Positions 1-64,000 of a stretch of DNA of 64,000 nt are shown here, in pieces; positions within the stretch are counted from its first letter, which is position 1, and each line of letters opens with the position of its first letter. Source of the DNA: Saccharopolyspora gregorii (GTDB taxonomy: Bacteria; Actinomycetota; Actinomycetes; Mycobacteriales; Pseudonocardiaceae). A program made the translations under genes and the position numbers. Location of the stretch: the NCBI RefSeq assembly GCF_024734405.1, contig NZ_CP059556.1:3720001-3784000 (forward strand), given 5' to 3'. The notes under the pieces are model-generated. The model worked only from the letters and a program-made list of their open reading frames with translations, made no database searches and was not told the origin of the DNA.

Positions 1-33
1 CCCATCACCATCGAGGACCTCCTCGACGACTGA
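1..33 (+). CDS. 3' end of an upstream gene (partial)
   Basis: The first 33 bases read in frame as PITIEDLLDD followed by TGA. A strong hairpin begins five bases after the stop, which supports this being the true end of a plus-strand gene that starts outside the window. Ten residues are too few to name a family. Confidence 0.5.
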   Translation, partial: PITIEDLLDD

Positions 34-37
34 AGCA

Positions 38-71
38 CCCCGGGGGCGCGCGAACCCGCGCGCCCCCGGGG
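38..71. terminator. 15-bp perfect hairpin, probably bidirectional terminator
   Basis: Positions 38-52 (CCCCGGGGGCGCGCG) pair perfectly with 57-71 across an AACC tetraloop. The hairpin lies between the end of the plus-strand gene at 33 and the end of the minus-strand methyltransferase at 130, where a shared terminator is expected. There is no T-tract, as is usual in actinomycetes. Confidence 0.8.
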
Positions 72-129
72 GCCGGGCACGCACCGCCTCGTGCGCGTCC
101 GCACGGCGGCTTCCGTCGTTGCCGGCCCG

Positions 130-1503
130 TCACGCTCGTTTTCTGGTGGTGAGGAAGAGGAAGGTGCCCGGGCCGCTGGAGTCGACCACGTCCAGGCCCG
201 CTTCGTCGAAGGCGACCGCCAGCTCCTCCGGTTCGAAGGAGCGCAGGCCGAATACCCGTTCGTGGCAGCGCTGGAAGTGGCGTTGGAACGAGCGGGTGCC
301 GCGCCGGTAGGTGGTGGCGGTGAACGTCCCCGCCGGGTGCAGGCAGCGGGAGACCTCGGCGATCACCCGGCGCGGTTCCGGCAGCACGTGCAGCGCGTCG
401 GAGCAGTTCGCGGCGCCGAGGAACCCGTCGGGGAACGGCAACGCGCGCGCGTCCCCCTCGGTGAACAGCACCCCGGGCACCGCGAACCGCGCGACCTCCA
501 GCACCGCCGCCGCCGAGTCCAGGCCGAGGACGCGTTCCGGGCCGACCTGTTCGGCCAGGACCCGGGTCCAGCGGCCCGCGCCGCACGCCACGTCGAGCAC
601 CGGGCCCGGTGCGGGGCGCAGGTTGCGCCGCAGGTAGGCGTCCTCGTCGCGGACCGACACGGTCCCGCCCCAGTTGGCGCCGGGCACCGTGGCGGAGGCG
701 GGGCGCAGCAGTTCGGCGTGGCGTCCCGCCGTCGAGTCGTGCTCCAGCAGGCGCCGGTACGCGCCGGGCCGGACGGTGCCGGTGAACTCGGGGGGATCGG
801 GCAGCTCCGGCCAGCCGATCTCCTGCTGCACCTGGTGTTCCGCGCGGGCGCCCTGGTACGCGAGCAGCGCCGCGGTCTCCGCGTCCCACAGGTCCGCGAG
901 TTCCGCCCCGGTCCGCGCGGGACCGGGGCTCGGCGAGAGCCGCGCCCAGAACTCCGGGGACGGCCACGCGCGCCCGATCCCGGCGGCGCAGGCGGGATCG
1001 TCGAGGTCCGGCACGGTCAGGCAGCGCCGGACGCGGGCCAGTTCGTGCTCGTCGGCGACGCGCGCCACCACCGGCAGGATCCGGTCCCGGTGCGCCGGGA
1101 AGTGCGCCAGCAGGTAGAGGACCGCGGTGCGCAGGCACTGCTCGGTGTCGGGTCGTTCCAGCAGCCGCAGCGGTGCGGCGAGACGTTCGGTGAACACGTC
1201 CCTGATCTGACCGGGCAGGTAGGAGCGGGTCGCGTCCTCCCCGGCGAGCAGCCCCAGCAGCAGCGCCACCCGCGGCCGGTTGGGGTGCGGCGGTCCGGTG
1301 AGGACCTCCATCGGCCCGATCAGGTCGGCGGGCCCGACGGCGGCCGGGTCGAGCAGCTGGCGGGCGAGCCGGGTGAAGGCCGCATCGGCCGTGTCCCGGT
1401 CCGGGTGCGCCAGCGCGGCCCGCAGGCCGCCCCAGCCCTGCCCGGGTTCCGCACCGCCTCGGCCGGGGATCCGCTGGAGTTCCGGTTGCTCTTGAGCACG
1501 CAT
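130..1503 (-). CDS. SAM-dependent class I methyltransferase with N-terminal helical region
   Basis: A 457-residue protein. Residues 302-310 are VLDVACGAG, the glycine-rich SAM-binding motif I of class I methyltransferases. An acidic loop (GLDS) and a motif-II-like region follow, as in the Methyltransf_11/25 families. The first roughly 250 residues are Ala/Leu-rich helices with no recognised domain, so the protein is about twice the size of a bare methyltransferase. The start is supported by GAAGGAG six bases upstream. It is transcribed away from the geosmin synthase region, and its substrate cannot be read from the sequence. Confidence 0.8.
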   Translation of the reverse strand: MRAQEQPELQRIPGRGGAEPGQGWGGLRAALAHPDRDTADAAFTRLARQLLDPAAVGPADLIGPMEVLTGPPHPNRPRVALLLGLLAGEDATRSYLPGQIRDVFTERLAAPLRLLERPDTEQCLRTAVLYLLAHFPAHRDRILPVVARVADEHELARVRRCLTVPDLDDPACAAGIGRAWPSPEFWARLSPSPGPARTGAELADLWDAETAALLAYQGARAEHQVQQEIGWPELPDPPEFTGTVRPGAYRRLLEHDSTAGRHAELLRPASATVPGANWGGTVSVRDEDAYLRRNLRPAPGPVLDVACGAGRWTRVLAEQVGPERVLGLDSAAAVLEVARFAVPGVLFTEGDARALPFPDGFLGAANCSDALHVLPEPRRVIAEVSRCLHPAGTFTATTYRRGTRSFQRHFQRCHERVFGLRSFEPEELAVAFDEAGLDVVDSSGPGTFLFLTTRKRA

Positions 1504-2144
1504 CGACTCGACTCCTTCGCTGTTCCACCGCTGCTCCCGCCGACGCCGGAGCGGCCGGACCGGAGGGGAGTCCGGGGCGCGGCGCCGGCGTGTTCGAGGA
1601 GCGATCAGTGACCCCGGTCCCGGGGTGGGATCGCGGTTGTTCCGGCAGCGGGCGCGTCGTTGCGCCGGCTCGCGGTCGGCGGAGATCCGCTCGATCGACC
1701 GCGGGGCCCGGACCTCCTCGGCCGGGGACGGCCCCGGCGGAGGGGATGGGTCGGGATCGATCCATCATGGACGAGCGGGACCTGCGATGACGACCACCGA
1801 AAGCGTTTTCCTGCGTCCCCGCGTCGAGTGATCATCGGCTCGTTCGCGATCACCGTCGGTCGATCGGGGTGGGCGGCGCCGCCCCCGCGAGCGCGGTGCA
1901 CCTCCCTCCAACGGGTAGCCGTCGCGGATCTTCCTTGCCCGGCGCCGGAGGGCGCTGCCATGCTCGGCCGCGCCTTCCGGCGGTCGATCGTCGGCGCGCT
2001 GGTCGCCCCGATCCAGGGACCTGAGCCGCGGAACCGATCCGCGGACCCGGCCGCGCGGATTTCCCTGCGCCGCAACGCATTCCCGTCGGCGGCGCGCAGG
2101 CGCCCCCGCACTCCCCCGCTCCCGCGGAGATCCAGGAGAAGACG
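1504..2144. other. Long divergent intergenic region
   Basis: These 640 bases separate the minus-strand methyltransferase from the plus-strand leader peptide and carrier-like gene, and must hold both promoters. I find no convincing gene. A perfect dyad ACCCCGG-TC-CCGGGGT at 1611-1626 could be an operator. Two tiny ORFs, MDERDLR and an overlapping 14-codon one at 1787-1831, have no clear ribosome binding site and are not called. Confidence 0.4.
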
Positions 2145-2189
2145 ATGCGCATCCCGCTGTGCACGGCCGCGGCCCCGGTGGCGCGATGA
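2145..2189 (+). CDS. 14-residue leader peptide, translationally coupled
   Basis: MRIPLCTAAAPVAR is preceded by AGGAG at 2134-2138 with a six-base spacer, a better ribosome site than most genes here have. Its TGA overlaps the ATG of the next gene (ATGA at 2186-2189). Ribosomes finishing this peptide could therefore restart directly on the carrier-like gene, which has no good site of its own. A coupling or attenuation role is inference. The alternative is one longer product starting at the GTG at 2159. Confidence 0.5.
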   Translation: MRIPLCTAAAPVAR

Positions 2190-2452
2190 GCGGCGAGGAC
2201 CTGGCCCGCGCCCAGGCGATCCTGAGCGACCTCTGCTTCGCCCCGTCCGCCCGCCACCCGGAGGACCGGATCCGCGACCACCTCGAACTCGACCCGGTCG
2301 AGATCGCCGAGCTGGAGCTGCAGCTGCGCAGCAGGCACCACGTCCACCTCGACCTGTGGGAGGTCTACGACCACACCCTCGCCGAGCTCGCCGCCCGGCT
2401 GGCCAGGTACACCGCACCACCGACCGCTCCCGCGCCGGAGACCGACCGCTGA
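2186..2452 (+). CDS. Acyl-carrier-protein-like small protein lacking the phosphopantetheine serine
   Basis: An 88-residue acidic, helical protein. Residues 29-56 (IRDHLELDPVEIAELE and on) align by eye with helix II of acyl carrier proteins, where LGxDSLxxxEL is expected. The modified serine position is Pro37, so 4'-phosphopantetheine attachment there is impossible. The C-terminal tail is Pro/Thr-rich. The ATG at 2186 overlaps the leader peptide stop. The gene lies 233 bp upstream of geosmin synthase in the same orientation, with a hairpin between them, so co-transcription is uncertain. It could instead be an unrelated helical protein. Confidence 0.55.
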   Translation: MSGEDLARAQAILSDLCFAPSARHPEDRIRDHLELDPVEIAELELQLRSRHHVHLDLWEVYDHTLAELAARLARYTAPPTAPAPETDR

Positions 2453-2469
2453 ACCGCCACCCGATCAGA

Positions 2470-4914
<2,445 letters not shown>

Positions 4915-4944
4915 TCCCGTTTCGTAGTTCTCCGGTGGCGGAAC

Positions 4945-5085
4945 CTCAGCGGTTTCCTCGCTGCGGGATCGTTTTCACAGGTGGCTCCGCCACATGAGAA
5001 AACGCTGTCCTCGCGAGGAAACCGCTGAGAACCCGCTGGTGGTCCGGGTGCGTGCGTGGTCTCCGCTCAGCGGCTTCGCCGCTGA
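4945..5085. repeat. Nested palindromes between convergent genes (REP-like)
   Basis: A perfect 17-base arm, CTCAGCGGTTTCCTCGC at 4945-4961, pairs with 5013-5029. Inside it CGTTTTC (4970-4976) pairs with GAAAACG (4998-5004), and GTGGC (4981-4985) with GCCAC (4989-4993). A second hairpin, TCAGCGGC-TTC-GCCGCTGA, spans 5067-5085 and reuses the TCAGCGG core. The unit sits between convergent genes, so it may serve as a terminator. The layered arms resemble a dispersed palindromic element. Confidence 0.7.
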
Positions 5086-5135
5086 CAAGAAACTGCACGA
5101 CCTGCTGCTCGGGGTCGGGCGGGCCGCTTCGGGCG

Positions 5136-6368
5136 TCAGGTGGCGGTGGTGATGGGTTGCGGGGTCTGCTCGTCCTCGGTGCTGCGCCGGAACGGGGCCG
5201 CGAGGGTCGGCAGGACGTGGTGCCGGTTGCGGATCAGCGCGGCGATGGCGAGCACCGCGTACACCGCGCACAGCACGTAGCGCGCCGTCTGACCAGGCAG
5301 CGCGAACTGGGCGGCGAACAGTCCCAGCAGCGTCCACGCGGCCCAGCGGGGGAACCGCAGCGCCAGCAGCGCGGCCACGCCCAGCAGCGTCTGGGTGGCG
5401 GTGAGCAGGAACTCCTCGACCTGCCGGGCGTCCAGGTGCAGCGCCGTTCCCCCGCCACCGGCGAGGTAGGCCAACGGGAGGCTGCCGACGAGCAGCGTCC
5501 ACTGGTTCACCTTGCTGGAGATGAGGGTGCCGATCGCGTCGTCGCCCTTGCCGCGGACCGCGAACAGGATCGCCACGATGAACTCCGGCGCCTCCGAGGC
5601 AAGCGGCGCCAGCCACTGCACCAGCAGGAACCGGTCGATGCCGAGCTCCGTGCCCGCCGCGATCAGGTTGTGCGCGAACGGTTCGGCGCAGGCGAGGATG
5701 ACCGCGGCGGCGAAGACGAACAGCAGCACCACCAGCGTGCGGCGCGGCCGCTTCGGCAACCGCCCGATGGTGGCGGCCGGGCCGACCAGGTCCGGTTCCC
5801 CGACCTCGGCGCGGGAGACCTTCCACAGGTAGAACGCGAAGAACCCGAGCAGCGCGAAGCCCAGCGGCAGCGAGATCTGCCCGGTGGCGGGCACGACGAA
5901 CGCGACGACCGAGGCGATGGCCAGGAACCCGAGCTCCACCCGGTACGGCGAGTCCAGGGTCAGCTCGCGCACCGTGGCGCCGGTCCGCCTCTTCGCGACG
6001 GCGAGCCCGATCAGCACCACCGAGGACCAGCCGAGGCCCAGCAGCAACCGGTTCGAGCCGGTCATGTTCGCGGCCGCGTAGGCGACGTACTCGGGGTTCG
6101 ACCCGGCGGTGTGGGCGAAGTACAGGTCGACGGCGTACTCGGGAAGCACGGCGATCACGGCGAGGATCGCGATCGCCAGGCCACCGGAGATGTCGACCTG
6201 CGCGGCCTCGGTGGCCCAGGCGAGCACGAACGAGGCGGCGACGACGGCCATGCCGAACAGCAGCAGCCCGAGCAGCGGCGCCGGAGCCGCTCCGGTGGCG
6301 CGCACGACGAGCGCGGGCGCGGTAAGCGCGACGCACAGCCCGATCGGGCGCAGCAGCTTGACGAACAC
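5136..6368 (-). CDS. CaCA-type sodium/calcium exchanger family membrane protein
   Basis: A 410-residue integral membrane protein with about eleven hydrophobic segments in two halves. Each half carries an acidic alpha-repeat: AVLPEYAVDLYFAHTAGSNPEY near the N-terminal third, and APLASEAPEFIVAILFAVRGKG in the second half. These match the ion-binding repeats of the Ca/cation antiporter superfamily. The GTG at 6368 is used because AAGGAA precedes it by about eight bases. A longer frame runs upstream through the riboswitch and is rejected. Its exchange ion cannot be read directly, but the manganese-type riboswitch upstream suggests Mn or Ca homeostasis. Confidence 0.85.
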   Translation of the reverse strand: MFVKLLRPIGLCVALTAPALVVRATGAAPAPLLGLLLFGMAVVAASFVLAWATEAAQVDISGGLAIAILAVIAVLPEYAVDLYFAHTAGSNPEYVAYAAANMTGSNRLLLGLGWSSVVLIGLAVAKRRTGATVRELTLDSPYRVELGFLAIASVVAFVVPATGQISLPLGFALLGFFAFYLWKVSRAEVGEPDLVGPAATIGRLPKRPRRTLVVLLFVFAAAVILACAEPFAHNLIAAGTELGIDRFLLVQWLAPLASEAPEFIVAILFAVRGKGDDAIGTLISSKVNQWTLLVGSLPLAYLAGGGGTALHLDARQVEEFLLTATQTLLGVAALLALRFPRWAAWTLLGLFAAQFALPGQTARYVLCAVYAVLAIAALIRNRHHVLPTLAAPFRRSTEDEQTPQPITTAT

Positions 6369-6444
6369 GGGGAGGGTTCCTTCCTCGGCGGTGGCGCCTC
6401 GCCGTGACGTCCAGGGGGTCTCGGCCAGGCGGTGCGACGGCTGG

Positions 6445-6543
6445 CCGAAGGTCTCGCCCACCCGGCCTGGACCGGGCGCCGCCGCCGGAGAACGCGGGGT
6501 TCTCAGCATGTCGACAGCGGGCTTGCGGGCTACTCCCCTTCGG
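6445..6543 (-). promoter_or_regulatory. yybP-ykoY-type (Mn2+) riboswitch candidate
   Basis: Read on the minus strand, CCGAAGG (6543-6537) runs into GGGGAGTAG (6538-6530), the signature first loop of the yybP-ykoY class. The second loop signature follows as GTCGACATGCTGAG (6515-6502), compared with the consensus-like TTGACATACG. CCTTCGG at 6451-6445 closes helix P1 with seven perfect pairs. The element is about 100 nt long and lies 77 nt upstream of the exchanger start, the usual context for this class. The identification rests on remembered consensus and has not been run through a covariance model. Confidence 0.75.
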
Positions 6544-6916
6544 AACGAACACGAGGCTGTCACCTGCGGCGATGTCGCCACAACCGATGATCGGAACGCC
6601 CCCGCGGCGAGATTTCCACCGCGCCGCAACGGATTCGCGCCGTCGGTGCGCCGAAACCCGCCGCGCGGCGCACCGCAGGACCGGGCGTGCCCAGCGGCGG
6701 CGGGCGGGCGACATCCGCCCGGGAGCACCGGGCGGCCACGCCGGGGCACCTCCGCCGCGCGGCCGACGACGTGACCACGCTCACGCCGGGCCGTGCGGCG
6801 CACCGCACGGCGACCGGTGATCGGCGAATGGCGTAGTTTCACTCCCAGGAGACGGGATTCCCGGTGAGGGATTTCCCGACGCCCGCCCCCGCCCGTTCCG
6901 CCCCCAGGGAGTAGCC

Positions 6917-7681
6917 ATGTGCCGTTTGCTCGGTGTCGTCGCCCGCGAGCCCGCGGCGCTCGGCGACCTGCTGGCGGAGGAAATCCCTGAATTCCTGGAT
7001 TTGTCGCGGGAACACGCGGACGGCTGGGGAATCGCGTCCTGGGCGGGCGACGAGGCGGCGGTGGTGCGCGACGTCGCGGCCGCCCACGACTCGGCCCGGT
7101 TCGCGGCGACGACGCGCACCGAACTGGATTCGGGGCTGCTGCACATCCGGCTCGCCAGCTCGGGCTCCCCGGTGGCGCCGCAGAACACGCACCCGTTCGT
7201 CGGTCCGGGAATCGCCTTCGCGCACAACGGTTTCTTCGCCCCGAGGGACGCGCTGGACCCGGTGATCCCGGCGGAGCTGCTGGCCAGCGCGGCGGGCAAC
7301 ACCGATTCGGAGCGCTACTTCCTGCTGCTGCGCGCGCTGCTGCGCGAGCACGACCCGGCGACGGCGATCTCGCTGGCGGCCGCGCGGATCCGGGCTCGTG
7401 CCACCGAATTCGCGAGCCTGAACTGCCTGCTGCTGACCGAAGAGGCGCTGTACGCGTACTCCGAGGAGGACCCGCGGTCGGAGGTGAGCAAGCGCCGCGG
7501 CCCGGACTTCTTCCGGCTGCGCTACCACGCGACCGCGGACCGGGTCGTGGTCGGCTCCAGCGGGCTGCCGTCCGCGGAAGCGGAGTGGTCGCTGCTGCCC
7601 TACCGCCAGGTGCTGGAGATCGGTCGCGGCGACCTGCGGGTCACCGTCCACCCCGAACTCCCGGCGGTCACCGCGGCCTGA
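6917..7681 (+). CDS. Class II glutamine amidotransferase (YafJ/EgtC-like)
   Basis: A 254-residue protein beginning MCRLLGVVA. Cys2 becomes the N-terminal nucleophile after methionine removal in class II (Ntn) glutamine amidotransferases. HIRLASSG and NTHPF, followed by FAHNGF, are the substrate-pocket motifs of the family. There is no second synthetase domain, so it is a stand-alone amidohydrolase like YafJ or the ergothioneine enzyme EgtC. No other ergothioneine gene is adjacent, so that specific role is not claimed. The ATG follows the purine-rich CAGGGAG, and the gene is monocistronic. Confidence 0.85.
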   Translation: MCRLLGVVAREPAALGDLLAEEIPEFLDLSREHADGWGIASWAGDEAAVVRDVAAAHDSARFAATTRTELDSGLLHIRLASSGSPVAPQNTHPFVGPGIAFAHNGFFAPRDALDPVIPAELLASAAGNTDSERYFLLLRALLREHDPATAISLAAARIRARATEFASLNCLLLTEEALYAYSEEDPRSEVSKRRGPDFFRLRYHATADRVVVGSSGLPSAEAEWSLLPYRQVLEIGRGDLRVTVHPELPAVTAA

Positions 7682-7835
7682 CCCGTCCGCTTCGCCCGGT
7701 TCGCGGCCGGTTCCGCGCCGAACCCGGAACGAACCTTCCCACGATGTGGTACGCCCGCGAAGTGCCGCCGCCAGCGCTTTCCGGGGCTCCGGGCGGGTTT
7801 TGCGGGGCCCCGCCCGCTCGGGTACAAACGATCAC

Positions 7836-7854
7836 GCACTTGATCAGGAAGTGC
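7836..7854. promoter_or_regulatory. Inverted repeat upstream of the permease
   Basis: GCACTT at 7836-7841 and AAGTGC at 7849-7854 form a dyad with a seven-base centre. It lies in the 281-base gap before the amino-acid permease, which otherwise shows nothing I recognise. It may be an operator; the regulator is unknown. Confidence 0.25.
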
Positions 7855-7962
7855 TCGGGTCCCGCGGACATCGCCGCCGCGGACCGATTCTCCCCGTGAC
7901 GCGCCCCGCACATCGGGTGCCCGCGCGCGTCCGCCGTTGACCCCGGGAAGCCGAGAACCACC

Positions 7963-9579
7963 ATGAACAGCCCAGCACCACCCGCCGACATCACGTCCAC
8001 ATCGGACGGTTCGGCGAACACTCCCCGCCTGCGCAAGGAGCTCGGCTTCTGGAGCCTGACCGCGATCGGGTTCAGCGGCATCATGGGCTCCGGCTGGCTG
8101 TTCGGCGCCCAGTACGCCGCACAGGCGGCCGGTCCCGCCTCGCTGCTGTCCTGGCTGGTCGGCGGCGCCGCCTTCACCCTCATCGCGCTGGTGCTCATCG
8201 AACTCGGCGCGAGCCGGCCGGTGGCGGGCGGCATCGTGCGGTGGCCGTTCCTGTCCAACGGCCCGCTGACCGCCGGGATCGTCGGGTGGTCGGTGCTGCT
8301 GGCCACCAGCAGCGCCACCGCGGCTGAAGCCTCCGCGATCACCCAGTACGCCAGCCACTACCTGCCGTGGCTCTACGAGGGCGGCGCGCTGACCGCCCCC
8401 GGCCTGGTGCTCTCCGCCGGGCTGCTGGCGCTGGTGATGCTGCTGAACTGGTTCGGTGTCCGGTTGTTCGCGCGGGTCAACTTCGTGCTCACCGCCATCA
8501 AGTTCGGCGTTCCGGTGATCACGCTGGCCGCGCTGCTGGCCTCCGGGTTCTCCCAGGGCGGCGATCCGGTCGCCGCGGGCGGCGGGTTCGCGCCGTACGG
8601 CTGGACGGCGGCGCTGAGCGCGGTCGCCACCGCCGGGATCATCTACACCATCAACGGTTTCGCGCCGACGATCGACTTGGCCGCCGAGGCCCGCGACCCG
8701 CGCCGGGACATCCCGCGCGCGGTGCTCACCGCGATCGGCCTGGCGGTGCTGCTGTACCTGGGCCTGCAGGTGGCGTTCCTCTACGCGGTGCCGGAGAGCG
8801 CGCTCGCCGGCGGCTGGCACGGCATCGACTTCAGCTCCCCGTTCGGCGAGCTCGCGCTGCTGCTGAACCTGGGCTGGCTGGCCGCGCTGCTCTACGCCGA
8901 CGCCGTGATCTCCCCCGGCGGGGCGCTGCTGGTGGGCATCGCGGGCAACAGCCGCGTCACCTACGCGATGGCGCGCAACGGCGTGCTGCCGAAGCGGGTC
9001 ACCGAGGTGCACGCCGGGTCCGGGGTGCCGCGCGCGGCGCTGCTGGTGAACTTCACGCTGGCGCTGATCCTGCTCGCCCCGTTCGACGGCTGGCAGGACA
9101 TCATCGGCGTGGCGGGCAACCTGTTCCTGCTGAACTACTCGGTGGCCGCGGTGTCGGCGGCCGCGTTCCGCCGGGCTCGCCCGGACGCGGTGTCCGGCTG
9201 GGTGCCGGGGATGCGCTGGATCACGCCGCTGAGCTTCGTGGTCTCCGCCGAGATCATCTACTGGTCGCAGTGGGAGAAGCTGAGCGTGGTGCTGCCGCTG
9301 GCGGTGCTCGCGGTGCCGCTGTTCGCGCTGGTCACCAAGTACCGCGGGGTGTTCTTCGCGCAGCTGCGGCAGAGCGCGTGGCTGGTCACGTACCTGGTGG
9401 TGCTGTTCGCGATCTCGGCGCTGGGCGGTTTCGGCGGTACCGAGCTGATCCCGGCACCGCTGGACAGCGCGCTGGTCGCCGTCGTCGCGCTGCTGATCTA
9501 CTTCTGGGGCGCTCGCTCCGGTGAGCGGCACCTGGCGAACTCCGCCGTCGACACCGACGAGCAGGAGGCCACCGACTGA
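7963..9579 (+). CDS. APC-superfamily amino-acid permease
   Basis: A 538-residue protein with about twelve to fourteen hydrophobic segments. The N-terminal stretch LRKELGFWSLTAIGFSGIMGSGWLFGA matches TM1 of the amino acid-polyamine-organocation superfamily, where the broken helix at GFSGIMGSG binds the substrate carboxylate. PTIDLAAEARDPRRDIPRA is the conserved cytoplasmic loop after TM6. The charged C-terminal tail is short. A strong 15-bp terminator hairpin follows at 9608. The substrate is unknown. The neighbouring minus-strand GntR remnant could once have regulated it, which is inference. Confidence 0.9.
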   Translation: MNSPAPPADITSTSDGSANTPRLRKELGFWSLTAIGFSGIMGSGWLFGAQYAAQAAGPASLLSWLVGGAAFTLIALVLIELGASRPVAGGIVRWPFLSNGPLTAGIVGWSVLLATSSATAAEASAITQYASHYLPWLYEGGALTAPGLVLSAGLLALVMLLNWFGVRLFARVNFVLTAIKFGVPVITLAALLASGFSQGGDPVAAGGGFAPYGWTAALSAVATAGIIYTINGFAPTIDLAAEARDPRRDIPRAVLTAIGLAVLLYLGLQVAFLYAVPESALAGGWHGIDFSSPFGELALLLNLGWLAALLYADAVISPGGALLVGIAGNSRVTYAMARNGVLPKRVTEVHAGSGVPRAALLVNFTLALILLAPFDGWQDIIGVAGNLFLLNYSVAAVSAAAFRRARPDAVSGWVPGMRWITPLSFVVSAEIIYWSQWEKLSVVLPLAVLAVPLFALVTKYRGVFFAQLRQSAWLVTYLVVLFAISALGGFGGTELIPAPLDSALVAVVALLIYFWGARSGERHLANSAVDTDEQEATD

Positions 9580-9607
9580 TCGGCCGCGGCGGGGAACCGC
9601 CGCGCAC

Positions 9608-9648
9608 CGGAACGGCCCGCGGCGCACCACGCACCGCGGGCCGTTCCG
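9608..9648. terminator. 15-bp perfect hairpin between convergent genes
   Basis: CGGAACGGCCCGCGG at 9608-9622 pairs perfectly with 9634-9648 across an 11-base loop. It lies between the end of the permease (9579) and the end of the GntR gene (9652), and can serve both. Confidence 0.85.
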
Positions 9649-9651
9649 CGT

Positions 9652-10254
9652 TCATGCCTCCAGGGTGAGGCGGATGCGCTGCTCCAGGCTGCGCTGCAGG
9701 TGCGCCCGCATCGCGGCGCGGGCGTCGTCCGGGGACCGGTCGCGCAGCGCGCGCAGGATCCGCTCGTGCTCGGTGTTGAGCGTGTCGAAGTCGCCGTAGG
9801 CGCGCGGCGGCCCGCTGTCGTAGATCCGCAGCTGGGCGGTGAGCTTGACCAGCAGCCCGGTGATGGTGGCGTTGTGCCCGGCCTCCCACAACGCCTCGTG
9901 GAACCGGAAGTTCCCGGCGCGCACCTCGTCGTCCGCGGCGGAGCCGCAGCACTGCCGGTGGTGGTGTTCCAGGCGGGCGATGTCCAGGTCGGTGTGGCGC
10001 AGCGCGGCGGTGGCGGCGGCCTCGGATTCGAGGGCGAGCCGCGCCTCGTAGATCTCCACCACGGCTTCCGGGCGCCCGGCCCGAACTCGGTAGCCGCGCA
10101 CCGCGCGTTCCAGCAGGCCGTCGTGTTCGAGCAGCGCGAGCGCTTCGCGGATCGGGGTGCGGGAGGCGGTGGACGGCCGACTCGTCGCTGCCGGTGACGA
10201 GGTCCGGCACGTGAGCGCGCCCGTGCGGCGATGTCCGGGCCACCGCCCCCGCAC
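9652..10254 (-). pseudogene. GntR (FCD-type) regulator with damaged DNA-binding domain
   Basis: The C-terminal two thirds is a good FCD ligand-binding domain: ARLALESEAAA, the HEALWEAGHN metal/ligand stretch, and EHERILRALRDRSPDDARAAMRAHL. The end of the winged helix, SRTPIREALALLEHDGLLER, is also intact. Before SRTPIREAL the frame gives only TSSPAATSRPSTA instead of the expected 35-40 residues of recognition helices. A GntR-like scrap, DLVTGSDESAV, sits in another frame at about 10175-10210. This looks like a frameshift plus truncation next to thiM. The GTG at 10254 is a nominal start only. A sequencing error remains possible. Confidence 0.55.
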
Positions 10255-10284
10255 CCAGCCGCCACCTCGACGAGGACCGAATCC

Positions 10285-11124
10285 ATGACCCAGCCCTTCC
10301 CGGACGCCACCGCGGCCGCCGACGCCTTGGCGCTGCTGCGCGAACGCACCCCGCTGGTGCAGTCGCTGACGAACCTGGTGTCGGCGAACCTGCTCACCAA
10401 CGTGCTGCTCGCCGCGGGCGCCACCAACGCCGTCATCGACGACCCGCACGAGGCGGGCGGGTTCGCCCGCATCGCCGACGCGGTCCTGATCAACCTGGGC
10501 ACTCCGCACGACGAGCAGGCCGCCGCGTTCACCGCCGCCGCCGAGTCCGCGCGCGCCGCCGGGCACCCGTGGGTGCTGGACCCGGTGGGCGTCGGCGGGC
10601 TCCCGTGGCGCACCGAGCTCGCGGGCGGCCTGCTGGCCCACCACCCGACCGCGATCCGCGGCAACGCATTTGAGATCACCGCGCTGGCCGGGACGGCCGG
10701 TTCCGGGCGCGGGGTGGACAGCGCCTCCGACGCGGCCGAGTCGGTGCCCGCCGCGCGTGCCCTGCTGGCGAGCACCGACGTGGTGTCGGCCTCCGGGCCC
10801 GTCGACCACATCACCGGGCGCACCGCGACCGGCGAGATCACCACCGTCCGGGTGCACGGCGGCAGCGCGCTGCTGCCGAAGGTCACCGCCACCGGATGTT
10901 CCCTCGGTGCTCTCAGCGCCGCCTACCTCGCCGTGGCACCCGATCCGCTCACCGCGCTGGTCGCCGCGCACGCGCACTTCGCGATCGCCGCCGAACGCGC
11001 CGAACCGCGCAGCGGCGGGCCGGGCACGTTCGTACCCGCGTTCCTCGACGCGCTCGCCGCAGTGGAACCCGCGGACCTGCGCGCCGGTGCCCGCATCGAC
11101 CTCGCGCCGACCGGGCGGCGATGA
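10285..11124 (+). CDS. thiM: Hydroxyethylthiazole kinase
   Basis: A 279-residue ribokinase-fold enzyme that phosphorylates 4-methyl-5-(2-hydroxyethyl)thiazole for thiamine salvage. The N-terminal PLVQSLTNLVSANLLTNVLLAAGA matches the thiazole-binding region. GNAFEITAL corresponds to the GNxSEI motif with Phe in place of Ser. KVTATGCSLGALSAAYLA carries the ATGC anion-hole signature. The ATG at 10285 follows GAGGAC. The stop overlaps the start of the next flavin monooxygenase (ATGA at 11121-11124), so the two are translated together. No TPP riboswitch is visible upstream. Confidence 0.88.
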   Translation: MTQPFPDATAAADALALLRERTPLVQSLTNLVSANLLTNVLLAAGATNAVIDDPHEAGGFARIADAVLINLGTPHDEQAAAFTAAAESARAAGHPWVLDPVGVGGLPWRTELAGGLLAHHPTAIRGNAFEITALAGTAGSGRGVDSASDAAESVPAARALLASTDVVSASGPVDHITGRTATGEITTVRVHGGSALLPKVTATGCSLGALSAAYLAVAPDPLTALVAAHAHFAIAAERAEPRSGGPGTFVPAFLDALAAVEPADLRAGARIDLAPTGRR

Positions 11125-12233
11125 CCGTGGGCGTCCGGACGCTGTGGTACCTCACCCCCGCCGACGGGCGGTACCCGTGGAGCCCGGGCGGGCTGCACCC
11201 GTTCGACGCGGACCGCTACGCGGAACTGGCCCGCACCATCGACCGCGGCGGTTTCCACGGGGCGCTGGTGGCGACCTGGCCGAACGACCCGTTCGTCTCG
11301 GCCGGTTTCGCCGCCGCGCAGACCCGGCGGATGAAGTTTCTCGTCGCCGTCTACGCCCGGATGATCCCGGCGCGGCTGCTGGCCGAGAAGGCGCTCGCCT
11401 TCGACGCGTTCAGCGGTGGCCGGTTGCTGATCAACGCGGTGAACGGGCGGGACAACATCCTCGCCCGCTACGACATGGACACCGAGCACGACGAACGCTA
11501 CGAGCTCGGCCGGGACTACTGGAAGCGGTTCCGGGAGCTCTACGCCGAAGGCGCCGAGTCGAACTTCCCGAACACGCCGCTGCGCCTGGAACCCACCCGG
11601 CCGGACGGGGTGCCGATCTGGGGCGCGGGTGATTCGGCCGCAGGGCTGGAGAACTCGGGGCACGTGCTCGACACGTACCTGACGATGATGCGCGATCCCG
11701 CTTTCCTGCGGGAGAAGTTCGACGCGGCCCGCGCCTCCGCCGCCGCGCAGCGCCGCGAGCTGACCGGGTTCGGGGCGCTGGCCGGCGTCATCACCCGCCG
11801 CACCGAGGCGGCGGCGCTGGAGCGGTTCCGCTCCCTGTTCGAGGAGACCGGCGTCGAGCGGATCACCGAGGTGCTGGACCGGGCCGTGCGCAGGCGCACC
11901 CACGGCAGGCAGGACCTCGCCACGTTCACCGCCCGCGACGCGCAGCGGCAGGGCTGGGTGGATTCGCTGCTGGCGGGGCGGATCCCGGAACCGGCGGACC
12001 TGGTCATCGGGGACGGGTTGTACGCGGGCATCACCGCCTGGTCGCCGCTGGACATCTTCGCGACCGGTTCGTCGGCGGTGTACTTCGTCGGAACTCCGGA
12101 CCGGATCGCGGGGGTCGTCGCGGACGTACGGGAACGCACCGGGCTCACCGACCTGATCCTCGCCGGGTGGCCGCTGGCCGCGGAGGCGGAGGTCGTCGCC
12201 GAGCACCTGGTGCCGCGGTTCGCCGAACTCTGA
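11121..12233 (+). CDS. LLM-class FMN-dependent monooxygenase, SsuD-like
   Basis: A 370-residue TIM-barrel protein of the bacterial luciferase-like family. FDAFSGGRLLINAVNGRD, the HDERYELGRDYWKRFRELY stretch and PIWGAGDSAAGLENSGHVLDTYLTM match alkanesulfonate monooxygenase (SsuD). SsuD uses reduced FMN and oxygen to release sulfite from sulfonates. The ATG at 11121 overlaps the thiM stop by four bases, which sets the start. Pairing with ThiM is unusual and could mean a thiazole or sulfur-salvage role. The sulfur leader peptide and two more LLM genes follow, supporting organosulfur use. The exact substrate is unknown. Confidence 0.82.
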   Translation: MTVGVRTLWYLTPADGRYPWSPGGLHPFDADRYAELARTIDRGGFHGALVATWPNDPFVSAGFAAAQTRRMKFLVAVYARMIPARLLAEKALAFDAFSGGRLLINAVNGRDNILARYDMDTEHDERYELGRDYWKRFRELYAEGAESNFPNTPLRLEPTRPDGVPIWGAGDSAAGLENSGHVLDTYLTMMRDPAFLREKFDAARASAAAQRRELTGFGALAGVITRRTEAAALERFRSLFEETGVERITEVLDRAVRRRTHGRQDLATFTARDAQRQGWVDSLLAGRIPEPADLVIGDGLYAGITAWSPLDIFATGSSAVYFVGTPDRIAGVVADVRERTGLTDLILAGWPLAAEAEVVAEHLVPRFAEL

Positions 12234-12291
12234 CGCCTGAGCGGGACCCACCACCTGCGGTGTCCCGCATCGTGGCCACCACGGTGCGATC

Positions 12292-12322
12292 TTGGCGCGA
12301 CGGGGCGCGGCGAACGTAGAGT
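12292..12322 (+). promoter_or_regulatory. Possible sigma-A-type promoter for the leader/LLM operon
   Basis: TTGGCG at 12292-12297 and TAGAGT at 12317-12322 are separated by 19 bases and lie about 65 bases upstream of the leader peptide start. The match is moderate and the spacing slightly long. Confidence 0.35.
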
Positions 12323-12388
12323 TCTCGGTGCGGTCAGCGAGAATCCCGGCTCCGCCCGGCTCGCCACCGCCCGGCGAGGGAGGAACCG

Positions 12389-12478
12389 ATGCGGGACACC
12401 GTGCGCGGCCCCGGCTTCCGGGGCGCCCGCCGACGGCACGTGGACCTGCTGCGCGTCGCCAGCGCGGCCTGTCGCTGA
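12389..12478 (+). CDS. Cys-ending leader peptide of a sulfur-metabolism operon
   Basis: A 29-residue peptide with GAGGGAGGA just upstream. It ends RRHVDLLRVASAACR, the HxDLxRVxSAxC pattern of the small leader peptides found before sulfur-assimilation genes in actinomycetes. The single Cys is the penultimate residue (Cys28, codon at 12470-12472). A scarcity of cysteinyl-tRNA would stall the ribosome exactly there. The next gene, a flavin monooxygenase for organosulfur compounds, starts 55 bases after the stop. Its Shine-Dalgarno sequence sits in a small hairpin, which fits translational or transcriptional attenuation. The mechanism is inference from related leaders. Confidence 0.8.
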   Translation: MRDTVRGPGFRGARRRHVDLLRVASAACR

Positions 12479-12509
12479 GCACGCCGCTCGCGTCCCGTCC
12501 GCGCCGTTC

Positions 12510-12522
12510 CCTCCGCAGGAGG
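12510..12522 (+). promoter_or_regulatory. Hairpin sequestering the Shine-Dalgarno of the LLM gene
   Basis: CCTCC at 12510-12514 pairs with GGAGG at 12518-12522 across GCA. The second arm is the ribosome binding site of the gene starting at 12534. The stem begins 32 bases after the leader peptide stop, so a ribosome stalled at the leader's end could alter its folding. Confidence 0.5.
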
Positions 12523-12533
12523 TCCGTCCCCGC

Positions 12534-13766
12534 ATGTCCGCACATCCCGAGCACCCGCTGCACCTGGCCGTCGCGCTCGACGGCGCCGGGTGGCATCCCA
12601 CCGCGTGGCGCGACCCGCAGGCCACGCCGCAAGCGCTGTTCACCCCCGGCTACTGGACCGCGCTGGTCCGGGCCGCCGAACGGGGCCTGTTCGACTTCGC
12701 CACGATCGAAGACGCGCTGGGCCTGCAGTCCGACGACCACCTCAGCACCACCGACCGCCGCACCGACCGGGTGCGCGGGCGGCTCGACGCGGAGCTGATC
12801 GCGGCGTTCGTGGCACCGCTGACCAGCCGCATCGGCCTGGTCCCGACGGTCACCACGACGCACACCGAGCCGTTCCACCTCGCGTCGGCGCTCGCCACGC
12901 TCGACCACGACAGCCTGGGCCGCGCCGGGTGGCGGGTGCAGACCTCGGTGCGCTCCGACGAGGCCGCGCACTTCGGTCGCCGCGCCCTGCCGGAGATCCG
13001 CCGCGACGCCCTCGGCACCCCGGAGGTCGACGCCGCGGTGGCCGACCTGTTCGAGGAGGCCGGGGACGCCGTCGAAGTGGTCCGCCGGTTGTGGGACAGC
13101 TGGGAGGACGGCACCGAGATCCGCGACGCCGCCACCGGCCGGTTCCTGGACCGGGACAAGCTGCACCACGTCGACTTCACCGGCCGGTTCTTCTCGGTGC
13201 GCGGGCCGGGGATCGTGCCGCGCCCGCCGCAGGGCCAGCCGCTGGTGGTGGTGCTGGCGCACGGCCGGACCGTCTACGAGCTCGCGGCGCGCTCGGCGGA
13301 TGTGGTCCTCGTGACGCCGCAGCAGGCGAGCGACGTGCCGCGGGTCGTCGCCGAGGTGCGGGCCGCCGAGCAGGCCGTGGGCCGCACCGGCGCCCCGCTG
13401 CGCATCCTCGCCGAGCTGGTGGTCGCGCTGGACCCGGACCCGGCCGCCGCCCGGGAACGGGTGGGGCGGCTCGACGGGCTCGCCGGTTCCCCGCTGCGCT
13501 CCGACGCGGCGATCGTCACCGGCTCCCCCGGCGAGCTGGCCGACGTGCTGCAGGAGTGGCGGGCGGCGTCGCCGGAGCTCGACGGGTTCCGGCTGCGTCC
13601 CGCGGTGCTGCCCACCGACCTGGACGCGTTGGCCGACGAGCTGGTGCCCGAACTCCAGCGGCGCGGGGTGTTCCGCGGCGAGTACGACTCGGTCAGCCTG
13701 CGCGAGCGCTTCGGCCTGGTCCGACCGGCCAGCAGGTACGCAAGCACCCCGGAGGTGGCCCGATGA
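12534..13766 (+). CDS. LLM-class FMN-dependent monooxygenase (NtaA/DszA group, divergent)
   Basis: A 410-residue luciferase-fold flavoprotein that by family uses reduced FMN from a separate reductase. Its start follows AGGAGGT. AAERGLFDFATIEDALGL, the GLVPTVTTTHTEPFHLASALATLDHDSLGRAGW stretch and RRLWDSWEDG are typical of the NtaA/SnaA/DszA subgroup. This subgroup oxidises organosulfur and aminopolycarboxylate substrates. The C-terminal part is less conserved than in its neighbour. It overlaps the next LLM gene by ATGA at 13763-13766, so the two are co-translated and probably act on related substrates. It is the first gene behind the cysteine leader peptide. Confidence 0.82.
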   Translation: MSAHPEHPLHLAVALDGAGWHPTAWRDPQATPQALFTPGYWTALVRAAERGLFDFATIEDALGLQSDDHLSTTDRRTDRVRGRLDAELIAAFVAPLTSRIGLVPTVTTTHTEPFHLASALATLDHDSLGRAGWRVQTSVRSDEAAHFGRRALPEIRRDALGTPEVDAAVADLFEEAGDAVEVVRRLWDSWEDGTEIRDAATGRFLDRDKLHHVDFTGRFFSVRGPGIVPRPPQGQPLVVVLAHGRTVYELAARSADVVLVTPQQASDVPRVVAEVRAAEQAVGRTGAPLRILAELVVALDPDPAAARERVGRLDGLAGSPLRSDAAIVTGSPGELADVLQEWRAASPELDGFRLRPAVLPTDLDALADELVPELQRRGVFRGEYDSVSLRERFGLVRPASRYASTPEVAR

Positions 13767-15127
13767 GCGCGGCCAAGCAGGTGATCCTCGGCGCCTACTT
13801 CCCCGGCGTCAACCACGACACCGTGTGGAGCGACCCGGCCTCGGGCAGCCACATCGACTTCGCGTCCTTCGAGCACTGGGCGCGCACCGCCGAGCGCGGC
13901 AAGCTGGACCTGCTGTTCCTGGCCGAGGGCCTGCGGCTGCGCACCCGCGGCGAGGCGATCTTCGACCAGGACGTGGTGGGGCGGCCGGACACGTTCACCG
14001 TGCTGGCCTCGCTGGCGGCGATCACCGAGCACGTGGGGCTGGCGGGGACGATCAACTCGACGTTCAACGAACCGTACGAGCTGGCCCGCAAGTTCGCCAC
14101 CCTCGACCTGCTCTCCGGCGGGCGGGCGGCGTGGAACGTGGTGACCAGCTTCGACGCGCCCACCGGGGAGAACTTCCGGCGCGGCGGGTTCCTGCACCCC
14201 TCGCAGCGCTACGAGCGGGCCGGCGAGACGCTGGCGGCGACGCGGCGGTTGTGGGACTCGTGGGGCTCGGACGCGGTGGTGGCCGACCAGGAGAGCGGCC
14301 GGTTCCTGCGCGACGAGCACGTCGGCGACTTCTCGTTCCGCGGCGAGCAGTTCGACATCGCCGGGCGGTTCTCCACGCCGCGCTCCCCGCAGGGGCACCC
14401 GGTGGTGCTGCAGGCCGGGGAGTCCCCGGCGGGGCGGGACTTCGCGGCGGCGAACTCGGACGCGATCTTCTCCCGGTACCAGCGGTTCGACGAGGCGCGC
14501 GCGTTCTACACCGACGTGAAGGCGCGGGTGCGCAAGGCGGGCCGGGACCCGGACGAGGTGAAGATCCTGCCGTCGGCGGCGATCATCCTCGGCGACACCG
14601 AGGCCGACGCCCGCGATCGGCACGCCGACATCCGCAGCCGCCAGGTGGACCCGTTCACCTCGATCGTGCTGGCCGAGACGGTGTGGAACCGGGATCTGTC
14701 CGATGTGGACCCGGACGGGCCGGTGCCCGACCTGGAACCCGCGCCGGACGCCCCCAAGTGGATCAAGGGCCGGGCTCCGTTGACGCAGGACGCGCACGCC
14801 ACCGCCGAGGCTTGGCGGGAGCTGGGCCGCCGCGAGGGGCTCACGTTGCGGCAGGTGGTGACGAAGGTGTTCGACCGCAACGTCTTCGTCGGCACCCCGT
14901 CCTCGGTGGCCGCCGAGATCGACCGCTACGTGCGGGAGGGGGCCGTGGACGGGTTCATCCTCGGCTCGCACGTCAGCCCGTCGGGCCTCGACGAGGTGGT
15001 GGACCGGGTCGTCCCGCTGCTGCAGGACCGCGGCGTGTTCCGCACCGAGTACACCGGTACGACGCTGCGGGACAACCTCGGCCTCGCACCGGCGTCCCGC
15101 TTCGGCGAACCCGGCACCGCCGGCTGA
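13763..15127 (+). CDS. LLM-class FMN-dependent monooxygenase (NtaA/SnaA/DszA family)
   Basis: A 454-residue protein and a full-length, well-conserved member of the NtaA/SnaA/DszA flavin monooxygenases. Diagnostic stretches are HWARTAERGKLDLLFLAEGL, FNEPYELARKFATLDLLSGGR, AWNVVTSFD, and QAGESPAGRDFAAANSDAIF. DszA opens dibenzothiophene sulfone and relatives attack other organosulfur compounds, consistent with the leader peptide of this operon. The start overlaps the previous gene (ATGA). No flavin reductase gene is visible nearby, so reduced FMN must come from elsewhere. A hairpin terminator at 15133 ends the operon. Confidence 0.88.
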   Translation: MSAAKQVILGAYFPGVNHDTVWSDPASGSHIDFASFEHWARTAERGKLDLLFLAEGLRLRTRGEAIFDQDVVGRPDTFTVLASLAAITEHVGLAGTINSTFNEPYELARKFATLDLLSGGRAAWNVVTSFDAPTGENFRRGGFLHPSQRYERAGETLAATRRLWDSWGSDAVVADQESGRFLRDEHVGDFSFRGEQFDIAGRFSTPRSPQGHPVVLQAGESPAGRDFAAANSDAIFSRYQRFDEARAFYTDVKARVRKAGRDPDEVKILPSAAIILGDTEADARDRHADIRSRQVDPFTSIVLAETVWNRDLSDVDPDGPVPDLEPAPDAPKWIKGRAPLTQDAHATAEAWRELGRREGLTLRQVVTKVFDRNVFVGTPSSVAAEIDRYVREGAVDGFILGSHVSPSGLDEVVDRVVPLLQDRGVFRTEYTGTTLRDNLGLAPASRFGEPGTAG

Positions 15128-15132
15128 TCCAC

Positions 15133-15185
15133 CAGGTGAGTGGCCCATCGGCCCGGTCACGATGGGCGAATGGGCCATTCACCTG
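15133..15185. terminator. 16-bp hairpin between convergent genes
   Basis: CAGGTGAGTGGCCCAT at 15133-15148 pairs with 15170-15185, with a single G-T wobble. It covers the stop codon of the minus-strand MFS gene and follows the LLM stop at 15127, so it can terminate both transcripts. Confidence 0.8.
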
Positions 15186-16336
15186 AGTGGTCCGGGGACT
15201 CGACGGAGCGAGGTCGCGGTCAGCAGCACCAGGAGCGCGGCCAGCGGGGCGGTGCAGGTGGCGGCGAAGCCCCAGCGCGCGTCCAGGTGGTACAGCGGTA
15301 CCCACAGCACCGGTGCCAGCGCACCACCGAAGAACTGCGCCGCCAGCGCCAGCGACGCCGCCCCGCCCCGGTTCGACGGCGCGCTCGTCGCGGCCAGCTC
15401 GTTGACGATGGTGCGGATGCCGGTGACCGCGGCGCCCGCCAGCAGCACCCCCACGACGACCAGCAGCGGGTCCGGGCCGAGCGCCGCGGCGAGCAACCCG
15501 GCCGCGAGCAGCGCGTTCAGCACCAGCCCCAGCGGCCGCGGCCCGACCCGCTCCGCCGACCGGCCCAGCGGCCCGGCGGCGGCCACTCCCGCCACGCCGA
15601 ACGCCGCGCTGACCAGACCTCGTTGCACCGGCCCGAAACCGAAGTCGTCGGCGACGCGCAGCACCACCAGCACGGTGAGCCCCACCGCGCCGAGGTAGCT
15701 CAGGAAGGACAGCGCCGCCGCCGACCCCAGCCTGCGGTTGACCAGCACCCGCCACGGCACGGCACCGGTGGCCCGGCGGGCCGCGGCGGCCGCGTCCGGC
15801 GGCAACAGCACCAGCACGACCGCGAGCAGCGCGGGGAAGACGAACGCGAACCGCCAGTGCCACGCCGCCGCCACCCCGGTGATCAGCGGGCTGAACCCCT
15901 GACCGGCGGCCTGCATCCCGGCGAACCAGCCCAGCGCGCGCCCGCGCCGCTCCCCCGGCACCAGGTCGATGATCGAGGCCACCAGCAGCGGGGTGATGAA
16001 CGCGTTCGCCGCGCCCTGCACGGCGCGGCCGAGCAGGAACAGCTCCATCGTGGGCGCCACCGCGCACAACGCGGACACCAGCGCGAACACCAGCAGCGCG
16101 GCGCGCACGACCCGCCCGCGGCCCCAGCGCTCCGCCAGGGTCCCCGACACCAGCAGCAGCGCCGCGAACGGCACCATGTACGCGGTGACGGCGGCCGCGG
16201 CGGCGGTCACCGAGCCGTGCAGCCCGGCCGCGACCTCGTGCACCATCGGGGTGACCATGGTGCTGCCGTAGGGGCCGAGGAACCCGCCCGCGTACAACGG
16301 CCACACCCGAGGTCCGCGCCCCGCCCGGCTCGCCAT
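15179..16336 (-). CDS. MFS transporter (12-TM type)
   Basis: A 385-residue protein with about twelve hydrophobic segments. LAERWGRGRVVRAA between TM2 and TM3 is the conserved MFS loop motif. LGWFAGMQAAGQGFSPLITGVAAAWHWRFAF matches the motif-C region of drug/proton antiporters. The ATG at 16336 is preferred over the one at 16357 because GGGAGGTG lies just before it. The gene follows a broken substrate-binding-protein fragment on the same strand. It may export a product of the neighbouring organosulfur enzymes, but nothing in the sequence fixes the substrate. Confidence 0.85.
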   Translation of the reverse strand: MASRAGRGPRVWPLYAGGFLGPYGSTMVTPMVHEVAAGLHGSVTAAAAAVTAYMVPFAALLLVSGTLAERWGRGRVVRAALLVFALVSALCAVAPTMELFLLGRAVQGAANAFITPLLVASIIDLVPGERRGRALGWFAGMQAAGQGFSPLITGVAAAWHWRFAFVFPALLAVVLVLLPPDAAAAARRATGAVPWRVLVNRRLGSAAALSFLSYLGAVGLTVLVVLRVADDFGFGPVQRGLVSAAFGVAGVAAAGPLGRSAERVGPRPLGLVLNALLAAGLLAAALGPDPLLVVVGVLLAGAAVTGIRTIVNELAATSAPSNRGGAASLALAAQFFGGALAPVLWVPLYHLDARWGFAATCTAPLAALLVLLTATSLRRVPGPLR

Positions 16337-16388
16337 GGTCGGCACCTCCCAGCGCACCGGCCGGTGCCGTCCGCCGTCCCGCCCCGGT

Positions 16389-16730
16389 TCAGATCCGGAC
16401 GAGGTTCTCGACCACCTTGCCGTATCCGGAGTCCTCCTGCACCAACCCCCAGCTCACCATCCAGTCGTAGGTGCGCTGGAACTCCTCCTGCGGGTAGGGG
16501 CGCGGTTCCACGAACCGCAGCCGGTCCAGCCGGAAGTCCTCGACCGAGAGCCGTTCGATCTCCGGCGGCACCTCGCCGATGAGGTGGTGCAGGTACGGCC
16601 GCGGGTCCTCGCCGAGCTTGCGCACCGCCTTCACCACCGCGCGGTTGATCGCCTCGTAGGTGCCGGCGGGCAGGTCGGGGCTCGCGATCTTTGAACCCAC
16701 GTAGTAGGCCTCCGCCAGCAGCGCCTGGGA
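16389..16730 (-). pseudogene. C-terminal fragment of an ABC substrate-binding protein (copy A)
   Basis: The open frame reads LLAEAYYVGSKIASPDLP at its start. It continues through INRAVVKAVRKLGEDP, LSVEDFRLDRLRFVEP, and YPQEEFQRTYDWMVSWGLV to a stop at 16389. This is the C-terminal third of an SsuA/NitT-type periplasmic binding protein. There is no signal peptide, lipobox or N-terminal lobe, and an in-frame TAG lies just upstream, so no functional protein can be made. It abuts head-to-head a different binding-protein fragment on the plus strand. A nominal GTG exists at 16700. Confidence 0.75.
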
Positions 16731-17115
16731 CTACCTGCCGAGCTACCACACCGGGGTGCTCATCTCCGGGGACGACGTCATCCGCGACCACCCCGACGTG
16801 CTGCGGCGGGCGTTGCGCGCCTACTTCGCCTCCTACACCGACGCGAAGGAGAACCACGCGACCTACGTGCCGTGGTTGCAGGGGAAGTTGAAGCTGGACC
16901 CGGAGGCCGTCGCGCGCGCCATCCGGCAGGAGGACGACGTGTGGGACGACAACCCGGACGTCGATCCCGCCGCGATCCGGCGCAGCCAGGAGATCGAGGT
17001 CGAGGTGGGCAACCAGGACCGGATCTACGACGCGGACCGCTACATCGACCTGCGCTTCATCCCGCAGGAGTTCCGCAAGCCCTTCACCTACCCCCGGCCC
17101 CGCGCCGGGCGCTGA
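16714..17115 (+). pseudogene. C-terminal fragment of an ABC substrate-binding protein (copy B)
   Basis: The plus frame opens after a TAG at 16705 and becomes protein-like from AWDYLPSYHTGVLISGDDV. It continues RDHPDVLRRALRAYFASYTDAKEN to a stop at 17115. This resembles the second lobe and C-terminus of a sulfonate/nitrate-type binding protein (the HPDVxRRxLRA helix). Its whole first lobe and secretion signal are missing. It is followed 16 bases later by an ABC ATPase gene, so the intact ancestor was the first gene of an importer operon. The sequence differs from copy A, so they are paralogues. Confidence 0.75.
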
Positions 17116-17131
17116 TCGGACGGGAGCCGTC

Positions 17132-17895
17132 ATGGCGATCTTCGAAGTGCGGTCGGTGCACAAGTCGTTCGGTGCGAACGAAGTGCTCTCCGGCATCGAC
17201 CTGGACGTGGCCGCGGGCGAGTTCGTCTGCCTGCTCGGGCCGAGCGGTTGCGGGAAGAGCACCCTGCTGGAGGTGCTCGCCGGGTTGCAGGAGCCGAGCT
17301 CCGGCGAGGTGCGCTTCCGCGGTGAACCGCTCACCGGGCCGCGGGAGGGCATCGGGGTGGTGTTCCAGGACGCGTCGCTGTACCCGTGGCGCACGGTGCT
17401 GGCGAACGTGGAGCTGGGGCTGGAGATCCGCGGGGTGGGCCGGGGCGAACGCCGCGCCGCCGCCCGCGAGCACCTGGACCTGGTGGGGTTGTCCGGCTAC
17501 GAGGACGCCTACCCGCACCACCTCTCCGGCGGCATGCGGCAGCGGGCGGGCATCGCGCGGGCGCTCACCGCGGAACCGGAGGTGCTGCTGATGGACGAAC
17601 CGTTCGGGGCGGTGGACCACCTCACCCGGATCCGGCTCCAGCAGGACCTGCTGCGCATCCGCGCGCGGACACGGGGGGGACGGTCGTGTTCGTGACGCAC
17701 GACGTCGGGGAGGCGGTGTTCCTCGCCGACCGGGTGCTGCTGCTGGCGGCGGGACCGGGACGGGTCGTGCGCACCTTCGACGTCGACCTGCCGCGGCCGC
17801 GGGAACGCGGTTCGCTGCCGCTGCTGCAGGAGGAGAGCCGCATCTACCGGGCACTGTCCGAATCGGACGGACGGGCCGAGCCGGTCGGTGGCTGA
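17132..17895 (+). pseudogene. ABC importer ATPase (SsuB/TauB-type) interrupted by a frameshift
   Basis: Up to position 17672 this is a normal nitrate/sulfonate/taurine-type ATPase: Walker A GPSGCGKST, Q-loop [11 protein letters not shown], signature LSGGMRQR, Walker [14 protein letters not shown] run of seven G at 17673-17679 then shifts the frame and the first reading ends at 17695. The rest ([23 protein letters not shown], with the switch His) continues in another frame to 17895. One extra G or two fewer would restore a roughly 255-residue protein. The cause may be real decay or a homopolymer sequencing error. No permease gene is present. Confidence 0.85.
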
Positions 17896-17972
17896 GCGCC
17901 GCGCGGGGTCCGGCGGCGCCGATCCGCGAACCGGCGCCGGTGATCACGACGTTCGGCCGGTGCGGTCCCGGG

Positions 17973-18338
17973 TCACGCGATCGACCGGGAGTCGTCGTGC
18001 GCCGCGTGCGAGCAGCCGATGATCGCGTCCAACCGGTCCCGGGTCCGCACGAGCTCGTCGACCTGCCGGTCGATGCGGTCCCGCTCGGCGACGAGGCGGT
18101 CCATCATGGCCGGGTCGGCTTCGCCGGTCTCCACGCACGGCAGCAGGCCGAGGATCAGCTTGCTGGACAGCCCGGCGGCGTAGAGCTGCTGGATGAGCCG
18201 CACCCGTTCCACCGCGGCCTCCGAGTAGGTGCGCTGCCCGCTGGCGGTGCGCTCGGCTCGCAGCAGGTGCTGTTCCTCGTAGTAGCGCAGCGCCCGCACG
18301 CTCACCCCGGTCCTGGCGGCCAGTTCCCCGATCCGCAT
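17973..18338 (-). CDS. MerR-family transcriptional regulator
   Basis: A 121-residue protein. MRIGELAARTGVSVRALRYYEEQHLL is the N-terminal winged helix of the MerR family, and the second half is a long coiled-coil dimerisation helix (RLVAERDRIDRQVDELVRTRDRLD). A C-terminal segment, GCSHAAHDD, carries Cys and two His residues that could sense metal or an electrophile, though the spacing matches no metal class I know. The start at 18338 follows GAGGAGGAAG. It is divergent from the ene-reductase, with a dyad at 18399 between them, so it probably activates that gene. Confidence 0.9.
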   Translation of the reverse strand: MRIGELAARTGVSVRALRYYEEQHLLRAERTASGQRTYSEAAVERVRLIQQLYAAGLSSKLILGLLPCVETGEADPAMMDRLVAERDRIDRQVDELVRTRDRLDAIIGCSHAAHDDSRSIA

Positions 18339-18398
18339 CGCGCTTCCTCCTCGTGCCCGCCGGGCAGCGGTGGTAATCCCGGCCACAATCGGTTTCCT

Positions 18399-18414
18399 CT
18401 GACGTCGGCGTCAG
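18399..18414. promoter_or_regulatory. MerR-type operator in the divergent promoter
   Basis: CTGACG-TCGG-CGTCAG is a perfect dyad. It sits between TTTCCT (18393-18398) and TACCGT (18419-18424), 20 bases apart. An overlong spacer holding the dyad is the hallmark of MerR-controlled promoters. It faces the ene-reductase at 18469. Confidence 0.6.
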
Positions 18415-18468
18415 GTTTTACCGTAGCGGAAGCACGCACCCCACCGCACCAGTTCCCGAGGAGAACCC

Positions 18469-19590
18469 GTGTCCAGCAGCAACACCTCCGACCGCGCGGC
18501 GAAAGCGCTGTCCCGCCCGTTCGAGCTGGGCGGCACGACCGTGCCGAACCGCATCGCGATGGCGCCGATGACGCGCGACCTCTCCCCCGGCGGAGTGCCC
18601 GGCGCGGACGTCGCCGCCTACTACGCGCGCCGCGCCGCCGCCGGCACCGGGCTGATCATCACCGAGGGCACTTACGTGGACCACCCCTCGGCCGGGCTCA
18701 GCGACTCGATCCCGCGCTTCCACGGCGAGGACGCGCTGGCCGGCTGGAAGAACGTCGTCGCCGAGGTGCACCAGGCGGGCGGGAAGATCTTCCCGCAGCT
18801 CTGGCACGTCGGGATGGCCCGCCCCGCAGGCGCCCCGCCGTTCCCGGACGCCCCGCCGATGGGCCCGTCCGGGCTCGACCTCAAGGGCGAGGAAGCCGGG
18901 CACGCGATGACCCGGACCGACCTGGACGCGGTCGTCGAGGCGTTCGCCCAGGCCGCCGCGGACGCCGAACGCGTCGGGTTCGACGGCGTGGAGCTGCACG
19001 GCGCGCACGGCTACCTCATCGACCAGTTCCTGTGGGAGCGCACCAACCGCCGCACCGACGCCTACGGCGGCGACCCGGTGTCCCGGACCCGCTTCGCCAC
19101 CGAGGTCGTGGCCGCCGTGCGCCGGTCGGTCTCCGCCGACTTCCCCGTCGTGTTCCGCACCTCGCAGTGGAAGATGTACGACTACCAGGCGCAGCTGGCC
19201 ACCACGCCGCAGGAGCTGGAGGCCGTGCTCGCGCCGCTCGCGGAGGCCGGGGTGGACGCCTTCCACGCCTCCACGCGGCGGTACTGGCGGCCGGAGTTCG
19301 AGGGCTCCGACCTGAACCTCGCCGGGTGGACCAAGAAGCTCACCGGCAAGCCGTCCATCACGGTCGGCTCGGTGGGGCTGAACCAGGAGTTCACCGGGGC
19401 GTTCACCGGCCAGACCTCCGAGATCACCGACATCGATGCACTGGTGGAACGGCTGGAGCGCGACGAGTTCGACCTGGTCGCGGTGGGCCGCGGACTGCTC
19501 GCGGACCCGCTGTGGAGCGAGAAGGTGCTCTCCGGGCGCCTGGACGAGGTCGCCCCGTTCAGCTCCGAGCTGCTCACCTCGCTGTACTGA
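18469..19590 (+). CDS. Old Yellow Enzyme-family NADH:flavin oxidoreductase (ene-reductase)
   Basis: A 373-residue FMN TIM-barrel protein. VPNRIAMAPMTRDLSPGGVP is the N-terminal FMN-binding segment. GVELHGAHGYLIDQFLWERTNRRTDAYGG is the OYE signature with the substrate-binding HGAH motif. VGRGLLADPLW closes the phosphate site. Such enzymes reduce activated alkenes, quinones or nitro compounds with NAD(P)H. The GTG at 18469 follows GAGGAG. Divergent MerR control suggests induction by an electrophilic compound. A 13-bp hairpin terminates the gene at 19601. Confidence 0.92.
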   Translation: MSSSNTSDRAAKALSRPFELGGTTVPNRIAMAPMTRDLSPGGVPGADVAAYYARRAAAGTGLIITEGTYVDHPSAGLSDSIPRFHGEDALAGWKNVVAEVHQAGGKIFPQLWHVGMARPAGAPPFPDAPPMGPSGLDLKGEEAGHAMTRTDLDAVVEAFAQAAADAERVGFDGVELHGAHGYLIDQFLWERTNRRTDAYGGDPVSRTRFATEVVAAVRRSVSADFPVVFRTSQWKMYDYQAQLATTPQELEAVLAPLAEAGVDAFHASTRRYWRPEFEGSDLNLAGWTKKLTGKPSITVGSVGLNQEFTGAFTGQTSEITDIDALVERLERDEFDLVAVGRGLLADPLWSEKVLSGRLDEVAPFSSELLTSLY

Positions 19591-19600
19591 CCGCACGCGC

Positions 19601-19643
19601 GACGGCTCCCGCCGTTCCGGCGAACCGGAGGGCGGGAGCCGTC
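19601..19643. terminator. 13-bp hairpin with inner stem, between convergent genes
   Basis: GACGGCTCCCGCC at 19601-19613 pairs perfectly with 19631-19643, and an inner TTCCGG/CCGGA stem closes on a CGAA tetraloop. It lies ten bases after the ene-reductase stop and also faces the minus-strand Trp/Gly/His-rich gene ending at 19683. Confidence 0.85.
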
Positions 19644-19682
19644 TCGGCGATGCGTCAGGTCGTGGTCGTCAAGGCCGGGGGC

Positions 19683-19838
19683 TCACTTGCGCCAGCCGCC
19701 CCAGTGGTGGCCCCAGCCCCAACCGTGACCCCAGCCCCAGCCCCAGCCGTGGCCCCAGCCCCAGCCCCAGCCGTGGTGGTGGCGCCGGCCCCAGCCGCCG
19801 GAGCTGTGGACGAAGATGCTCTTCACTTGCATGATCAT
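19683..19838 (-). CDS. Trp/Gly/His-rich 51-residue protein of unknown function
   Basis: The protein starts MIMQVKSIFVHSSGG and then becomes an almost pure repeat of Gly, Trp and His (HGWGWGWGHG units), ending HHWGGWRK. I count eleven Trp and seven His in the last 38 residues and no acidic residue at all. The start has a GGGAAG site six bases upstream (19845-19850). An internal ATG at 19832 is an alternative. The opposite strand reads as Pro-Ala repeats with no start. It has no signal peptide and no modifying enzyme beside it. Candidates are a metal- or heme-binding peptide, a membrane-active peptide or a RiPP precursor. None is shown. Confidence 0.65.
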   Translation of the reverse strand: MIMQVKSIFVHSSGGWGRRHHHGWGWGWGHGWGWGWGHGWGWGHHWGGWRK

Positions 19839-20046
19839 TACCTGCTTCCCACGAACCCGGCAGGCGAAATCAGTTCCGTCCACCGGTGCCTCGGTGCTGC
19901 TGCGGATTCGATGGGAGTCGTTCTTCGCGGCCCCGTACGCGTCGGGTGGTCGACTCGGCGGGCCAGGCCCGGCGCGATTGCCCCCAGGTTAGCCCCGCGC
20001 GGCGCGCCGGGACCACGGGAATTCGGCCCGCACGCGGTGCGTGGCC

Positions 20047-20073
20047 GGGGGCGCCCACCTGCGCGGCGCCCCC
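20047..20073 (-). terminator. 9-bp GC hairpin after the phosphoesterase
   Basis: GGGGGCGCC at 20047-20055 pairs with GGCGCCCCC at 20065-20073 over a nine-base loop, eight bases beyond the minus-strand stop at 20081. Confidence 0.7.
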
Positions 20074-20080
20074 GCGCGGA

Positions 20081-21019
20081 TCACTCGGTGGCGTTCAGGT
20101 CCACGTCCACGGTGAAGTCGTCCTCGCCGTCGAAGTAGTTCGAGTCGTCCTCGGACGGCGAGTAGGTGTCGACGATCATCTTGCCCGCGTCCACGTCGAA
20201 CTGCAGCAGCCGCAGGTAGCCGAGCCCGCCTTCCGGGGCGCTCTGGTAGTCGGCGAGGATCTCCGGCACGGTGCGACCGCCGCCGAGGTCCTTCACGTTG
20301 TGCGTGGCACCGTGGTTGTGCCCGCACAGCACGGCCTTCACGTTGCGGTGCGGCTCGACGATCCGGTCGAAGATCTCCTGGCCCTGCTCGCTGTAGGAGC
20401 CGTCGGTCTCCAGGTACGCGTGCACGCTGATGATCACCGGGGTGTCGGGGTGCGCGGCGAGGACGTCCTCCGCCCAGGCGAAGTCCGCCTCCTGCATGTC
20501 CCAGGTCAGCGACAACATCATGACCTGCTCGCCCGCCACGTCCACGAGGTCGTAGTGCTGGCGGTTGTTCTCGAACGACTCGCCGCGCACCGGGGAGCCG
20601 GCGAACCGGTCGTCACCGAAGTAGTCCGCGTAGAGCCCGTCCACGTCGTGGTTGCCCTCCACGACGCCGTACGGGAACTTCGCGTCGTCCAGCACCTTCA
20701 TGCTGGCGTCGGCGTTCTTCCACTGGTCCTCGTCATCGGAGTCGTCCACGATGTCGCCGGTGTGCGTCGCGTAGCCGATCTTGCGCTCGGCGGCGTTGTC
20801 GACGAGCCACCGGGTCTGCGCGTCGAAGTGCTCGGGGTGGCTCTCCGAGTAGTACTGGGTGTCCGGGATCCAGGCGATCGCGGCGTCGTAGCTGCCCGGG
20901 TCGGGCAGCTCGGCGGCACGCGCACCGGGGCCCGCGAGCGCGCTGGGCGCGGCGATCGCGGTGGCGGCGGTCAGGCCGGTGGCGGCCAGGGCGATCAGCA
21001 GACGGCGGTCGGGCTTCAC
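20081..21019 (-). CDS. Secreted calcineurin-like metallophosphoesterase
   Basis: A 312-residue protein. The first about 35 residues are a signal peptide (KPDRRLL, then an Ala/Leu core ending near SALAGPGARA). PDTQ (Asp53), THTGDIVDD (Asp89), GNHD (122-125), an HAY segment and CGHNHG are the two-metal active-site motifs of the calcineurin-like fold. The very acidic C-terminus (SPSEDDSNYFDGEDDF) would suit calcium or extracellular conditions. The GTG at 21019 follows GAGGAGCC. It is monocistronic, with a terminator at 20047, and diverges from the secreted protease. Confidence 0.88.
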   Translation of the reverse strand: MKPDRRLLIALAATGLTAATAIAAPSALAGPGARAAELPDPGSYDAAIAWIPDTQYYSESHPEHFDAQTRWLVDNAAERKIGYATHTGDIVDDSDDEDQWKNADASMKVLDDAKFPYGVVEGNHDVDGLYADYFGDDRFAGSPVRGESFENNRQHYDLVDVAGEQVMMLSLTWDMQEADFAWAEDVLAAHPDTPVIISVHAYLETDGSYSEQGQEIFDRIVEPHRNVKAVLCGHNHGATHNVKDLGGGRTVPEILADYQSAPEGGLGYLRLLQFDVDAGKMIVDTYSPSEDDSNYFDGEDDFTVDVDLNATE

Positions 21020-21232
21020 TGCGGCTCCTCGGCTCGGCGTACGTCCGGCACATCGTGCCGCCGCCGCGTGGAGCCGGGCCCAAGCCGCGCCGACCCCCTG
21101 GTGAACCGCCCCTGAACACGCCGCGATCACCGGATTTCCCGGTTCTCCCGCGAACGACCGGGCGTCCGGCTGGTACGAAACCGTGACGGGACGACGACGA
21201 GGTGCGGACGAGCGCGGGACACGGTGGGGCCC

Positions 21233-22804
21233 ATGCACCTCCGAACCCGTTCCTTCGCGCTGCTCTGCGGGCTCGCGCTGACGACGGCGGTGGCGGGCGC
21301 GGTTCCCGCGTCGGCCATCGTCGGCGGCACCGAGTCCGCGGAGCCGTACTCGTTCATGGTCTCGCTCCAGTACGACCCGCCCCGCCCGGACGGGCACCGG
21401 TGCGGGGCGGTGCTCATCGCGCCGCGGTGGGCGGTGACCGCGGGCCACTGCGCCAACTCGCCGACCGGGGCGACGGCGGGCGTTCCCCGCGGCTGGCAGG
21501 TCCGCATCGGATCGCTGGACACCACCACCGGCGGCGAGGTCACCGAGGTCGACGCGTTCTACCGGCGGCACAACTCCTACGACCCGCCCGGCGAGGACAT
21601 CGCGCTGCTGCACCTGCGCGATCCCGCGCAGGCCCGGCCTGCCCGGCTCGCGGACAGCGCGCCCGCAGTCGGGGCACCCGTCCGGATCCTGGGCTGGGGT
21701 GCGGCTGCGGCCGGCTGCGGTGACTTCGACGACCCCGAGTGCTACCCCAGCACGCTGCGCGAAGCCGACACCCGGGTCGTGCCGTTCGCGGAGTGCTGGG
21801 ACGACGACGGCAGCACCTCGCCGTTGTGCATCGGTCAGGCCGAGCCGCCCGTCGGGCCGGGCATGACGGACTCCGGCGGGCCCGCCCTGGTCCGCGACGG
21901 CGACGGGTGGGCGTTGGCCGGGACGGTCATCGGACCCGGCACCAGGGGCACCGACTTCCCCGACATGTACACCGATGTCGCGGCGAACCGCGCCTGGATC
22001 GAGGGCATCGTGTCCGGGACCGACGTGCCCCCGTTCGACCCGGTCCCGAACGTGGCGGGCACGGCCGAGGTGGGCGAGTGCCACGGGTCGGTGGTGCGCA
22101 CCGCCACCGCGCGCCCGGACGATCCGGCGCTGGCGCTGACCAACGGCCACTGCCTGCCGAGCGGACGGCCCGCGCCCGGGTCCGCGGTGGTGGACCGGCC
22201 CGCCGACCTGGCGGAACCGGTCACCATCAAGGACTCCGCCGGCTACTCGCTGGCCACCTCCCGCGCGGTCCGGCTGGAGTACGCGACGATGACCGGCACC
22301 GACATCGCCCTGTACCGGCTGGACAAGACCTACGCCCAGCTGGGCGCGGAGGGCGCGACCGTGTTCCGGCTGCCCACCACCCCGCTGCGCGCCGGTGACC
22401 GGATGTTCCTGTCCCGCCTGGACGGCCGCCCGGAGTGCGCGGTGGAGGCGGTACCGCGGCACCTGCGGGAGGACGGCTACCAGCAGGACGACCCGGTGCG
22501 CTATGCCCCCAGCGACACCTGCGCCAGCAGGCCCGGCGATTCCGGCGCGGCGCTGCTGTCCCCGGACGAGCGCACGATCGTGGGCATCAACAACACCTCC
22601 AACCGCGACGGCGAGCAGTGCACGAACGACAACCCGTGCGAGGTCGACGAGAACGGGGACGTGACCGCGGTGCGGGGCCGCAGCTACGGCCAGCAGGTGC
22701 ACCTGATCTCCGCCTGCCTGGCCGCGGGCTCCCGGTGGGACGGGTCCCGGCCCGGCTGCGCGTTGCCTGCCGCAGCGCCCCCGGCCCGCTCGCCCGGCGA
22801 GTGA
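21233..22804 (+). CDS. Secreted protein with two trypsin-fold domains
   Basis: A 523-residue protein. Residues 1-28 form a signal peptide ending PASA, directly followed by IVGG, the N-terminus of an active trypsin. Domain 1 keeps the triad His72 (TAGHC), Asp122 (DIALL) and Ser214, but reads MTDSGGP where GDSGGP is expected, so the oxyanion-hole glycine is Thr. Domain 2 has its own triad: His306 (TNGHC), Asp357 (TDIALY), Ser437 (PGDSGAA). Six or more Cys could form disulfides. Tandem chymotrypsin domains are unusual. The start lacks a strong ribosome site, and GTG at 21224 is the alternative. Confidence 0.85.
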   Translation: MHLRTRSFALLCGLALTTAVAGAVPASAIVGGTESAEPYSFMVSLQYDPPRPDGHRCGAVLIAPRWAVTAGHCANSPTGATAGVPRGWQVRIGSLDTTTGGEVTEVDAFYRRHNSYDPPGEDIALLHLRDPAQARPARLADSAPAVGAPVRILGWGAAAAGCGDFDDPECYPSTLREADTRVVPFAECWDDDGSTSPLCIGQAEPPVGPGMTDSGGPALVRDGDGWALAGTVIGPGTRGTDFPDMYTDVAANRAWIEGIVSGTDVPPFDPVPNVAGTAEVGECHGSVVRTATARPDDPALALTNGHCLPSGRPAPGSAVVDRPADLAEPVTIKDSAGYSLATSRAVRLEYATMTGTDIALYRLDKTYAQLGAEGATVFRLPTTPLRAGDRMFLSRLDGRPECAVEAVPRHLREDGYQQDDPVRYAPSDTCASRPGDSGAALLSPDERTIVGINNTSNRDGEQCTNDNPCEVDENGDVTAVRGRSYGQQVHLISACLAAGSRWDGSRPGCALPAAAPPARSPGE

Positions 22805-22831
22805 CCGGGGCGAGCGGACCGACCGAACGGC

Positions 22832-23920
22832 TCAACCGAGCTCGGCGACGACCGCGTCGGTGATCTCGGTGGTCTTGGCGGTCCCGCCGACGTCGGGGGT
22901 GCGGATGCCCGCGGCGGCGGTGGCGTCGATGGCGTCGCGGAGGCGGGTCGCCTCGGCGGGCAGGCCGAAGTGGTCGAGCATCAGGGCGGCGCTGCCGAGG
23001 GCACCCGCCGGGTTCGCCAGGCCCTGCCCGGCGATGTCGGGCGCGGAGCCGTGCACCGGTTCGAACATGGACGGGAACCGGCGCTCCGGGTTCAGGTTGG
23101 CGCTGGCGGCGAGGCCCAGGCTTCCCGCCAGCGCCGAACCCAGGTCGGAGAGGATGTCGGCGTTGAGGTTGGAGGCCACCACCACCGACAGGTCCTCCGG
23201 CTTGAGCACGAACTTGGCGGCCATCGCGTCGACGAGCACGCTCTCGGTCTCCACGTCCGGGTAGTCGGCGGCGACCCGCTCGAACACCTCGTCCCACAGC
23301 ACCATGCCGTACTGCTGGGCGTTGCTCTTGGTCACCGACGACACCTTCTTGCGCGGGCGCTGCCGGGCTAGGTCGAAGGCGAAGCGGATGATGCGTTCGC
23401 AGCCGTGCTCGGTGAACAGCGCGGTCTGCAGCGCCACCTCGTTGCCGGGTCCGCGGCCGGAGAGGTTCCGCCCGCCGAGCCCCGCGTACTCGCCCTCGCT
23501 GTTCTCCCGCACCACCACCCAGTCCAGCTCGGTGTGGTCGGCCTTGCGCAGCGGCGAGGTGATGCCGGGGTGGAAGCGCACCGGGCGCACGTTGGCCCAC
23601 TGGTCGAAGTTCTGGCAGATGTTGAGCCGCAGCCCCCACAGGCTGATGTGGTCGGGCACCGACGGCCAGCCGACGGCGCCGAAGTAGAGGGCGTCGAAGT
23701 CGCGGAGCTGCTCCAGGCCGTCCGCGGGCATCATCCGCCCGGTCTCGGCGTAGTATCCGCAGCCCCACGGGAATTCGGTCCAGTCGAAGGCGAACGCGCC
23801 GCCGGAGCCCGCCGCGAGGGCGTCGAGCACGGTGCGACCGGCGGCGACGACCTCCTCGCCCACCCCGTCGGCGGGGATGGCGGCGATGCGGAAGGTGCGG
23901 GTGGCGGGTGCTGCTGGCAT
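22832..23920 (-). CDS. ttuC: Tartrate dehydrogenase/decarboxylase-type NAD-dependent beta-decarboxylating dehydrogenase
   Basis: A 362-residue member of the isocitrate/isopropylmalate dehydrogenase superfamily. FPWGCGYYAETGRMMPADGLEQLRDFDA and GAVGWPSVPDHISLWGL are characteristic of tartrate dehydrogenase (TtuC) and D-malate dehydrogenase rather than LeuB. VVRENSEGEYAG, VTKSNAQ, DAMAAKFVLKPEDLSVVVASNLNADILSDL and EPVHGSAPDIAGQG supply substrate, metal and NAD sites. Tartrate would be converted toward D-glycerate. It lies downstream of the LysR gene on the same strand and close to glycerate kinase and a dicarboxylate carrier, which fits that pathway. Confidence 0.85.
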   Translation of the reverse strand: MPAAPATRTFRIAAIPADGVGEEVVAAGRTVLDALAAGSGGAFAFDWTEFPWGCGYYAETGRMMPADGLEQLRDFDALYFGAVGWPSVPDHISLWGLRLNICQNFDQWANVRPVRFHPGITSPLRKADHTELDWVVVRENSEGEYAGLGGRNLSGRGPGNEVALQTALFTEHGCERIIRFAFDLARQRPRKKVSSVTKSNAQQYGMVLWDEVFERVAADYPDVETESVLVDAMAAKFVLKPEDLSVVVASNLNADILSDLGSALAGSLGLAASANLNPERRFPSMFEPVHGSAPDIAGQGLANPAGALGSAALMLDHFGLPAEATRLRDAIDATAAAGIRTPDVGGTAKTTEITDAVVAELG

Positions 23921-24011
23921 CGGTCACTCCTGGGGGTCGCTGCGGGCGGTGGTGGCCCGAGTGAAGCCCGGCGGCGCAGCGCGCGTCCAAGACGCGTTAG
24001 CGATGCGATGC

Positions 24012-24026
24012 ATAGGCCGGGCCTAT
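24012..24026. promoter_or_regulatory. LysR-type T-N11-A dyad upstream of tartrate dehydrogenase
   Basis: ATAGGC-CGG-GCCTAT is a perfect 6+6 dyad containing T-N11-A (24013 to 24025). It sits 92 bases upstream of the dehydrogenase start, at the end of the LysR gene. It is a candidate binding site for that regulator. Confidence 0.5.
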
Positions 24027-24035
24027 CCGCGCCGT

Positions 24036-24941
24036 TCAGCGGGCCTCGTCCAGGTAGTCGGCGGCCCGGTGCTCGCGGGCGACCGCGCGGAACGCTTCGG
24101 CGATCGGGGTGAGCGGGGCGGTGCGGCTCAGCAGCGCCACGTGCAGCCGGGCCGGGTGGTCGATGCGGGCGAGGCGCAGCCCGCAGCGCCGGGCCAGCGG
24201 CGCCCACGCGGCGGGCAGCACGGCGAGCCCCACGCCTTGCAGCACCAGCGGCAGGATCGACGTCCGGTGCGCCACTTCGGCGGCGATCCGCACCGGCACT
24301 CCCCCGGCGAGCGCGTCGTCGACGATGCCGCGCATCAGGCTGCCCGGCGGGGAGGCGATCAGCCGCGCGTCGGCGAGGTCGGCGAGCCGCACCGGATCCG
24401 CGGCGGGGAACTCATGCTCCGGGGCGCCGACGAGCAGGAAACCCTGCTCCTCCAACGGGATCACCTCGACCCCTGGCGCGCGCGGCGGCGCGGGAGCGCC
24501 GACGAGACCGAGCTCGCAGGCGCCCTGCTTGATCAGCTGCACCACCTCGTCGGCGGTGAACGCCGCGTCGGCACCGACGACGACGCCGGGGTGGCGCCGG
24601 GCGAACTCGGCGGTGAGCGCGCCGAGCGGTTCGATGCCGGGCGAGGGCATCGTGGCGAGTTCCACCCGCCCACGCAACACGCCCTTCACCGAGTCCACGG
24701 TGGCGCGCGCGGCCCGCAGGTCCCGCAGCACCTGCCGCGCCGGGCCGACGAGTTCGCGGCCCGCGTTGCTGATCACCACGCCGCGCCCGACCCGGTGGAA
24801 CAGCCGCACCCCGAGTTCGCGTTCGAGCCCGGCGATGGCCTGCGACAGCGACGGCTGCGCGAGGTGCAGCGCCTGGGCGGCGCGGCCGAATCCGTCGTGG
24901 TCGACGACGGCGAGGAAGTACTCCAGCTGCCGGGTGTCCAT
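24036..24941 (-). CDS. LysR-family transcriptional regulator
   Basis: A 301-residue protein. MDTRQLEYFLAVVDHDGFGRAAQALHLAQPSLSQAIAGLERELGVRLFHR is the LysR helix-turn-helix, followed by the linker helix and a periplasmic-binding-like effector domain. The ATG at 24941 is the position of the conserved N-terminus, and the longer upstream frame is not needed. The gene diverges from glycerate kinase and is followed on the same strand by tartrate dehydrogenase. Dyads fitting T-N11-A lie before both. It probably controls the tartrate/glycerate genes in response to the substrate. Confidence 0.92.
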   Translation of the reverse strand: MDTRQLEYFLAVVDHDGFGRAAQALHLAQPSLSQAIAGLERELGVRLFHRVGRGVVISNAGRELVGPARQVLRDLRAARATVDSVKGVLRGRVELATMPSPGIEPLGALTAEFARRHPGVVVGADAAFTADEVVQLIKQGACELGLVGAPAPPRAPGVEVIPLEEQGFLLVGAPEHEFPAADPVRLADLADARLIASPPGSLMRGIVDDALAGGVPVRIAAEVAHRTSILPLVLQGVGLAVLPAAWAPLARRCGLRLARIDHPARLHVALLSRTAPLTPIAEAFRAVAREHRAADYLDEAR

Positions 24942-24985
24942 CGGGTCGGCCTCCCGCGTCGGGCGTCGTCGCAGCGTGCGCGGCA

Positions 24986-24998
24986 TTCATTCGGTGAA
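24986..24998. promoter_or_regulatory. Possible LysR site in the LysR/glycerate kinase divergent region
   Basis: TTCATTCGGTGAA contains the TTCA/TGAA dyad with T-N11-A spacing and lies between the divergent LysR and glycerate kinase starts. The match is short and could be chance. Confidence 0.3.
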
Positions 24999-25089
24999 CC
25001 TATGGCTCGGGTAGCAACTTACTCTTGGACGCCGCGACGGCGGCCGGGCCACCGTGGTTCCCACGTTCCGGCCGGGTCGAGGAGGATTC

Positions 25090-26187
25090 ATGGGGCGGGT
25101 GCTGGTCGCGCTCGATTCGTTCAAGGGTTCGCTCGACGCGGCCACCGCCACCGCCGCCCTCGCCCGCGGGTTGCGCCGGCACCGCAGCCGGCCGGAGGTG
25201 CTGGAGCATCCGGTCGCCGACGGCGGCGAGGGCACCTTGGACGCGTTCGAGGCGGCCGGGTTCGAGCGGGTGCCGGTGCGGGTGCGCGGCCCGGTCGGCG
25301 GCGAGGTGATCACCGGTTTCGCGCACCGCGACGGCATCGCGGTCGTCGAGTCCGCGGACGCGTCCGGCCTGGGCAGGCTCCCGGGCCCGCCGTCGCGGGA
25401 GACCGCGGTGGCGGCGTCGACCTGCGGCACCGGGCAGGTGATCGCGGCCGCGCTGGACGCCGGGCACCGCGAGGTGGTGGTCGGGCTCGGCGGCAGCGCG
25501 AGCACCGACGGCGGCGCCGGGCTGCTGGCCGCGCTCACCGGGCGGGACCCGGAGCTCCCCCGGTCGGCCGAGCTCGCCGGGCTGCACGCCCGGCTGCGCG
25601 GGCCGGACGCGGCGCGGCTGGTGGTGGCCTGCGACGTGGACAACCCGCTGTGCGGGCCGCACGGCGCGGCCGCGGTCTACGGGCCGCAGAAGGGCGCCGA
25701 CGCCGCGCTGGTCGCCGAACTCGACCGGGACCTGCGGGAGTGGGCCCGGGAGCTGGCGGCCGCGACCGGGCGGGCGGTCGCGGACTCGCCCGGCGCCGGA
25801 GCGGCCGGTGGCGCCGGGTTCGCGCTGCTGGCGCTCGGCGGACGGCGGGCAGCGGGCATCGAGCTGGTGCTCGACCTGACGGGCCTCGCCGACCGACTCG
25901 CCGGCGCGGACCTCGTCGTCACCGGTGAAGGCGCGCTGGACCGGCAGACGTTGCGCGGCAAGGCACCGGCCGGGGTGGCGCGCGCCGCCCGGGACGCCGG
26001 TGTCCCGATCGTCGCCGCGGCAGGCCGGAATCGGCTGTCCACTCCGGACTTGGCGGCGGCCGGGTTCGCCGCGGCGTTCGCGCTCGCCGACCTCGAGCCC
26101 GACCCGGCGCGCTGCATGCGCGACGCCGCACCGCTGCTGGAACGGCTCGGCGCGCGCATCGCCGAACGGCTGCTCCCCCGCGGCTGA
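25090..26187 (+). CDS. Glycerate kinase (GarK/GlxK family)
   Basis: A 365-residue protein. RVLVALDSFKGSLDAATATAALARGL, HPVADGGEGTLDAF, LGGSASTDGGAGLLAALTG, CDVDNPLCGPHGAA, YGPQKGA and VTGEGALDRQTLRGKAPAGVA are the consecutive signatures of type I glycerate kinases. These phosphorylate D-glycerate to 2-phosphoglycerate. The ATG follows GAGGAGG. Thirty-seven bases separate it from the DctA-type carrier, so the two form an operon. With the tartrate dehydrogenase across the LysR gene this gives a short route from tartrate into glycolysis. Confidence 0.95.
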   Translation: MGRVLVALDSFKGSLDAATATAALARGLRRHRSRPEVLEHPVADGGEGTLDAFEAAGFERVPVRVRGPVGGEVITGFAHRDGIAVVESADASGLGRLPGPPSRETAVAASTCGTGQVIAAALDAGHREVVVGLGGSASTDGGAGLLAALTGRDPELPRSAELAGLHARLRGPDAARLVVACDVDNPLCGPHGAAAVYGPQKGADAALVAELDRDLREWARELAAATGRAVADSPGAGAAGGAGFALLALGGRRAAGIELVLDLTGLADRLAGADLVVTGEGALDRQTLRGKAPAGVARAARDAGVPIVAAAGRNRLSTPDLAAAGFAAAFALADLEPDPARCMRDAAPLLERLGARIAERLLPRG

Positions 26188-26224
26188 TCCCGGACCCCAC
26201 CCGAACGACGTGCAGGAGAGTGCA

Positions 26225-27643
26225 ATGACGCATACCGCACCGCAGTCCGCCCCGAAGCCCTGGTACCGGCAGTTGTACGTGCACGTGCTGATCGCCATCG
26301 TCGTGGGCGTGCTCCTCGGGTGGTGGCGGCCCGAGCTCGGCGAGGCCATGCAGCCGATCGGCACCACGTTCATCGCGGCGATGAAGATGCTGATCGGGCC
26401 GATCGTGTTCCTCACCATCATCGGCGGCATCGCCAACGTCGCCGACCTGAAGAAGGTCGGCATCACCGGGTTGAAGGCGCTCACCTACTTCCAGCTGGGC
26501 ACGATCGCCGCGCTGGTGCTGGGGCTGGTCGCCATCAACGTCACCCGGCTCGGCGTCGGAGTGCACGCCCGGCCGGAATCGCTGCACGCGAGCGGGAACG
26601 CCCAGCAGTACATCGCCGACGGCGAAGGGCAGCACTGGTGGGAGCTGCTCACCCACCTGGTCCCGGAGAGCTTCTTCGGCGCGTTCGTCGACGGCGACAT
26701 CCTGCAGATCATCTTCCTGGCCGTGCTGTTCGGCATCGCCGTCAAAGCGGTCGGGCCGGTCGGCGAGCCGATCATCGCCGGGGTGAACCGGCTGACCGAG
26801 GTCGTGTTCAAGGTCCTGGGCTTCGTGATGAAGGCCGCGCCGCTGGGCGCGTTCGGCGCGATGGCCTACGCGGTCGGCGCGTTCGGGGTGTCCACGTTGA
26901 GCAGCCTGGGCACGCTGATCGCGCTGTTCTACGGGACTTCGCTGTTCTTCGTGGTGGTGGTGCTCGGCGGGGTGCTGGGCGCCTACGTGCGGTTGAACAT
27001 CTTCCGGTTGTTCCGGTACTTCAAGGAGGAGTTCCTGCTGGTGCTCGGCACGTCCACCGCGGAGCCGGCGCTGCCGGGGCTGATGCGGAAGCTGACGGCG
27101 CTGGGCGCGGACCGCGCGACGGTGGGGCTCGTGGTGCCGACCGGGTACAGCTTCAACCTGGACGGCGCGGCGATCTACCTGTCGCTGGCGGCGCTGTACA
27201 TCGCGCAGGCCACCGACACGCCGTTGAGCATCGGGCAGCAGCTGGGCCTGCTGGCGGTCATGCTGCTGACCTCGAAGGGCGCGGCCGGGGTCGCGGGCGG
27301 CGGGTTCATCGCGCTCACCGCCACGTTGTCCACCATCGGCACGGTGCCCGCTGCGGGCATCATGTTGATCTTCGGCATCGACAAGTTCATGTCGGAGTGC
27401 CGGGCGCTGGTGAACTTCTACGGCAACGCGGTCGCGACGCTGGTGATCGCCAAGTGGGACGGGGCGCTCGACGTGGACCGCGCGCGAGCGGTCCTCGCCG
27501 ACCCCACCGGAGCCGCGAACCCCGCCACGACCCCGAATTCCGATACCTCGACCGACCACGAAGCTCCGACCCCGAGCGATCCTCCCACCACTCCGGCGAA
27601 GACCGGCCCCGCGGAGGACGCAGTGGACCCCGCCATCCGCTGA
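26225..27643 (+). CDS. dctA: Dicarboxylate/cation symporter (DctA, DAACS family)
   Basis: A 472-residue membrane carrier. KMLIGPIVFLTIIGGIANVADLKKVG, the LGTSTAEPALPGLMRKL hairpin (serine-rich HP1 region), PTGYSFNLDGAAIYLSLAALYIAQATD and the HP2 region around KGAAGVAGGGFIALTATL match DctA and glutamate/aspartate carriers. IFGIDKFMSECRALVNFYGNAVATLVIAKW is the last transmembrane region. The final 50 residues are a Pro/Thr/Asp-rich tail with no homology I recognise. AGGAG precedes the ATG. Clustering with tartrate and glycerate enzymes suggests C4-dicarboxylate or tartrate uptake. Confidence 0.93.
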   Translation: MTHTAPQSAPKPWYRQLYVHVLIAIVVGVLLGWWRPELGEAMQPIGTTFIAAMKMLIGPIVFLTIIGGIANVADLKKVGITGLKALTYFQLGTIAALVLGLVAINVTRLGVGVHARPESLHASGNAQQYIADGEGQHWWELLTHLVPESFFGAFVDGDILQIIFLAVLFGIAVKAVGPVGEPIIAGVNRLTEVVFKVLGFVMKAAPLGAFGAMAYAVGAFGVSTLSSLGTLIALFYGTSLFFVVVVLGGVLGAYVRLNIFRLFRYFKEEFLLVLGTSTAEPALPGLMRKLTALGADRATVGLVVPTGYSFNLDGAAIYLSLAALYIAQATDTPLSIGQQLGLLAVMLLTSKGAAGVAGGGFIALTATLSTIGTVPAAGIMLIFGIDKFMSECRALVNFYGNAVATLVIAKWDGALDVDRARAVLADPTGAANPATTPNSDTSTDHEAPTPSDPPTTPAKTGPAEDAVDPAIR

Positions 27644-27711
27644 CGGCGTCCGCGTCGCGACGAAGAGCGTTGCCGCCCTGCCTTCGGACCTGCCCGGCTG
27701 CCGCTACCCGC

Positions 27712-28569
27712 TCACCACGCGAAGAACCCGATCCCCGTCTTGCGGCCGAGTTCCCCGCGCTCGACCTTGTCCCGCAGCAGCTGCGGCGGGGCGAACCGCT
27801 CGCCGAGCGTGGCGCGCAGGTGTTCGGCGATGGCGAGCCGCACGTCGAGCCCGACGAGGTCGGTGGAGCGCAGCGGCCCCATCGGATGCCGGTAGCCGAG
27901 CCGCATCGCGGTGTCCACGGATTCGGCGTCGGCGACGCCCTCTTCGAGCATCCGGATCGCCTCCAGGCCGAGCAGCACGCCGAGGCGGCTGGTGGCGAAG
28001 CCCGGCGAGTCCCGCACCTGCACTTCGGTCTTGCCGAGGCCGCGCACCCAGTCGCGGGCGCCGCCGAGCACGTCCGCGGCGGTGTCCGGACCGGCGACGA
28101 GCTCCACGAGCTGCGAGGCGGGCACCGGGTTGAAGAAGTGCATCCCGAGGAACCGCCGCGGTTCGCGCAGGGCCGCGGACAGTTCGGCGATCGGCAGCGA
28201 ACTGGTGTTGGAGGCCAGCACCGCGTCCGGGCCGAGCACGTCCTCCACCGCGGTCAGCACGTCGACCTTGAGCTCCAGCTGCTCGGGCACCGCTTCGACG
28301 ACCAGCTCGACGCCGCCCGGCAGGTCCGCGACGTCGGTCAGCACCCGCAGCCTGGCGAGCAGGTCCGCGGGGCCCTCGGCGAGCTTGCCGCGGTCGGCGG
28401 CCCGCCGGACGCTGCCCGCGATCCGGTCGGTCGCGGCGGCGGCGCCGTCCGCGCCGCTCTCCACGATGGACACGTCGGCGCCTGCGATGGCGAAGGTCTG
28501 CGCGATGCCCGACCCCATCCGGCCGCCGCCGATGACGGCGACCTCGCCGGGGACAGCTGGTGTGCTCAT
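27712..28569 (-). CDS. 3-hydroxyacyl-CoA (3-hydroxybutyryl-CoA) dehydrogenase
   Basis: A 285-residue protein. VAVIGGGRMGSGIAQTFAIAGADV is the Rossmann NAD-binding motif. VVEAVPEQLELKVDVL, LASNTSSLPI, FLGMHFFNPVP (catalytic His) and LGRKTGIGFFAW at the C-terminus are typical of short, monofunctional FadB/PaaH-type enzymes. They oxidise 3-hydroxyacyl-CoA to 3-ketoacyl-CoA. The ATG follows GGAGGAAAG. An aldehyde dehydrogenase lies upstream on the same strand, but a 244-base gap with a TetR-like operator suggests separate control. Confidence 0.92.
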   Translation of the reverse strand: MSTPAVPGEVAVIGGGRMGSGIAQTFAIAGADVSIVESGADGAAAATDRIAGSVRRAADRGKLAEGPADLLARLRVLTDVADLPGGVELVVEAVPEQLELKVDVLTAVEDVLGPDAVLASNTSSLPIAELSAALREPRRFLGMHFFNPVPASQLVELVAGPDTAADVLGGARDWVRGLGKTEVQVRDSPGFATSRLGVLLGLEAIRMLEEGVADAESVDTAMRLGYRHPMGPLRSTDLVGLDVRLAIAEHLRATLGERFAPPQLLRDKVERGELGRKTGIGFFAW

Positions 28570-28712
28570 GACTTTCCTCCGCTCCCAGGACCGGGGTGGC
28601 GCCCCGGCGTCGTCAGTGCCTGCTGCCACCGCGGACGGCCCGCTCCGCCGGACCGGGACCGGCGGAGCGGTCCCGGACCGGCGCGGGGCGCGCTGGCCGG
28701 GGCCCATTCTTA

Positions 28713-28726
28713 ACCGTCCGGTCGGT
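28713..28726. promoter_or_regulatory. TetR-type operator candidate
   Basis: ACCGTCCGGTCGGT is a near-perfect dyad of the ACCGxCCGGxCGGT kind bound by many actinomycete TetR regulators. It lies 144 bases upstream of the hydroxyacyl-CoA dehydrogenase start. No tetR gene is in the window, so the regulator would act from elsewhere. Confidence 0.45.
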
Positions 28727-28813
28727 CGGTGATCAACCCGGTCCCCCGGTAGCGGGCTCCCGGTACGGCCGATCCGGTGAACGGCGGTGCGGCCGGTGGG
28801 CGCAGCACCGCCG

Positions 28814-30295
28814 TCACAGCCCCAGCATCACCGTCTTCGCCTCGGTGTAGGCGTCGAGGACGTCGGTGCCGTGCTCCCGGCCGAGACCGGACTGCTTGAA
28901 CCCGCCGAAAGGCACGCTCCCGCTGCTCATCTCCTGCCCGGAGTTGATCCACACCGTGCCGGCGCGCAGCCGCGCGGCGGTGCGGTGCGCGGTGCCGACG
29001 TCGCGGGTCCACACCGAGGCGGACAGCCCGTAGGTGGTGTCGTTGCCCGCCCGCACCACCTCGTCCTCGTCGGTGAACGGCTGCAGCGCCGCGACGGGCC
29101 CGAAGATCTCCTCCCGCGCGACCCGCATGTCCGCGGTGACGTCGGTGAGCAGCGTCGGCGGCACGAACAGCCCGCCGATGCCCGTGCCACCCGCGGCGAT
29201 CGTGGCGCCTTCCTGCCGGGCGAGGTCCAGGTAGGAGGTGACGCGCTCGTAGTGCCCGCGGAACGCCAGCGGCCCCATCAGCGCCCGCGGGTGGAACGGG
29301 TCGCCGATCGGGATGCGCGCGAGCTCCGCGGTCAGCAGCTCGGCGAACCGATCGCGCACGGGTTCCTGCACGAAGATGCGGCTGCCCGCCACGCACGCCT
29401 GCCCGCTGCCTGCGCAGAACCCCATCGCGGCCTGCGCGGCGGCGGCCTCCAGGTCGGCGTCGGCGAACACGATCGCGGGCGATTTCCCGCCCAGTTCCAG
29501 GGTGACGCGCGCCAGCGAGTCCGCGGAGGTGCGCACGATGTGCTTGCCGACCTCGCCCGAGCCGGTGAAGCTGATCTTGTCGACACCGGGGTGCGAGATC
29601 AGCGCCTGCCCGGTCACGTCGCCCGGACCGGTGATCACGTTGACCACCCCGGCGGGAAGTTCGGCGGCCAGCAGGCCCGCGAGCCGCAGCGCGCTGAGCG
29701 AGCTCTGCTCGGCCGGTTTGAACACCACGGTGTTGCCGGTCGCCAGGACGGGCGCCAGCTTCCACGCGGCCTGCAGCAGCGGCCCGTTCCAGGCGACGAT
29801 CGCGCCGACCACGCCGACCGGCTGGCGCAGCACGTAGTGCAGGCGGGACGGGTCGGTCGGGCCGACCTGGCCGTAGAGCTTCGTGGGCCAGCCCGCGTAG
29901 TGCCGGAACACCTCGGCGGCGTGCTCGACCATGCCGCGGGTCAGCGCCAGCGGTGCGCCCATCTCCAGCGAGTCGAGGGTGGCGAGCTCCTCCTGGTGCT
30001 CCCGCAGCGCGTCGGCGATGCGCAGCAGCGCGTCGCCGCGGCGCTGCGGGCTCAGCGCGGACCAGGACGGGTCGTCGAACGCGGCGCGGGCGGCGGCGAC
30101 CGCGGCGTCCACGTCGCCCGCGTCGGCGAGGGCGATCTCGGCGAGGTCCTGCTCGGTGGCCGGGTCGACGGCCGGGAACGACGCACCCGCGCGGGCCTGC
30201 CGCCACTCCCCTCCGATGAACAGCCCGTGCGGGCGTGCCAGGAATGCGGGGCGCGGGCGCGGCGTGGACGCGTCGAGGGACAGCGGTGCGGGCAC
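28814..30295 (-). CDS. NAD(P)-dependent aldehyde dehydrogenase
   Basis: A 493-residue ALDH-superfamily enzyme. GAIVAWNGPLLQAAWKLAPVLATGNTVVFKPAEQS is the cofactor-binding region. FTGSGEVGKHI, LELGGKSPAIVF (general-base Glu) and GSGQACVAGSRIFV (catalytic Cys) follow, and EEIFGPVAALQPF and GGFKQSGLGREHG close the fold. The GTG start follows GGAGGAAACC. Substrate specificity cannot be read from the sequence. It is on the same strand as, and upstream of, the hydroxyacyl-CoA dehydrogenase, so a shared catabolic role is possible but unproven. Confidence 0.93.
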   Translation of the reverse strand: MPAPLSLDASTPRPRPAFLARPHGLFIGGEWRQARAGASFPAVDPATEQDLAEIALADAGDVDAAVAAARAAFDDPSWSALSPQRRGDALLRIADALREHQEELATLDSLEMGAPLALTRGMVEHAAEVFRHYAGWPTKLYGQVGPTDPSRLHYVLRQPVGVVGAIVAWNGPLLQAAWKLAPVLATGNTVVFKPAEQSSLSALRLAGLLAAELPAGVVNVITGPGDVTGQALISHPGVDKISFTGSGEVGKHIVRTSADSLARVTLELGGKSPAIVFADADLEAAAAQAAMGFCAGSGQACVAGSRIFVQEPVRDRFAELLTAELARIPIGDPFHPRALMGPLAFRGHYERVTSYLDLARQEGATIAAGGTGIGGLFVPPTLLTDVTADMRVAREEIFGPVAALQPFTDEDEVVRAGNDTTYGLSASVWTRDVGTAHRTAARLRAGTVWINSGQEMSSGSVPFGGFKQSGLGREHGTDVLDAYTEAKTVMLGL

Positions 30296-30419
30296 GGTTT
30301 CCTCCGGTGGTTCGGCGACCGCGCGCTTCGCGGCCGTGCCACGACTCTGCGGCCTGCACGCGGAAACCTCGGAGGTCCGCGGACCCTAGGAATCCCCGAC
30401 CCACCTTCGAGGATCGCCG

Positions 30420-31232
30420 TCAGGCGCCGGTGATCACCATCGAGATCAGCACCACCACGAGCAGCACCAGGTACGCCCCCGCGTGCACTCGGTCCGGGAT
30501 CCGCCCGGTCACCCGCTTCGTCACCGCGATCGCGGGCAGCGAACCGCACAGCAGCGCCGCCGCGGCGAGCAAGTCGACGAATCCGATCCGCCCCGCCACG
30601 GCCACCGCCGGGGACCCGAACGCGTACACGGCGGTCCCCGCGAGCGCGATCGGCACGCTCAGCGGGTTCGCCATCGCCGCGGCGTCCGCCATCGGGAAGC
30701 CCCGGCGCCGCAGCAGGGGGACGGTCAGCACGCTGCCCCCGACTCCGAGCAGTGCGGCCACCGCGCCGATCCCGGTGCCGCCCGCGGTCGTGGTGGCGCG
30801 GCCGAGCGGGCGCGGCGGCACGGCGCGGTCCCGGGAGCCGAGGAACCCGCTGCGAAACAGCCCGTCCACGATGGCGATCGCCAGGTACGCCACGAACAGC
30901 AGGTGCAGCACCCCGTCCGGCACCAGCCCGGCCAGCAGCGACCCGAACACCGCGCCGACCGAGATGAACAGCACCAGCGGCCACAGGTAGTCGCGGCGCA
31001 ACCGCCCGGCGCGGGCCTGCGCCAGCGTCGCCGACACCGAGTTCACGATCATCACCGCGGTCGAGGTCGCCACCGCCACGTGCATCGCCTCGGACCCGGA
31101 GGTGGCGACGACGAACCCGAACACCACCGGCACGGTCACGAACCCGCCGCCGAAGCCGAACAGCACCGTGGTGATGCCGGTCAGGCAGCCGAAGCAGAAC
31201 AGCACGAGGAAGGAGATCAGCACTTCCAGCAC
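30420..31232 (-). CDS. TSUP (TauE/SafE) family permease
   Basis: A 270-residue membrane protein with eight or so hydrophobic helices in two similar halves. GFGGGFVTVPVV in the first half and GVGGSVLTVPLLRRRG in the second are the paired GxGGxxxxxP motifs of the TauE/SafE family. The family moves sulfite, sulfoacetate or other organic anions. The start could be GTG at 31232 or 31223. It diverges from an AraC regulator 84 bases away, which probably controls it. Confidence 0.88.
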   Translation of the reverse strand: MLEVLISFLVLFCFGCLTGITTVLFGFGGGFVTVPVVFGFVVATSGSEAMHVAVATSTAVMIVNSVSATLAQARAGRLRRDYLWPLVLFISVGAVFGSLLAGLVPDGVLHLLFVAYLAIAIVDGLFRSGFLGSRDRAVPPRPLGRATTTAGGTGIGAVAALLGVGGSVLTVPLLRRRGFPMADAAAMANPLSVPIALAGTAVYAFGSPAVAVAGRIGFVDLLAAAALLCGSLPAIAVTKRVTGRIPDRVHAGAYLVLLVVVLISMVITGA

Positions 31233-31316
31233 GCTAGGCGCCCGGCGCACTGGCCCGCATTCGTCGTCCGGCCACGTTCCTCCGAGCACTCGCCGAACCG
31301 GGCATACCATCGCGGG

Positions 31317-32078
31317 GTGCGCAACGTGCCGATCGCGGAGCTGGAGGACCTGGACCGGCCGGTGCTGGCGATCGGCACCGACTACCCGCCGGGCCACCTG
31401 CTTCCGATGCACCGCCACCGCCGCGCGCAGCTGCTGTACGGCGCGACCGGGGTGATGCGGGTGGAGACCGCGGACGGCGACTGGACGGTCCCGGCGCACC
31501 GCGCGGTGCTCGTCCCCGCCGGGACCGATCACCAGGTGCTGATGAACGGCGTGACCACCCGCAGCCTGTACCTGGAACCGCGGGCGGTGCCGTGGTTCCC
31601 GGACCGGTGCCGGGTGGTGGAGGTGTCGCCGCTGCTGCGCGAACTGCTGCTGGCCGCGGTGGACGTGGAGCCCGAGTACGACCCGGCCGGGCGGGACGGC
31701 GCGCTGGTGGAGCTGGTGCTGCACGAGATCCGGTCGCTGGCGCCGCTGCCGTTCGACCTGCCGCTGCCGCGCCACCCGGGGCTGCGCCGGTTGTGCGAAC
31801 GGTTCCTGGCCGCCCCGGACGTGCACGACCCGAGCTCGCGGTGGGCGGCGGAGCTGCACGTCGGCGAGCGCACCTTCAGCAGGCTGTTCCCGGCGCAGAC
31901 CGGGTCGACCTTCCACGCGTGGCGGCAGCGGGCGTGCGCGCTGCACGCGGTGCGGTCGCTGGCGTCGGGGCGCACCGTCACCTCGGTCGCCGCCGAGCTG
32001 GGCTACGGCAACCCGGCGGCGTTCACCACGATGGTCAAGCGGGAGACGGGCTCGGCGCCCAGCGCGTTCCGGCCGTGA
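31317..32078 (+). CDS. AraC-family transcriptional regulator
   Basis: A 253-residue protein. The N-terminal cupin (HRHRRAQLLYGATGVMRVETADG, VPAGTDHQVLMNG) binds an effector. The C-terminal double helix-turn-helix has WAAELHVGERTFSRLFPAQTGSTFHAWRQRA and VTSVAAELGYGNPAAFTTMVKRETGSAPSAFR. The GTG at 31317 lies six bases after TACCAT (31305-31310), a good -10 hexamer, so the transcript is probably leaderless. It faces away from the TSUP permease gene and is the likely regulator of that carrier. Confidence 0.92.
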   Translation: MRNVPIAELEDLDRPVLAIGTDYPPGHLLPMHRHRRAQLLYGATGVMRVETADGDWTVPAHRAVLVPAGTDHQVLMNGVTTRSLYLEPRAVPWFPDRCRVVEVSPLLRELLLAAVDVEPEYDPAGRDGALVELVLHEIRSLAPLPFDLPLPRHPGLRRLCERFLAAPDVHDPSSRWAAELHVGERTFSRLFPAQTGSTFHAWRQRACALHAVRSLASGRTVTSVAAELGYGNPAAFTTMVKRETGSAPSAFRP

Positions 32079-32093
32079 CGGCTCCGGCCGCGC

Positions 32094-33329
32094 TCAGCCG
32101 GCGCCGGTCGGGTCCTCGTCGGTGCGGTCGCGCGCGGCCCGCTGCTCGTGCACGGCGTCGCGGTGCTTGGCGTGGGCGCGGCGCAGCGAATCCCGCAGGC
32201 CCGGCTCGTCGTGGATCTCGGCCCGGAACTTCGCGGGCAGCGCGTCGAGCCGGCGCTCTTCGTCGAGCAGCTTCTCGTAGGTGCGCTGCCGGGCCGCCGG
32301 ATCGGTCTCGTAGCCCTCGTCGAGGTACTGCTCGGCGTGCCTGCGGGCCCCGGCGATGGTGTTCTTCGCCCGGCCCCGCGCGCTCAGCAGCGAGGCCAGC
32401 ACGGTGATCACCAGCACGCCGATGATCACGCCCAGGGACACGCCGGTGCTGATCTCCACGACGTGCACCGGCCGGCCGCCGTTGATGAACGGCACGTTGT
32501 TCTCGTGCAGGGCGTGCAGCACGAGCTTGACGCCGATGAACCCGAGGATGACCGCCAGCCCGTACGACAGGTAGATCAGCCGGTCCAGCAGCCCGTCGAT
32601 GAGGAAGTACAGCTGCCGCAACCCCAGCAGCGAGAACGCGGTGGCCGTGACCACCAGGTACACGTTCTGGGTGAGCCCGAAGATCGCCGGGATCGAGTCG
32701 AGCGCGAACAGCAGGTCGGTACCGCCGATGGAGACCATCACCAGCAGCATCGGGGTGAGCATCCGCTTGCCGTCGACGTGGGTGAACAGCTTGTCGCCGT
32801 CGTAGTCGTCGCTGGTGTGGAAGAACCGCTTGGCCAGCCGGATGATCACGTTGTCGGCGGTGCGGTCCTCGGAGTCCGAGGACCGCAGCAGGTTCCCCGC
32901 CGTGATGAGCAGGACGAGCCCGAACAGGTAGAACACCCACGCGAGGGTGTTGATCAGCGCGGCGCCGATGAAGATGAACCCGGTCCGCGCGAACAGCGAG
33001 AACACGATGCCGAACAGCAGCACCTTCTGCTGGTCGGCGTGCGGCACCTTGAAGCTGGAGATGATGATCAAGAAGACGAACAGGTTGTCCACCGACAACG
33101 CCTTCTCGGTGACGTACCCGGCGAAGTACTCCGCGCCCATCGTGGTCCCGCCGAAGATCCACACGAGCAGGCCGAACACGATGGCGATGCCGACGTAGAG
33201 CGCCGACCACACCGCCGCCTCCCGCAGCCCCGGGGTGTGCGGCTTCCGGACGTGGAAGACGTAGTCGAACAACAGCAGGCCGATGATGACGACGATCGTC
33301 AGGATCCAGACGTAACCGGGAACGCTCAT
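32094..33329 (-). CDS. TerC-family integral membrane protein (Alx-like)
   Basis: A 411-residue protein with about nine membrane helices. EKALSVDNLFVFLIIISSFKVP and GTDLLFALDSIPAIFGLTQNVYLVVTATAFSLLGLRQLYFL are the acidic intramembrane signatures of TerC/Alx proteins. These are linked to tellurite resistance and to Mn or other metal export. The C-terminal roughly 90 residues are a charged, helical cytoplasmic tail. The ATG lies one base after the stop of the M20 hydrolase, so the two are co-transcribed. No riboswitch is visible at this TerC gene. Confidence 0.93.
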   Translation of the reverse strand: MSVPGYVWILTIVVIIGLLLFDYVFHVRKPHTPGLREAAVWSALYVGIAIVFGLLVWIFGGTTMGAEYFAGYVTEKALSVDNLFVFLIIISSFKVPHADQQKVLLFGIVFSLFARTGFIFIGAALINTLAWVFYLFGLVLLITAGNLLRSSDSEDRTADNVIIRLAKRFFHTSDDYDGDKLFTHVDGKRMLTPMLLVMVSIGGTDLLFALDSIPAIFGLTQNVYLVVTATAFSLLGLRQLYFLIDGLLDRLIYLSYGLAVILGFIGVKLVLHALHENNVPFINGGRPVHVVEISTGVSLGVIIGVLVITVLASLLSARGRAKNTIAGARRHAEQYLDEGYETDPAARQRTYEKLLDEERRLDALPAKFRAEIHDEPGLRDSLRRAHAKHRDAVHEQRAARDRTDEDPTGAG

Positions 33330-33330
33330 C

Positions 33331-34587
33331 TCAGGCCAGCCAGGCCAGCGCGGCGACGACGAGCGCGCCGGTGCCGGTGCGCAGCGTCGGCTGGAGCACC
33401 GGCGCGAAGGTGCCGGAGTGGTTGACCGGGATGTCCTGCGCGACCCGGCCCTCCCTGCTGGCCCGTTCGAACCGATCGGGGTCGGTGCCGCCGAACGCCC
33501 AGTACGAGTACGGAATCCCCCAGGCGGCGGGCAGGTCGCCGAAGTCCTCGCTGGCGGTGACCCGCCCGATGTCCTCCACCCGGTCGGCGCCGAAGTGGCC
33601 GGTGAGCGCGGCGGTGACCTTCTCGGTGGTGCCGGCGTCGTTGTCGGTGAGGGAGAACCGGGCGACCATCTCGAACTCGGGTTCCCGCGGGGAACGGGAC
33701 GCCTGGCACTCGGCGCGGACGATGCGCTCCACCGCGTCGAGGACCTGGCTGCGCGTCCGCTCGTCGTAGGTGCGCAGGTTCAGCTCGATGGTCGCCTGGT
33801 CCGGGATGACGTTGCTCTTCGTTCCGGCGAGGATGCTGCCGACGGTGAGCACCACCGGGTCGGTGGGCGCGACCTCGCGGGACACGACGGTCTGCAACCG
33901 CACCACGATGTGCGCGGCGAGCACCACCGGGTCGACGGTCGCCTGCGGCATCGAGCCGTGCCCGCCGCGGCCGTGCACGGTGATGCGCATGCTGTCGGCG
34001 GCGGCGAACGTCGGTCCGGCGTGGGTGCCGACGATCCCGGCCGGGTACGGCATCACGTGCTGGCCGAGGGCGACGTCGGGTTTCGGCACCAGGTCCGCCA
34101 GCCCGTCGTCGACCATGCCCTGCGCGCCGTCCCCGGCCTCTTCGGCGGGCTGGAACAGGGCGATGACGGTGCCGCTCCAGTGCTCGGTGCCCGCCGCGAG
34201 CAGTTGCGCGGCGCCGAGCAGGCAGGTCACGTGCACGTCGTGGCCGCAGGCGTGCATGACGGGCGAGCCCTCGCCGTCCGCGCCGGAGGTGGCGGTGCTG
34301 GCGTAGGGCAGTCCGGTCGCCTCCCGCACCGGCAGCGCGTCCATGTCGGCGCGCAGCAGCACCACCGGGCCGGATCCGTTGCGCAGCACCCCGACGACTC
34401 CGGTGCCGCCGACGCCGGTGTGCAGCTGGTAGCCCTGCTCGCGGAGCCGTCCGGCGACCTTCTCCGCGGTGCGGTGCTCCTGGTGGGACAGCTCCGGGTG
34501 CTGGTGCAGGTCGCGGTAGAAGTCCTCCTGCCAGCTCGTGGCGTCCTCGGCTCCCGCGAGCACGGACGAGACGGGATCGGCGGTCAT
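33331..34587 (-). CDS. M20-family amidohydrolase (M20D type)
   Basis: A 418-residue zinc-dependent amidohydrolase. LHQHPELSHQEHRTAEKVAGRL, VVLLRADMDALPV, MHACGHDVHVTCLLGAAQLL, LFQPAEEAGDGAQGMVDDG and the C-terminal GRVTASEDFG supply the dinuclear metal ligands. GRGGHGSMPQATVDPVVLAA is the lid/dimerisation domain. Members hydrolyse N-acyl amino acids, hippurate or IAA conjugates. Its actual substrate is unknown. TerC follows with a one-base gap. Confidence 0.93.
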   Translation of the reverse strand: MTADPVSSVLAGAEDATSWQEDFYRDLHQHPELSHQEHRTAEKVAGRLREQGYQLHTGVGGTGVVGVLRNGSGPVVLLRADMDALPVREATGLPYASTATSGADGEGSPVMHACGHDVHVTCLLGAAQLLAAGTEHWSGTVIALFQPAEEAGDGAQGMVDDGLADLVPKPDVALGQHVMPYPAGIVGTHAGPTFAAADSMRITVHGRGGHGSMPQATVDPVVLAAHIVVRLQTVVSREVAPTDPVVLTVGSILAGTKSNVIPDQATIELNLRTYDERTRSQVLDAVERIVRAECQASRSPREPEFEMVARFSLTDNDAGTTEKVTAALTGHFGADRVEDIGRVTASEDFGDLPAAWGIPYSYWAFGGTDPDRFERASREGRVAQDIPVNHSGTFAPVLQPTLRTGTGALVVAALAWLA

Positions 34588-34677
34588 GGCGGCTCCTCGC
34601 TCTGTCGGACTCCCTTGGATTGTGCGCAGCGGCCGGAGCGTTCGCCGGGCGGCGACCGCGGAAACCGTCGCGGCCGG

Positions 34678-35319
34678 TCAGTCCTGCTCGCGGGAGCCGC
34701 GGCCGGGCGCGGTGGGGACGTTGAGCTCGAACACGACGCCGGACATCCGGATCGCGAAGCACACCGGCGCGGCCACCCCCGCCACCACCAGCGGCCCCAG
34801 GTCGAGGTGCGCGGCGCCCACCGCGATCCCGGCCCCGACCAGCGCGGGCACCGCGTACAGGTCGCTGACCAGCACGGTCGGCACCTTCCGCAGCATCACG
34901 TCGCGCAGCGTGCCGCCGCCGACGGCGGTGAGGCCGCCGAGCAGCACCGCCTGCACGCCGCCGAGCCCGAACTCCAGCGCCTTCGTCGCCCCGGTCACGC
35001 AGAACACGCTCAGCCCGATCGCGTCGAACACCACGATGAGCACGGTGAACCGCTCCAGCGGCAGGCTCAGGAAGAACGCCACCAGCGCGCCCGCCGCGGC
35101 CGCACCCAGGTACGCGAGGTCGCTGAACGTGGCGGGCGGCAGCGACTGGATGAGCACGTCCCGCAGGATTCCGCCGCCCAGCGCGGTCATCATCCCCAGC
35201 GTCAGCACCCCGACCAGGTCGAGCCGCACGGCCCGCACCGCGGTGAGCGCCCCGTTGAGGCCGAACGCGAACGTCCCGACCAGGTCCAGCACCAGCAGCA
35301 GCTGCGACGACTCCGCCAT
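34678..35319 (-). CDS. TRIC-like cation channel / UPF0126 membrane protein
   Basis: A 213-residue membrane protein built of two similar halves. LDLVGTFAFGLNGALTAVRAVRLDLVGVLTLGMMTALGGGILRDVL in the first is echoed by VVFDAIGLSVFCVTGATKALEFG and LGGLTAVGGGTLRDVML in the second. The repeated GGGxxRD loops identify the UPF0126/TRIC family of trimeric cation (K+ or glycine-associated) channels. The ATG at 35319 is chosen, and a TTG five codons upstream is possible. It lies 45 bases downstream of the MazG-like gene on the same strand. Confidence 0.88.
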   Translation of the reverse strand: MAESSQLLLVLDLVGTFAFGLNGALTAVRAVRLDLVGVLTLGMMTALGGGILRDVLIQSLPPATFSDLAYLGAAAAGALVAFFLSLPLERFTVLIVVFDAIGLSVFCVTGATKALEFGLGGVQAVLLGGLTAVGGGTLRDVMLRKVPTVLVSDLYAVPALVGAGIAVGAAHLDLGPLVVAGVAAPVCFAIRMSGVVFELNVPTAPGRGSREQD

Positions 35320-35364
35320 CCCAGCAGTGTGCAACCGGGTGCCGCGCCACGGGCACCGGGTGCG

Positions 35365-35718
35365 CTAGAGCTCGGTGCTCTTGGTGGCGTTGCCGTGGGC
35401 GAGGTGGACCGGGTAGCGGGACTCGTTGCGGTCGATCTTGTCGTGCGCGGCCCGGACGAGGTCGATGCCGGTGGCTTCGGCGAACTGCACCAGGTACAGC
35501 AGGACGTCGGCGGCTTCGTCGGCGAGCCGCCCGGTCAGCTCGCCGTTCGCGAGCCCGTCGGCGACGGCGGTGTCGTCGAGCCACTGGAGTTCGGCGATCA
35601 GCTCCCCCGCTTCGCCGCCGAGGGCCATCGCGAGGTTCTTCGGGGTGTGGAACCGGCCCCAGTCCCGCGCTTCGGCGAAGCCGCGCAGCCGGGACCGGAG
35701 CTCTGCGATGCTGTCCAT
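35365..35718 (-). CDS. MazG-like nucleotide pyrophosphohydrolase
   Basis: A 117-residue all-alpha NTP pyrophosphatase. FHTPKNLAMALGGEAGELIAELQWL supplies the first pair of metal-binding Glu residues (EAGE). LADEAADVLLYLVQFAEATGID supplies the second (DEAAD). This single-domain arrangement is that of RS21-C6/dCTPase-like house-cleaning enzymes, which hydrolyse non-canonical nucleoside triphosphates to monophosphates. The final KYP-like segment (KIDRNESRYPVHLAHG) is also typical. It sits in a minus-strand run with DUF4185 upstream and the TRIC-like channel downstream. Confidence 0.92.
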   Translation of the reverse strand: MDSIAELRSRLRGFAEARDWGRFHTPKNLAMALGGEAGELIAELQWLDDTAVADGLANGELTGRLADEAADVLLYLVQFAEATGIDLVRAAHDKIDRNESRYPVHLAHGNATKSTEL

Positions 35719-35743
35719 GCGGTCACGGTAGCGGCGGGCGCGA

Positions 35744-36775
35744 TCAGCTCCGCGGGGCGCTCCCGGCGAACTGCATGGCCTTGTACGGCCAGTTCCGCTC
35801 GGTGTTCCACTGGCTCACCACGAGGTGCAGGTCGTCGAGCGTGGAGCCGGGCACGATGTAGCCGCCGTAGAGCTGCGCGACGTGCCCGCTGGAGTGGTCC
35901 TCACCGGGCCAGGACGAGCCGTGCACGGCGGTCGCGCGCGGCGCCTCGTACAGGTTCGCGGTGGGCACGTCCAGGTTCAGCACGTCGATCCGGTAGTCGC
36001 CCGCGTTGAACAGCGACAGCAGCCACCGGCCGCCGACGGGCCGCAGGCACAGCTCGCCGTAGGCACCGGTGAGCGCGATCGTCGGCGGGTTGCCCCACGC
36101 CCACCGGCCGTCGCGGAACCCCCAGCCCTCCCAGGCACCGGGATCGGTGATCCGGTCGGCGGGCACCCGGTGCAGCAGCAGGCCCTGGTCGCGGCGGAAA
36201 CCGGTGGTGAACGCGTACGCGTAACCGTCGTCGCCGAGCCCCCAGGTCAGCATCTGGAACAGCCCGCCGTGCAGGTCGCCGGGCCAGGTGGTGCCGGTGT
36301 GCTGCCAGGTCTCGCCGTTGTCGGTGGAGCTGTGCACCTCGGTCCAGTGCACGTTGCCGATCCCCTCGCACACCATGACGTGCAGGTACATCACGTCCCC
36401 GACGGTGATCAGGTCGGTGGGGATGACGGTGCTGACGCGCCGCCCCTGGATCACGGAGTCGTGCTGGTACGGCAGCGCTTGCCCGGCGTAGGAGTCGGGC
36501 CCGGCGGAGCCGGTCCAGCCGATGCCCGCGGTGGCGGTGGCCGGATCGGCGAACAGGACCACCGGGGAGCGCCAGCCGGGACCGCCGACGCCGGCGCGTT
36601 CGAAGGTGTCGCCGAAGACCGACACGATCCGCCCGTCCGGTGCCTGCGCCATCACCCCCAGGTCGGTGCCGCCGATGCCGAACCGGTCCGTCACGCCCGG
36701 TCCGGTCAAGTCCTTCACCTTGCGCACCCGCTGGCCGTCCTCTCGGTCCCGCACCGGCCGGTCCGGTGCCGTCAC
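35744..36775 (-). CDS. DUF4185 domain protein (beta-propeller-like)
   Basis: A roughly 343-residue protein. FGIGGTDLGVMAQAPDGRIVSVFGDTFERAGVGGPGWRSPVVLF, the HSSTDNGETWQHTG Asp-box-like segment and the C-terminal LYGGYIVPGSTLDDLHLVVSQWN match DUF4185 proteins of actinomycetes, which look like sialidase-type propellers. No catalytic role is established. There is no clear signal peptide with the GTG at 36775 used here. A TACAGT hexamer lies four bases upstream, so the true start could differ. It is 25 bases upstream of the MazG-like gene. Confidence 0.8.
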   Translation of the reverse strand: MTAPDRPVRDREDGQRVRKVKDLTGPGVTDRFGIGGTDLGVMAQAPDGRIVSVFGDTFERAGVGGPGWRSPVVLFADPATATAGIGWTGSAGPDSYAGQALPYQHDSVIQGRRVSTVIPTDLITVGDVMYLHVMVCEGIGNVHWTEVHSSTDNGETWQHTGTTWPGDLHGGLFQMLTWGLGDDGYAYAFTTGFRRDQGLLLHRVPADRITDPGAWEGWGFRDGRWAWGNPPTIALTGAYGELCLRPVGGRWLLSLFNAGDYRIDVLNLDVPTANLYEAPRATAVHGSSWPGEDHSSGHVAQLYGGYIVPGSTLDDLHLVVSQWNTERNWPYKAMQFAGSAPRS

Positions 36776-36822
36776 CCGACTGTAGGTGCGCGGGCCCCGG
36801 TGATCGCACGCCGGGCGCGGCG

Positions 36823-37992
36823 CTAATCGGGGTTCGCCGCGTCGGCCGCGGGCTCGGAACCGGCCTGCGCCGGCCGCTCGGCACCCGGCTCCGGCGGCCG
36901 CTCGGCACCGGCCTCCGCCGCCGGTCCGGCACCCGGCTCCGCCGGTTCGGCACCTGGCTCCGGCGGCGGTTCGGCGAGCGCCCGGATGCCCGCGTTGAGC
37001 AGCGCGATGACCGGTACCGAGAACACCGCGCCCGCCACGCCCGCGCCGAGGAACCCGGCGGTCACGCCGAGGACGATCGCCAGCGGGTGCAGCCGCACCG
37101 CGTGCCCGAGGATCAGCGGCTGCAGCACGTGCCCCTCCAGCTGCATGACGCCGACGACCACCGCGAGCACGATGATCGCGGGCAGCGGCCCGGTCGTGAC
37201 CAGCGCCATGAGCACCGCGATCGAGCCGGTGATCATCGCGCCGACGTAGGGCACGAACGCGCCGAGGAACACCAGCGCGGCCAGCGCCGCCGACAGCGGC
37301 ACTCCGACGAGGGCGCAGCCGACGCCGATGCCCACCGCGTCCATCAGCGCCACGGCCGCGCTCGCCCGCACGTAGGCGACCAGCGAGTGGAACGCGTGCT
37401 GCCCGGCCACGTCCACCCGGTCCCGCACGTGGGCGGGCACGGCGACCCGCAGCGCGAACCGCCAGATCCGGCCGCCGTCGCGCAGGAAGAAGATCAGCGT
37501 GAACAGCGCCAGCAGCAGTCCGCTGCCGACGCTGAGCACGGTCGTCGCGGTGCTCACCGCCCCGGCGGTGAGCCCGCTCTGGCTGGTGCGCAGGTAGTCG
37601 GTGATGCGCTGCACCCAGTCGTCCAGCTGTCCCTGGCTGAGCCGCAGCGGCCCGGTGCGCAGCCAGTGGTGGACGCCCTCCACGGTCTGCGCGGCCTGCG
37701 CCTGCAACCCGGGCAGCCCGTTGATCACGGTGATGACCACGAGCGCGAGCACCCCGCCCACCACCACCAGCCCGAGCAGCAGCGCCAGCACGGTCGCGGC
37801 GGTGCGCGGCACTCCCCAGCGGGTGAGCCGGTCGACCAGCGGCGCCAGCAGCGCGGCCAGCAGCAGCGCCACGCCGAGCGCGATCACCAGCTCCGCGAGC
37901 ACCGACGCGATCCGCCCCAGCACGAACAGCACCGCCGCGATCGCGAGCAGCCGCCAGCTGACGGCGCCCGCGACGCGCAGTCCGCGCGGCAC
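36823..37992 (-). CDS. AI-2E family transporter (UPF0118 permease)
   Basis: A roughly 389-residue protein. Two N-terminal helices precede a long amphipathic region with DDWVQRITDYL. The block SVGSGLLLALFTLIFFLRDGGRIW and the paired C-terminal helices (LGAFVPYVGAMITG, GVMQLEGHVLQPLILGHAVRLHPLAIVLGVTAG) are diagnostic of the AI-2E/TqsA-like family. The GTG at 37992 is chosen over 38016 because GGGAGG lies eight bases before it. The last 55 residues are a low-complexity Pro/Glu/Gly/Ala tail with PEPGAE-type repeats. The substrate is unknown. Confidence 0.88.
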   Translation of the reverse strand: MPRGLRVAGAVSWRLLAIAAVLFVLGRIASVLAELVIALGVALLLAALLAPLVDRLTRWGVPRTAATVLALLLGLVVVGGVLALVVITVINGLPGLQAQAAQTVEGVHHWLRTGPLRLSQGQLDDWVQRITDYLRTSQSGLTAGAVSTATTVLSVGSGLLLALFTLIFFLRDGGRIWRFALRVAVPAHVRDRVDVAGQHAFHSLVAYVRASAAVALMDAVGIGVGCALVGVPLSAALAALVFLGAFVPYVGAMITGSIAVLMALVTTGPLPAIIVLAVVVGVMQLEGHVLQPLILGHAVRLHPLAIVLGVTAGFLGAGVAGAVFSVPVIALLNAGIRALAEPPPEPGAEPAEPGAGPAAEAGAERPPEPGAERPAQAGSEPAADAANPD

Positions 37993-38144
37993 GTCGGGTG
38001 CCTCCCGTTGTTCCACACCGCACGTGATCGCCCGAACCGGTCGGGATTAAACGTGGCCCGGCCGGGCCCGGGCGTGTCGGCGGTGGCTGGTAGGAGTTCT
38101 CCGACGCGGGACGAGCGGCCGGTGGGCCGGGTGGGAGCGAAGCG

Positions 38145-39248
38145 ATGCCGTTCGCCGACGAGCTGGTGGGCGCCGACGTGGCGCGGGACCTGGCGCGGGT
38201 GTTCGAGGGAGCGACCGGCGCACCGCCGCACGCGGTGCGGGCCGCGGCGGCGCGGCTGGGCCCGCTGGGCCTGCGGCAGCGCTGCGACCTGCTGCGGGAC
38301 GCGCTGCTGGCGGACGTGCCGGGTGATTCCGCCGCGCTGCTGGACGCGGTGCGGGCGGCGCGCGAGTCCCCCGAGTTCACCGGCTGGCTGGTGTGGCCGG
38401 TGACCGAGGCCGTGGTCGCCCGCGCCGTGGCGGAGGGCACCGGAACGGCGTTCGACGCGGCGTTGGATTCGCTGGCGGAGCTGACCCCGCTGCTGAGCTC
38501 CGAGTTCGCGCTCCGCGGCCTGCTGGAGCAGGACCTGCACCGCGCGCTGGGCCGGATCCGGGAGTGGACGGCTTCCCCCGACGAGCACGTGCGGCGGCTC
38601 GCGTCCGAGGGCACCCGGCCGTACCTGCCGTGGGCGAAGCGGGTGCGGGCGCTGCTGGCCGAACCGACCGCCACGGTGCCGATCATCGACGCGCTGCACG
38701 GCGACACCAGCGACTACGTGCGCCGCTCGGCCGCCAACCACCTCAACGATCTCAGCCGCGACCACCCGGAGCTGGTCGTGGAGACCGCCGCGCGCTGGCT
38801 CGGCGAGCCGGGCGAGCACACCTCGCGGGTGGTGCGGCACGGGCTGCGGACGCTGGTCAAGCAAGGCCACCCGGGGGCGCTGGCGCTGCTCGGCTACTCC
38901 CCCGCGCCGCAGGTGCGGGTCGGGGAGCTGTCGCTCGACGCGGGCAACGTCGCCATCGGCGGGGCGCTGGAGTTCCGCAGCACCCTGGTCAACACCGGTG
39001 CCGAACCGGTCGCGCTCGCCGTCGACTACCTGGTGCACCACCGGAAGGCGAACGGCGGGCGGACCGCCAAGACCTTCAAGCTCACCACCCGGACGCTCGA
39101 ACCGGGCGGCACCTGGGAGCTGGCCAAGCGCCACTCGTTCCGGGAGATCACCACCCGCCGCTACCACCCGGGCGGGCACGCGGTGGAGCTCCAGGTCAAC
39201 GGGGTCGTCCGCGCCCGCGCCGAGTTCACGCTGACCGCCGCCCGCTGA
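38145..39248 (+). CDS. alkC: AlkC-type DNA alkylation repair glycosylase (HEAT repeats plus Ig-like domain)
   Basis: A 367-residue protein. The first about 255 residues are helical HEAT-like repeats. SSEFALRGLLEQDLHRALGRIREWTASPDEHVRRLASEGTRPYLPWAKR is the conserved AlkC core, with the EFAxR and HVRRLASEG motifs. A beta-rich segment of about 100 residues follows (VGELSLDAGNVAIGGALEFRSTLVNTG onward). It fits the Ig-like domain that separates AlkC from AlkD. AlkC excises N3-methylated purines by a non-base-flipping mechanism. The ATG follows GGGAG. It is monocistronic and next to a recombinase gene. Confidence 0.88.
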   Translation: MPFADELVGADVARDLARVFEGATGAPPHAVRAAAARLGPLGLRQRCDLLRDALLADVPGDSAALLDAVRAARESPEFTGWLVWPVTEAVVARAVAEGTGTAFDAALDSLAELTPLLSSEFALRGLLEQDLHRALGRIREWTASPDEHVRRLASEGTRPYLPWAKRVRALLAEPTATVPIIDALHGDTSDYVRRSAANHLNDLSRDHPELVVETAARWLGEPGEHTSRVVRHGLRTLVKQGHPGALALLGYSPAPQVRVGELSLDAGNVAIGGALEFRSTLVNTGAEPVALAVDYLVHHRKANGGRTAKTFKLTTRTLEPGGTWELAKRHSFREITTRRYHPGGHAVELQVNGVVRARAEFTLTAAR

Positions 39249-39327
39249 GCCGTGCCGCCGCGAGATCGTCGGTGGCGTCTGGTTCCATCGGGAGCGGATG
39301 ATCATTCGCGGAGCTGGAGGTGCGGTG

Positions 39328-40323
39328 GTGCGGGAGGCGACCGGGGGTTCGGTGGCGCGCTGGGTCGAGGTGTACCTGGAGCACCTGCAGGCCAGGAAGC
39401 TCGCCGCGAACTCGCTGCGCGCCTACCGGCTGGACCTGGGTTCGGTGGGTGCGGCGCTGGCCGAGATCACCGGCACCCGCGTCGCGGAGCTGCCGGTGGC
39501 GGAGGTGACCGCCACCGAGCTGCGCTCCGCGTTCGCCCGGCACGCCGCGGCGCGCTCGGCGTCCTCGGTCACCCGCGCCTGGTCCACCTGGAACGGGTTC
39601 TTCGGCTTCCTGGTGGTGGAGGGCGCCGTCGGCGGCAACCCCATGCAGGTGGTGCCGAAACCGCGCAGCGCGCCGCCGACGCCGAAACCGCTGCAGGGCG
39701 AGGACACCCCGGAACGCCTGCTGCGCCTGGTCGCCGAAGGCGGGCGCCGGGCCCGGAACCCGTGGCCGGAGCGGGACCTGGCGGTGCTGGCGGTGCTGCT
39801 GTGCACGGGGGTGCGCTCGGCGGAGCTGCTGGACCTCACGGTCGCGTCGCTGGCCGGGCGTCCCGGCGACCGGCGGCTGCACGTGCGCGGGAAGGGCGGC
39901 AAGAACCGGTCCATCCCCATCGAGGGCGCGCTGGACGAGGTCGTCGGCGCCTACCTGAGCTCGCGGCGGGTGCGGTTCGGCGACCGGCTGCCCGGTGCCG
40001 AGCCGTTGTTCGTGGACCACCGCGGCGAGCCGCTGCGCCGCGGCGGGTTGCAGTACCTGGTGCGCCAGTCGCTGCGCGCGGCCGGGATCTCGGACCGGGT
40101 GCAGCGCGGCGCGATGGTGCACGCGCTGCGGCACACGTTCGCGACGCGGCTGGCCGAGGACGGGGCGAACGCGGCGGAGATCGCGAAGCTGCTCGGCCAC
40201 GCGTCGATCAACTCCAGCCAGACCTACATCGACGTGACCGCCCGCGAGCAGCGGATGTCGGTGCGCGCCAACCGGACCCACCAGGTCCTCACCGACCTCG
40301 CCCCGCGCCGCTCGCCCGGCTGA
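39328..40323 (+). CDS. Tyrosine-type site-specific recombinase/integrase
   Basis: The N-terminal SAM-like core-binding domain (ARWVEVYLEHLQARKLAANSLRAYRLDLG) is followed by the catalytic domain: LLCTGVRSAELLDLTV (Arg), KGGKNRSIPI (Lys), HALRHTFATRLAEDG (His-x-x-Arg), LGHASINSSQTYIDV (His and nucleophilic Tyr). All catalytic residues are present, in a 331-residue frame of XerC/D size. The GTG at 39328 follows GGAGG by seven bases. An ATG at 39298 is an alternative. No tRNA, att repeat or phage gene is seen nearby, so it may be a chromosomal recombinase or a relic of an element. Confidence 0.9.
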   Translation: MREATGGSVARWVEVYLEHLQARKLAANSLRAYRLDLGSVGAALAEITGTRVAELPVAEVTATELRSAFARHAAARSASSVTRAWSTWNGFFGFLVVEGAVGGNPMQVVPKPRSAPPTPKPLQGEDTPERLLRLVAEGGRRARNPWPERDLAVLAVLLCTGVRSAELLDLTVASLAGRPGDRRLHVRGKGGKNRSIPIEGALDEVVGAYLSSRRVRFGDRLPGAEPLFVDHRGEPLRRGGLQYLVRQSLRAAGISDRVQRGAMVHALRHTFATRLAEDGANAAEIAKLLGHASINSSQTYIDVTAREQRMSVRANRTHQVLTDLAPRRSPG

Positions 40324-40339
40324 CCGCGCGAACGGCCGG

Positions 40340-41008
40340 TCATCCGGTCGAGGCGGGCGCCGCTCCCCAAGCTCCGGTGTCGGTGGTGAGGCCGAGGACC
40401 GCGCCCCGCGGGTCGGCGATCAGCACCACCTCGTCGAGCACCGGGTGCCGCACTTCGGCGACGACGCGGCCGCCGCCGGCGACGGCGCGGTCCGCTGCCT
40501 CCCGCACGTCCTCGGTGGCGAAGTGGCACACCCAGTCCCAGCGCCCGTCCAGCCGCGCGGCCGAACGCGCCGCCAGCGGGCGGTCCCCGGCGAGGTAGCG
40601 GTCGCCGTCGACGGCCCAGCCCAGCGTGGACGCCCAGAACTCGTCGGAGCGCTGCTGCTCGGCGCTGTGCAGGTCCACCCAGCGGGGTTCGCCGCGGCGC
40701 GGACCGGGCGCCCACGGGCCGTGCTGCGCCCGCCCGGTCACCATCCGCGCGGTCACCTCGTCGGGCCCGACGAGATCGCCGTCGTGGCGGGCTCCGGCGA
40801 AGACCACGTACCAACCGGGCCGCACACCGTGCGTGGCGGGCCGCAGCGAGGCGCAGTGCCGCTGCCCGATCCAGCACTCGAACCCGCCCGCCACCGAGTC
40901 CCACACCCGCCAGCCCAGCAGGTCCTGGTGGAACAGCGCCGCACCCTCCGGGTCGGTGGTGATCAGTTCGATGCGACGCAGACCGCGCACGGCGGTGGGC
41001 TGGGGCAC
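40340..41008 (-). CDS. VOC (glyoxalase/bleomycin-resistance fold) protein, two-domain
   Basis: A 222-residue protein with two beta-alpha-beta-beta-beta modules. The first is IELITTDPEGAALFHQDLLGWRVWDS through RPGWYVVFAG. The second is WVDLHSAEQQRSDEFWASTLGWAVDGDRYLAGD through VVLIADPRGAVLGLT. Metal-ligand residues typical of glyoxalases are incompletely conserved, so it could be a binding protein rather than an enzyme. The GTG at 41008 follows GAAGGACG, and the longer upstream frame (to 41134) lacks family similarity. It is 126 bases downstream of gamma-glutamyltransferase on the same strand. Confidence 0.82.
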   Translation of the reverse strand: MPQPTAVRGLRRIELITTDPEGAALFHQDLLGWRVWDSVAGGFECWIGQRHCASLRPATHGVRPGWYVVFAGARHDGDLVGPDEVTARMVTGRAQHGPWAPGPRRGEPRWVDLHSAEQQRSDEFWASTLGWAVDGDRYLAGDRPLAARSAARLDGRWDWVCHFATEDVREAADRAVAGGGRVVAEVRHPVLDEVVLIADPRGAVLGLTTDTGAWGAAPASTG

Positions 41009-41134
41009 AGCGGGGTCGTCCTTCGGGATCGAGCAAGAGCCAGAGTCCCATACTGTCCCCCGAACGTGGAACGAACAATGCTCCATTCGGAGGTACGGCC
41101 GGGCGTTCGCGGTCACGTCGACCACGCTCCGCAA

Positions 41135-42916
41135 TCACCGTCCGGCGGCGTAACCCTGCATGCCGCGTGGATTGGCCGCCGCGGAGAGCACCCCCGTCTC
41201 CGGGTCGCGGGCCACCGCGCTGAGCCTGCCCTCCGACCACGGCTCCCCCACGGTCACGTCGTGCCCGCGCCTGCGCAGATCGGCGATGGCCGAGTAGCCG
41301 ATGCGCGACTCCACGGTGACCGAGCCCGGCCGCATCGCCCGCGGGTAGAAGGAGCCGGGGAAGCTCTCGGTGTGCCAGTTCGGCGCGTCGATCGCGCCCT
41401 GCAGGTCCCAGCCGCCGCGGACCGGTTCGCGCAGCGCCACCGACAGGAAGAAGTGCGTGCTCCACTGGTCCTGCTGGTCCCCGCCGGGCGTGCCGAACGC
41501 GAGCACCGCCTCCCCGCCGCGCAGCGCCAGCGACGGGGTCAGCGTGGTGCGCGGGCGCCTGCCGGGCGCCAGCGAGTTCGGCAGGCCGGGCTCCAGCCAG
41601 GCCATCTGCAGGCGGGTGCCGAGGGGGAAGCCGAGCTCGCCGATGACCGGGTTGGAGTGCAGCCAGCCGCCGCTGGGCGTCGCGGCGATCATGTTGCCCC
41701 AGCGGTCGACCACGTCGAGGTGGCAGGTGTCGCCGCGGGTCTCGCCGTCGCGGGCCACGGTGGGTTCGCCGGCCCCGGCGGGGGCGACCAGGTCCAGCGG
41801 GCCGTCCTGCACCCGTTGGACGTGCGCGCTGAGCCGGGGCGTGCGACCACCGGGGCTGCCGGGCCGCAGCTCGTGCGAGGCGCGGTCGCCGATCAGCGCG
41901 CGGCGCCGCGCGTTGTAGCCGGGGTCGAGCAGTTCGGCGACGGTGACGTCGGTGCCGTCGCCGTACCAGGCCTCCCGGTCGGCCATCGCGAGCTTGGTGC
42001 CTTCGACGAGGGTGTGCAGGTAGTCGGCGGTGCCGAGGTCGAGCGAGTCGGGCAGCAGCGCGAGCTGCTGCAGCAGCACCGGTCCCTGGCTCCACAGCCC
42101 GGCCTTGCACACCGTCCAGCCGTTCCAGTCGTGGCGGGCGGGTTCCTCGTAGGTGGCGCTGAACCGGGCGAGGTCCTCGCCGGTGAGGGTGCCCGCGTGC
42201 CGCTCCCCCGAACTGTCCATCGTGGACTCTGCGGCGGCCGCGGCGAGCTCCTCGGCGATGAAGCCCTCGCGCCACACCCGGCGGGCGGCGTCGATCCGCG
42301 CCTCCCGGGACGGTCCGGTGGCCTCGGCCAGCACGCGGCGCCAGGTGCGGGCCAGGGCCGGGTTGCGCAGCAGCGCGCCCGGTGCGGGCGGGCGGCCGCC
42401 GGGCAGGTACAGCTCGGCGGAGCCGGGCCACTCGGCGCGGAACAGGTCCTGCACGGTGCGCACGGTCCGCCCGATGCGCTCGACCGCCGGATGCCCGTTC
42501 TCGGCGTAGCCGATGGCGCGGTCGAGCACGTCGGCGAGCTCCTTCGTGCCGTGGTCGCGCAGCAGCAGCAACCACGCGTCGAACGCGCCCGGCACCGCGG
42601 CGGCCAGCGGACCGGTCCCCGGCACCAGCTCCAGGCCGAGGTCCCGGTAGTGCTCCACGGTCGCGCCGGCGGGAGCGGGGCCCTGCCCGCACAGCACCAC
42701 CGGATCCCGGCCCGCGGGGGCGAAGATGATCGGCACCTCACCGGCCGGCCCGTTCAGGTGCGGTTCGACGACGTGCAGGACGAACCCGGCCGCCACCGCC
42801 GCGTCGAAGGCGTTGCCGTCGTCCTCCAGCACGGCCATCGCCGCCGCGGACGCCAGCCAGTGCGTCGAGGACGCCATGCCGTGCGTGCCCTGCAGAGTCG
42901 GTCGGGTGGTGAACAA
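41135..42916 (-). CDS. ggt: Gamma-glutamyltransferase family protein (Ntn hydrolase)
   Basis: A roughly 593-residue single-chain precursor. HGMASSTHWLASAAAMAVLEDDGNAFDAAVAAGFVLHVVEPHLNGPAGEV is the family N-terminus. GDTCHLDVVDRWGNMIAATPSGGW holds the Thr that becomes the nucleophile after self-cleavage. FGTPGGDQQDQWSTHFFLSV is the small-subunit signature. No signal peptide is visible, so it is probably cytosolic. The TTG at 42916 follows GGAGGG by six bases and fits the family N-terminus. The 300 bases upstream show no gene. It may act on glutathione-like or other gamma-glutamyl compounds, including acylase-type substrates. Confidence 0.9.
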   Translation of the reverse strand: MFTTRPTLQGTHGMASSTHWLASAAAMAVLEDDGNAFDAAVAAGFVLHVVEPHLNGPAGEVPIIFAPAGRDPVVLCGQGPAPAGATVEHYRDLGLELVPGTGPLAAAVPGAFDAWLLLLRDHGTKELADVLDRAIGYAENGHPAVERIGRTVRTVQDLFRAEWPGSAELYLPGGRPPAPGALLRNPALARTWRRVLAEATGPSREARIDAARRVWREGFIAEELAAAAAESTMDSSGERHAGTLTGEDLARFSATYEEPARHDWNGWTVCKAGLWSQGPVLLQQLALLPDSLDLGTADYLHTLVEGTKLAMADREAWYGDGTDVTVAELLDPGYNARRRALIGDRASHELRPGSPGGRTPRLSAHVQRVQDGPLDLVAPAGAGEPTVARDGETRGDTCHLDVVDRWGNMIAATPSGGWLHSNPVIGELGFPLGTRLQMAWLEPGLPNSLAPGRRPRTTLTPSLALRGGEAVLAFGTPGGDQQDQWSTHFFLSVALREPVRGGWDLQGAIDAPNWHTESFPGSFYPRAMRPGSVTVESRIGYSAIADLRRRGHDVTVGEPWSEGRLSAVARDPETGVLSAAANPRGMQGYAAGR

Positions 42917-43211
42917 CTCGGTCCCTCCGCCGGTCGGGTTCGCACAGTCAACACCACCGGACGGCGTAGATCCAAGACTCCGCAGCGGGCTCAACCGCGC
43001 GGTGAACCGCTCCGGGACGGGTGCGGCCGAGCGCTCCGGCGGGGCCGGTGCTGGTGGTACCGGTTTCACCGCGGATCGCGGCGCCGCCGTGGCCGTCGAC
43101 GGCCGCGGGCCGCCGGGCGATTCGCGGCGGGCGCGGCACCGCCGGTACCGACCGGCTCCCAGGTTCAGGGGCCGAGCGGGTGGTCCCGGGCGGCCCGCGC
43201 CGCGCCCCGGT

Positions 43212-44129
43212 TCAGCACCGGCGCCCCGCGAGGCGGGCGCTGACGCCCGGGCACTGCCGCCGGGTGGTGTCGAGGAATTCGGCGAGCACCGGGGAGCGGT
43301 CCGCGCCGCGGAAGGACATGACGAGCTCGGGCAGGTCGATGCGCGGGCGCACCTCGCAGATCCAGGTGTCGGGGCGCGCGGCGACGCGCAGGCAGGCCGG
43401 CGCCAGTCCCACTCCGATGCCGCAGGCGGCGAGCCCGAGGATGGTGTGCACGTCGCGGGCTTCGACGGCGCGGTCCAGCGCGGCCGGGTCGAGCACCTCG
43501 CGCAGGGCGGTGCACAACGCCGGTTCCTGGTCGGCGGGGGCGACGACGAGCTGCTGGTCCCGCAGCTGCTCCGCCCGCACCGAGCGCTGCCCGGCGTAGG
43601 GGTGGCCGGTGCCGACGACGGCGACGAGCCGGTCGGTGCCGACGGTGACGGAGGTCAGGTCCTCCGCGCCCGCGCCGCGGGGTGCGCCGCGGCCGATGGC
43701 GACGTCGAGCTCGCCGTCGAGCAGGGCGGCGGCGCTGCGCGCGGTGGACATCTCGTGCAGCCGCAGCCGCACGTCCGGGTGCTCGCGGCCGAAGCGCCCG
43801 AGCAGCGGCGGCAGCAGTTCCAGCAGCGCCGAGCCGATGAACCCGAGGCGCAGCCTGCCGGTCTCGCCGCGCGCCGCCCGTCCCGCGTCGAGCGCGGCGC
43901 CCGCCATCTCGGCCAGCGCGGCCCGCGCCCGTTCCAGGAACGCCTCGCCCGCGGCGGTGGGGAACACGCCACCGGGGGTGCGGTCGAACAGCCGGGCGCC
44001 GATCTCCCGCTCCAGCGCGGCGATCTGCTTGGACAGCGGGGGCTGGGCGATGCCGACGGCGGCCGCGGCCCGGCCGAAGTGCCGGTGTTCGGCGAGGGCG
44101 AGCGCGTAGCGCAGGTGCCGTGCTTCCAC
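43212..44129 (-). CDS. LysR-family transcriptional regulator
   Basis: A 305-residue protein. HLRYALALAEHRHFGRAAAAVGIAQPPLSKQIAALEREIGARLFDRT is the LysR winged helix. The effector domain follows (GRLRLGFIGSALLELLPPLLGRF, LDVAIGRGA, GIGVGLAPACL). This pattern is closest to the BenM/CatM-like branch, which responds to aromatic or small organic acids. The GTG at 44129 is the conserved N-terminus. It diverges from an alpha/beta hydrolase with a T-N11-A dyad between, the standard LysR arrangement. Confidence 0.93.
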   Translation of the reverse strand: MEARHLRYALALAEHRHFGRAAAAVGIAQPPLSKQIAALEREIGARLFDRTPGGVFPTAAGEAFLERARAALAEMAGAALDAGRAARGETGRLRLGFIGSALLELLPPLLGRFGREHPDVRLRLHEMSTARSAAALLDGELDVAIGRGAPRGAGAEDLTSVTVGTDRLVAVVGTGHPYAGQRSVRAEQLRDQQLVVAPADQEPALCTALREVLDPAALDRAVEARDVHTILGLAACGIGVGLAPACLRVAARPDTWICEVRPRIDLPELVMSFRGADRSPVLAEFLDTTRRQCPGVSARLAGRRC

Positions 44130-44149
44130 CTGCGCAGCCTAGCGCCGCG

Positions 44150-44164
44150 ATACCTGCGAGGTAT
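44150..44164. promoter_or_regulatory. LysR-type operator (T-N11-A dyad)
   Basis: ATACCT-GCG-AGGTAT is a perfect 6+6 dyad with T-N11-A (44151 to 44163). It starts 21 bases upstream of the LysR start and 93 bases before the divergent hydrolase, the place where LysR proteins bind for autoregulation and target activation. Confidence 0.65.
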
Positions 44165-44256
44165 CGGGATCGTGCTCGTCAGATATGCGGGTGGATCACC
44201 GCGGTCCGCCGGGGTGGACTCGTGAGCGACCCCGATCCCGGACGACGGAGGATTCC

Positions 44257-45111
44257 GTGCCCGATGAATCCGCTGTGGACACCGTGTTCGTGCTCGTGCA
44301 CGGAGCCTGGCACTCCTCCGCGCAGTGGGCGGCGACGCAGCGGGCGCTGGCGGCGCGCGGCGCGGCGAGCACCGCGGTCGACCTGCCCGGCCACGGCTTC
44401 GACGCGCCGCTGCCGACCGGTTACCTGCTGCCGGGCCAGCCGGGACTGGCCGAGGAGGAGTCCGCGCTGGCCGGGCTGACCATGGACGACTGCGCCGCGT
44501 CGCTGGTGACGGCGCTGCGCGAGGTCCGCCGCTGGCCCCGGGTGGTCCTCGTCGCGCACAGCGCCGGTGGTGGACCGGCCTCGCTGGCCGCCGAGCTGGC
44601 GCCCGACCTGGTGGACCGGTTGGTGTACCTGTCGGCGTTCGTGCCCGCGGGACGGCCGCGGTTCGCCGACTACGTCGCCGCCCCGGAGAACGCGGACGCG
44701 CTCGGCGCCGGGCTGCACGTGGGCGACCCGGCGCGGCTGGGCGCGGCGCGGATCAACCCGGCCTCGCCGGACCCGGAGTACGTGGAGCTGCTGCGGCGGA
44801 CGCACTACGGCGACGTCCCGGCGGCGGAGTTCGACCGGTGGCGGCTGGCGCTGAGCCCGGACCTGCCGACCGCGATCCCGCGCACCCCCGTCGCGCTGAC
44901 CGAGCAGCGCTGGGGCGGCATCCCGCGTTCGTTCGTCCGCCTGGGCGCCGACCGCGCGCTCACCCCCGCCGTGCAGGACCTGATGGTCGCCGAGGCGGAC
45001 GCGGCGATGCCGCGGAACCCGTTCACCGTGCACCAACTGCCCGGGTCGCACACGCCGTTCGCCACCCGGCCGCGGGAGCTCGCCGCGACCCTGCTGTCCG
45101 CACTGGACTGA
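44257..45111 (+). CDS. Alpha/beta hydrolase
   Basis: A 284-residue protein. FVLVHGAWHSSAQWAATQRAL carries the oxyanion HG motif. VVLVAHSAGGGPASLAAELAPDLVDRLVYLSAFVP holds the nucleophile elbow with Ser in AHSAG. LPGSHTPFATRPRELAATLLSAL supplies the catalytic His. This arrangement matches small esterase/HNL-like alpha/beta hydrolases. The GTG at 44257 follows CGGAGG. It is divergent from LysR and probably regulated by it. The stop codon abuts, without a gap, the stop of the minus-strand SDR gene. The substrate is unknown. Confidence 0.88.
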   Translation: MPDESAVDTVFVLVHGAWHSSAQWAATQRALAARGAASTAVDLPGHGFDAPLPTGYLLPGQPGLAEEESALAGLTMDDCAASLVTALREVRRWPRVVLVAHSAGGGPASLAAELAPDLVDRLVYLSAFVPAGRPRFADYVAAPENADALGAGLHVGDPARLGAARINPASPDPEYVELLRRTHYGDVPAAEFDRWRLALSPDLPTAIPRTPVALTEQRWGGIPRSFVRLGADRALTPAVQDLMVAEADAAMPRNPFTVHQLPGSHTPFATRPRELAATLLSALD

Positions 45112-45912
45112 TCAGGCCTCCAGGGCCGCGATCCTGGTGTCGAGGTAGGCGTCCCAGTCGGCGGCGCGGCTGCGCAGGTGCGGTTCGATCCGGTCGTCGG
45201 TGTGCACCATGAACCGGTTCGCCAGCACCGCGTCGGCCAGCAGCTCGCCGACGGAGCCGGGTTGCCGCGCCTCGAACTCGGCACCGGGGCCGCGGGTCGC
45301 GGTCGGCGGCCCGAACGAGCGGATCGACCCGGCGATGCCGGTCACCACCGGCCCCGGGCACAGCACGGTCACCCCGATGCCCTGCGGCCGCAGGTACAGC
45401 GCGAGCCCTTCGGAGAGCTGGACCAGGGCGGCCTTCGACGCGGCGTAGGGCAACCGGTCGTAGGCGTAGCTGAACAACCCGGCGAACGAGGCGGTGTTGA
45501 CCAGGTGCCCCGATCCGCGCTCCAGCAGCAGCGGCAGGAAGACCGCGTTGCTGCGCACCACGGACAGCAGGTTGACGTCGAACACCCGCTGCCACTCCGC
45601 GACGGGGATGTGCTCGGGCAGCCCGCGGGTGAGGACCCCGGCGTTGTTCATCACCAGGTGGACGTCGCCGAACTCGGCGAGGGCGGCGTCGCGCACCCGC
45701 TCGAACTCGCCGTCCCGAGCCACGTCGCAGGTGACGGCGACGGCCGATCCGCCGTCGGCGCGGATCTCCGCGGCGGCGCGTTCGGCACCGGTTCCGTCGA
45801 CGTCGGCGAGGACGATCCGCGCCCCGCGGCGGGCGAAGGACCCGGCCGCGGCACGTCCGATCCCGCTCGCCGCACCGGTGATCACCGCGACCGCATCGCA
45901 CATCGTGTCCAC
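45112..45912 (-). CDS. Short-chain dehydrogenase/reductase
   Basis: A 266-residue classical SDR. VAVITGAASGIGRAAAGSFARRGARIVLADVD is the TGxxxGIG cofactor motif, with Asp after the second strand favouring NAD. NNAGVL, Ser in NTASFAGLF, and YAASK with the catalytic Tyr and Lys are all present. The GTG at 45912 follows GGGAGGGAAG. The C-terminal segment (FMVHTDDRIEPHLRSRAADWDAYLDTRIAAL) is typical of actinomycete SDRs acting on small alcohols or ketones. It converges with the hydrolase gene and is divergent from furA. Confidence 0.92.
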   Translation of the reverse strand: MDTMCDAVAVITGAASGIGRAAAGSFARRGARIVLADVDGTGAERAAAEIRADGGSAVAVTCDVARDGEFERVRDAALAEFGDVHLVMNNAGVLTRGLPEHIPVAEWQRVFDVNLLSVVRSNAVFLPLLLERGSGHLVNTASFAGLFSYAYDRLPYAASKAALVQLSEGLALYLRPQGIGVTVLCPGPVVTGIAGSIRSFGPPTATRGPGAEFEARQPGSVGELLADAVLANRFMVHTDDRIEPHLRSRAADWDAYLDTRIAALEA

Positions 45913-46067
45913 TGTGGTCTTCCCTCCCGCCGGTCCCGCCGAGCACGGGACGTCCTGCGGTTCTACCCCGGATCGGCCCCACCGGGCGTCGCCCGGATGG
46001 ACGCCGGCGAGGTCCGGACCACCGGATTCCTGTGACGCAGCGCACGTTCTCAGTGCGAAGCAGAATC

Positions 46068-46103
46068 TTGATCGGTTCCAGAAAGTTCTCCAGAATGCTG
46101 CAC
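46068..46103 (+). promoter_or_regulatory. furA promoter and Fur-binding region; leaderless start
   Basis: TTGATC at 46068-46073 and CAGAAT at 46091-46096 are 17 bases apart. Transcription would begin at or next to the furA GTG (46104). The stretch CTTGATCGGTTCCAGAAAG between them strongly resembles the furA autoregulatory region known from mycobacteria. Confidence 0.7.
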
Positions 46104-46550
46104 GTGCCGAGCAACACCGCGGATCACCGGCGAATGCTGCGCGAGGCCGAGCTGCGCGTGACGCGCCCCCGCCTGGCGGTGCTGGCCGCGGTGCACGACC
46201 GCCCGCACGCGGGCACCGACACCATCATCGACGCCGTGCGCGGCGAACTCCCCAAGGTCTCGCACCAGGCCGTCTACGACGTGCTGCGCGCGCTGACCGC
46301 CGCGGGCCTCGTGCGCCGCATCCAGCCGATGGGCTCCGTCGCCCGCTACGAGGCCAGGGTCGGCGACAACCACCACCACGTGGTGTGCCGGTCCTGCGGG
46401 GTCATCGCCGACGTGGACTGCGCCGCGGGCACCGCGCCCTGCCTGGCCGCCTCCCACTCCCACGGTTTCGAGATCGACGAAGCCGAGGTCATCTACTGGG
46501 GCCTGTGCCCCGAATGCGGCTCCACTTCGGATCCCGACCGACACCACTGA
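46104..46550 (+). CDS. furA: Fur-family regulator FurA, redox/metal repressor of katG
   Basis: A 148-residue Fur protein. HRRMLREAELRVTRPRLAVLAAV and LPKVSHQAVYDVLRALTAAGLVRRI form the winged helix. HHHVVCRSCG (His90-92, Cys95, Cys98) and GLCPECG (Cys135, Cys138) supply the metal sites, including the structural zinc. The GTG at 46104 is preferred over upstream starts because the promoter hexamers place transcription right there. It is followed by katG after 18 bases, so it autoregulates and represses both genes. This is the conserved actinomycete furA-katG operon. Confidence 0.94.
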   Translation: MPSNTADHRRMLREAELRVTRPRLAVLAAVHDRPHAGTDTIIDAVRGELPKVSHQAVYDVLRALTAAGLVRRIQPMGSVARYEARVGDNHHHVVCRSCGVIADVDCAAGTAPCLAASHSHGFEIDEAEVIYWGLCPECGSTSDPDRHH

Positions 46551-48773
<2,223 letters not shown>

Positions 48774-48797
48774 TCCCACGACCGTTCCACGACCGGC

Positions 48798-48832
48798 GAG
48801 CCCCCCGTCCGCGCACCTGCGGGCGGGGGCTC
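48798..48832 (+). terminator. Terminator hairpin after katG
   Basis: GAGCCCCC at 48798-48805 pairs with GGGGGCTC at 48825-48832. The stem continues inward with GTCCGC/GCGGGC after one bulged C. It lies 24 bases past the katG stop. Confidence 0.8.
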
Positions 48833-48966
48833 GTCCGCGTTGGCCCGTCCGCCGCACCGTCGGGCGCCCCGGCTCGGCCAGGTGGCCGTGTTCCCGGCGA
48901 ACCCCGCCCACCCCCTCGACCCGGCTGTTAGAAAGGATCTCGACGGCGAACCCGGGGGGACGCACC

Positions 48967-49464
48967 GTGGACATCGACCGGACGCGACGAGAGCTCACGC
49001 TCTTCGCCGACTACCACAGCTTCGAGATCCGCGACGCGCACGCGGACTACGACCTGGCCGCCATCGACGACACCACCGCGGACCTGCGCCGCGACCTGAT
49101 CTCCAGCCGCGACGGCGTGGTCACCATCGGCACCGCGCGGCGCCGCGACGTCCGCGTCGTCATCGAGATCGGCGCCGAGGCACCCGTCTGCGAACTCGCC
49201 TCCTGGGACCACGTCACCGAGGCCTCCGTGGAGATCGCCAGCGGGCAGATCCTGGTGCTCGGCGGCTCCGACAGCAGGCACAGCGCGCACCACTTCCCCG
49301 TGCCGGTGGGCGTCTACCGGGTCCGGACGCGCTGCGCCGGGTTCGGCACCATCAGCGCCGACGGCACCGACGGGGCCGAGGTCTACCGGGTGCAGATCTG
49401 GCCGGGCACCGCGCGGCGCACCACCGTCCTCAAGCGCTTCACCGGCGAGCTCCCCCGCCGCTGA
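48967..49464 (+). CDS. Conserved-looking hypothetical protein
   Basis: A 165-residue protein I do not recognise. It begins MDIDRTRRELTLFADYHSFEIRD and is predicted to be largely beta-strand, with alternating hydrophobic residues (VVTIGTARRRDVRVVIEIG, ASVEIASGQILVLGG). There is one Cys in ELASWD-flanking sequence and one in TRCAGFG. No signal peptide or membrane segment is present. Coding bias matches the neighbours. GGGGGGA precedes the GTG. It stands alone between the katG terminator and the LapA-like gene, so context gives no function. Confidence 0.7.
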   Translation: MDIDRTRRELTLFADYHSFEIRDAHADYDLAAIDDTTADLRRDLISSRDGVVTIGTARRRDVRVVIEIGAEAPVCELASWDHVTEASVEIASGQILVLGGSDSRHSAHHFPVPVGVYRVRTRCAGFGTISADGTDGAEVYRVQIWPGTARRTTVLKRFTGELPRR

Positions 49465-49575
49465 CCGCACGCGCACCGCCGGCACCGGCGGACGGCGGCA
49501 TCCGTTGCGCCGATCACCGCGTTCACCTGATCTTCGCGCGGCGCGCCGTTCGGCCGAGCGGGCGCATATTGCACA

Positions 49576-49992
49576 ATGACCCGCATGGCCAGCGACGAGA
49601 GCACCGCCGACGACCGGCTCACCCCCGCGGACCCCCGCACCGAGCCGAACCCGCAGCACGGCGAGCTCGATCACGCCGGAACCGATCACGCCGAAACCGA
49701 TCACGCCGGACCGGTCCGCGAAGAGCCGACGCACGCGGAGAAGCTCCAGCACACCCGCACCGCCGGGACCTGGGCCGCGGTCGTCGTCGCGACCATCGCG
49801 CTGATCGTGCTGCTGGTGTTCATCCTGCAGAACCTGCAGCCCACCTCGGTCACCTTCCTCGGCCTGCGCGGCGACCTGCCGGTCGGCGTGGCGCTGCTGC
49901 TGGCCGCCGCGATCGGCGGGCTGCTCGTGGCGCTGGTCGGCGCGGCGCGCATCCTGCAGCTGCGCCGCACCGCCAACCGCCGCAACCGCTGA
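49576..49992 (+). CDS. LapA-domain (DUF1049) membrane protein
   Basis: A 138-residue protein. The acidic N-terminal 60 residues include a DHAGTDHAETDHAG repeat. They are followed by TM1 (TWAAVVVATIALIVLLVFILQNLQ), the LapA-like linker NLQPTSVTFLGLRGDLPVGVALL, TM2, and a basic C-terminus (RRTANRRNR). This is the layout of LapA/DUF1049 proteins, inner-membrane proteins tied to envelope biogenesis. CATATT at 49564-49569 ends six bases before the ATG, so the mRNA is probably leaderless. An internal ATG at 49585 is an alternative. Confidence 0.82.
   Translation: MTRMASDESTADDRLTPADPRTEPNPQHGELDHAGTDHAETDHAGPVREEPTHAEKLQHTRTAGTWAAVVVATIALIVLLVFILQNLQPTSVTFLGLRGDLPVGVALLLAAAIGGLLVALVGAARILQLRRTANRRNR
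49669..49713 (+). repeat. Three tandem 15-bp units inside the LapA-like gene
   Basis: GATCACGCCGGAACC at 49669-49683 is repeated with one change at 49684-49698 and two at 49699-49713. It encodes the DHAGT/DHAET/DHAGP repeat, and unit length preserves the frame. Confidence 0.8.
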
Positions 49993-50322
49993 CGCCCCGC
50001 GAGCGCGACACCACCAGTACCGCGACGACCCGGAACCCGCGAGTTCCGCGACCGCCAACGGTCGGCGACGGCTCGCGCGGGTCGAGCTCGCACCCGCCGC
50101 CGTCCGGCGCCCGCCCGGTCCCGCAGCGGCCCCGGCCCGTCCGAACCGGACGAGCCGGACCGTTCGCCGCGCCGGGTCCCGGATCACGTCCCCGGGTGGC
50201 ACGGCGCGGACTTCGCGCTCGTCCGGTCGGCGTACATTTGACGCGGGCGCGGGCCGCGGCGCGCGCCCGCAGCACCGAGTCCGCCCCGGTTCGCCGGCCG
50301 CAGCACCGAGAGAGTTGATCGG
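49993..50322. other. Intergenic region upstream of lnt
   Basis: These 330 bases hold no gene I can support. A TTGACG at 50236 could be a -35 hexamer for lnt, but no convincing -10 follows. Several short GC-rich inverted repeats are present and none stands out. Confidence 0.35.
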
Positions 50323-51891
50323 GTGAGTGCCCCCACGGTGACCACGCAGGACCGCGCCGACGGGCAGCCCCGACCCCGACTCCTCCGCCGGGCCGCGCCG
50401 TGGCTGCGCGCCGCCGCCGCGGTCCTCGCCGGGCTGCTGCTCTACGCCGCTTCCCCGCCGCGCGACCTGTGGTGGCTGGCGCCGCTCGCGGTCGCGCCGC
50501 TGGCCGTGGTGGTGCACGGCCGCCGCACCCGCGCCGGGTTCGGCCACGGCCTGCTGTTCGGGCTGGGCTACATGCTGCCGCTGCTGGGCTGGATCCAGGA
50601 CTTCCTCGGCGTCCAGTTCGGCCCGTGGCCGTGGCTCGGGGTGGCGCTGGTCGAGGCGGTGTTCCTCGGGCTCGCCGGGGCGGGCATGGCGCGGGTGAGC
50701 CGGTTGCCGGGCGCTCCGGTGTGGATGGCGGCGGTGTTCGTGCTCGCGGAGGTGCTGCGCGACTCCCAGCCGTTCGGCGGCTTCCCGTGGGGGCGGCTGG
50801 CGTTCACCCAGCCGTCCGGGGCGCTGCTGCCGCTGGCCTCGGTGGGCGGTGCCGTGCTCGTCACCTTCGCCGTCGCGCTCGTCGGCTGCGGGCTCGGCGT
50901 GCTGGTGCTGCGGCTGCGGGCCCGGGACCGGTGGGTCGTCCCGGCGGCCGCCGCGCTGGTGCCGCTGCTGGCGGGTGCCGCGCTGCAGCCCTCGATCGGC
51001 GTCGAGCCGCAGGCGGGGACCGCGCGGGTCGCGGTCGTGCAGGGGAACGCGCCGGACATCGGCCTGGACCTGCTCTACGAGGACGACGTGCTGCACGACA
51101 ACCACATCCGTGGTGCCCGGCAGCTGGCCGCGGACGTCGACGCAGGCCGGGTGCCGCGCCCCGACCTGGTGGTGCTGCCCGAGCAGGTCGGCAGCTGGGG
51201 ACCGACGCGCTACGACCCGCAGCTCACCGCGGTCACCGAACGACTCGGCGTCCCGGTCGTCGCGGGCGGGTTCGCGGTGGACCGGGACGGCACGTTCCGC
51301 AACCGCATCGTCGCGTGGAACCCCGGTTCCGGCGCCGGGGACGAGTACGCCAAGCAGCACCTCGTCCCGTTCGCCGAGACCATCCCGATGCGCTCGGTCG
51401 CCCGCCTGGTCAGCCCGTTCGTGGACCGCTTCCAGCAGGACATGGTGCCGGGCGACCTGCCCGGCGTGCTGCGGGCCGGCGCGGTCCGGCTCGGCGTCGG
51501 GCTCTGCTACGACGTCGCCTACGACGACGTGTTCGCCGGGGCGGCCCGGGACGGCGCCACGCTGCTCGCCGTGCCCACCAACAACGCCTGGTACGGGCAC
51601 TCCGAGATGAGCTGGCAGCACCTGGCGATGTCCCGGCTGCGGGCGGTGGAGCACGGCCGCGCCGTCGTCGTGTCCGCGACCAGCGGCATCAGCGCCATCA
51701 TCGCCCCGGACGGGACCATCGCGAACCGCTCGGAGCAGTTCACCGCGCAGAACCTGGACGGCGAGGTCCCGCTGCGCACCGAACGGACCCCCGCCACCGC
51801 GCTCGGCGCCGCCCCGACCTGGGTGCTGTCGCTGCTCGGCGCCGGAGCGCTCGTCGCCACCGCGCGGCGGCGCACCCACGACAAGAACTGA
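50323..51891 (+). CDS. lnt: Apolipoprotein N-acyltransferase
   Basis: A 522-residue protein. Six or so N-terminal membrane helices are followed by a nitrilase-fold catalytic domain facing outward. The triad is readable as Glu287 (VVLPEQVG), Lys344 (EYAKQHLVPF) and Cys395 (GVGLCYD). GGFPWGRLAFTQ is the conserved membrane-side motif. The enzyme adds the third acyl chain to the N-terminal Cys of lipoproteins. A last TM segment follows the catalytic domain. It lies 53 bases upstream of the mannosyltransferase gene. In mycobacteria the two activities are fused as Ppm1; here they are separate. Confidence 0.93.
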   Translation: MSAPTVTTQDRADGQPRPRLLRRAAPWLRAAAAVLAGLLLYAASPPRDLWWLAPLAVAPLAVVVHGRRTRAGFGHGLLFGLGYMLPLLGWIQDFLGVQFGPWPWLGVALVEAVFLGLAGAGMARVSRLPGAPVWMAAVFVLAEVLRDSQPFGGFPWGRLAFTQPSGALLPLASVGGAVLVTFAVALVGCGLGVLVLRLRARDRWVVPAAAALVPLLAGAALQPSIGVEPQAGTARVAVVQGNAPDIGLDLLYEDDVLHDNHIRGARQLAADVDAGRVPRPDLVVLPEQVGSWGPTRYDPQLTAVTERLGVPVVAGGFAVDRDGTFRNRIVAWNPGSGAGDEYAKQHLVPFAETIPMRSVARLVSPFVDRFQQDMVPGDLPGVLRAGAVRLGVGLCYDVAYDDVFAGAARDGATLLAVPTNNAWYGHSEMSWQHLAMSRLRAVEHGRAVVVSATSGISAIIAPDGTIANRSEQFTAQNLDGEVPLRTERTPATALGAAPTWVLSLLGAGALVATARRRTHDKN

Positions 51892-51944
51892 TACGCCCTG
51901 CCGCGCGTTCACCTGGGGGACGTGCGGCCCGAAGGAGGAACGTC

Positions 51945-52727
51945 ATGACGGACCGGCACGCCCCCGACGGTGCAGCGGGGCCGTCCGGCTCAGCCCTGGT
52001 GGTCATCCCCACCTACGACGAGCGGGAGAACCTGGGCCCGGTGGTGGCGCGGCTGCACGCCGCGCTGCCCGCCGCCCACGTGCTCGTCGTCGACGACGGC
52101 AGCCCGGACGGCACCGGCGAGCTCGCCGACGAGCTCGCGGCGGCCGACGATCGGGTCCACGTGCTGCACCGCACCGACAAGGCCGGTCTCGGCGCCGCCT
52201 ACGTCGCCGGGTTCGAATGGGCGCTGGCGCACGACTACGCGGCGGTCGTGGAGATGGACGCCGACGGTTCGCACGCGCCGGAGGACCTGGCGCGGCTGCT
52301 GGCGATGCTGGAGGAGACCGGCGCCGACGTGGTGATCGGTTCCCGCTACGTGCCGGGCGGCCGGGTGGTGAACTGGCCGTGGTACCGGCAGGCGCTGTCC
52401 CGCGGCGCGAACCTGTACTCGAAGTACACCCTCGGGGTGCCGGTGAACGACAGCACCGCCGGGTTCCGGGCCTACCGCCGCGAGGTGCTGGCGGAGCTGG
52501 CGCTGCACGACGTCGCCTCGCACGGCTACTGCTTCCAGGTGGACCTGACGCTGCGGTCGGTGGAGGCCGGTTTCACCGTGGTCGAGGTGCCGATCACCTT
52601 CACCGACCGCGAGTTCGGCAAGTCGAAGATGAGCGGCGACATCGTCCGCGAAGCACTGGTCCGGATCACCGGGTGGGGCGTGCGCCGCCGCGTCGCCCAG
52701 CTGCGCGACCTGCTGCCGGGCGGCTGA
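51945..52727 (+). CDS. ppm1: Polyprenol-phosphate mannosyltransferase (GT2)
   Basis: A 260-residue soluble GT2 glycosyltransferase. VVIPTYDERENLGPVVARL, VLVVDDGSPDGTGELADEL, EMDADGSHAPEDLARLL (the DxD metal site) and GSRYVPGGRVVNWPWYRQALSRGANLYSK are the dolichol-phosphate-mannose synthase signatures. It transfers mannose from GDP-mannose to polyprenol phosphate, the donor for lipoglycans and protein O-mannosylation. No C-terminal membrane segment is present. The ATG follows GAAGGAGG. It is an operon partner of lnt and corresponds to the second domain of mycobacterial Ppm1. Confidence 0.94.
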   Translation: MTDRHAPDGAAGPSGSALVVIPTYDERENLGPVVARLHAALPAAHVLVVDDGSPDGTGELADELAAADDRVHVLHRTDKAGLGAAYVAGFEWALAHDYAAVVEMDADGSHAPEDLARLLAMLEETGADVVIGSRYVPGGRVVNWPWYRQALSRGANLYSKYTLGVPVNDSTAGFRAYRREVLAELALHDVASHGYCFQVDLTLRSVEAGFTVVEVPITFTDREFGKSKMSGDIVREALVRITGWGVRRRVAQLRDLLPGG

Positions 52728-52784
52728 CCGACCGGTGGCGTTCCCGCCGAGCCCGCGGACCGGACCGAGGGCCCGGACACGAAG

Positions 52785-52817
52785 ACGCCTGGGCTCCCCC
52801 GCACGGGGCCCAGGCGT
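52785..52817. terminator. Hairpin between ppm1 and rbpA
   Basis: ACGCCTGGGC at 52785-52794 pairs perfectly with GCCCAGGCGT at 52808-52817, with an inner CCCC/GGGG extension. It lies between convergent genes and can serve both. Confidence 0.85.
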
Positions 52818-52864
52818 TCGATGTGCTCAACCCGCGAGGTGCGGGGTGGTGCTGTGTCGCTCGG

Positions 52865-53209
52865 TCAGGCGGAGTGGCTGCGCCGGCCGCGCAGCACTTC
52901 CAGCCGCTCGTTGAGCAGCTCCTCCAGTTCGGGGATGCTGCGGCGTTCGAGCAGCATGTCCCAGTGGGTGCGCGGCGGTTTGGCCTTCTTCTGCTCCGGT
53001 TCCGATCCATCGATGATCTTGGATTCGGAGCCGTGCAGGCGGCACTCCCAGGTCGGCGGGATCTCGGCGTCGTCGGAGAACGGCACCTCGAACTCGTGGT
53101 CCTTGGGGCAGGCGTAGCGCACCGTCCGGCGCGGTGCGAGGTCGTGGTTGCGGTCGGTCTCGTAGCTGACCGCTCCGAGCCGGCTGCCACGCAGAACGCG
53201 ATCGGCCAT
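52865..53209 (-). CDS. rbpA: RNA polymerase-binding protein RbpA
   Basis: A 114-residue protein of actinobacteria that binds the principal sigma factor and stabilises the open complex. MADRVLRGSRLGAVSYETDRNHDLAPRR is the N-terminal tail and basic linker. YACPKDHEFEVPFSDDAEIPPTWECRLHG is the core domain. HWDMLLERRSIPELEELLNERLEVLRGRR is the sigma-interacting helix. AAGGAA precedes the ATG at 53209. A GGGAAC-N19-GTTG promoter lies 59 bases upstream, matching the oxidative-stress sigma-R control known for this gene in streptomycetes. Confidence 0.97.
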   Translation of the reverse strand: MADRVLRGSRLGAVSYETDRNHDLAPRRTVRYACPKDHEFEVPFSDDAEIPPTWECRLHGSESKIIDGSEPEQKKAKPPRTHWDMLLERRSIPELEELLNERLEVLRGRRSHSA

Positions 53210-53267
53210 GACGGTTCCTTTCACTTCGGCCCGGAGCAGCGTCCGGACGGGTTGTGCTCACCGAGTG

Positions 53268-53296
53268 CAACGACGGACCGGCCGTCGCCTGTTCCC
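53268..53296 (-). promoter_or_regulatory. ECF (sigma-R-type) promoter of rbpA
   Basis: Minus strand: GGGAAC at 53296-53291, 19 bases, then GTTG at 53271-53268. The consensus of actinomycete sigma-R is GGAAT-N18/19-GTT. It sits 59 bases upstream of the rbpA start. Confidence 0.6.
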
Positions 53297-53649
53297 GGCG
53301 CGGGACTTTCGGTTGCCGTCGGTGACGTTATTCACTCGTCAACGACATCGTCCCCTCTAGAGATGCAAGCAGGCCGCGTTCGTGACGCGTTCTCGCTCCC
53401 GCAACCTAGAGGTTCCACCGAACAGGTGATAGTGCCAGATGAGTTGTCACTAAGGGCAAGTTAACCTTCGCTCTCTTGTCAGAATTGCAAGCGAGATCAC
53501 CTGCAGGCCACCGGGCCTGCCCGGAACTCGATCACGTTGTGTATCGGTACTCCGCATCCCAGACCTGCGACGCTGCGTACCGGCATATGCCAATGATGCC
53601 GGTGCGCTCACCACATCGCATCACTGGCCCGGGTACACCCCTCTTCGAT
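53297..53649. other. Intergenic region between rbpA and the MFS gene
   Basis: No gene is supported. The middle part, about 53320-53620, is visibly less GC-rich than the surroundings. It may contain further rbpA promoter elements or old foreign sequence. Only short hairpins are visible. Confidence 0.35.
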
Positions 53650-55053
53650 TCAGAGGCGCTCCGGAGGCCGGTTCCCGACCGCCTCGATCGCCCGCCGCAC
53701 CGGCACCATCGAGACCAGCACCAGCCCGACGACGAAGAAGACCACCAGCGAGATGATCGCCAGCCGGAACGACCCCGTGGCCTGCCCGACCCCGGCGAAG
53801 ACCAGCGGACCCAGCCAGGACGTGGACCGCTCCCCCACCTCGTAGAGCGAGAAATACTCGGCCTCCTTGCCCTCCGGCACCATCTGGCTGAACAACGAGC
53901 GGGACAGCGCGTTGGTGCCGCCGAGCACCAGCCCGATGCCGACGGCCAGCCCGTAGAACTGGAACTGCTGACCAGCCTGGACGAAGTAGGCCGCGGCCAG
54001 CACCCCCACCCAGACCACCAGACTGATCATGATCGTCTTCTTCGCGCCGATCCGGCCTGCCAGCAGGCCGTGCAGCACCCCGCCGACGAAGGCGATGAAC
54101 TGCACGATCAGCAACGTGATGATCAGCGACTCCTGGGGCAGCCGCAACTCCATGTCACCGTACTGAGCGGAGACCTGGGTGACGGTCGCGATCCCGTCGG
54201 TGTAGATCATGTACGCGCCGAGGAAGGCCAGCGTCAGCGGGAACCCGCGCGCCTGCTTGACGGTCGAGGCGAGCTGCTTGAAGCCCGCGGTGATCACCGA
54301 GGCGCCCCGCTCCCCGCCCTCCGGCTGGTGGTGGCGCCCCAGGACCGCCAGCGGCAGCAGCGTGAACACCGCCCACCAGATGCCGGAGGAGACGAACACC
54401 AGGCGCACCGCGGCGTCCTCGCCGAGCCCGATCGCGTCGTGCCCGAGGTACAGACCCAGGTGCAGCGCGAGCGCGGTCCCGCCGCCGAGGTAGCCGAACG
54501 CCCAGCCGCGCGAGGACAGCGCGTCCCGCTCGTCGGCGTCGGCGATCTCCGGCAGGAACGAGTAGTAGACGACGACCGACGCCCCGAAGCAGATGTTCGC
54601 AGCGATGAAGAAGACCAGCCCCCACCGCCAGTTCCCGGTGCCGACCAGCCCGAGCAGCGAGGTGGCGAGCGCACCGCCGAAGGCGAACAACGCGAGCATG
54701 CCGCGCTTGTTCTGCGTCCGGTCGGCGATGGCGCCGGTGATCGGCAGCACCAGCACCTGCACCACGGTGGCCGCCGAGAGCAGGTACCCCCACAGCGAGC
54801 CTGCCGGGAACACCAGGCCCAGCACCGAGATGTCGCAGTCGACGAGCGAATTGCCGCCGGGGCAGGCCGCGCTCCCGTTGCGGGCGACGTCCGCGGTGGC
54901 GGCCTCGGTGGCCACGCTCGTCAGGTACAGCGAGAGGAACACCGTCGTCACCGACGTCGGGAACACCGAGTTGGCCCAGTCGTACCAGCACCAGCCTCGC
55001 TGCTCCCGGCGTCGTCCCACCGCGTCCGGCGGAGCTCCGCCCAGCACGCTCAT
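53650..55053 (-). CDS. MFS transporter of the UMF1/Atg22-like group
   Basis: A 467-residue protein with about twelve membrane helices. RGWCWYDWANSVFPTSVTTVFLSLYLTSVA is the N-terminal signature of the UMF1 (Atg22-like) MFS group. DRTQNKRGMLALFAFGGALATSLLG is the MFS loop 2-3 motif. ASVVVYYSFLPEIADADERDALSSRGWAFGYLGGGTALAL is the family hallmark. LGGTNALSRSLFSQMVPEGKEAEYFSLYEVGERSTSWLGP closes the C-terminal half. Relatives export amino acids from compartments or are uncharacterised. The substrate is unknown, and the gene is monocistronic. Confidence 0.9.
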   Translation of the reverse strand: MSVLGGAPPDAVGRRREQRGWCWYDWANSVFPTSVTTVFLSLYLTSVATEAATADVARNGSAACPGGNSLVDCDISVLGLVFPAGSLWGYLLSAATVVQVLVLPITGAIADRTQNKRGMLALFAFGGALATSLLGLVGTGNWRWGLVFFIAANICFGASVVVYYSFLPEIADADERDALSSRGWAFGYLGGGTALALHLGLYLGHDAIGLGEDAAVRLVFVSSGIWWAVFTLLPLAVLGRHHQPEGGERGASVITAGFKQLASTVKQARGFPLTLAFLGAYMIYTDGIATVTQVSAQYGDMELRLPQESLIITLLIVQFIAFVGGVLHGLLAGRIGAKKTIMISLVVWVGVLAAAYFVQAGQQFQFYGLAVGIGLVLGGTNALSRSLFSQMVPEGKEAEYFSLYEVGERSTSWLGPLVFAGVGQATGSFRLAIISLVVFFVVGLVLVSMVPVRRAIEAVGNRPPERL

Positions 55054-55176
55054 ACCTCTCCGTCCTCAAGTGTTCACTCGATAGGGGTAACGGGGACTGT
55101 ATCGGCTCCGGATCAAGGCTCGATCGCGGTGCGATGATCTTGGTGCCGACCGGCTCGCCACCCCTCTTCCCCAGAA

Positions 55177-55962
55177 TCAGGTCCGCTCCGGCGCCGTCCC
55201 GCCGAAGCGCTCGCCCAGCACCTCGCGCAGCAGGTCCGGCCGATCGGTCACGAGCCCGTCGACCCCCAGGTCGAGCAGCCGCCGCATCTGCTCCGGCTCG
55301 TCCACCGTCCACGCGTGCACTTCCCGTCCCCAGCGGTGCGCCGTGCGCACGAACCGCGGATCCACCACCTGGATCCGCCCGCGCCGCGGCGGCACCTGCG
55401 CGGCCGCGCCGTCCACGCGGGACCGCAACCCCCAGCCGCCGTAGCGCGACGCCCCCCACAGCGTCGTCACCGCTCGCCGCCCCATCGACGTCAGCAGCGC
55501 CTCGCCCCCGCCCCGGCGGAGTTCGCGGAGCCGCCGGTCGTCGAAGGACGCGAGGCAGACCCGGTCCCACGCGTCGTGCCTGCGCACCACCTCCAGCACC
55601 GGCCGGACGGCGGTGTCCTCCTTGACGTCGATGTTGAGCAGCGCCTGCGGCAGCTCCTCCAGCACGTCGTCGAGGCGGGCGACCGGTTCCCGGCCGCCGA
55701 TGCGGGCGGAACCGACCGCCGACCACGGCAGCCGACGGATAGTACCGCGCCCGTCGGTGGTGCGATCCAGGCTCGGATCGTGGTGCAGCACGACGACGCC
55801 GTCGGCGGTGGCGTGCACGTCGGTCTCGACGTAGCGGTAGCCCTCGGCGACGGCGCGGCGCAGCGCGCTCAGCGAGTTCTCCATGTCGTGCAGGTCGCCG
55901 AGGTGCCAGCCTCGGTGGGCGAACGCGCGCGGCCAGGGCCCCTGGAGGAACGGGTGGGTCAC
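55177..55962 (-). CDS. Glycerophosphodiester phosphodiesterase
   Basis: A 261-residue GDPD TIM-barrel protein. AFAHRGWHLGDLHDMENSLSALRRAVAEGYRYVETDVHATADGVVVLHHDPSLDRTTDGRG contains all the first catalytic and metal ligands (HRG, EN, ETD, HD). VDPRFVRTAHRWGREVHAWTVDEPEQMRRLLDLGVDGLVTDRPDLL is the conserved C-terminal strand. It has no signal peptide, so it probably works in the cytosol on deacylated phospholipid headgroups. The GTG at 55962 follows AAAGGACC. A longer upstream frame is less family-like. Confidence 0.93.
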   Translation of the reverse strand: MTHPFLQGPWPRAFAHRGWHLGDLHDMENSLSALRRAVAEGYRYVETDVHATADGVVVLHHDPSLDRTTDGRGTIRRLPWSAVGSARIGGREPVARLDDVLEELPQALLNIDVKEDTAVRPVLEVVRRHDAWDRVCLASFDDRRLRELRRGGGEALLTSMGRRAVTTLWGASRYGGWGLRSRVDGAAAQVPPRRGRIQVVDPRFVRTAHRWGREVHAWTVDEPEQMRRLLDLGVDGLVTDRPDLLREVLGERFGGTAPERT

Positions 55963-56096
55963 GGGAGCTCGGGTCCTTTCACGAACCGGGCGGGCGTGGG
56001 GACCGCCCCACTCTGCCCGACGCGATCCGCCCGGCGGCACCCGCACCGGCGTGGCAACGAGATGTTCGCCGCGGGGTCGCATTACCGTTGCGCACC

Positions 56097-56477
56097 GTGG
56101 ACAGCCCGCCCGAGATCGAACAGACCACCCCGATTGGTCCCGAGACCGCCCGTCGTCGCGGCGAGCGGCACTGCTCGTGGTGCGGCCGCAGGCTCACCTC
56201 CTCCGGACGGCAGGGCAGGCCGCGGTTGTACTGCACCCAGTCGTGCAGGCAGCGCGCCTACGAGCGGCGCGGCGCGGTGCAGCGCTCCGGGCTGCCCGAG
56301 GACGCGGTGGTGCTCTCGGCCGCCGAGATCGCCGACCTGCAGGACCGGCTGTTCCAGCTGCGTTGCGCGGCCGAGGACGTCGGCACCGCCGCCGAGGACG
56401 GCGCGAGCACCGCGGAGCTGCGGAAGATGGCCGCCGAGGTCGTCGCGGTCGCCGCTGAGCTCGAACGCCTCCGCTGA
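56097..56477 (+). CDS. Small zinc-ribbon protein with helical tail
   Basis: A 126-residue protein. Cys26, Cys29, Cys46 and Cys50 form a CSWC...YCTQSC pattern (CxxC-x16-CxxxC) resembling a zinc finger, embedded in very basic sequence (RRRGERHC, CRQRAYERRG). The last 60 residues are an acidic helical segment (LSAAEIADLQDRLFQLRCAAEDV). A DNA- or RNA-binding role is plausible but not shown. TACCGT at 56083-56088 lies eight bases before the GTG, hinting at a leaderless transcript. Similar short proteins occur in actinomycetes as hypotheticals. Confidence 0.75.
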   Translation: MDSPPEIEQTTPIGPETARRRGERHCSWCGRRLTSSGRQGRPRLYCTQSCRQRAYERRGAVQRSGLPEDAVVLSAAEIADLQDRLFQLRCAAEDVGTAAEDGASTAELRKMAAEVVAVAAELERLR

Positions 56478-56583
56478 CGCCGTTCGCCCGAGCGGAATCG
56501 GGCGACTCCCCCGAGTCGAACTGCTCTGGCAGCCGCCGCGCGCACCCGCCACCCTCGGAGGCCGCGCCTGCGAAGGGGGTCCC

Positions 56584-57411
56584 GTGTTCCTGCCCGCGAA
56601 GACCGTGCTGGTCGGCGTCGACGGTTCGCAGCACTCGTCCCGCGCCGCGACGTGGGCGGCCGCGGAGGCCGCACGGCTCGGCGCCTCGCTGCACCTGGTA
56701 CTCGCGCACGACGCGGCGCACCGGGAGCGCGCCGAGGAGCAGGTCCGCGAGATCGCCGTCGAGTGCCGCGCCGCCGAACCGGACCTGCACGTGCGCGCGC
56801 AGGCGGTGCCCGCCGACCCCGCCGAGGACCTGGTCTCCCGCTCGGCCGACGCCGCGCTGCTCGTCGTCGGCTCCCGCGGGCGCGGCGCGGTGCGGGACGC
56901 GTTGCTGGGTTCGGTGAGCACCGCGGTCGCCACGCACGCGGGCTGCCCCGTCGTGGTGGTCCGCGGCGAGCCGAGCGGTCGCGGGCCCGTGGTGGTGGGG
57001 CTCGACCTCTCGCCCACCAGCAGGCCCGCGCTGCACTTCGCCTTCGACCGCGCGGACCGCGGCGGCGCTGAGCTGGTGGTGGCGCAAGCGCTGCCGGACG
57101 CCTACTTCCTCCCGTCGATCCTGGAGGACCCGGAGCGCCAGCGGCTCCAGGAGGACGCCGAGCAGCAGGTCGGCGGGGAGCTCGCCGTGTGGCGCGAGCG
57201 CTACCCCGAGGTGGTGGTGCGCCGGGTCGCGACCGACCAGCACCCGGTGGAGGCGCTGTGCTCGCAGGCGGTCGGCGCCCGGTTGCTCGTGGTGGGCCAC
57301 CGCTCGCGGAGCGCCGCGGCGACCCGGCTGGGCTCGGTGGCGCTGGGCTCGCTGCACCACTCGCCGTGCCCGGTGGCGGTCGTGGGCGACCAGGTCGACC
57401 TGGACTGGTAG
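56584..57411 (+). CDS. Tandem-domain universal stress protein
   Basis: A 275-residue protein with two USP domains. The first, KTVLVGVDGSQHSSRAATWAAAEAARLGASLHLV to HAGCPVVVVRG, has the ATP-binding motif GSRGRGAVRDALLGSVSTAV. The second, GPVVVGLDLSPTSRPALHFAFDRAD to SPCPVAVVGD, has a weaker GHRSRS...GSVALGSL. Such tandem proteins bind ATP and are induced by hypoxia, stationary phase or stress in actinomycetes. The GTG at 56584 follows AAGGGGG. The gene is monocistronic. Confidence 0.93.
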   Translation: MFLPAKTVLVGVDGSQHSSRAATWAAAEAARLGASLHLVLAHDAAHRERAEEQVREIAVECRAAEPDLHVRAQAVPADPAEDLVSRSADAALLVVGSRGRGAVRDALLGSVSTAVATHAGCPVVVVRGEPSGRGPVVVGLDLSPTSRPALHFAFDRADRGGAELVVAQALPDAYFLPSILEDPERQRLQEDAEQQVGGELAVWRERYPEVVVRRVATDQHPVEALCSQAVGARLLVVGHRSRSAAATRLGSVALGSLHHSPCPVAVVGDQVDLDW

Positions 57412-57435
57412 CGGCCCGCGAGGTGCGGGGAGCGG

Positions 57436-57945
57436 TCAGCGCGCTTCGGCGAGGCGCTTGAGGTGGTCCAGGGTCGCGGTCATGTTCCGTTCCAGGTCAC
57501 CCAGCCGACGCCGCACGAACTCCGCCTCCGCTTCCGGCTTCCGCTCGATCGCCGCGGTGAGCCCGGAGCGGTGCGTGCCCAGCCGGACCGCGTACTCCAG
57601 ATCCGTTCCGCCGTCGCGCGGGACCAGGGCGAACCGCCAGGTGGCGATGGGATCGTCCGGGTCCGCCACCGCCCAGCCGAAGGCGCGGCCCGGCTCGCAC
57701 TCGACGACGTGCGAGGTGGTCGTCCACTCCCCCAGCAGATCGTTGCGGTTGTGGCCGTGGAACCGCGCGCCGAGCCCGGGCCCGGTGGCACCGTCCAGCC
57801 ACTCCACGGCCTGCAGTTCGGCGCTGGCCGCGGGCAGCAGCGCGATGTCGGACACGACCGGCCACACCTGCTCCGGGGTCGCGTCGATCCAGGTGCGCGC
57901 GCCGGCCGTCGGCCGGTCGGCGAGCCGCGCGCTCGTCCGCTCCAT
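57436..57945 (-). CDS. SRPBCC-fold (polyketide cyclase/dehydrase-like) protein
   Basis: A 169-residue single-domain START/SRPBCC protein. ARTWIDATPEQVWPVVSDIALLPAASAELQAVEWLDGATGPGLGARFHGHNRN is the N-terminal half with the typical PxxVWPxxSD start. GEWTTTSHVVECEPGRAFGWAV and ATWRFALVPRDGGTDLEYAVRLG are the central strands. The C-terminal helix FVRRRLGDLERNMTATLDHLKRLAE closes the hydrophobic pocket. It binds a hydrophobic ligand of unknown identity. The ATG follows GGAGGAGGG. Confidence 0.88.
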   Translation of the reverse strand: MERTSARLADRPTAGARTWIDATPEQVWPVVSDIALLPAASAELQAVEWLDGATGPGLGARFHGHNRNDLLGEWTTTSHVVECEPGRAFGWAVADPDDPIATWRFALVPRDGGTDLEYAVRLGTHRSGLTAAIERKPEAEAEFVRRRLGDLERNMTATLDHLKRLAEAR

Positions 57946-58233
57946 CGTGGAACGCCCTCCTCCGCCGCGATGGGCGGCGCGGTGCCGCCCGCGCGGAACG
58001 TTTCACCCGGCGCACCCGTGGTGTCAAGGCGCCCGCGAGCACCGGACCGGCACCGCGGAGTCCGAAGAGGACACTCCGCGGGCCTCGGCGCGCGGCGAGC
58101 GCCGTCCGTAGCATGGAGCGGTGGCAGCGAGCGGAGGACGCGCGGTGGGCATGGCATCGGCCGCACCGGCCGGAAGGCGCGTTCGAGCAGGTCAGCAGCA
58201 TGATCCGAGTGCTGTGCCGGACGCCGGGCGTGG

Positions 58234-58239
58234 TATGAT
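58234..58239 (+). promoter_or_regulatory. -10 hexamer placing transcription start at the tandem repeat
   Basis: TATGAT, preceded by TGG, is an excellent -10 element. Transcription would begin about seven bases on, at 58246, the first base of the 8-bp array. No good -35 is visible. Confidence 0.5.
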
Positions 58240-58245
58240 CAACAC

Positions 58246-58495
58246 GCGACTCCGCGACTCCGCGACTCCGCGACTCCGCGACTCCGCGACTCCGCGACTC
58301 CGCGACTCCGCGACTCCGCGACTCCGCGACTCCGCGACTCCGCGACTCCGCGACTCCGCGACTCCGCGACTCCGCGACTCCGCGACTCCGCGACTCCGCG
58401 ACTCCGCGACTCCGCGCCGCGACTCCGCGACTCCGCGACTCCGCGACTCCGCGACTCCGCGACTCCGCGACTCCGCGACTCCGCGACTCCGCGAC
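58246..58495 (+). repeat. 8-bp tandem repeat (GCGACTCC), 30 full copies
   Basis: Twenty-one perfect GCGACTCC units occupy 58246-58413. One unit shortened to GCGCC (58414-58418) follows, then nine perfect units to 58490 and a partial unit to 58495. The array ends 46 bases before the start of the GT-B-like gene. The 3-base loss keeps all frames open, so both strands show long artificial ORFs of repeated octapeptides. The array length is likely to vary between strains. Confidence 0.97.
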
Positions 58496-58541
58496 GGCCC
58501 CCTCCTAGCGCCGGGCGGTCGACGCCGGGCAGCATGGGCCG

Positions 58542-60227
58542 GTGCTCACTCGATCGCCGGACGACACCGTGACGCGTGAGCCGCGGCGCGGCCGGGTCGC
58601 CGCGGACGAGCCGGAGCACGGCACGTTCGGCCCGGTGCGCACCGTGCTGGTCATCGCCCGCACCATCACCTCCACCGCCCGCCTGCTGGACGCGCTGCGG
58701 TTCTTCCGGGACGACTTCCGGGTGGACCTGGTGTTCACCGTGAACGACACCTCCCCGCACAGCGGCGGCGCGCTGGAGCTGCTGCGCGAGGCGCGCGCCG
58801 AGCGGATCGTCCCGTGGTCGGCGGTGCACGACCTCCCGTACGCGCTGGCGATCTCGGCGAGCGAGAACATCGACTTCGCCGAGCTGGACCTGACCCGGCC
58901 GGTGGTGGTGCTGCCGCACGGCATCGGCTTCAACAAGCACGTGCACGACCCGAAGACCGGCGGGACCAGGCTGGCCGGTCTCCCTCCGGACCACGCGCTG
59001 CGCAGCGGGAAGGTGCTGCTGACGCTGGCGCACGAGTCGCAGCACCGCCAGCTGCTGGCGGTGCGCCCGGAGGTCGCGGGCAACACCGCCGTCGTCGGTG
59101 ACCCGACCTTCGACCAGTTGCGGGCGAGCCTGCCGCTGCGGGACCGGTTCCGGCGGGAGCTGGACCCGCGCGGGCGGCGCCTGGTGCTGCTGAGTTCCAC
59201 GTGGGGCGGCGAGTCGGCGCTGGGCCGGTGCCGGGAGCTGGCGCGCCGGTTGTGCGCGCAGCTGCCCGCCGACGAGTACCGGGTGGTGCTGGCGATGCAC
59301 CCGAACATCTGGTCGCGCTACGGCGATCTGCGGGTGCGGACCTGGTTCGCGGACGCGCTGGACGCTGGTGTGCTGCTGCTGCCGCCGGACGGGGGCTGGC
59401 AGGCCGCGCTGGTGGCCGCCGACCAGGTGGTGGGCGACCACGGCTCGGTGAGCCTGTACGCGGCGTGCTTGGGGAAACCGGTGCTGCTGGCCGCGGTCGG
59501 CTCGGAGAGCGTGCCGGGCACGCCGGTGGAGGTGCTGGCGCGCACGGCTGCGCACCTCGACGCGGACGGGGATCTGCGGGCCCAGCTGGCCGAGTCGTGG
59601 CGGGCGCACGATCCGGCGCGGTCCGCCCGGCTGGCCGGGCAGGTGTTCGCGCACCTCGGCGAGGCGACCGGGGTGCTGCGGGAGGTGCTGTACCGCGCGC
59701 TGGACCTGCCCGTCCCGGACGGGGAACCTCCGCTGCTGCAACCGGCGGATCCTCGGCCGTACCGGCGGGAACCGGCCTCGTTCGAGGTGTTCACCGAGTT
59801 CACCGGGCCGGACCGGATCGCGGTGCGGCGCTACCCGGCGGCAGTGCTGCGAGCGGATGCGCCGGTCCGGGAGTCCGCGGTGCCGCGGCACCTGGCGGTG
59901 CGGGAGGACGAGCCGCGGCTGCTGCGGCACCAGTCCGCGGCCGTGCTGGTGCGCGAGGGGACGTGCGCGGACGAAGCGGCGGCGCTGGCGTGGACCGACG
60001 CGGCGCGGGCGGAGTTCCCGGGCGCCCGGGTGCTGCTGGCCGCCCATCCGGACGGCATGACCGCTCGCATCCGAAGTGGACGGACGATGCACCTCTCCGC
60101 TCCTGGCGCCGATCCGATGCTGGTGGCATCGGCCGCGCACACGATCGTCCTCAATGGACTCATTGGCGGCGCCTTCACGATCTCCTGCGGTGCCGAGGAA
60201 CTCCGGCTGACCGCCACCGAGCGCTGA
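58542..60227 (+). CDS. GT-B-like protein resembling CDP-glycerol glycerophosphotransferases, with novel C-terminal domain
   Basis: A 561-residue protein. Residues about 30-390 look like a two-Rossmann GT-B enzyme: VRTVLVIARTITSTARLLDALRFF, VVLPHGIGFNK, LLSSTWGGESALG, LAMHPNIWSRYGDL, VVGDHGSVSLYAACLGKPVLLA. The HPN and GDHGS motifs parallel those of CDP-glycerol glycerophosphotransferases. The final about 160 residues (FEVFTEFTGPDRIAVRRYP onward) form a domain I do not recognise. The GTG start has no strong ribosome site, and starts a few codons later are possible. The upstream leader is almost entirely the 8-bp array. The function is unknown. Confidence 0.8.
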   Translation: MLTRSPDDTVTREPRRGRVAADEPEHGTFGPVRTVLVIARTITSTARLLDALRFFRDDFRVDLVFTVNDTSPHSGGALELLREARAERIVPWSAVHDLPYALAISASENIDFAELDLTRPVVVLPHGIGFNKHVHDPKTGGTRLAGLPPDHALRSGKVLLTLAHESQHRQLLAVRPEVAGNTAVVGDPTFDQLRASLPLRDRFRRELDPRGRRLVLLSSTWGGESALGRCRELARRLCAQLPADEYRVVLAMHPNIWSRYGDLRVRTWFADALDAGVLLLPPDGGWQAALVAADQVVGDHGSVSLYAACLGKPVLLAAVGSESVPGTPVEVLARTAAHLDADGDLRAQLAESWRAHDPARSARLAGQVFAHLGEATGVLREVLYRALDLPVPDGEPPLLQPADPRPYRREPASFEVFTEFTGPDRIAVRRYPAAVLRADAPVRESAVPRHLAVREDEPRLLRHQSAAVLVREGTCADEAAALAWTDAARAEFPGARVLLAAHPDGMTARIRSGRTMHLSAPGADPMLVASAAHTIVLNGLIGGAFTISCGAEELRLTATER

Positions 60228-60587
60228 CCCAGTACGCGGGCTCGGAGCCACGACCGGCGGAGCCCGGCCAGAACGAGAGGCCCACGAGTGCACCCCCTCT
60301 TCCCAGCCGGAGGGGCACGGTTCGCCAAACGACGCCGGCGGCGAGCGACCGTCACGGTTCCGGTCGAGTTCCCGGGCGTCCACCGGGACGTCAGCGGTCG
60401 GACCACCGCGCCTCAGGGCAACGCGGCCGGGCGAGCGGTCGCGCTAGGCGGTTTCGTTGGGATCACTGGTCAGTTCGTGGCTGGGGAGCCTTGACACGGG
60501 CTGGGAACCGTGTGCACCGTTCCCCGGCTCGTCCGAGCCAGCCGCGGTTGGAGCCCACAGCATCCCTTCTTCACGTGAGGTCGTCCT
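60228..60587. other. Intergenic region before the SnoaL-like gene
   Basis: These 360 bases show no supported gene. A 68-codon plus-strand frame starting with GTG at 60288 has a weak GAGAGG upstream, but its composition (six consecutive basic residues and no known motif) does not look like protein. GC content falls toward the right end. Confidence 0.35.
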
Positions 60588-61004
60588 ATGAATCATCTCG
60601 CCGATCGTGCCGCCATCCATGATCTCAACACTCGTTACGCGGTTGCTTTCGACGGCTTTCGGTTGAATGAGTCCGCTGGCTGCTGGGCCGAGGATGGCGT
60701 CCTCGACGAACGCGAGACCGGCTTCGGCCTGTTCCAAGGGCGCGCGGCGATACGCGACTTCTTCCGCGACTCGCTCTTCGCCCATGCCCGCCACATCGTC
60801 CACGTCATGTTCAACCACCTGGTGACGGACATCGAGGGCAACCGCGCGACGGGGAGTGTCTTCTGCCTCGTGGAAGTGGTGAAGAACGACGGCGGCTACG
60901 TTCGTTCCCACGTCGAGTACGCGGACGAATACGTTCGCGTGGACGGACAGTGGAAGTTCGGCAGCCGCGTCATCAAGCCTTCCTTCCCGGGCGCCCCGGT
61001 GTGA
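60588..61004 (+). CDS. SnoaL-like / NTF2-fold protein
   Basis: A 138-residue protein. DRAAIHDLNTRYAVAFDGFRLNESAGCWAEDGVLDERE, the FQGRAAIRDFFRDSLFAHARHIVHVMFNHLVTDIEGNRATGSVFC core and YADEYVRVDGQWKFGSRVIKP match SnoaL_4-type NTF2-fold proteins. These are ring-opening, dehydrating or ligand-binding enzymes. GTGAGGT precedes the ATG. Codon use is visibly less GC-rich than the neighbours (AAT, GTT, TTG occur freely), and a transposase remnant follows directly. Both point to horizontal acquisition. The reaction is unknown. Confidence 0.85.
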   Translation: MNHLADRAAIHDLNTRYAVAFDGFRLNESAGCWAEDGVLDERETGFGLFQGRAAIRDFFRDSLFAHARHIVHVMFNHLVTDIEGNRATGSVFCLVEVVKNDGGYVRSHVEYADEYVRVDGQWKFGSRVIKPSFPGAPV

Positions 61005-61173
61005 TCCCTGGAAAGTACGGTTTGGATCGCCTCGCGGACCACAGGAAGATGCCTGCCATGTGGAGTCCGGCCAGGTAAATATGGTCGCGGTCTGCTCAAA
61101 GCGGGTGGCGGGACCGCGCCACTTCCGGGAGCAACGGTTCGATCCGCGCCCACATCGCGTCAGTCAGCGGCAT
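61005..61173 (-). pseudogene. Remnant of an IS5-family transposase
   Basis: On the minus strand from 61173 the frame reads MPLTDAMWARIEPLLPEV, the classic N-terminus of IS5-type (DDE) transposases, and stops after 25 residues at 61096. Immediately beyond, another frame reads DRDHIYLAGLHMAGIFLWSARRS, which looks like the transposase C-terminus. The whole catalytic middle is deleted. No terminal inverted repeats were found. It adjoins the lower-GC SnoaL-like gene. Confidence 0.75.
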
Positions 61174-61343
61174 ACCCGGGCCAACGATCGGCTGATCCAC
61201 ACGAAACCGCCTTGGCGTGGTGGAGCCGTCCGTGCCGAACAGGCCCTGCGGTGCGCCGGTTGCGGTGGTGGTGCGATCGTGCCGGGAAGGCGCCCCCGGG
61301 GTTCCGCCACCCGCCGCACCGGGCGGGATGCGAAGCCGGGCGG

Positions 61344-63422
61344 TCAGCCCAGCGCGGCCAGTGCTTCCCGCACGCCGGCGGCGCGGGGGCTGCCGTACCG
61401 CTCGTAGACGGCGAGCGCGGCGCGCAGGTTCTCCTGCCGCAATTCGGCGTCCCCGCGAGCGGCGGCGACGTCGGCGAGCGCTTCCCGCGCCTGCGCCGCG
61501 TAGTAGTGGTCCTCCCCCGCGGTGAGCACCGCGATGGCCTCGTCCAGCGCCGCGGTGGCCGCGTCGTGCGCACCGAGGTGGGCGTGCGCGGTGCCGATGG
61601 CGGCCAGGGCGCGCCCGGCCATCCGCTCGTCCGGCACGTCCCTGATCAGCCGCAACGCGTCCCGGAGCGTGTCGAGCGCCCGCTCGTGCTCGCCGAGGGC
61701 GTACTCGGCGCAGCCGAGGAAGTAGCCGACGAAGGCCCGGCCGCGCGCGTCGCCGGCGGCAGTGAACAGCTCGATCGCCCGCCGGTAGGCGTCGACGGCC
61801 GCGGCGGGCTCACCGGTGGCGTCGTGGTAGCGGCCGACGAGCTCGTGCACGGACGCGGTCAGCCGCGGTCGCCCGAGCCGTTCGGCGACCGGCAGCGCGG
61901 CGTCGAGCTCGGCACGCGCCCGGTCGAGGTGTCCCAGGTCGGTGAGCGCGCGGGAGGCGAAGCTGACGAGCCGCGCGGCGGCGTCGGGCCGCCCGTCGAG
62001 TTCGGCGGCGCGCACGCCGAGTTCGGTGGCGCCGACCCATTCCACCAGGTGCCGCCGGTTCACGTACAGCGCGGTGAGCGCTTCGGCGAGCTGCCAGGCC
62101 TCCCGGTTCAGCCCACCGTCCACAGCGGACCGGAGCACGGCGGCGAGCGCGCCGCGTTCCGCGTCCATCCAGTCCACCGCGTCCTGCTTGGCGCGGTCCC
62201 CGGTGAACGGTTGCCGCTGCCCCGCGAGCAGTTCGGCGTGGTCGGTGATCCGCAGCCGTCCGGCGCCGAGGACGGCGAGGTCGGCGAACGCGGCCCGGTG
62301 CAGGCAGTGCCGCACGATGCGCCGCAGCGTCGCGGCGCGGTCCTCGGCGGAGTCGTGCTGTTCGGCGAGGGCGCGGGCGTGCGCGCGCACCAGGTCGTGC
62401 ATCCGGTACCGGCCGTCGCCTTCGTCGACGAGGAGGTGCGCGTCGAGCAGTTCGCCCAGTTCCCAGTGCGACCGGTCGGTGCCCGCGGCCGCGGAAACCA
62501 GGTCGCGGCCGAATTCGCCGACCGGCAGCAGCGCCAGCCGCCGGTACAGCTCGGCGGCCGCGGCGGGCAGCATCTTGCAGGCCACGTTGAACGGCGAGGT
62601 CAGGCGCGCCCCGTCGGCGCGGTTCTCGGCGACCAGTTCGGCGACCCGCAGGCTCGGGTGCTTGCGCAACGCGGCCGCCATGGACCGCAGTATCTCGGGG
62701 AATCCGCCGCACAGCCGGGCGAGTTCGCGCATCGCCGCCGGTTCCTGCTCGGCACGGCGCGTCCCGCACAGCGCCTGCATCAGCGCACTGCCCGCCTCGT
62801 CGCCGAGCGGTTCGATCTCGACGACGGAGGTTTCGTCGAGCAGCAGTTCGCTGAGCCGCCGGTTGCTGGTGACCAGCACGGAGCTGCCGGGCGCGTTCGG
62901 CACGAACGGTTCGACCTCGGCGGGTTCGGCGACGTCGTCGAGCAGCACCAGCAGCGGTTTCCCGCTGGTCCAGGTCTGGTAGAGCTCGGTGCGCCCGGCG
63001 AGCGTCGCGGGCATCGCCTTGTCCTGCACGCCGAGCCGCCGCAGGCAGTCGCCGAGCGCGTCGCTGATCGCCGCCCCGTCCGCGCCGCGCAGCGACCCGA
63101 AGTCCACGAACAGCTCGCCGCCCGGGTACGCGTCGACCTCGCCCGCGACGTGCCGGGCGGTGGCGGACTTGCCGACGCCGGGCAGCCCGGTGAGCATCAC
63201 GATCTTCGAACCGCGGGTGCCGTCGCTGTGCGCGAGGTGTTCGCGCAGCCGCGCGCGTTCCCGCTCCCGGTTCACGAAGTCGCCGGTCAGCGGCCGGATC
63301 TCGTGCGGGGTGCGCGCCGGGCCGGTGCCGAAGTAGTTGTCGCCGTAGCGCGCGCCCGCCTGCACCACGGGCCCGCCGACCGTGCCCGATGCGGAATTCG
63401 CGATCTCCGGCCCGTCGCTCAT
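61344..63422 (-). CDS. NB-ARC/TPR STAND ATPase with RHIM-like N-terminal motif
   Basis: A 692-residue protein. Residues 12-32 (SGTVGGPVVQAGARYGDNYF) match the short amyloid-signalling motifs (RHIM-like VQAG core) found at the N-termini of actinomycete NLR-type proteins. NB-ARC follows: Walker A GLPGVGKS (79-86), Walker B LLVLLDDV, TSNR sensor, GGFPEIL in place of GLPLAL, and the MHD-like YRMHDLVR. The last about 280 residues are TPR repeats (LGHLDRARAELDAALPVAERLG and so on). There is no transcription-factor or effector domain, so it would signal through the motif to a partner. A hydrolase gene lies upstream. Confidence 0.88.
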   Translation of the reverse strand: MSDGPEIANSASGTVGGPVVQAGARYGDNYFGTGPARTPHEIRPLTGDFVNRERERARLREHLAHSDGTRGSKIVMLTGLPGVGKSATARHVAGEVDAYPGGELFVDFGSLRGADGAAISDALGDCLRRLGVQDKAMPATLAGRTELYQTWTSGKPLLVLLDDVAEPAEVEPFVPNAPGSSVLVTSNRRLSELLLDETSVVEIEPLGDEAGSALMQALCGTRRAEQEPAAMRELARLCGGFPEILRSMAAALRKHPSLRVAELVAENRADGARLTSPFNVACKMLPAAAAELYRRLALLPVGEFGRDLVSAAAGTDRSHWELGELLDAHLLVDEGDGRYRMHDLVRAHARALAEQHDSAEDRAATLRRIVRHCLHRAAFADLAVLGAGRLRITDHAELLAGQRQPFTGDRAKQDAVDWMDAERGALAAVLRSAVDGGLNREAWQLAEALTALYVNRRHLVEWVGATELGVRAAELDGRPDAAARLVSFASRALTDLGHLDRARAELDAALPVAERLGRPRLTASVHELVGRYHDATGEPAAAVDAYRRAIELFTAAGDARGRAFVGYFLGCAEYALGEHERALDTLRDALRLIRDVPDERMAGRALAAIGTAHAHLGAHDAATAALDEAIAVLTAGEDHYYAAQAREALADVAAARGDAELRQENLRAALAVYERYGSPRAAGVREALAALG

Positions 63423-63542
63423 GCGCCATCCTCATCACCCGGCGGTAGTCGGCACCCCACCGTACGCGACCGCCTGGCGCCCGAGGTCGAACTCGGCCGG
63501 AGCGACGGGCCGGAGTTCGCGCCCGCCCGGGTTCCGCGCCGG

Positions 63543-64000
63543 TCAGGCGAGGGGGACGTCGAGGGTGGCGGGGGTGGTGAGCGTGGTGGGCGGGCCCGGG
63601 GGTTCGGTGGCGTAGCGGGGGTCGACGGTGTCGACGACGAGGGCGAGGCGGTGGCCGGCGGGGACGTGCCACAGCGCGGGTTCCAAGGTGAGGTCGACCG
63701 CGCGGGGTTCGCCGATCGTGCTGCGGCGCAACGTGATCGGCTTGTGGGTGATGAGCTTGCCGCCGCCCGCCGGGTCCACGTCGTAGAGGTAGCCGACCAG
63801 CGAGGTCGTCTCCGCGCGGGGGACGACGGTGGCGTGCAGCGCCGCCGCGCCCGCGACGGTGACGCCGGTCGGGTAGGGCTCGGTCTGCCACACGCCCGCC
63901 GCCGCGCGGTCGAGCAGCCCGACCGGGGCGAGCGGCGGGATGCCGGTGAACTGCTGGAGCAGCCCGTTGACGAAGATCGTGCCGCTGTCGGCGGCAGTCG
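63543..64000 (-). CDS. CocE/NonD-type X-Pro dipeptidyl-peptidase/esterase, C-terminal part
   Basis: The frame is open to the window edge, so the N-terminal hydrolase domain lies outside. The visible 152 residues begin DSGTIFVNGLLQQFTGIPPLAPVGLLDRA and continue as a beta-sandwich: VWQTEPYPTGVTVAGAAALHATVVPRAETTSLVGYLYDVDP. They end with HVPAGHRLALVVDTVDPRYATE. This matches the galactose-binding-like C-terminal domain (PF08530) of CocE/X-Pro dipeptidyl-peptidases and alpha-amino acid ester hydrolases. Substrate and secretion cannot be judged from this part. Confidence 0.82.
   Translation of the reverse strand, partial: TAADSGTIFVNGLLQQFTGIPPLAPVGLLDRAAAGVWQTEPYPTGVTVAGAAALHATVVPRAETTSLVGYLYDVDPAGGGKLITHKPITLRRSTIGEPRAVDLTLEPALWHVPAGHRLALVVDTVDPRYATEPPGPPTTLTTPATLDVPLA

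Follow-up and report, generated by a model that had tools for sequence, protein, structure and literature searches.

RiPP precursors that are paired with an ABC exporter are encoded by short genes and combine a conserved N-terminus with a variable C-terminal part. Attenuators of the trp-leader type consist of a short ORF rich in Trp codons followed by a hairpin, and in arrest leaders the decisive residues lie close to the stall site. Among leaderless bacteriocins, aureocin A53 is a highly cationic peptide of 51 residues with five Trp, for which ABC transporter-like machinery has been described (PMC11580447), and peptides of the aureocin A53/lacticin Q type resemble saposins (PMC6072434). WatS1-4 of Methylomonas, small proteins of about 50 aa present in several copies and with a predicted transmembrane domain, are tied to the WatABO RND pump (PMC10355033). 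The locus compared here with these systems is a Gly/Trp/His-rich peptide gene of Saccharopolyspora gregorii, whose genome is a single contig of 6.34 Mb; the window, i.e., the whole stretch of DNA analysed, comprises 64,000 nt.

The ORF as first reported (19683..19838, minus strand) has 51 codons and specifies 11 Trp, 16 Gly and 8 His, with no Asp or Glu. This recount agreed with the composition given in an earlier note on this DNA (11 Trp and seven His in the last 38 residues, no acidic residues). Eleven Trp was the highest count in any stop-free 38-aa stretch across all six reading frames of the window; the remaining five frames peaked at 6–8, and first-order Markov resampling of the window (12 replicates) gave no more than 5–6. 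The peptide most likely starts at the ATG at 19832 and has 49 residues (MQVKSIFVHSSGGWGRRHHHGWG..., MQVKSIFVHS) rather than 51, because a Shine–Dalgarno-like AGCAGG lies 8 nt from this ATG but leaves just 2 nt to the outer one at 19838, which is missing from the syntenic copies in two congeneric genomes, G003 and G005. The coding sequence is therefore placed at 19683..19832 on the minus strand, with the stop TGA at 19683–19685, and is laid out as a head (MQVKSIF), a linker (VHSSGGWGRRHHH), a compositionally extreme Gly/Trp body (the 49 residues include the 11 Trp and 16 Gly) and a basic tail (WRK). The place of the Shine–Dalgarno-like sequence GGGAAGCAGG (19841..19850, minus strand) is conserved in G003 and G005, and DNA alignment revealed a longer upstream block (19841..19887, minus strand), conserved in these two syntenic copies, which is a candidate promoter or 5′ untranslated region. 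Judged by its homologues, more than by its composition, the ORF is a real minus-strand gene. A chance ORF was ruled out by the homologues, the constrained head (pN/pS of 0.37 in class a, to which the window copy belongs) and the upstream block. The claim of a genuine protein was thereby borne out by homologues and head, and the strand opposite proved to be a Pro/Ala-rich part of a long ORF, matching the Pro-Ala reading reported earlier. The ribosome site and N-terminus that had been called normal held up in part: there is a Shine–Dalgarno-like site and a meaningful head, but the start had been set two codons too early.

The peptide gene converges on a gene for an FMN oxidoreductase of the old yellow enzyme (OYE) family (18469..19590, plus strand; Pfam PF00724, E 2.5e-63; cluster c28). 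A MerR-type regulator gene (17973..18386, minus strand; Pfam MerR_1; cluster c27) belongs to the same conserved neighbourhood. A strong inverted repeat read from the sequence between the two convergent genes (19601..19643) is likely a bidirectional terminator. The 85 nt 3′ of the peptide stop had a folding energy of −47.3 kcal/mol (z −5.1), and a scan of 19500–20200 for T-run terminators found none. The OYE cluster occurred near the class a copies in the window, G003 and G005 and near no other member examined (3 of 41 neighbourhoods), so a functional tie between the peptide and this enzyme was rejected. A metallophosphoesterase gene (20081–21037; Pfam Metallophos) lies upstream on the same strand, and no link of it to the peptide family was seen. 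The next same-strand gene is 1296 nt beyond the peptide gene, past the convergent OYE gene, and no ABC exporter gene lies directly 3′ of the window copy. Since a paralogue in the same genome does have an exporter directly downstream, after a gap of 79 nt, the window copy was called an orphan paralogue within a family of putative peptide and exporter cassettes. It shares the conserved upstream block with the syntenic copies. These copies (L150 in G003, L156 in G005) are followed 366–379 nt downstream on the same strand by a three-gene [2Fe-2S]/FAD/molybdopterin set of molybdo-hydroxylase type, which is not present beside the window copy.

Matches with E values up to 1 were obtained in all six genus genomes searched, including the host's own, and five of the six encoded a head with a Gly/Trp body. 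Sister-type copies occupied other genomic places in G001 and G002, and none was found in G004. G005 carried two copies that have contracted to 18 and 30 aa, the shorter of which retained head and tail and had lost the repeats. A head-plus-repeat DNA pattern, which is exact and misses members, matched 56 stretches in genome contigs. Each of the 11 stretches in Saccharopolyspora encoded a Gly/Trp peptide in frame (a contig end truncates one), and none of the other 45, outside this genus, did so. The named relatives were Saccharopolyspora hirsuta, indica, rosea, kobensis, oryzae, sp. NFXS83 and sp. HNM0986; within the order, matches came from 5 of 397 sampled genomes, all of one and the same family.

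Family members share a head of the form M-x(1-2)-[IV]-[KS]-x-[IVTS]-F followed by a short linker and a Gly/Trp body, and MQVKSIF of the window copy fits the narrower form M-x(1-2)-[IV]-[KS]-x-[IV]-F. The head was present in 34 of the 35 Gly/Trp members read (5 of class a, 5 of class b, 10 of class c and 15 of class d), a count that is partly circular because many were found with a pattern containing part of the head; the sole degenerate head (MGKGSSVF) belonged to the exporter-linked paralogue in the host's own genome. A less biased count came from 16 loci fetched by exporter similarity (L176, L215–L228 and L265), where 11 peptides carried the head if Thr, Ala or Arg is accepted as its fourth residue (L218, L223 and L265), and five did not (L222, L224, L226, L227 and L228). 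In four groups, pN/pS was 0.28–0.40 for the heads and 0.46–0.78 for the whole peptides, values derived from pooled, non-independent pairs in which the repeat bodies align poorly. By this measure the head is under constraint. The earlier note had named a non-conserved head as an outcome that would speak against its reading; the head is kept in most relatives, and that outcome did not occur. Lengths ranged from 18 to 62 residues. A stand-alone class d copy in G114 (L162) drops out of the Gly/Trp frame some 22 residues in and appears broken or decayed. AlphaFold2 run on the single sequence of the window peptide gave a mean pLDDT of 60.9 and a pTM of 0.15, with no secondary structure reported.

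No described family was recognised, as had been claimed before: the window peptide had no match in NCBIfam up to E 10, none in PHROGs or among PDB sequences up to E 1, and in Pfam matched only KRTAP at 13 bits against a cut-off of 21.1. The KRTAP match was taken as a composition effect, as were five Rfam matches, none of which reached the gathering score. Seven exporter-associated peptides of other compositions likewise had no Pfam or NCBIfam match. Searches of the open-access literature returned no description of such peptides. The family is apparently undescribed so far.

The recurrent partner of these peptides emerged from 41 peptide-gene neighbourhoods, in which genes were called with a simple caller of our own and clustered; ten genes were annotated with Pfam and the other clusters were read by eye. 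In 17 of the 41, an ABC exporter gene followed the peptide gene directly on the same strand. The exporter cluster lists 18 loci, the uncounted 18th being an ABC ATPase gene of the window (17132–17695) drawn in by ATPase similarity. The partner exporter has about 620–640 residues with Pfam ABC_membrane and ABC_tran, and its Pfam matches included no peptidase domain. By sequence, its closest solved chains were ABCB-type exporters including MsbA, and MsbA models scored highest in NCBIfam, yet below their own cut-offs. The link to the exporter lies outside the window: in the host's own genome the exporter gene (G000:C1:2318600-2320462) is preceded by the paralogous peptide gene (MGKGSSVFVYVNN...) 79 nt in front on the same strand.

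This pairing was also apparent when the exporter was taken as the starting point. Of 30 exporter matches with at least 60% identity, 29 followed a gene for a small peptide of unusual composition. The remaining one, in G179, begins only 269 nt from a contig end, and no peptide gene was seen there. Three of the 29 peptides (L226–L228) were Asp/Arg-rich and lacked the head. One locus fetched only after the idea had formed (G007:C34) encoded a head with a Gly/Trp body (MKIRAIFRLGRHSRDDDDEGRGWGHWGHGWGWG...) 120 nt before the exporter. Among called exporter genes of at least 60% identity, 31 of 31 had a small upstream ORF with a ribosome-binding site (RBS); 17 of these loci had been chosen for carrying a peptide, and the 14 fetched by exporter search (L215–L228) scored 14 of 14. 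A W+Y+H share of at least 0.20 characterised the ORF upstream of 20 of the 31 exporter genes and of 1 of 694 other genes, and that single gene lies behind a stand-alone family member.

Under a stricter rule on position and RBS, a peptide ORF preceded 15 of 17 exporter-first loci, 21 of 27 distinct second-tier loci (exporters at 43–59% identity, with L192, which lies inside L232, counted once), 6 of 20 other ABC exporters at 34–41% identity and 29 of 198 ordinary genes whose upstream space was clear. Half of the six hits among the other ABC exporters (L245–L247) have one Cys/His-rich peptide in common. The two exporter-first misses (L173 and L174) do have a peptide, with no site meeting the RBS rule, and six second-tier loci had no ORF satisfying this rule. 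A two-residue share of at least 0.34 was found at 14 of 17, 19 of 27, 4 of 20 and 13 of 198 of these loci, respectively; at L215 and L219, the ORF ranked first by the rule is out of frame and overlaps the real peptide. Three of six exporters at 56–59% identity had no such ORF in the scanned stretch, two of them from distinct genomes and the third with a His-rich ORF 295 nt away. Taken together, these gene-order counts show a recurrent pairing of the peptide gene with the exporter gene.

The peptide body was more changeable than the exporter. In genus g3, exporters 66–68% identical to ours were preceded mostly by Tyr/Gly-rich peptides (e.g., MRVSDVFTPGATDSPDDGYYYDGKPGHKNYYEDYY...), with the head mostly kept. 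A quickly computed exporter tree with 66 rows placed the seven Tyr rows in a group (SH-aLRT 93) inside a branch that also holds two Trp rows (100). In that part of the tree, all of the rows with Trp, Tyr or Asp/Arg/Trp peptides, 29 in total, grouped together (100). A distant Trp-bearing row (L209) fell elsewhere on a long branch of unsure place. As far as this tree can be relied on, a switch of the body from Trp to Tyr took place inside a single clade of exporters. Second, different aromatic peptide genes were observed 0.3–0.5 kb further upstream of one exporter in L221 and L225 (both g3) and L209.

Many more distant exporters were preceded by His-, Arg-, Lys/Pro/Ala- or Pro-rich peptides. Out-of-frame Arg-rich ORFs are common in G+C-rich DNA, so the Arg-rich upstream peptides are the weakest of these cases. 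The host's own second exporter of the clade (G000:C1:272956-274638, L214; 45% identity) has a Pro/Arg/His-rich 30-aa peptide (MGFPIPVPGKRPHFPRPEQP...) in front. In the large genomes of genus g124 (L206, L207, L208 and L212), Lys/Pro/Ala-rich peptides starting MSF[HD]K[IV]APVKK lie upstream of an exporter homologue, two of them in tandem in L208. Three g43 genomes (L245, L246 and L247) encode a Cys/His-rich peptide of 46–47 aa (MGFFLLDGCAPP...) upstream of an ABC exporter of 38–39% identity, which suggests that the pairing extends further and perhaps involves a metal-binding payload.

Stand-alone copies also tracked the exporter across genomes. Among 22 genomes of g26, pattern-detected peptide genes occurred in 14 and an exporter of at least 58% identity in the same 14 (Fisher 3e-6, kinship ignored); stand-alone copies occurred in 12 of the 14 genomes with the exporter and in none of the eight without it (Fisher 1.4e-4, kinship ignored). 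These matches were sorted by eye, and all 18 matches in the eight negative genomes were translated; the stand-alone copy of G185 is known from the matched string only, and in G261 the exporter-side peptide is cut at a contig end and only paralogues 58–60% identical to the exporter were found. Of 14 stand-alone copies tested, seven were followed first by an opposite-strand gene and seven, including the syntenic copies in G003 and G005 (366 and 379 nt), by a same-strand gene 243–1089 nt downstream, so a monocistronic status is clear for the former seven only. Compared with shuffled sequences, the 85 nt after the stop formed a more stable fold (z of at most −2) in 20 of the 23 exporter-linked copies tested and in 3 of the 14 stand-alone ones. 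We read this hairpin as a putative intercistronic attenuator yielding more peptide than exporter; it fits a regulatory leader equally.

Any explanation has to start from what the genome comparisons show, i.e., a gene family with a constrained head, its pairing with an exporter, the switching of the body and the existence of stand-alone copies. The best explanation, which we put at close to an even chance of being right, is that the product of the window gene is a disordered peptide with little or no modification, carried as cargo by a dedicated ABCB/MsbA-type exporter. The head, M-x-[IV]-[KS]-x-[IV]-F, would be read as a recognition tag by the exporter or its targeting step, and the Gly/aromatic body would be a payload free in length and composition that leaves the cell through the exporter. 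The window copy would be an orphan cargo served in trans by the exporter at G000:C1:2318600-2320462, which stands beside the paralogous peptide. Our preferred guess for the payload outside the cell is a self-associating surface material, with antagonism as the alternative. Counting against the cargo reading are the degenerate head of the host's own exporter-linked paralogue, the headless peptides among the exporter-first loci and the exporters without a peptide ORF. Adjacency of the two genes, head constraint and the restriction of g26 stand-alone copies to exporter-bearing genomes (12 of 14 with, 0 of 8 without) would also be expected if the peptide stayed in the cell or membrane, bound the exporter by its head and set its activity or specificity, orphans being extra regulators; the WatS proteins and the WatABO pump offer a precedent (PMC10355033). 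We nevertheless regard such a partner as unlikely, given that a hypervariable body beside a conserved exporter is odd for a fixed binding partner, that two different peptides can precede one exporter, and that no hydrophobic segment was apparent when the sequences were read by eye rather than computed.

The downstream hairpins bear on a further possibility, namely that slow codons (runs of Trp, Arg, Pro or Lys) are sensed during translation, with the hairpin 3′ of the ORF governing expression of the downstream gene, mostly the exporter. The stable folds after exporter-linked rather than stand-alone copies fit such an attenuator or arrest leader, as would the varied body compositions, all of which might plausibly be slow to translate, and the molybdo-hydroxylase-type gene 366–379 nt downstream of the syntenic copies on the same strand. 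However, nothing to control lies downstream of the window copy before the same-strand gene 1296 nt away past the convergent OYE gene, half of the stand-alone copies (7 of 14) are followed first by an opposite-strand gene, and the 16 Gly codons of the window gene are 14 GGC and 2 GGT. The conserved part is also N-terminal, unlike that of arrest leaders, in peptides of 18–62 aa. We therefore consider a leader unlikely. A short leader-like head, a repetitive aromatic core and an ABC exporter partner would likewise suit a RiPP precursor whose Trp/Gly/His body is first cross-linked, or altered in another way, by enzymes from other loci and then exported. This option, raised in the earlier note, now appears improbable, since the recurrent clusters of the 41 neighbourhoods included no recognisable modification enzyme (ten genes annotated with Pfam, the others read), the OYE gene next to the window copy occurs near just three members of the family, and the sole recurrent same-strand partner directly downstream is the ABC exporter. 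The eight His and the lack of acidic residues in the window copy had likewise prompted the suggestion of metal or heme binding, and an intracellular peptide binding metal, heme or nucleic acid would be consistent with them. Ligands would be expected to be kept, whereas the five class a copies have 8, 3, 2, 1 and 0 His, and His is absent from several exporter-linked members (L130, L142 and L163, read by eye). Metal or heme binding is accordingly not supported as a shared function, and we judge an intracellular binding peptide of this kind very improbable.

The cargo reading may extend well beyond Saccharopolyspora, although this wider version is less likely. One ABCB-type clade would then form a widespread actinobacterial system that ships disordered low-complexity peptides by a short head acting as a modular export tag, with payloads (Trp/Gly, Tyr/Gly, His, Arg, Lys/Pro/Ala and Cys/His) swapped between lineages and orphan cargo genes scattered over genomes. 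If true, a specific clade of exporters would have an actinobacterial peptide family as its partner, a defined cargo would be available for exporters whose best-scoring models are of MsbA type, the head would represent a short, genetically portable export tag, and the bodies would supply natural materials of Gly/Trp and Gly/Tyr composition. Such peptides, if this reading is right, are likely missed by annotation because they are short and of low complexity, and no library model was found for them. The pairing also makes the function of the exporter testable through a single deletion in laboratory strains.

Compared with the systems outlined above, the family resembles trp leaders in its short ORF rich in Trp codons and, in exporter-linked copies, the hairpin that follows; in contrast, the window copy has no downstream gene to regulate, its 11 Trp are spread over repeats and its N-terminus is conserved. 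With RiPP systems it shares a short gene before an ABC exporter, a conserved N-terminus and a variable C-terminal part, but no recurrent modification enzyme was recognised here, nor an exporter peptidase domain among the Pfam matches. WatS proteins are similar in being peptides of about 50 aa tied to a pump and present in several copies, whereas the peptides considered here are of low complexity, variable in composition and linked to an ABC exporter. Leaderless bacteriocins are the nearest kind in logic, being small, leaderless, Trp-containing peptides with ABC transporter-like machinery. The present peptides differ from them in their low-complexity Gly/Trp body (11 Trp in the window copy), conserved head, variable length, switching body and lack of a confident fold. 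The ABC transporter of a leaderless bacteriocin cluster has no counterpart directly beside the window copy but does have one beside the paralogue in the same genome.
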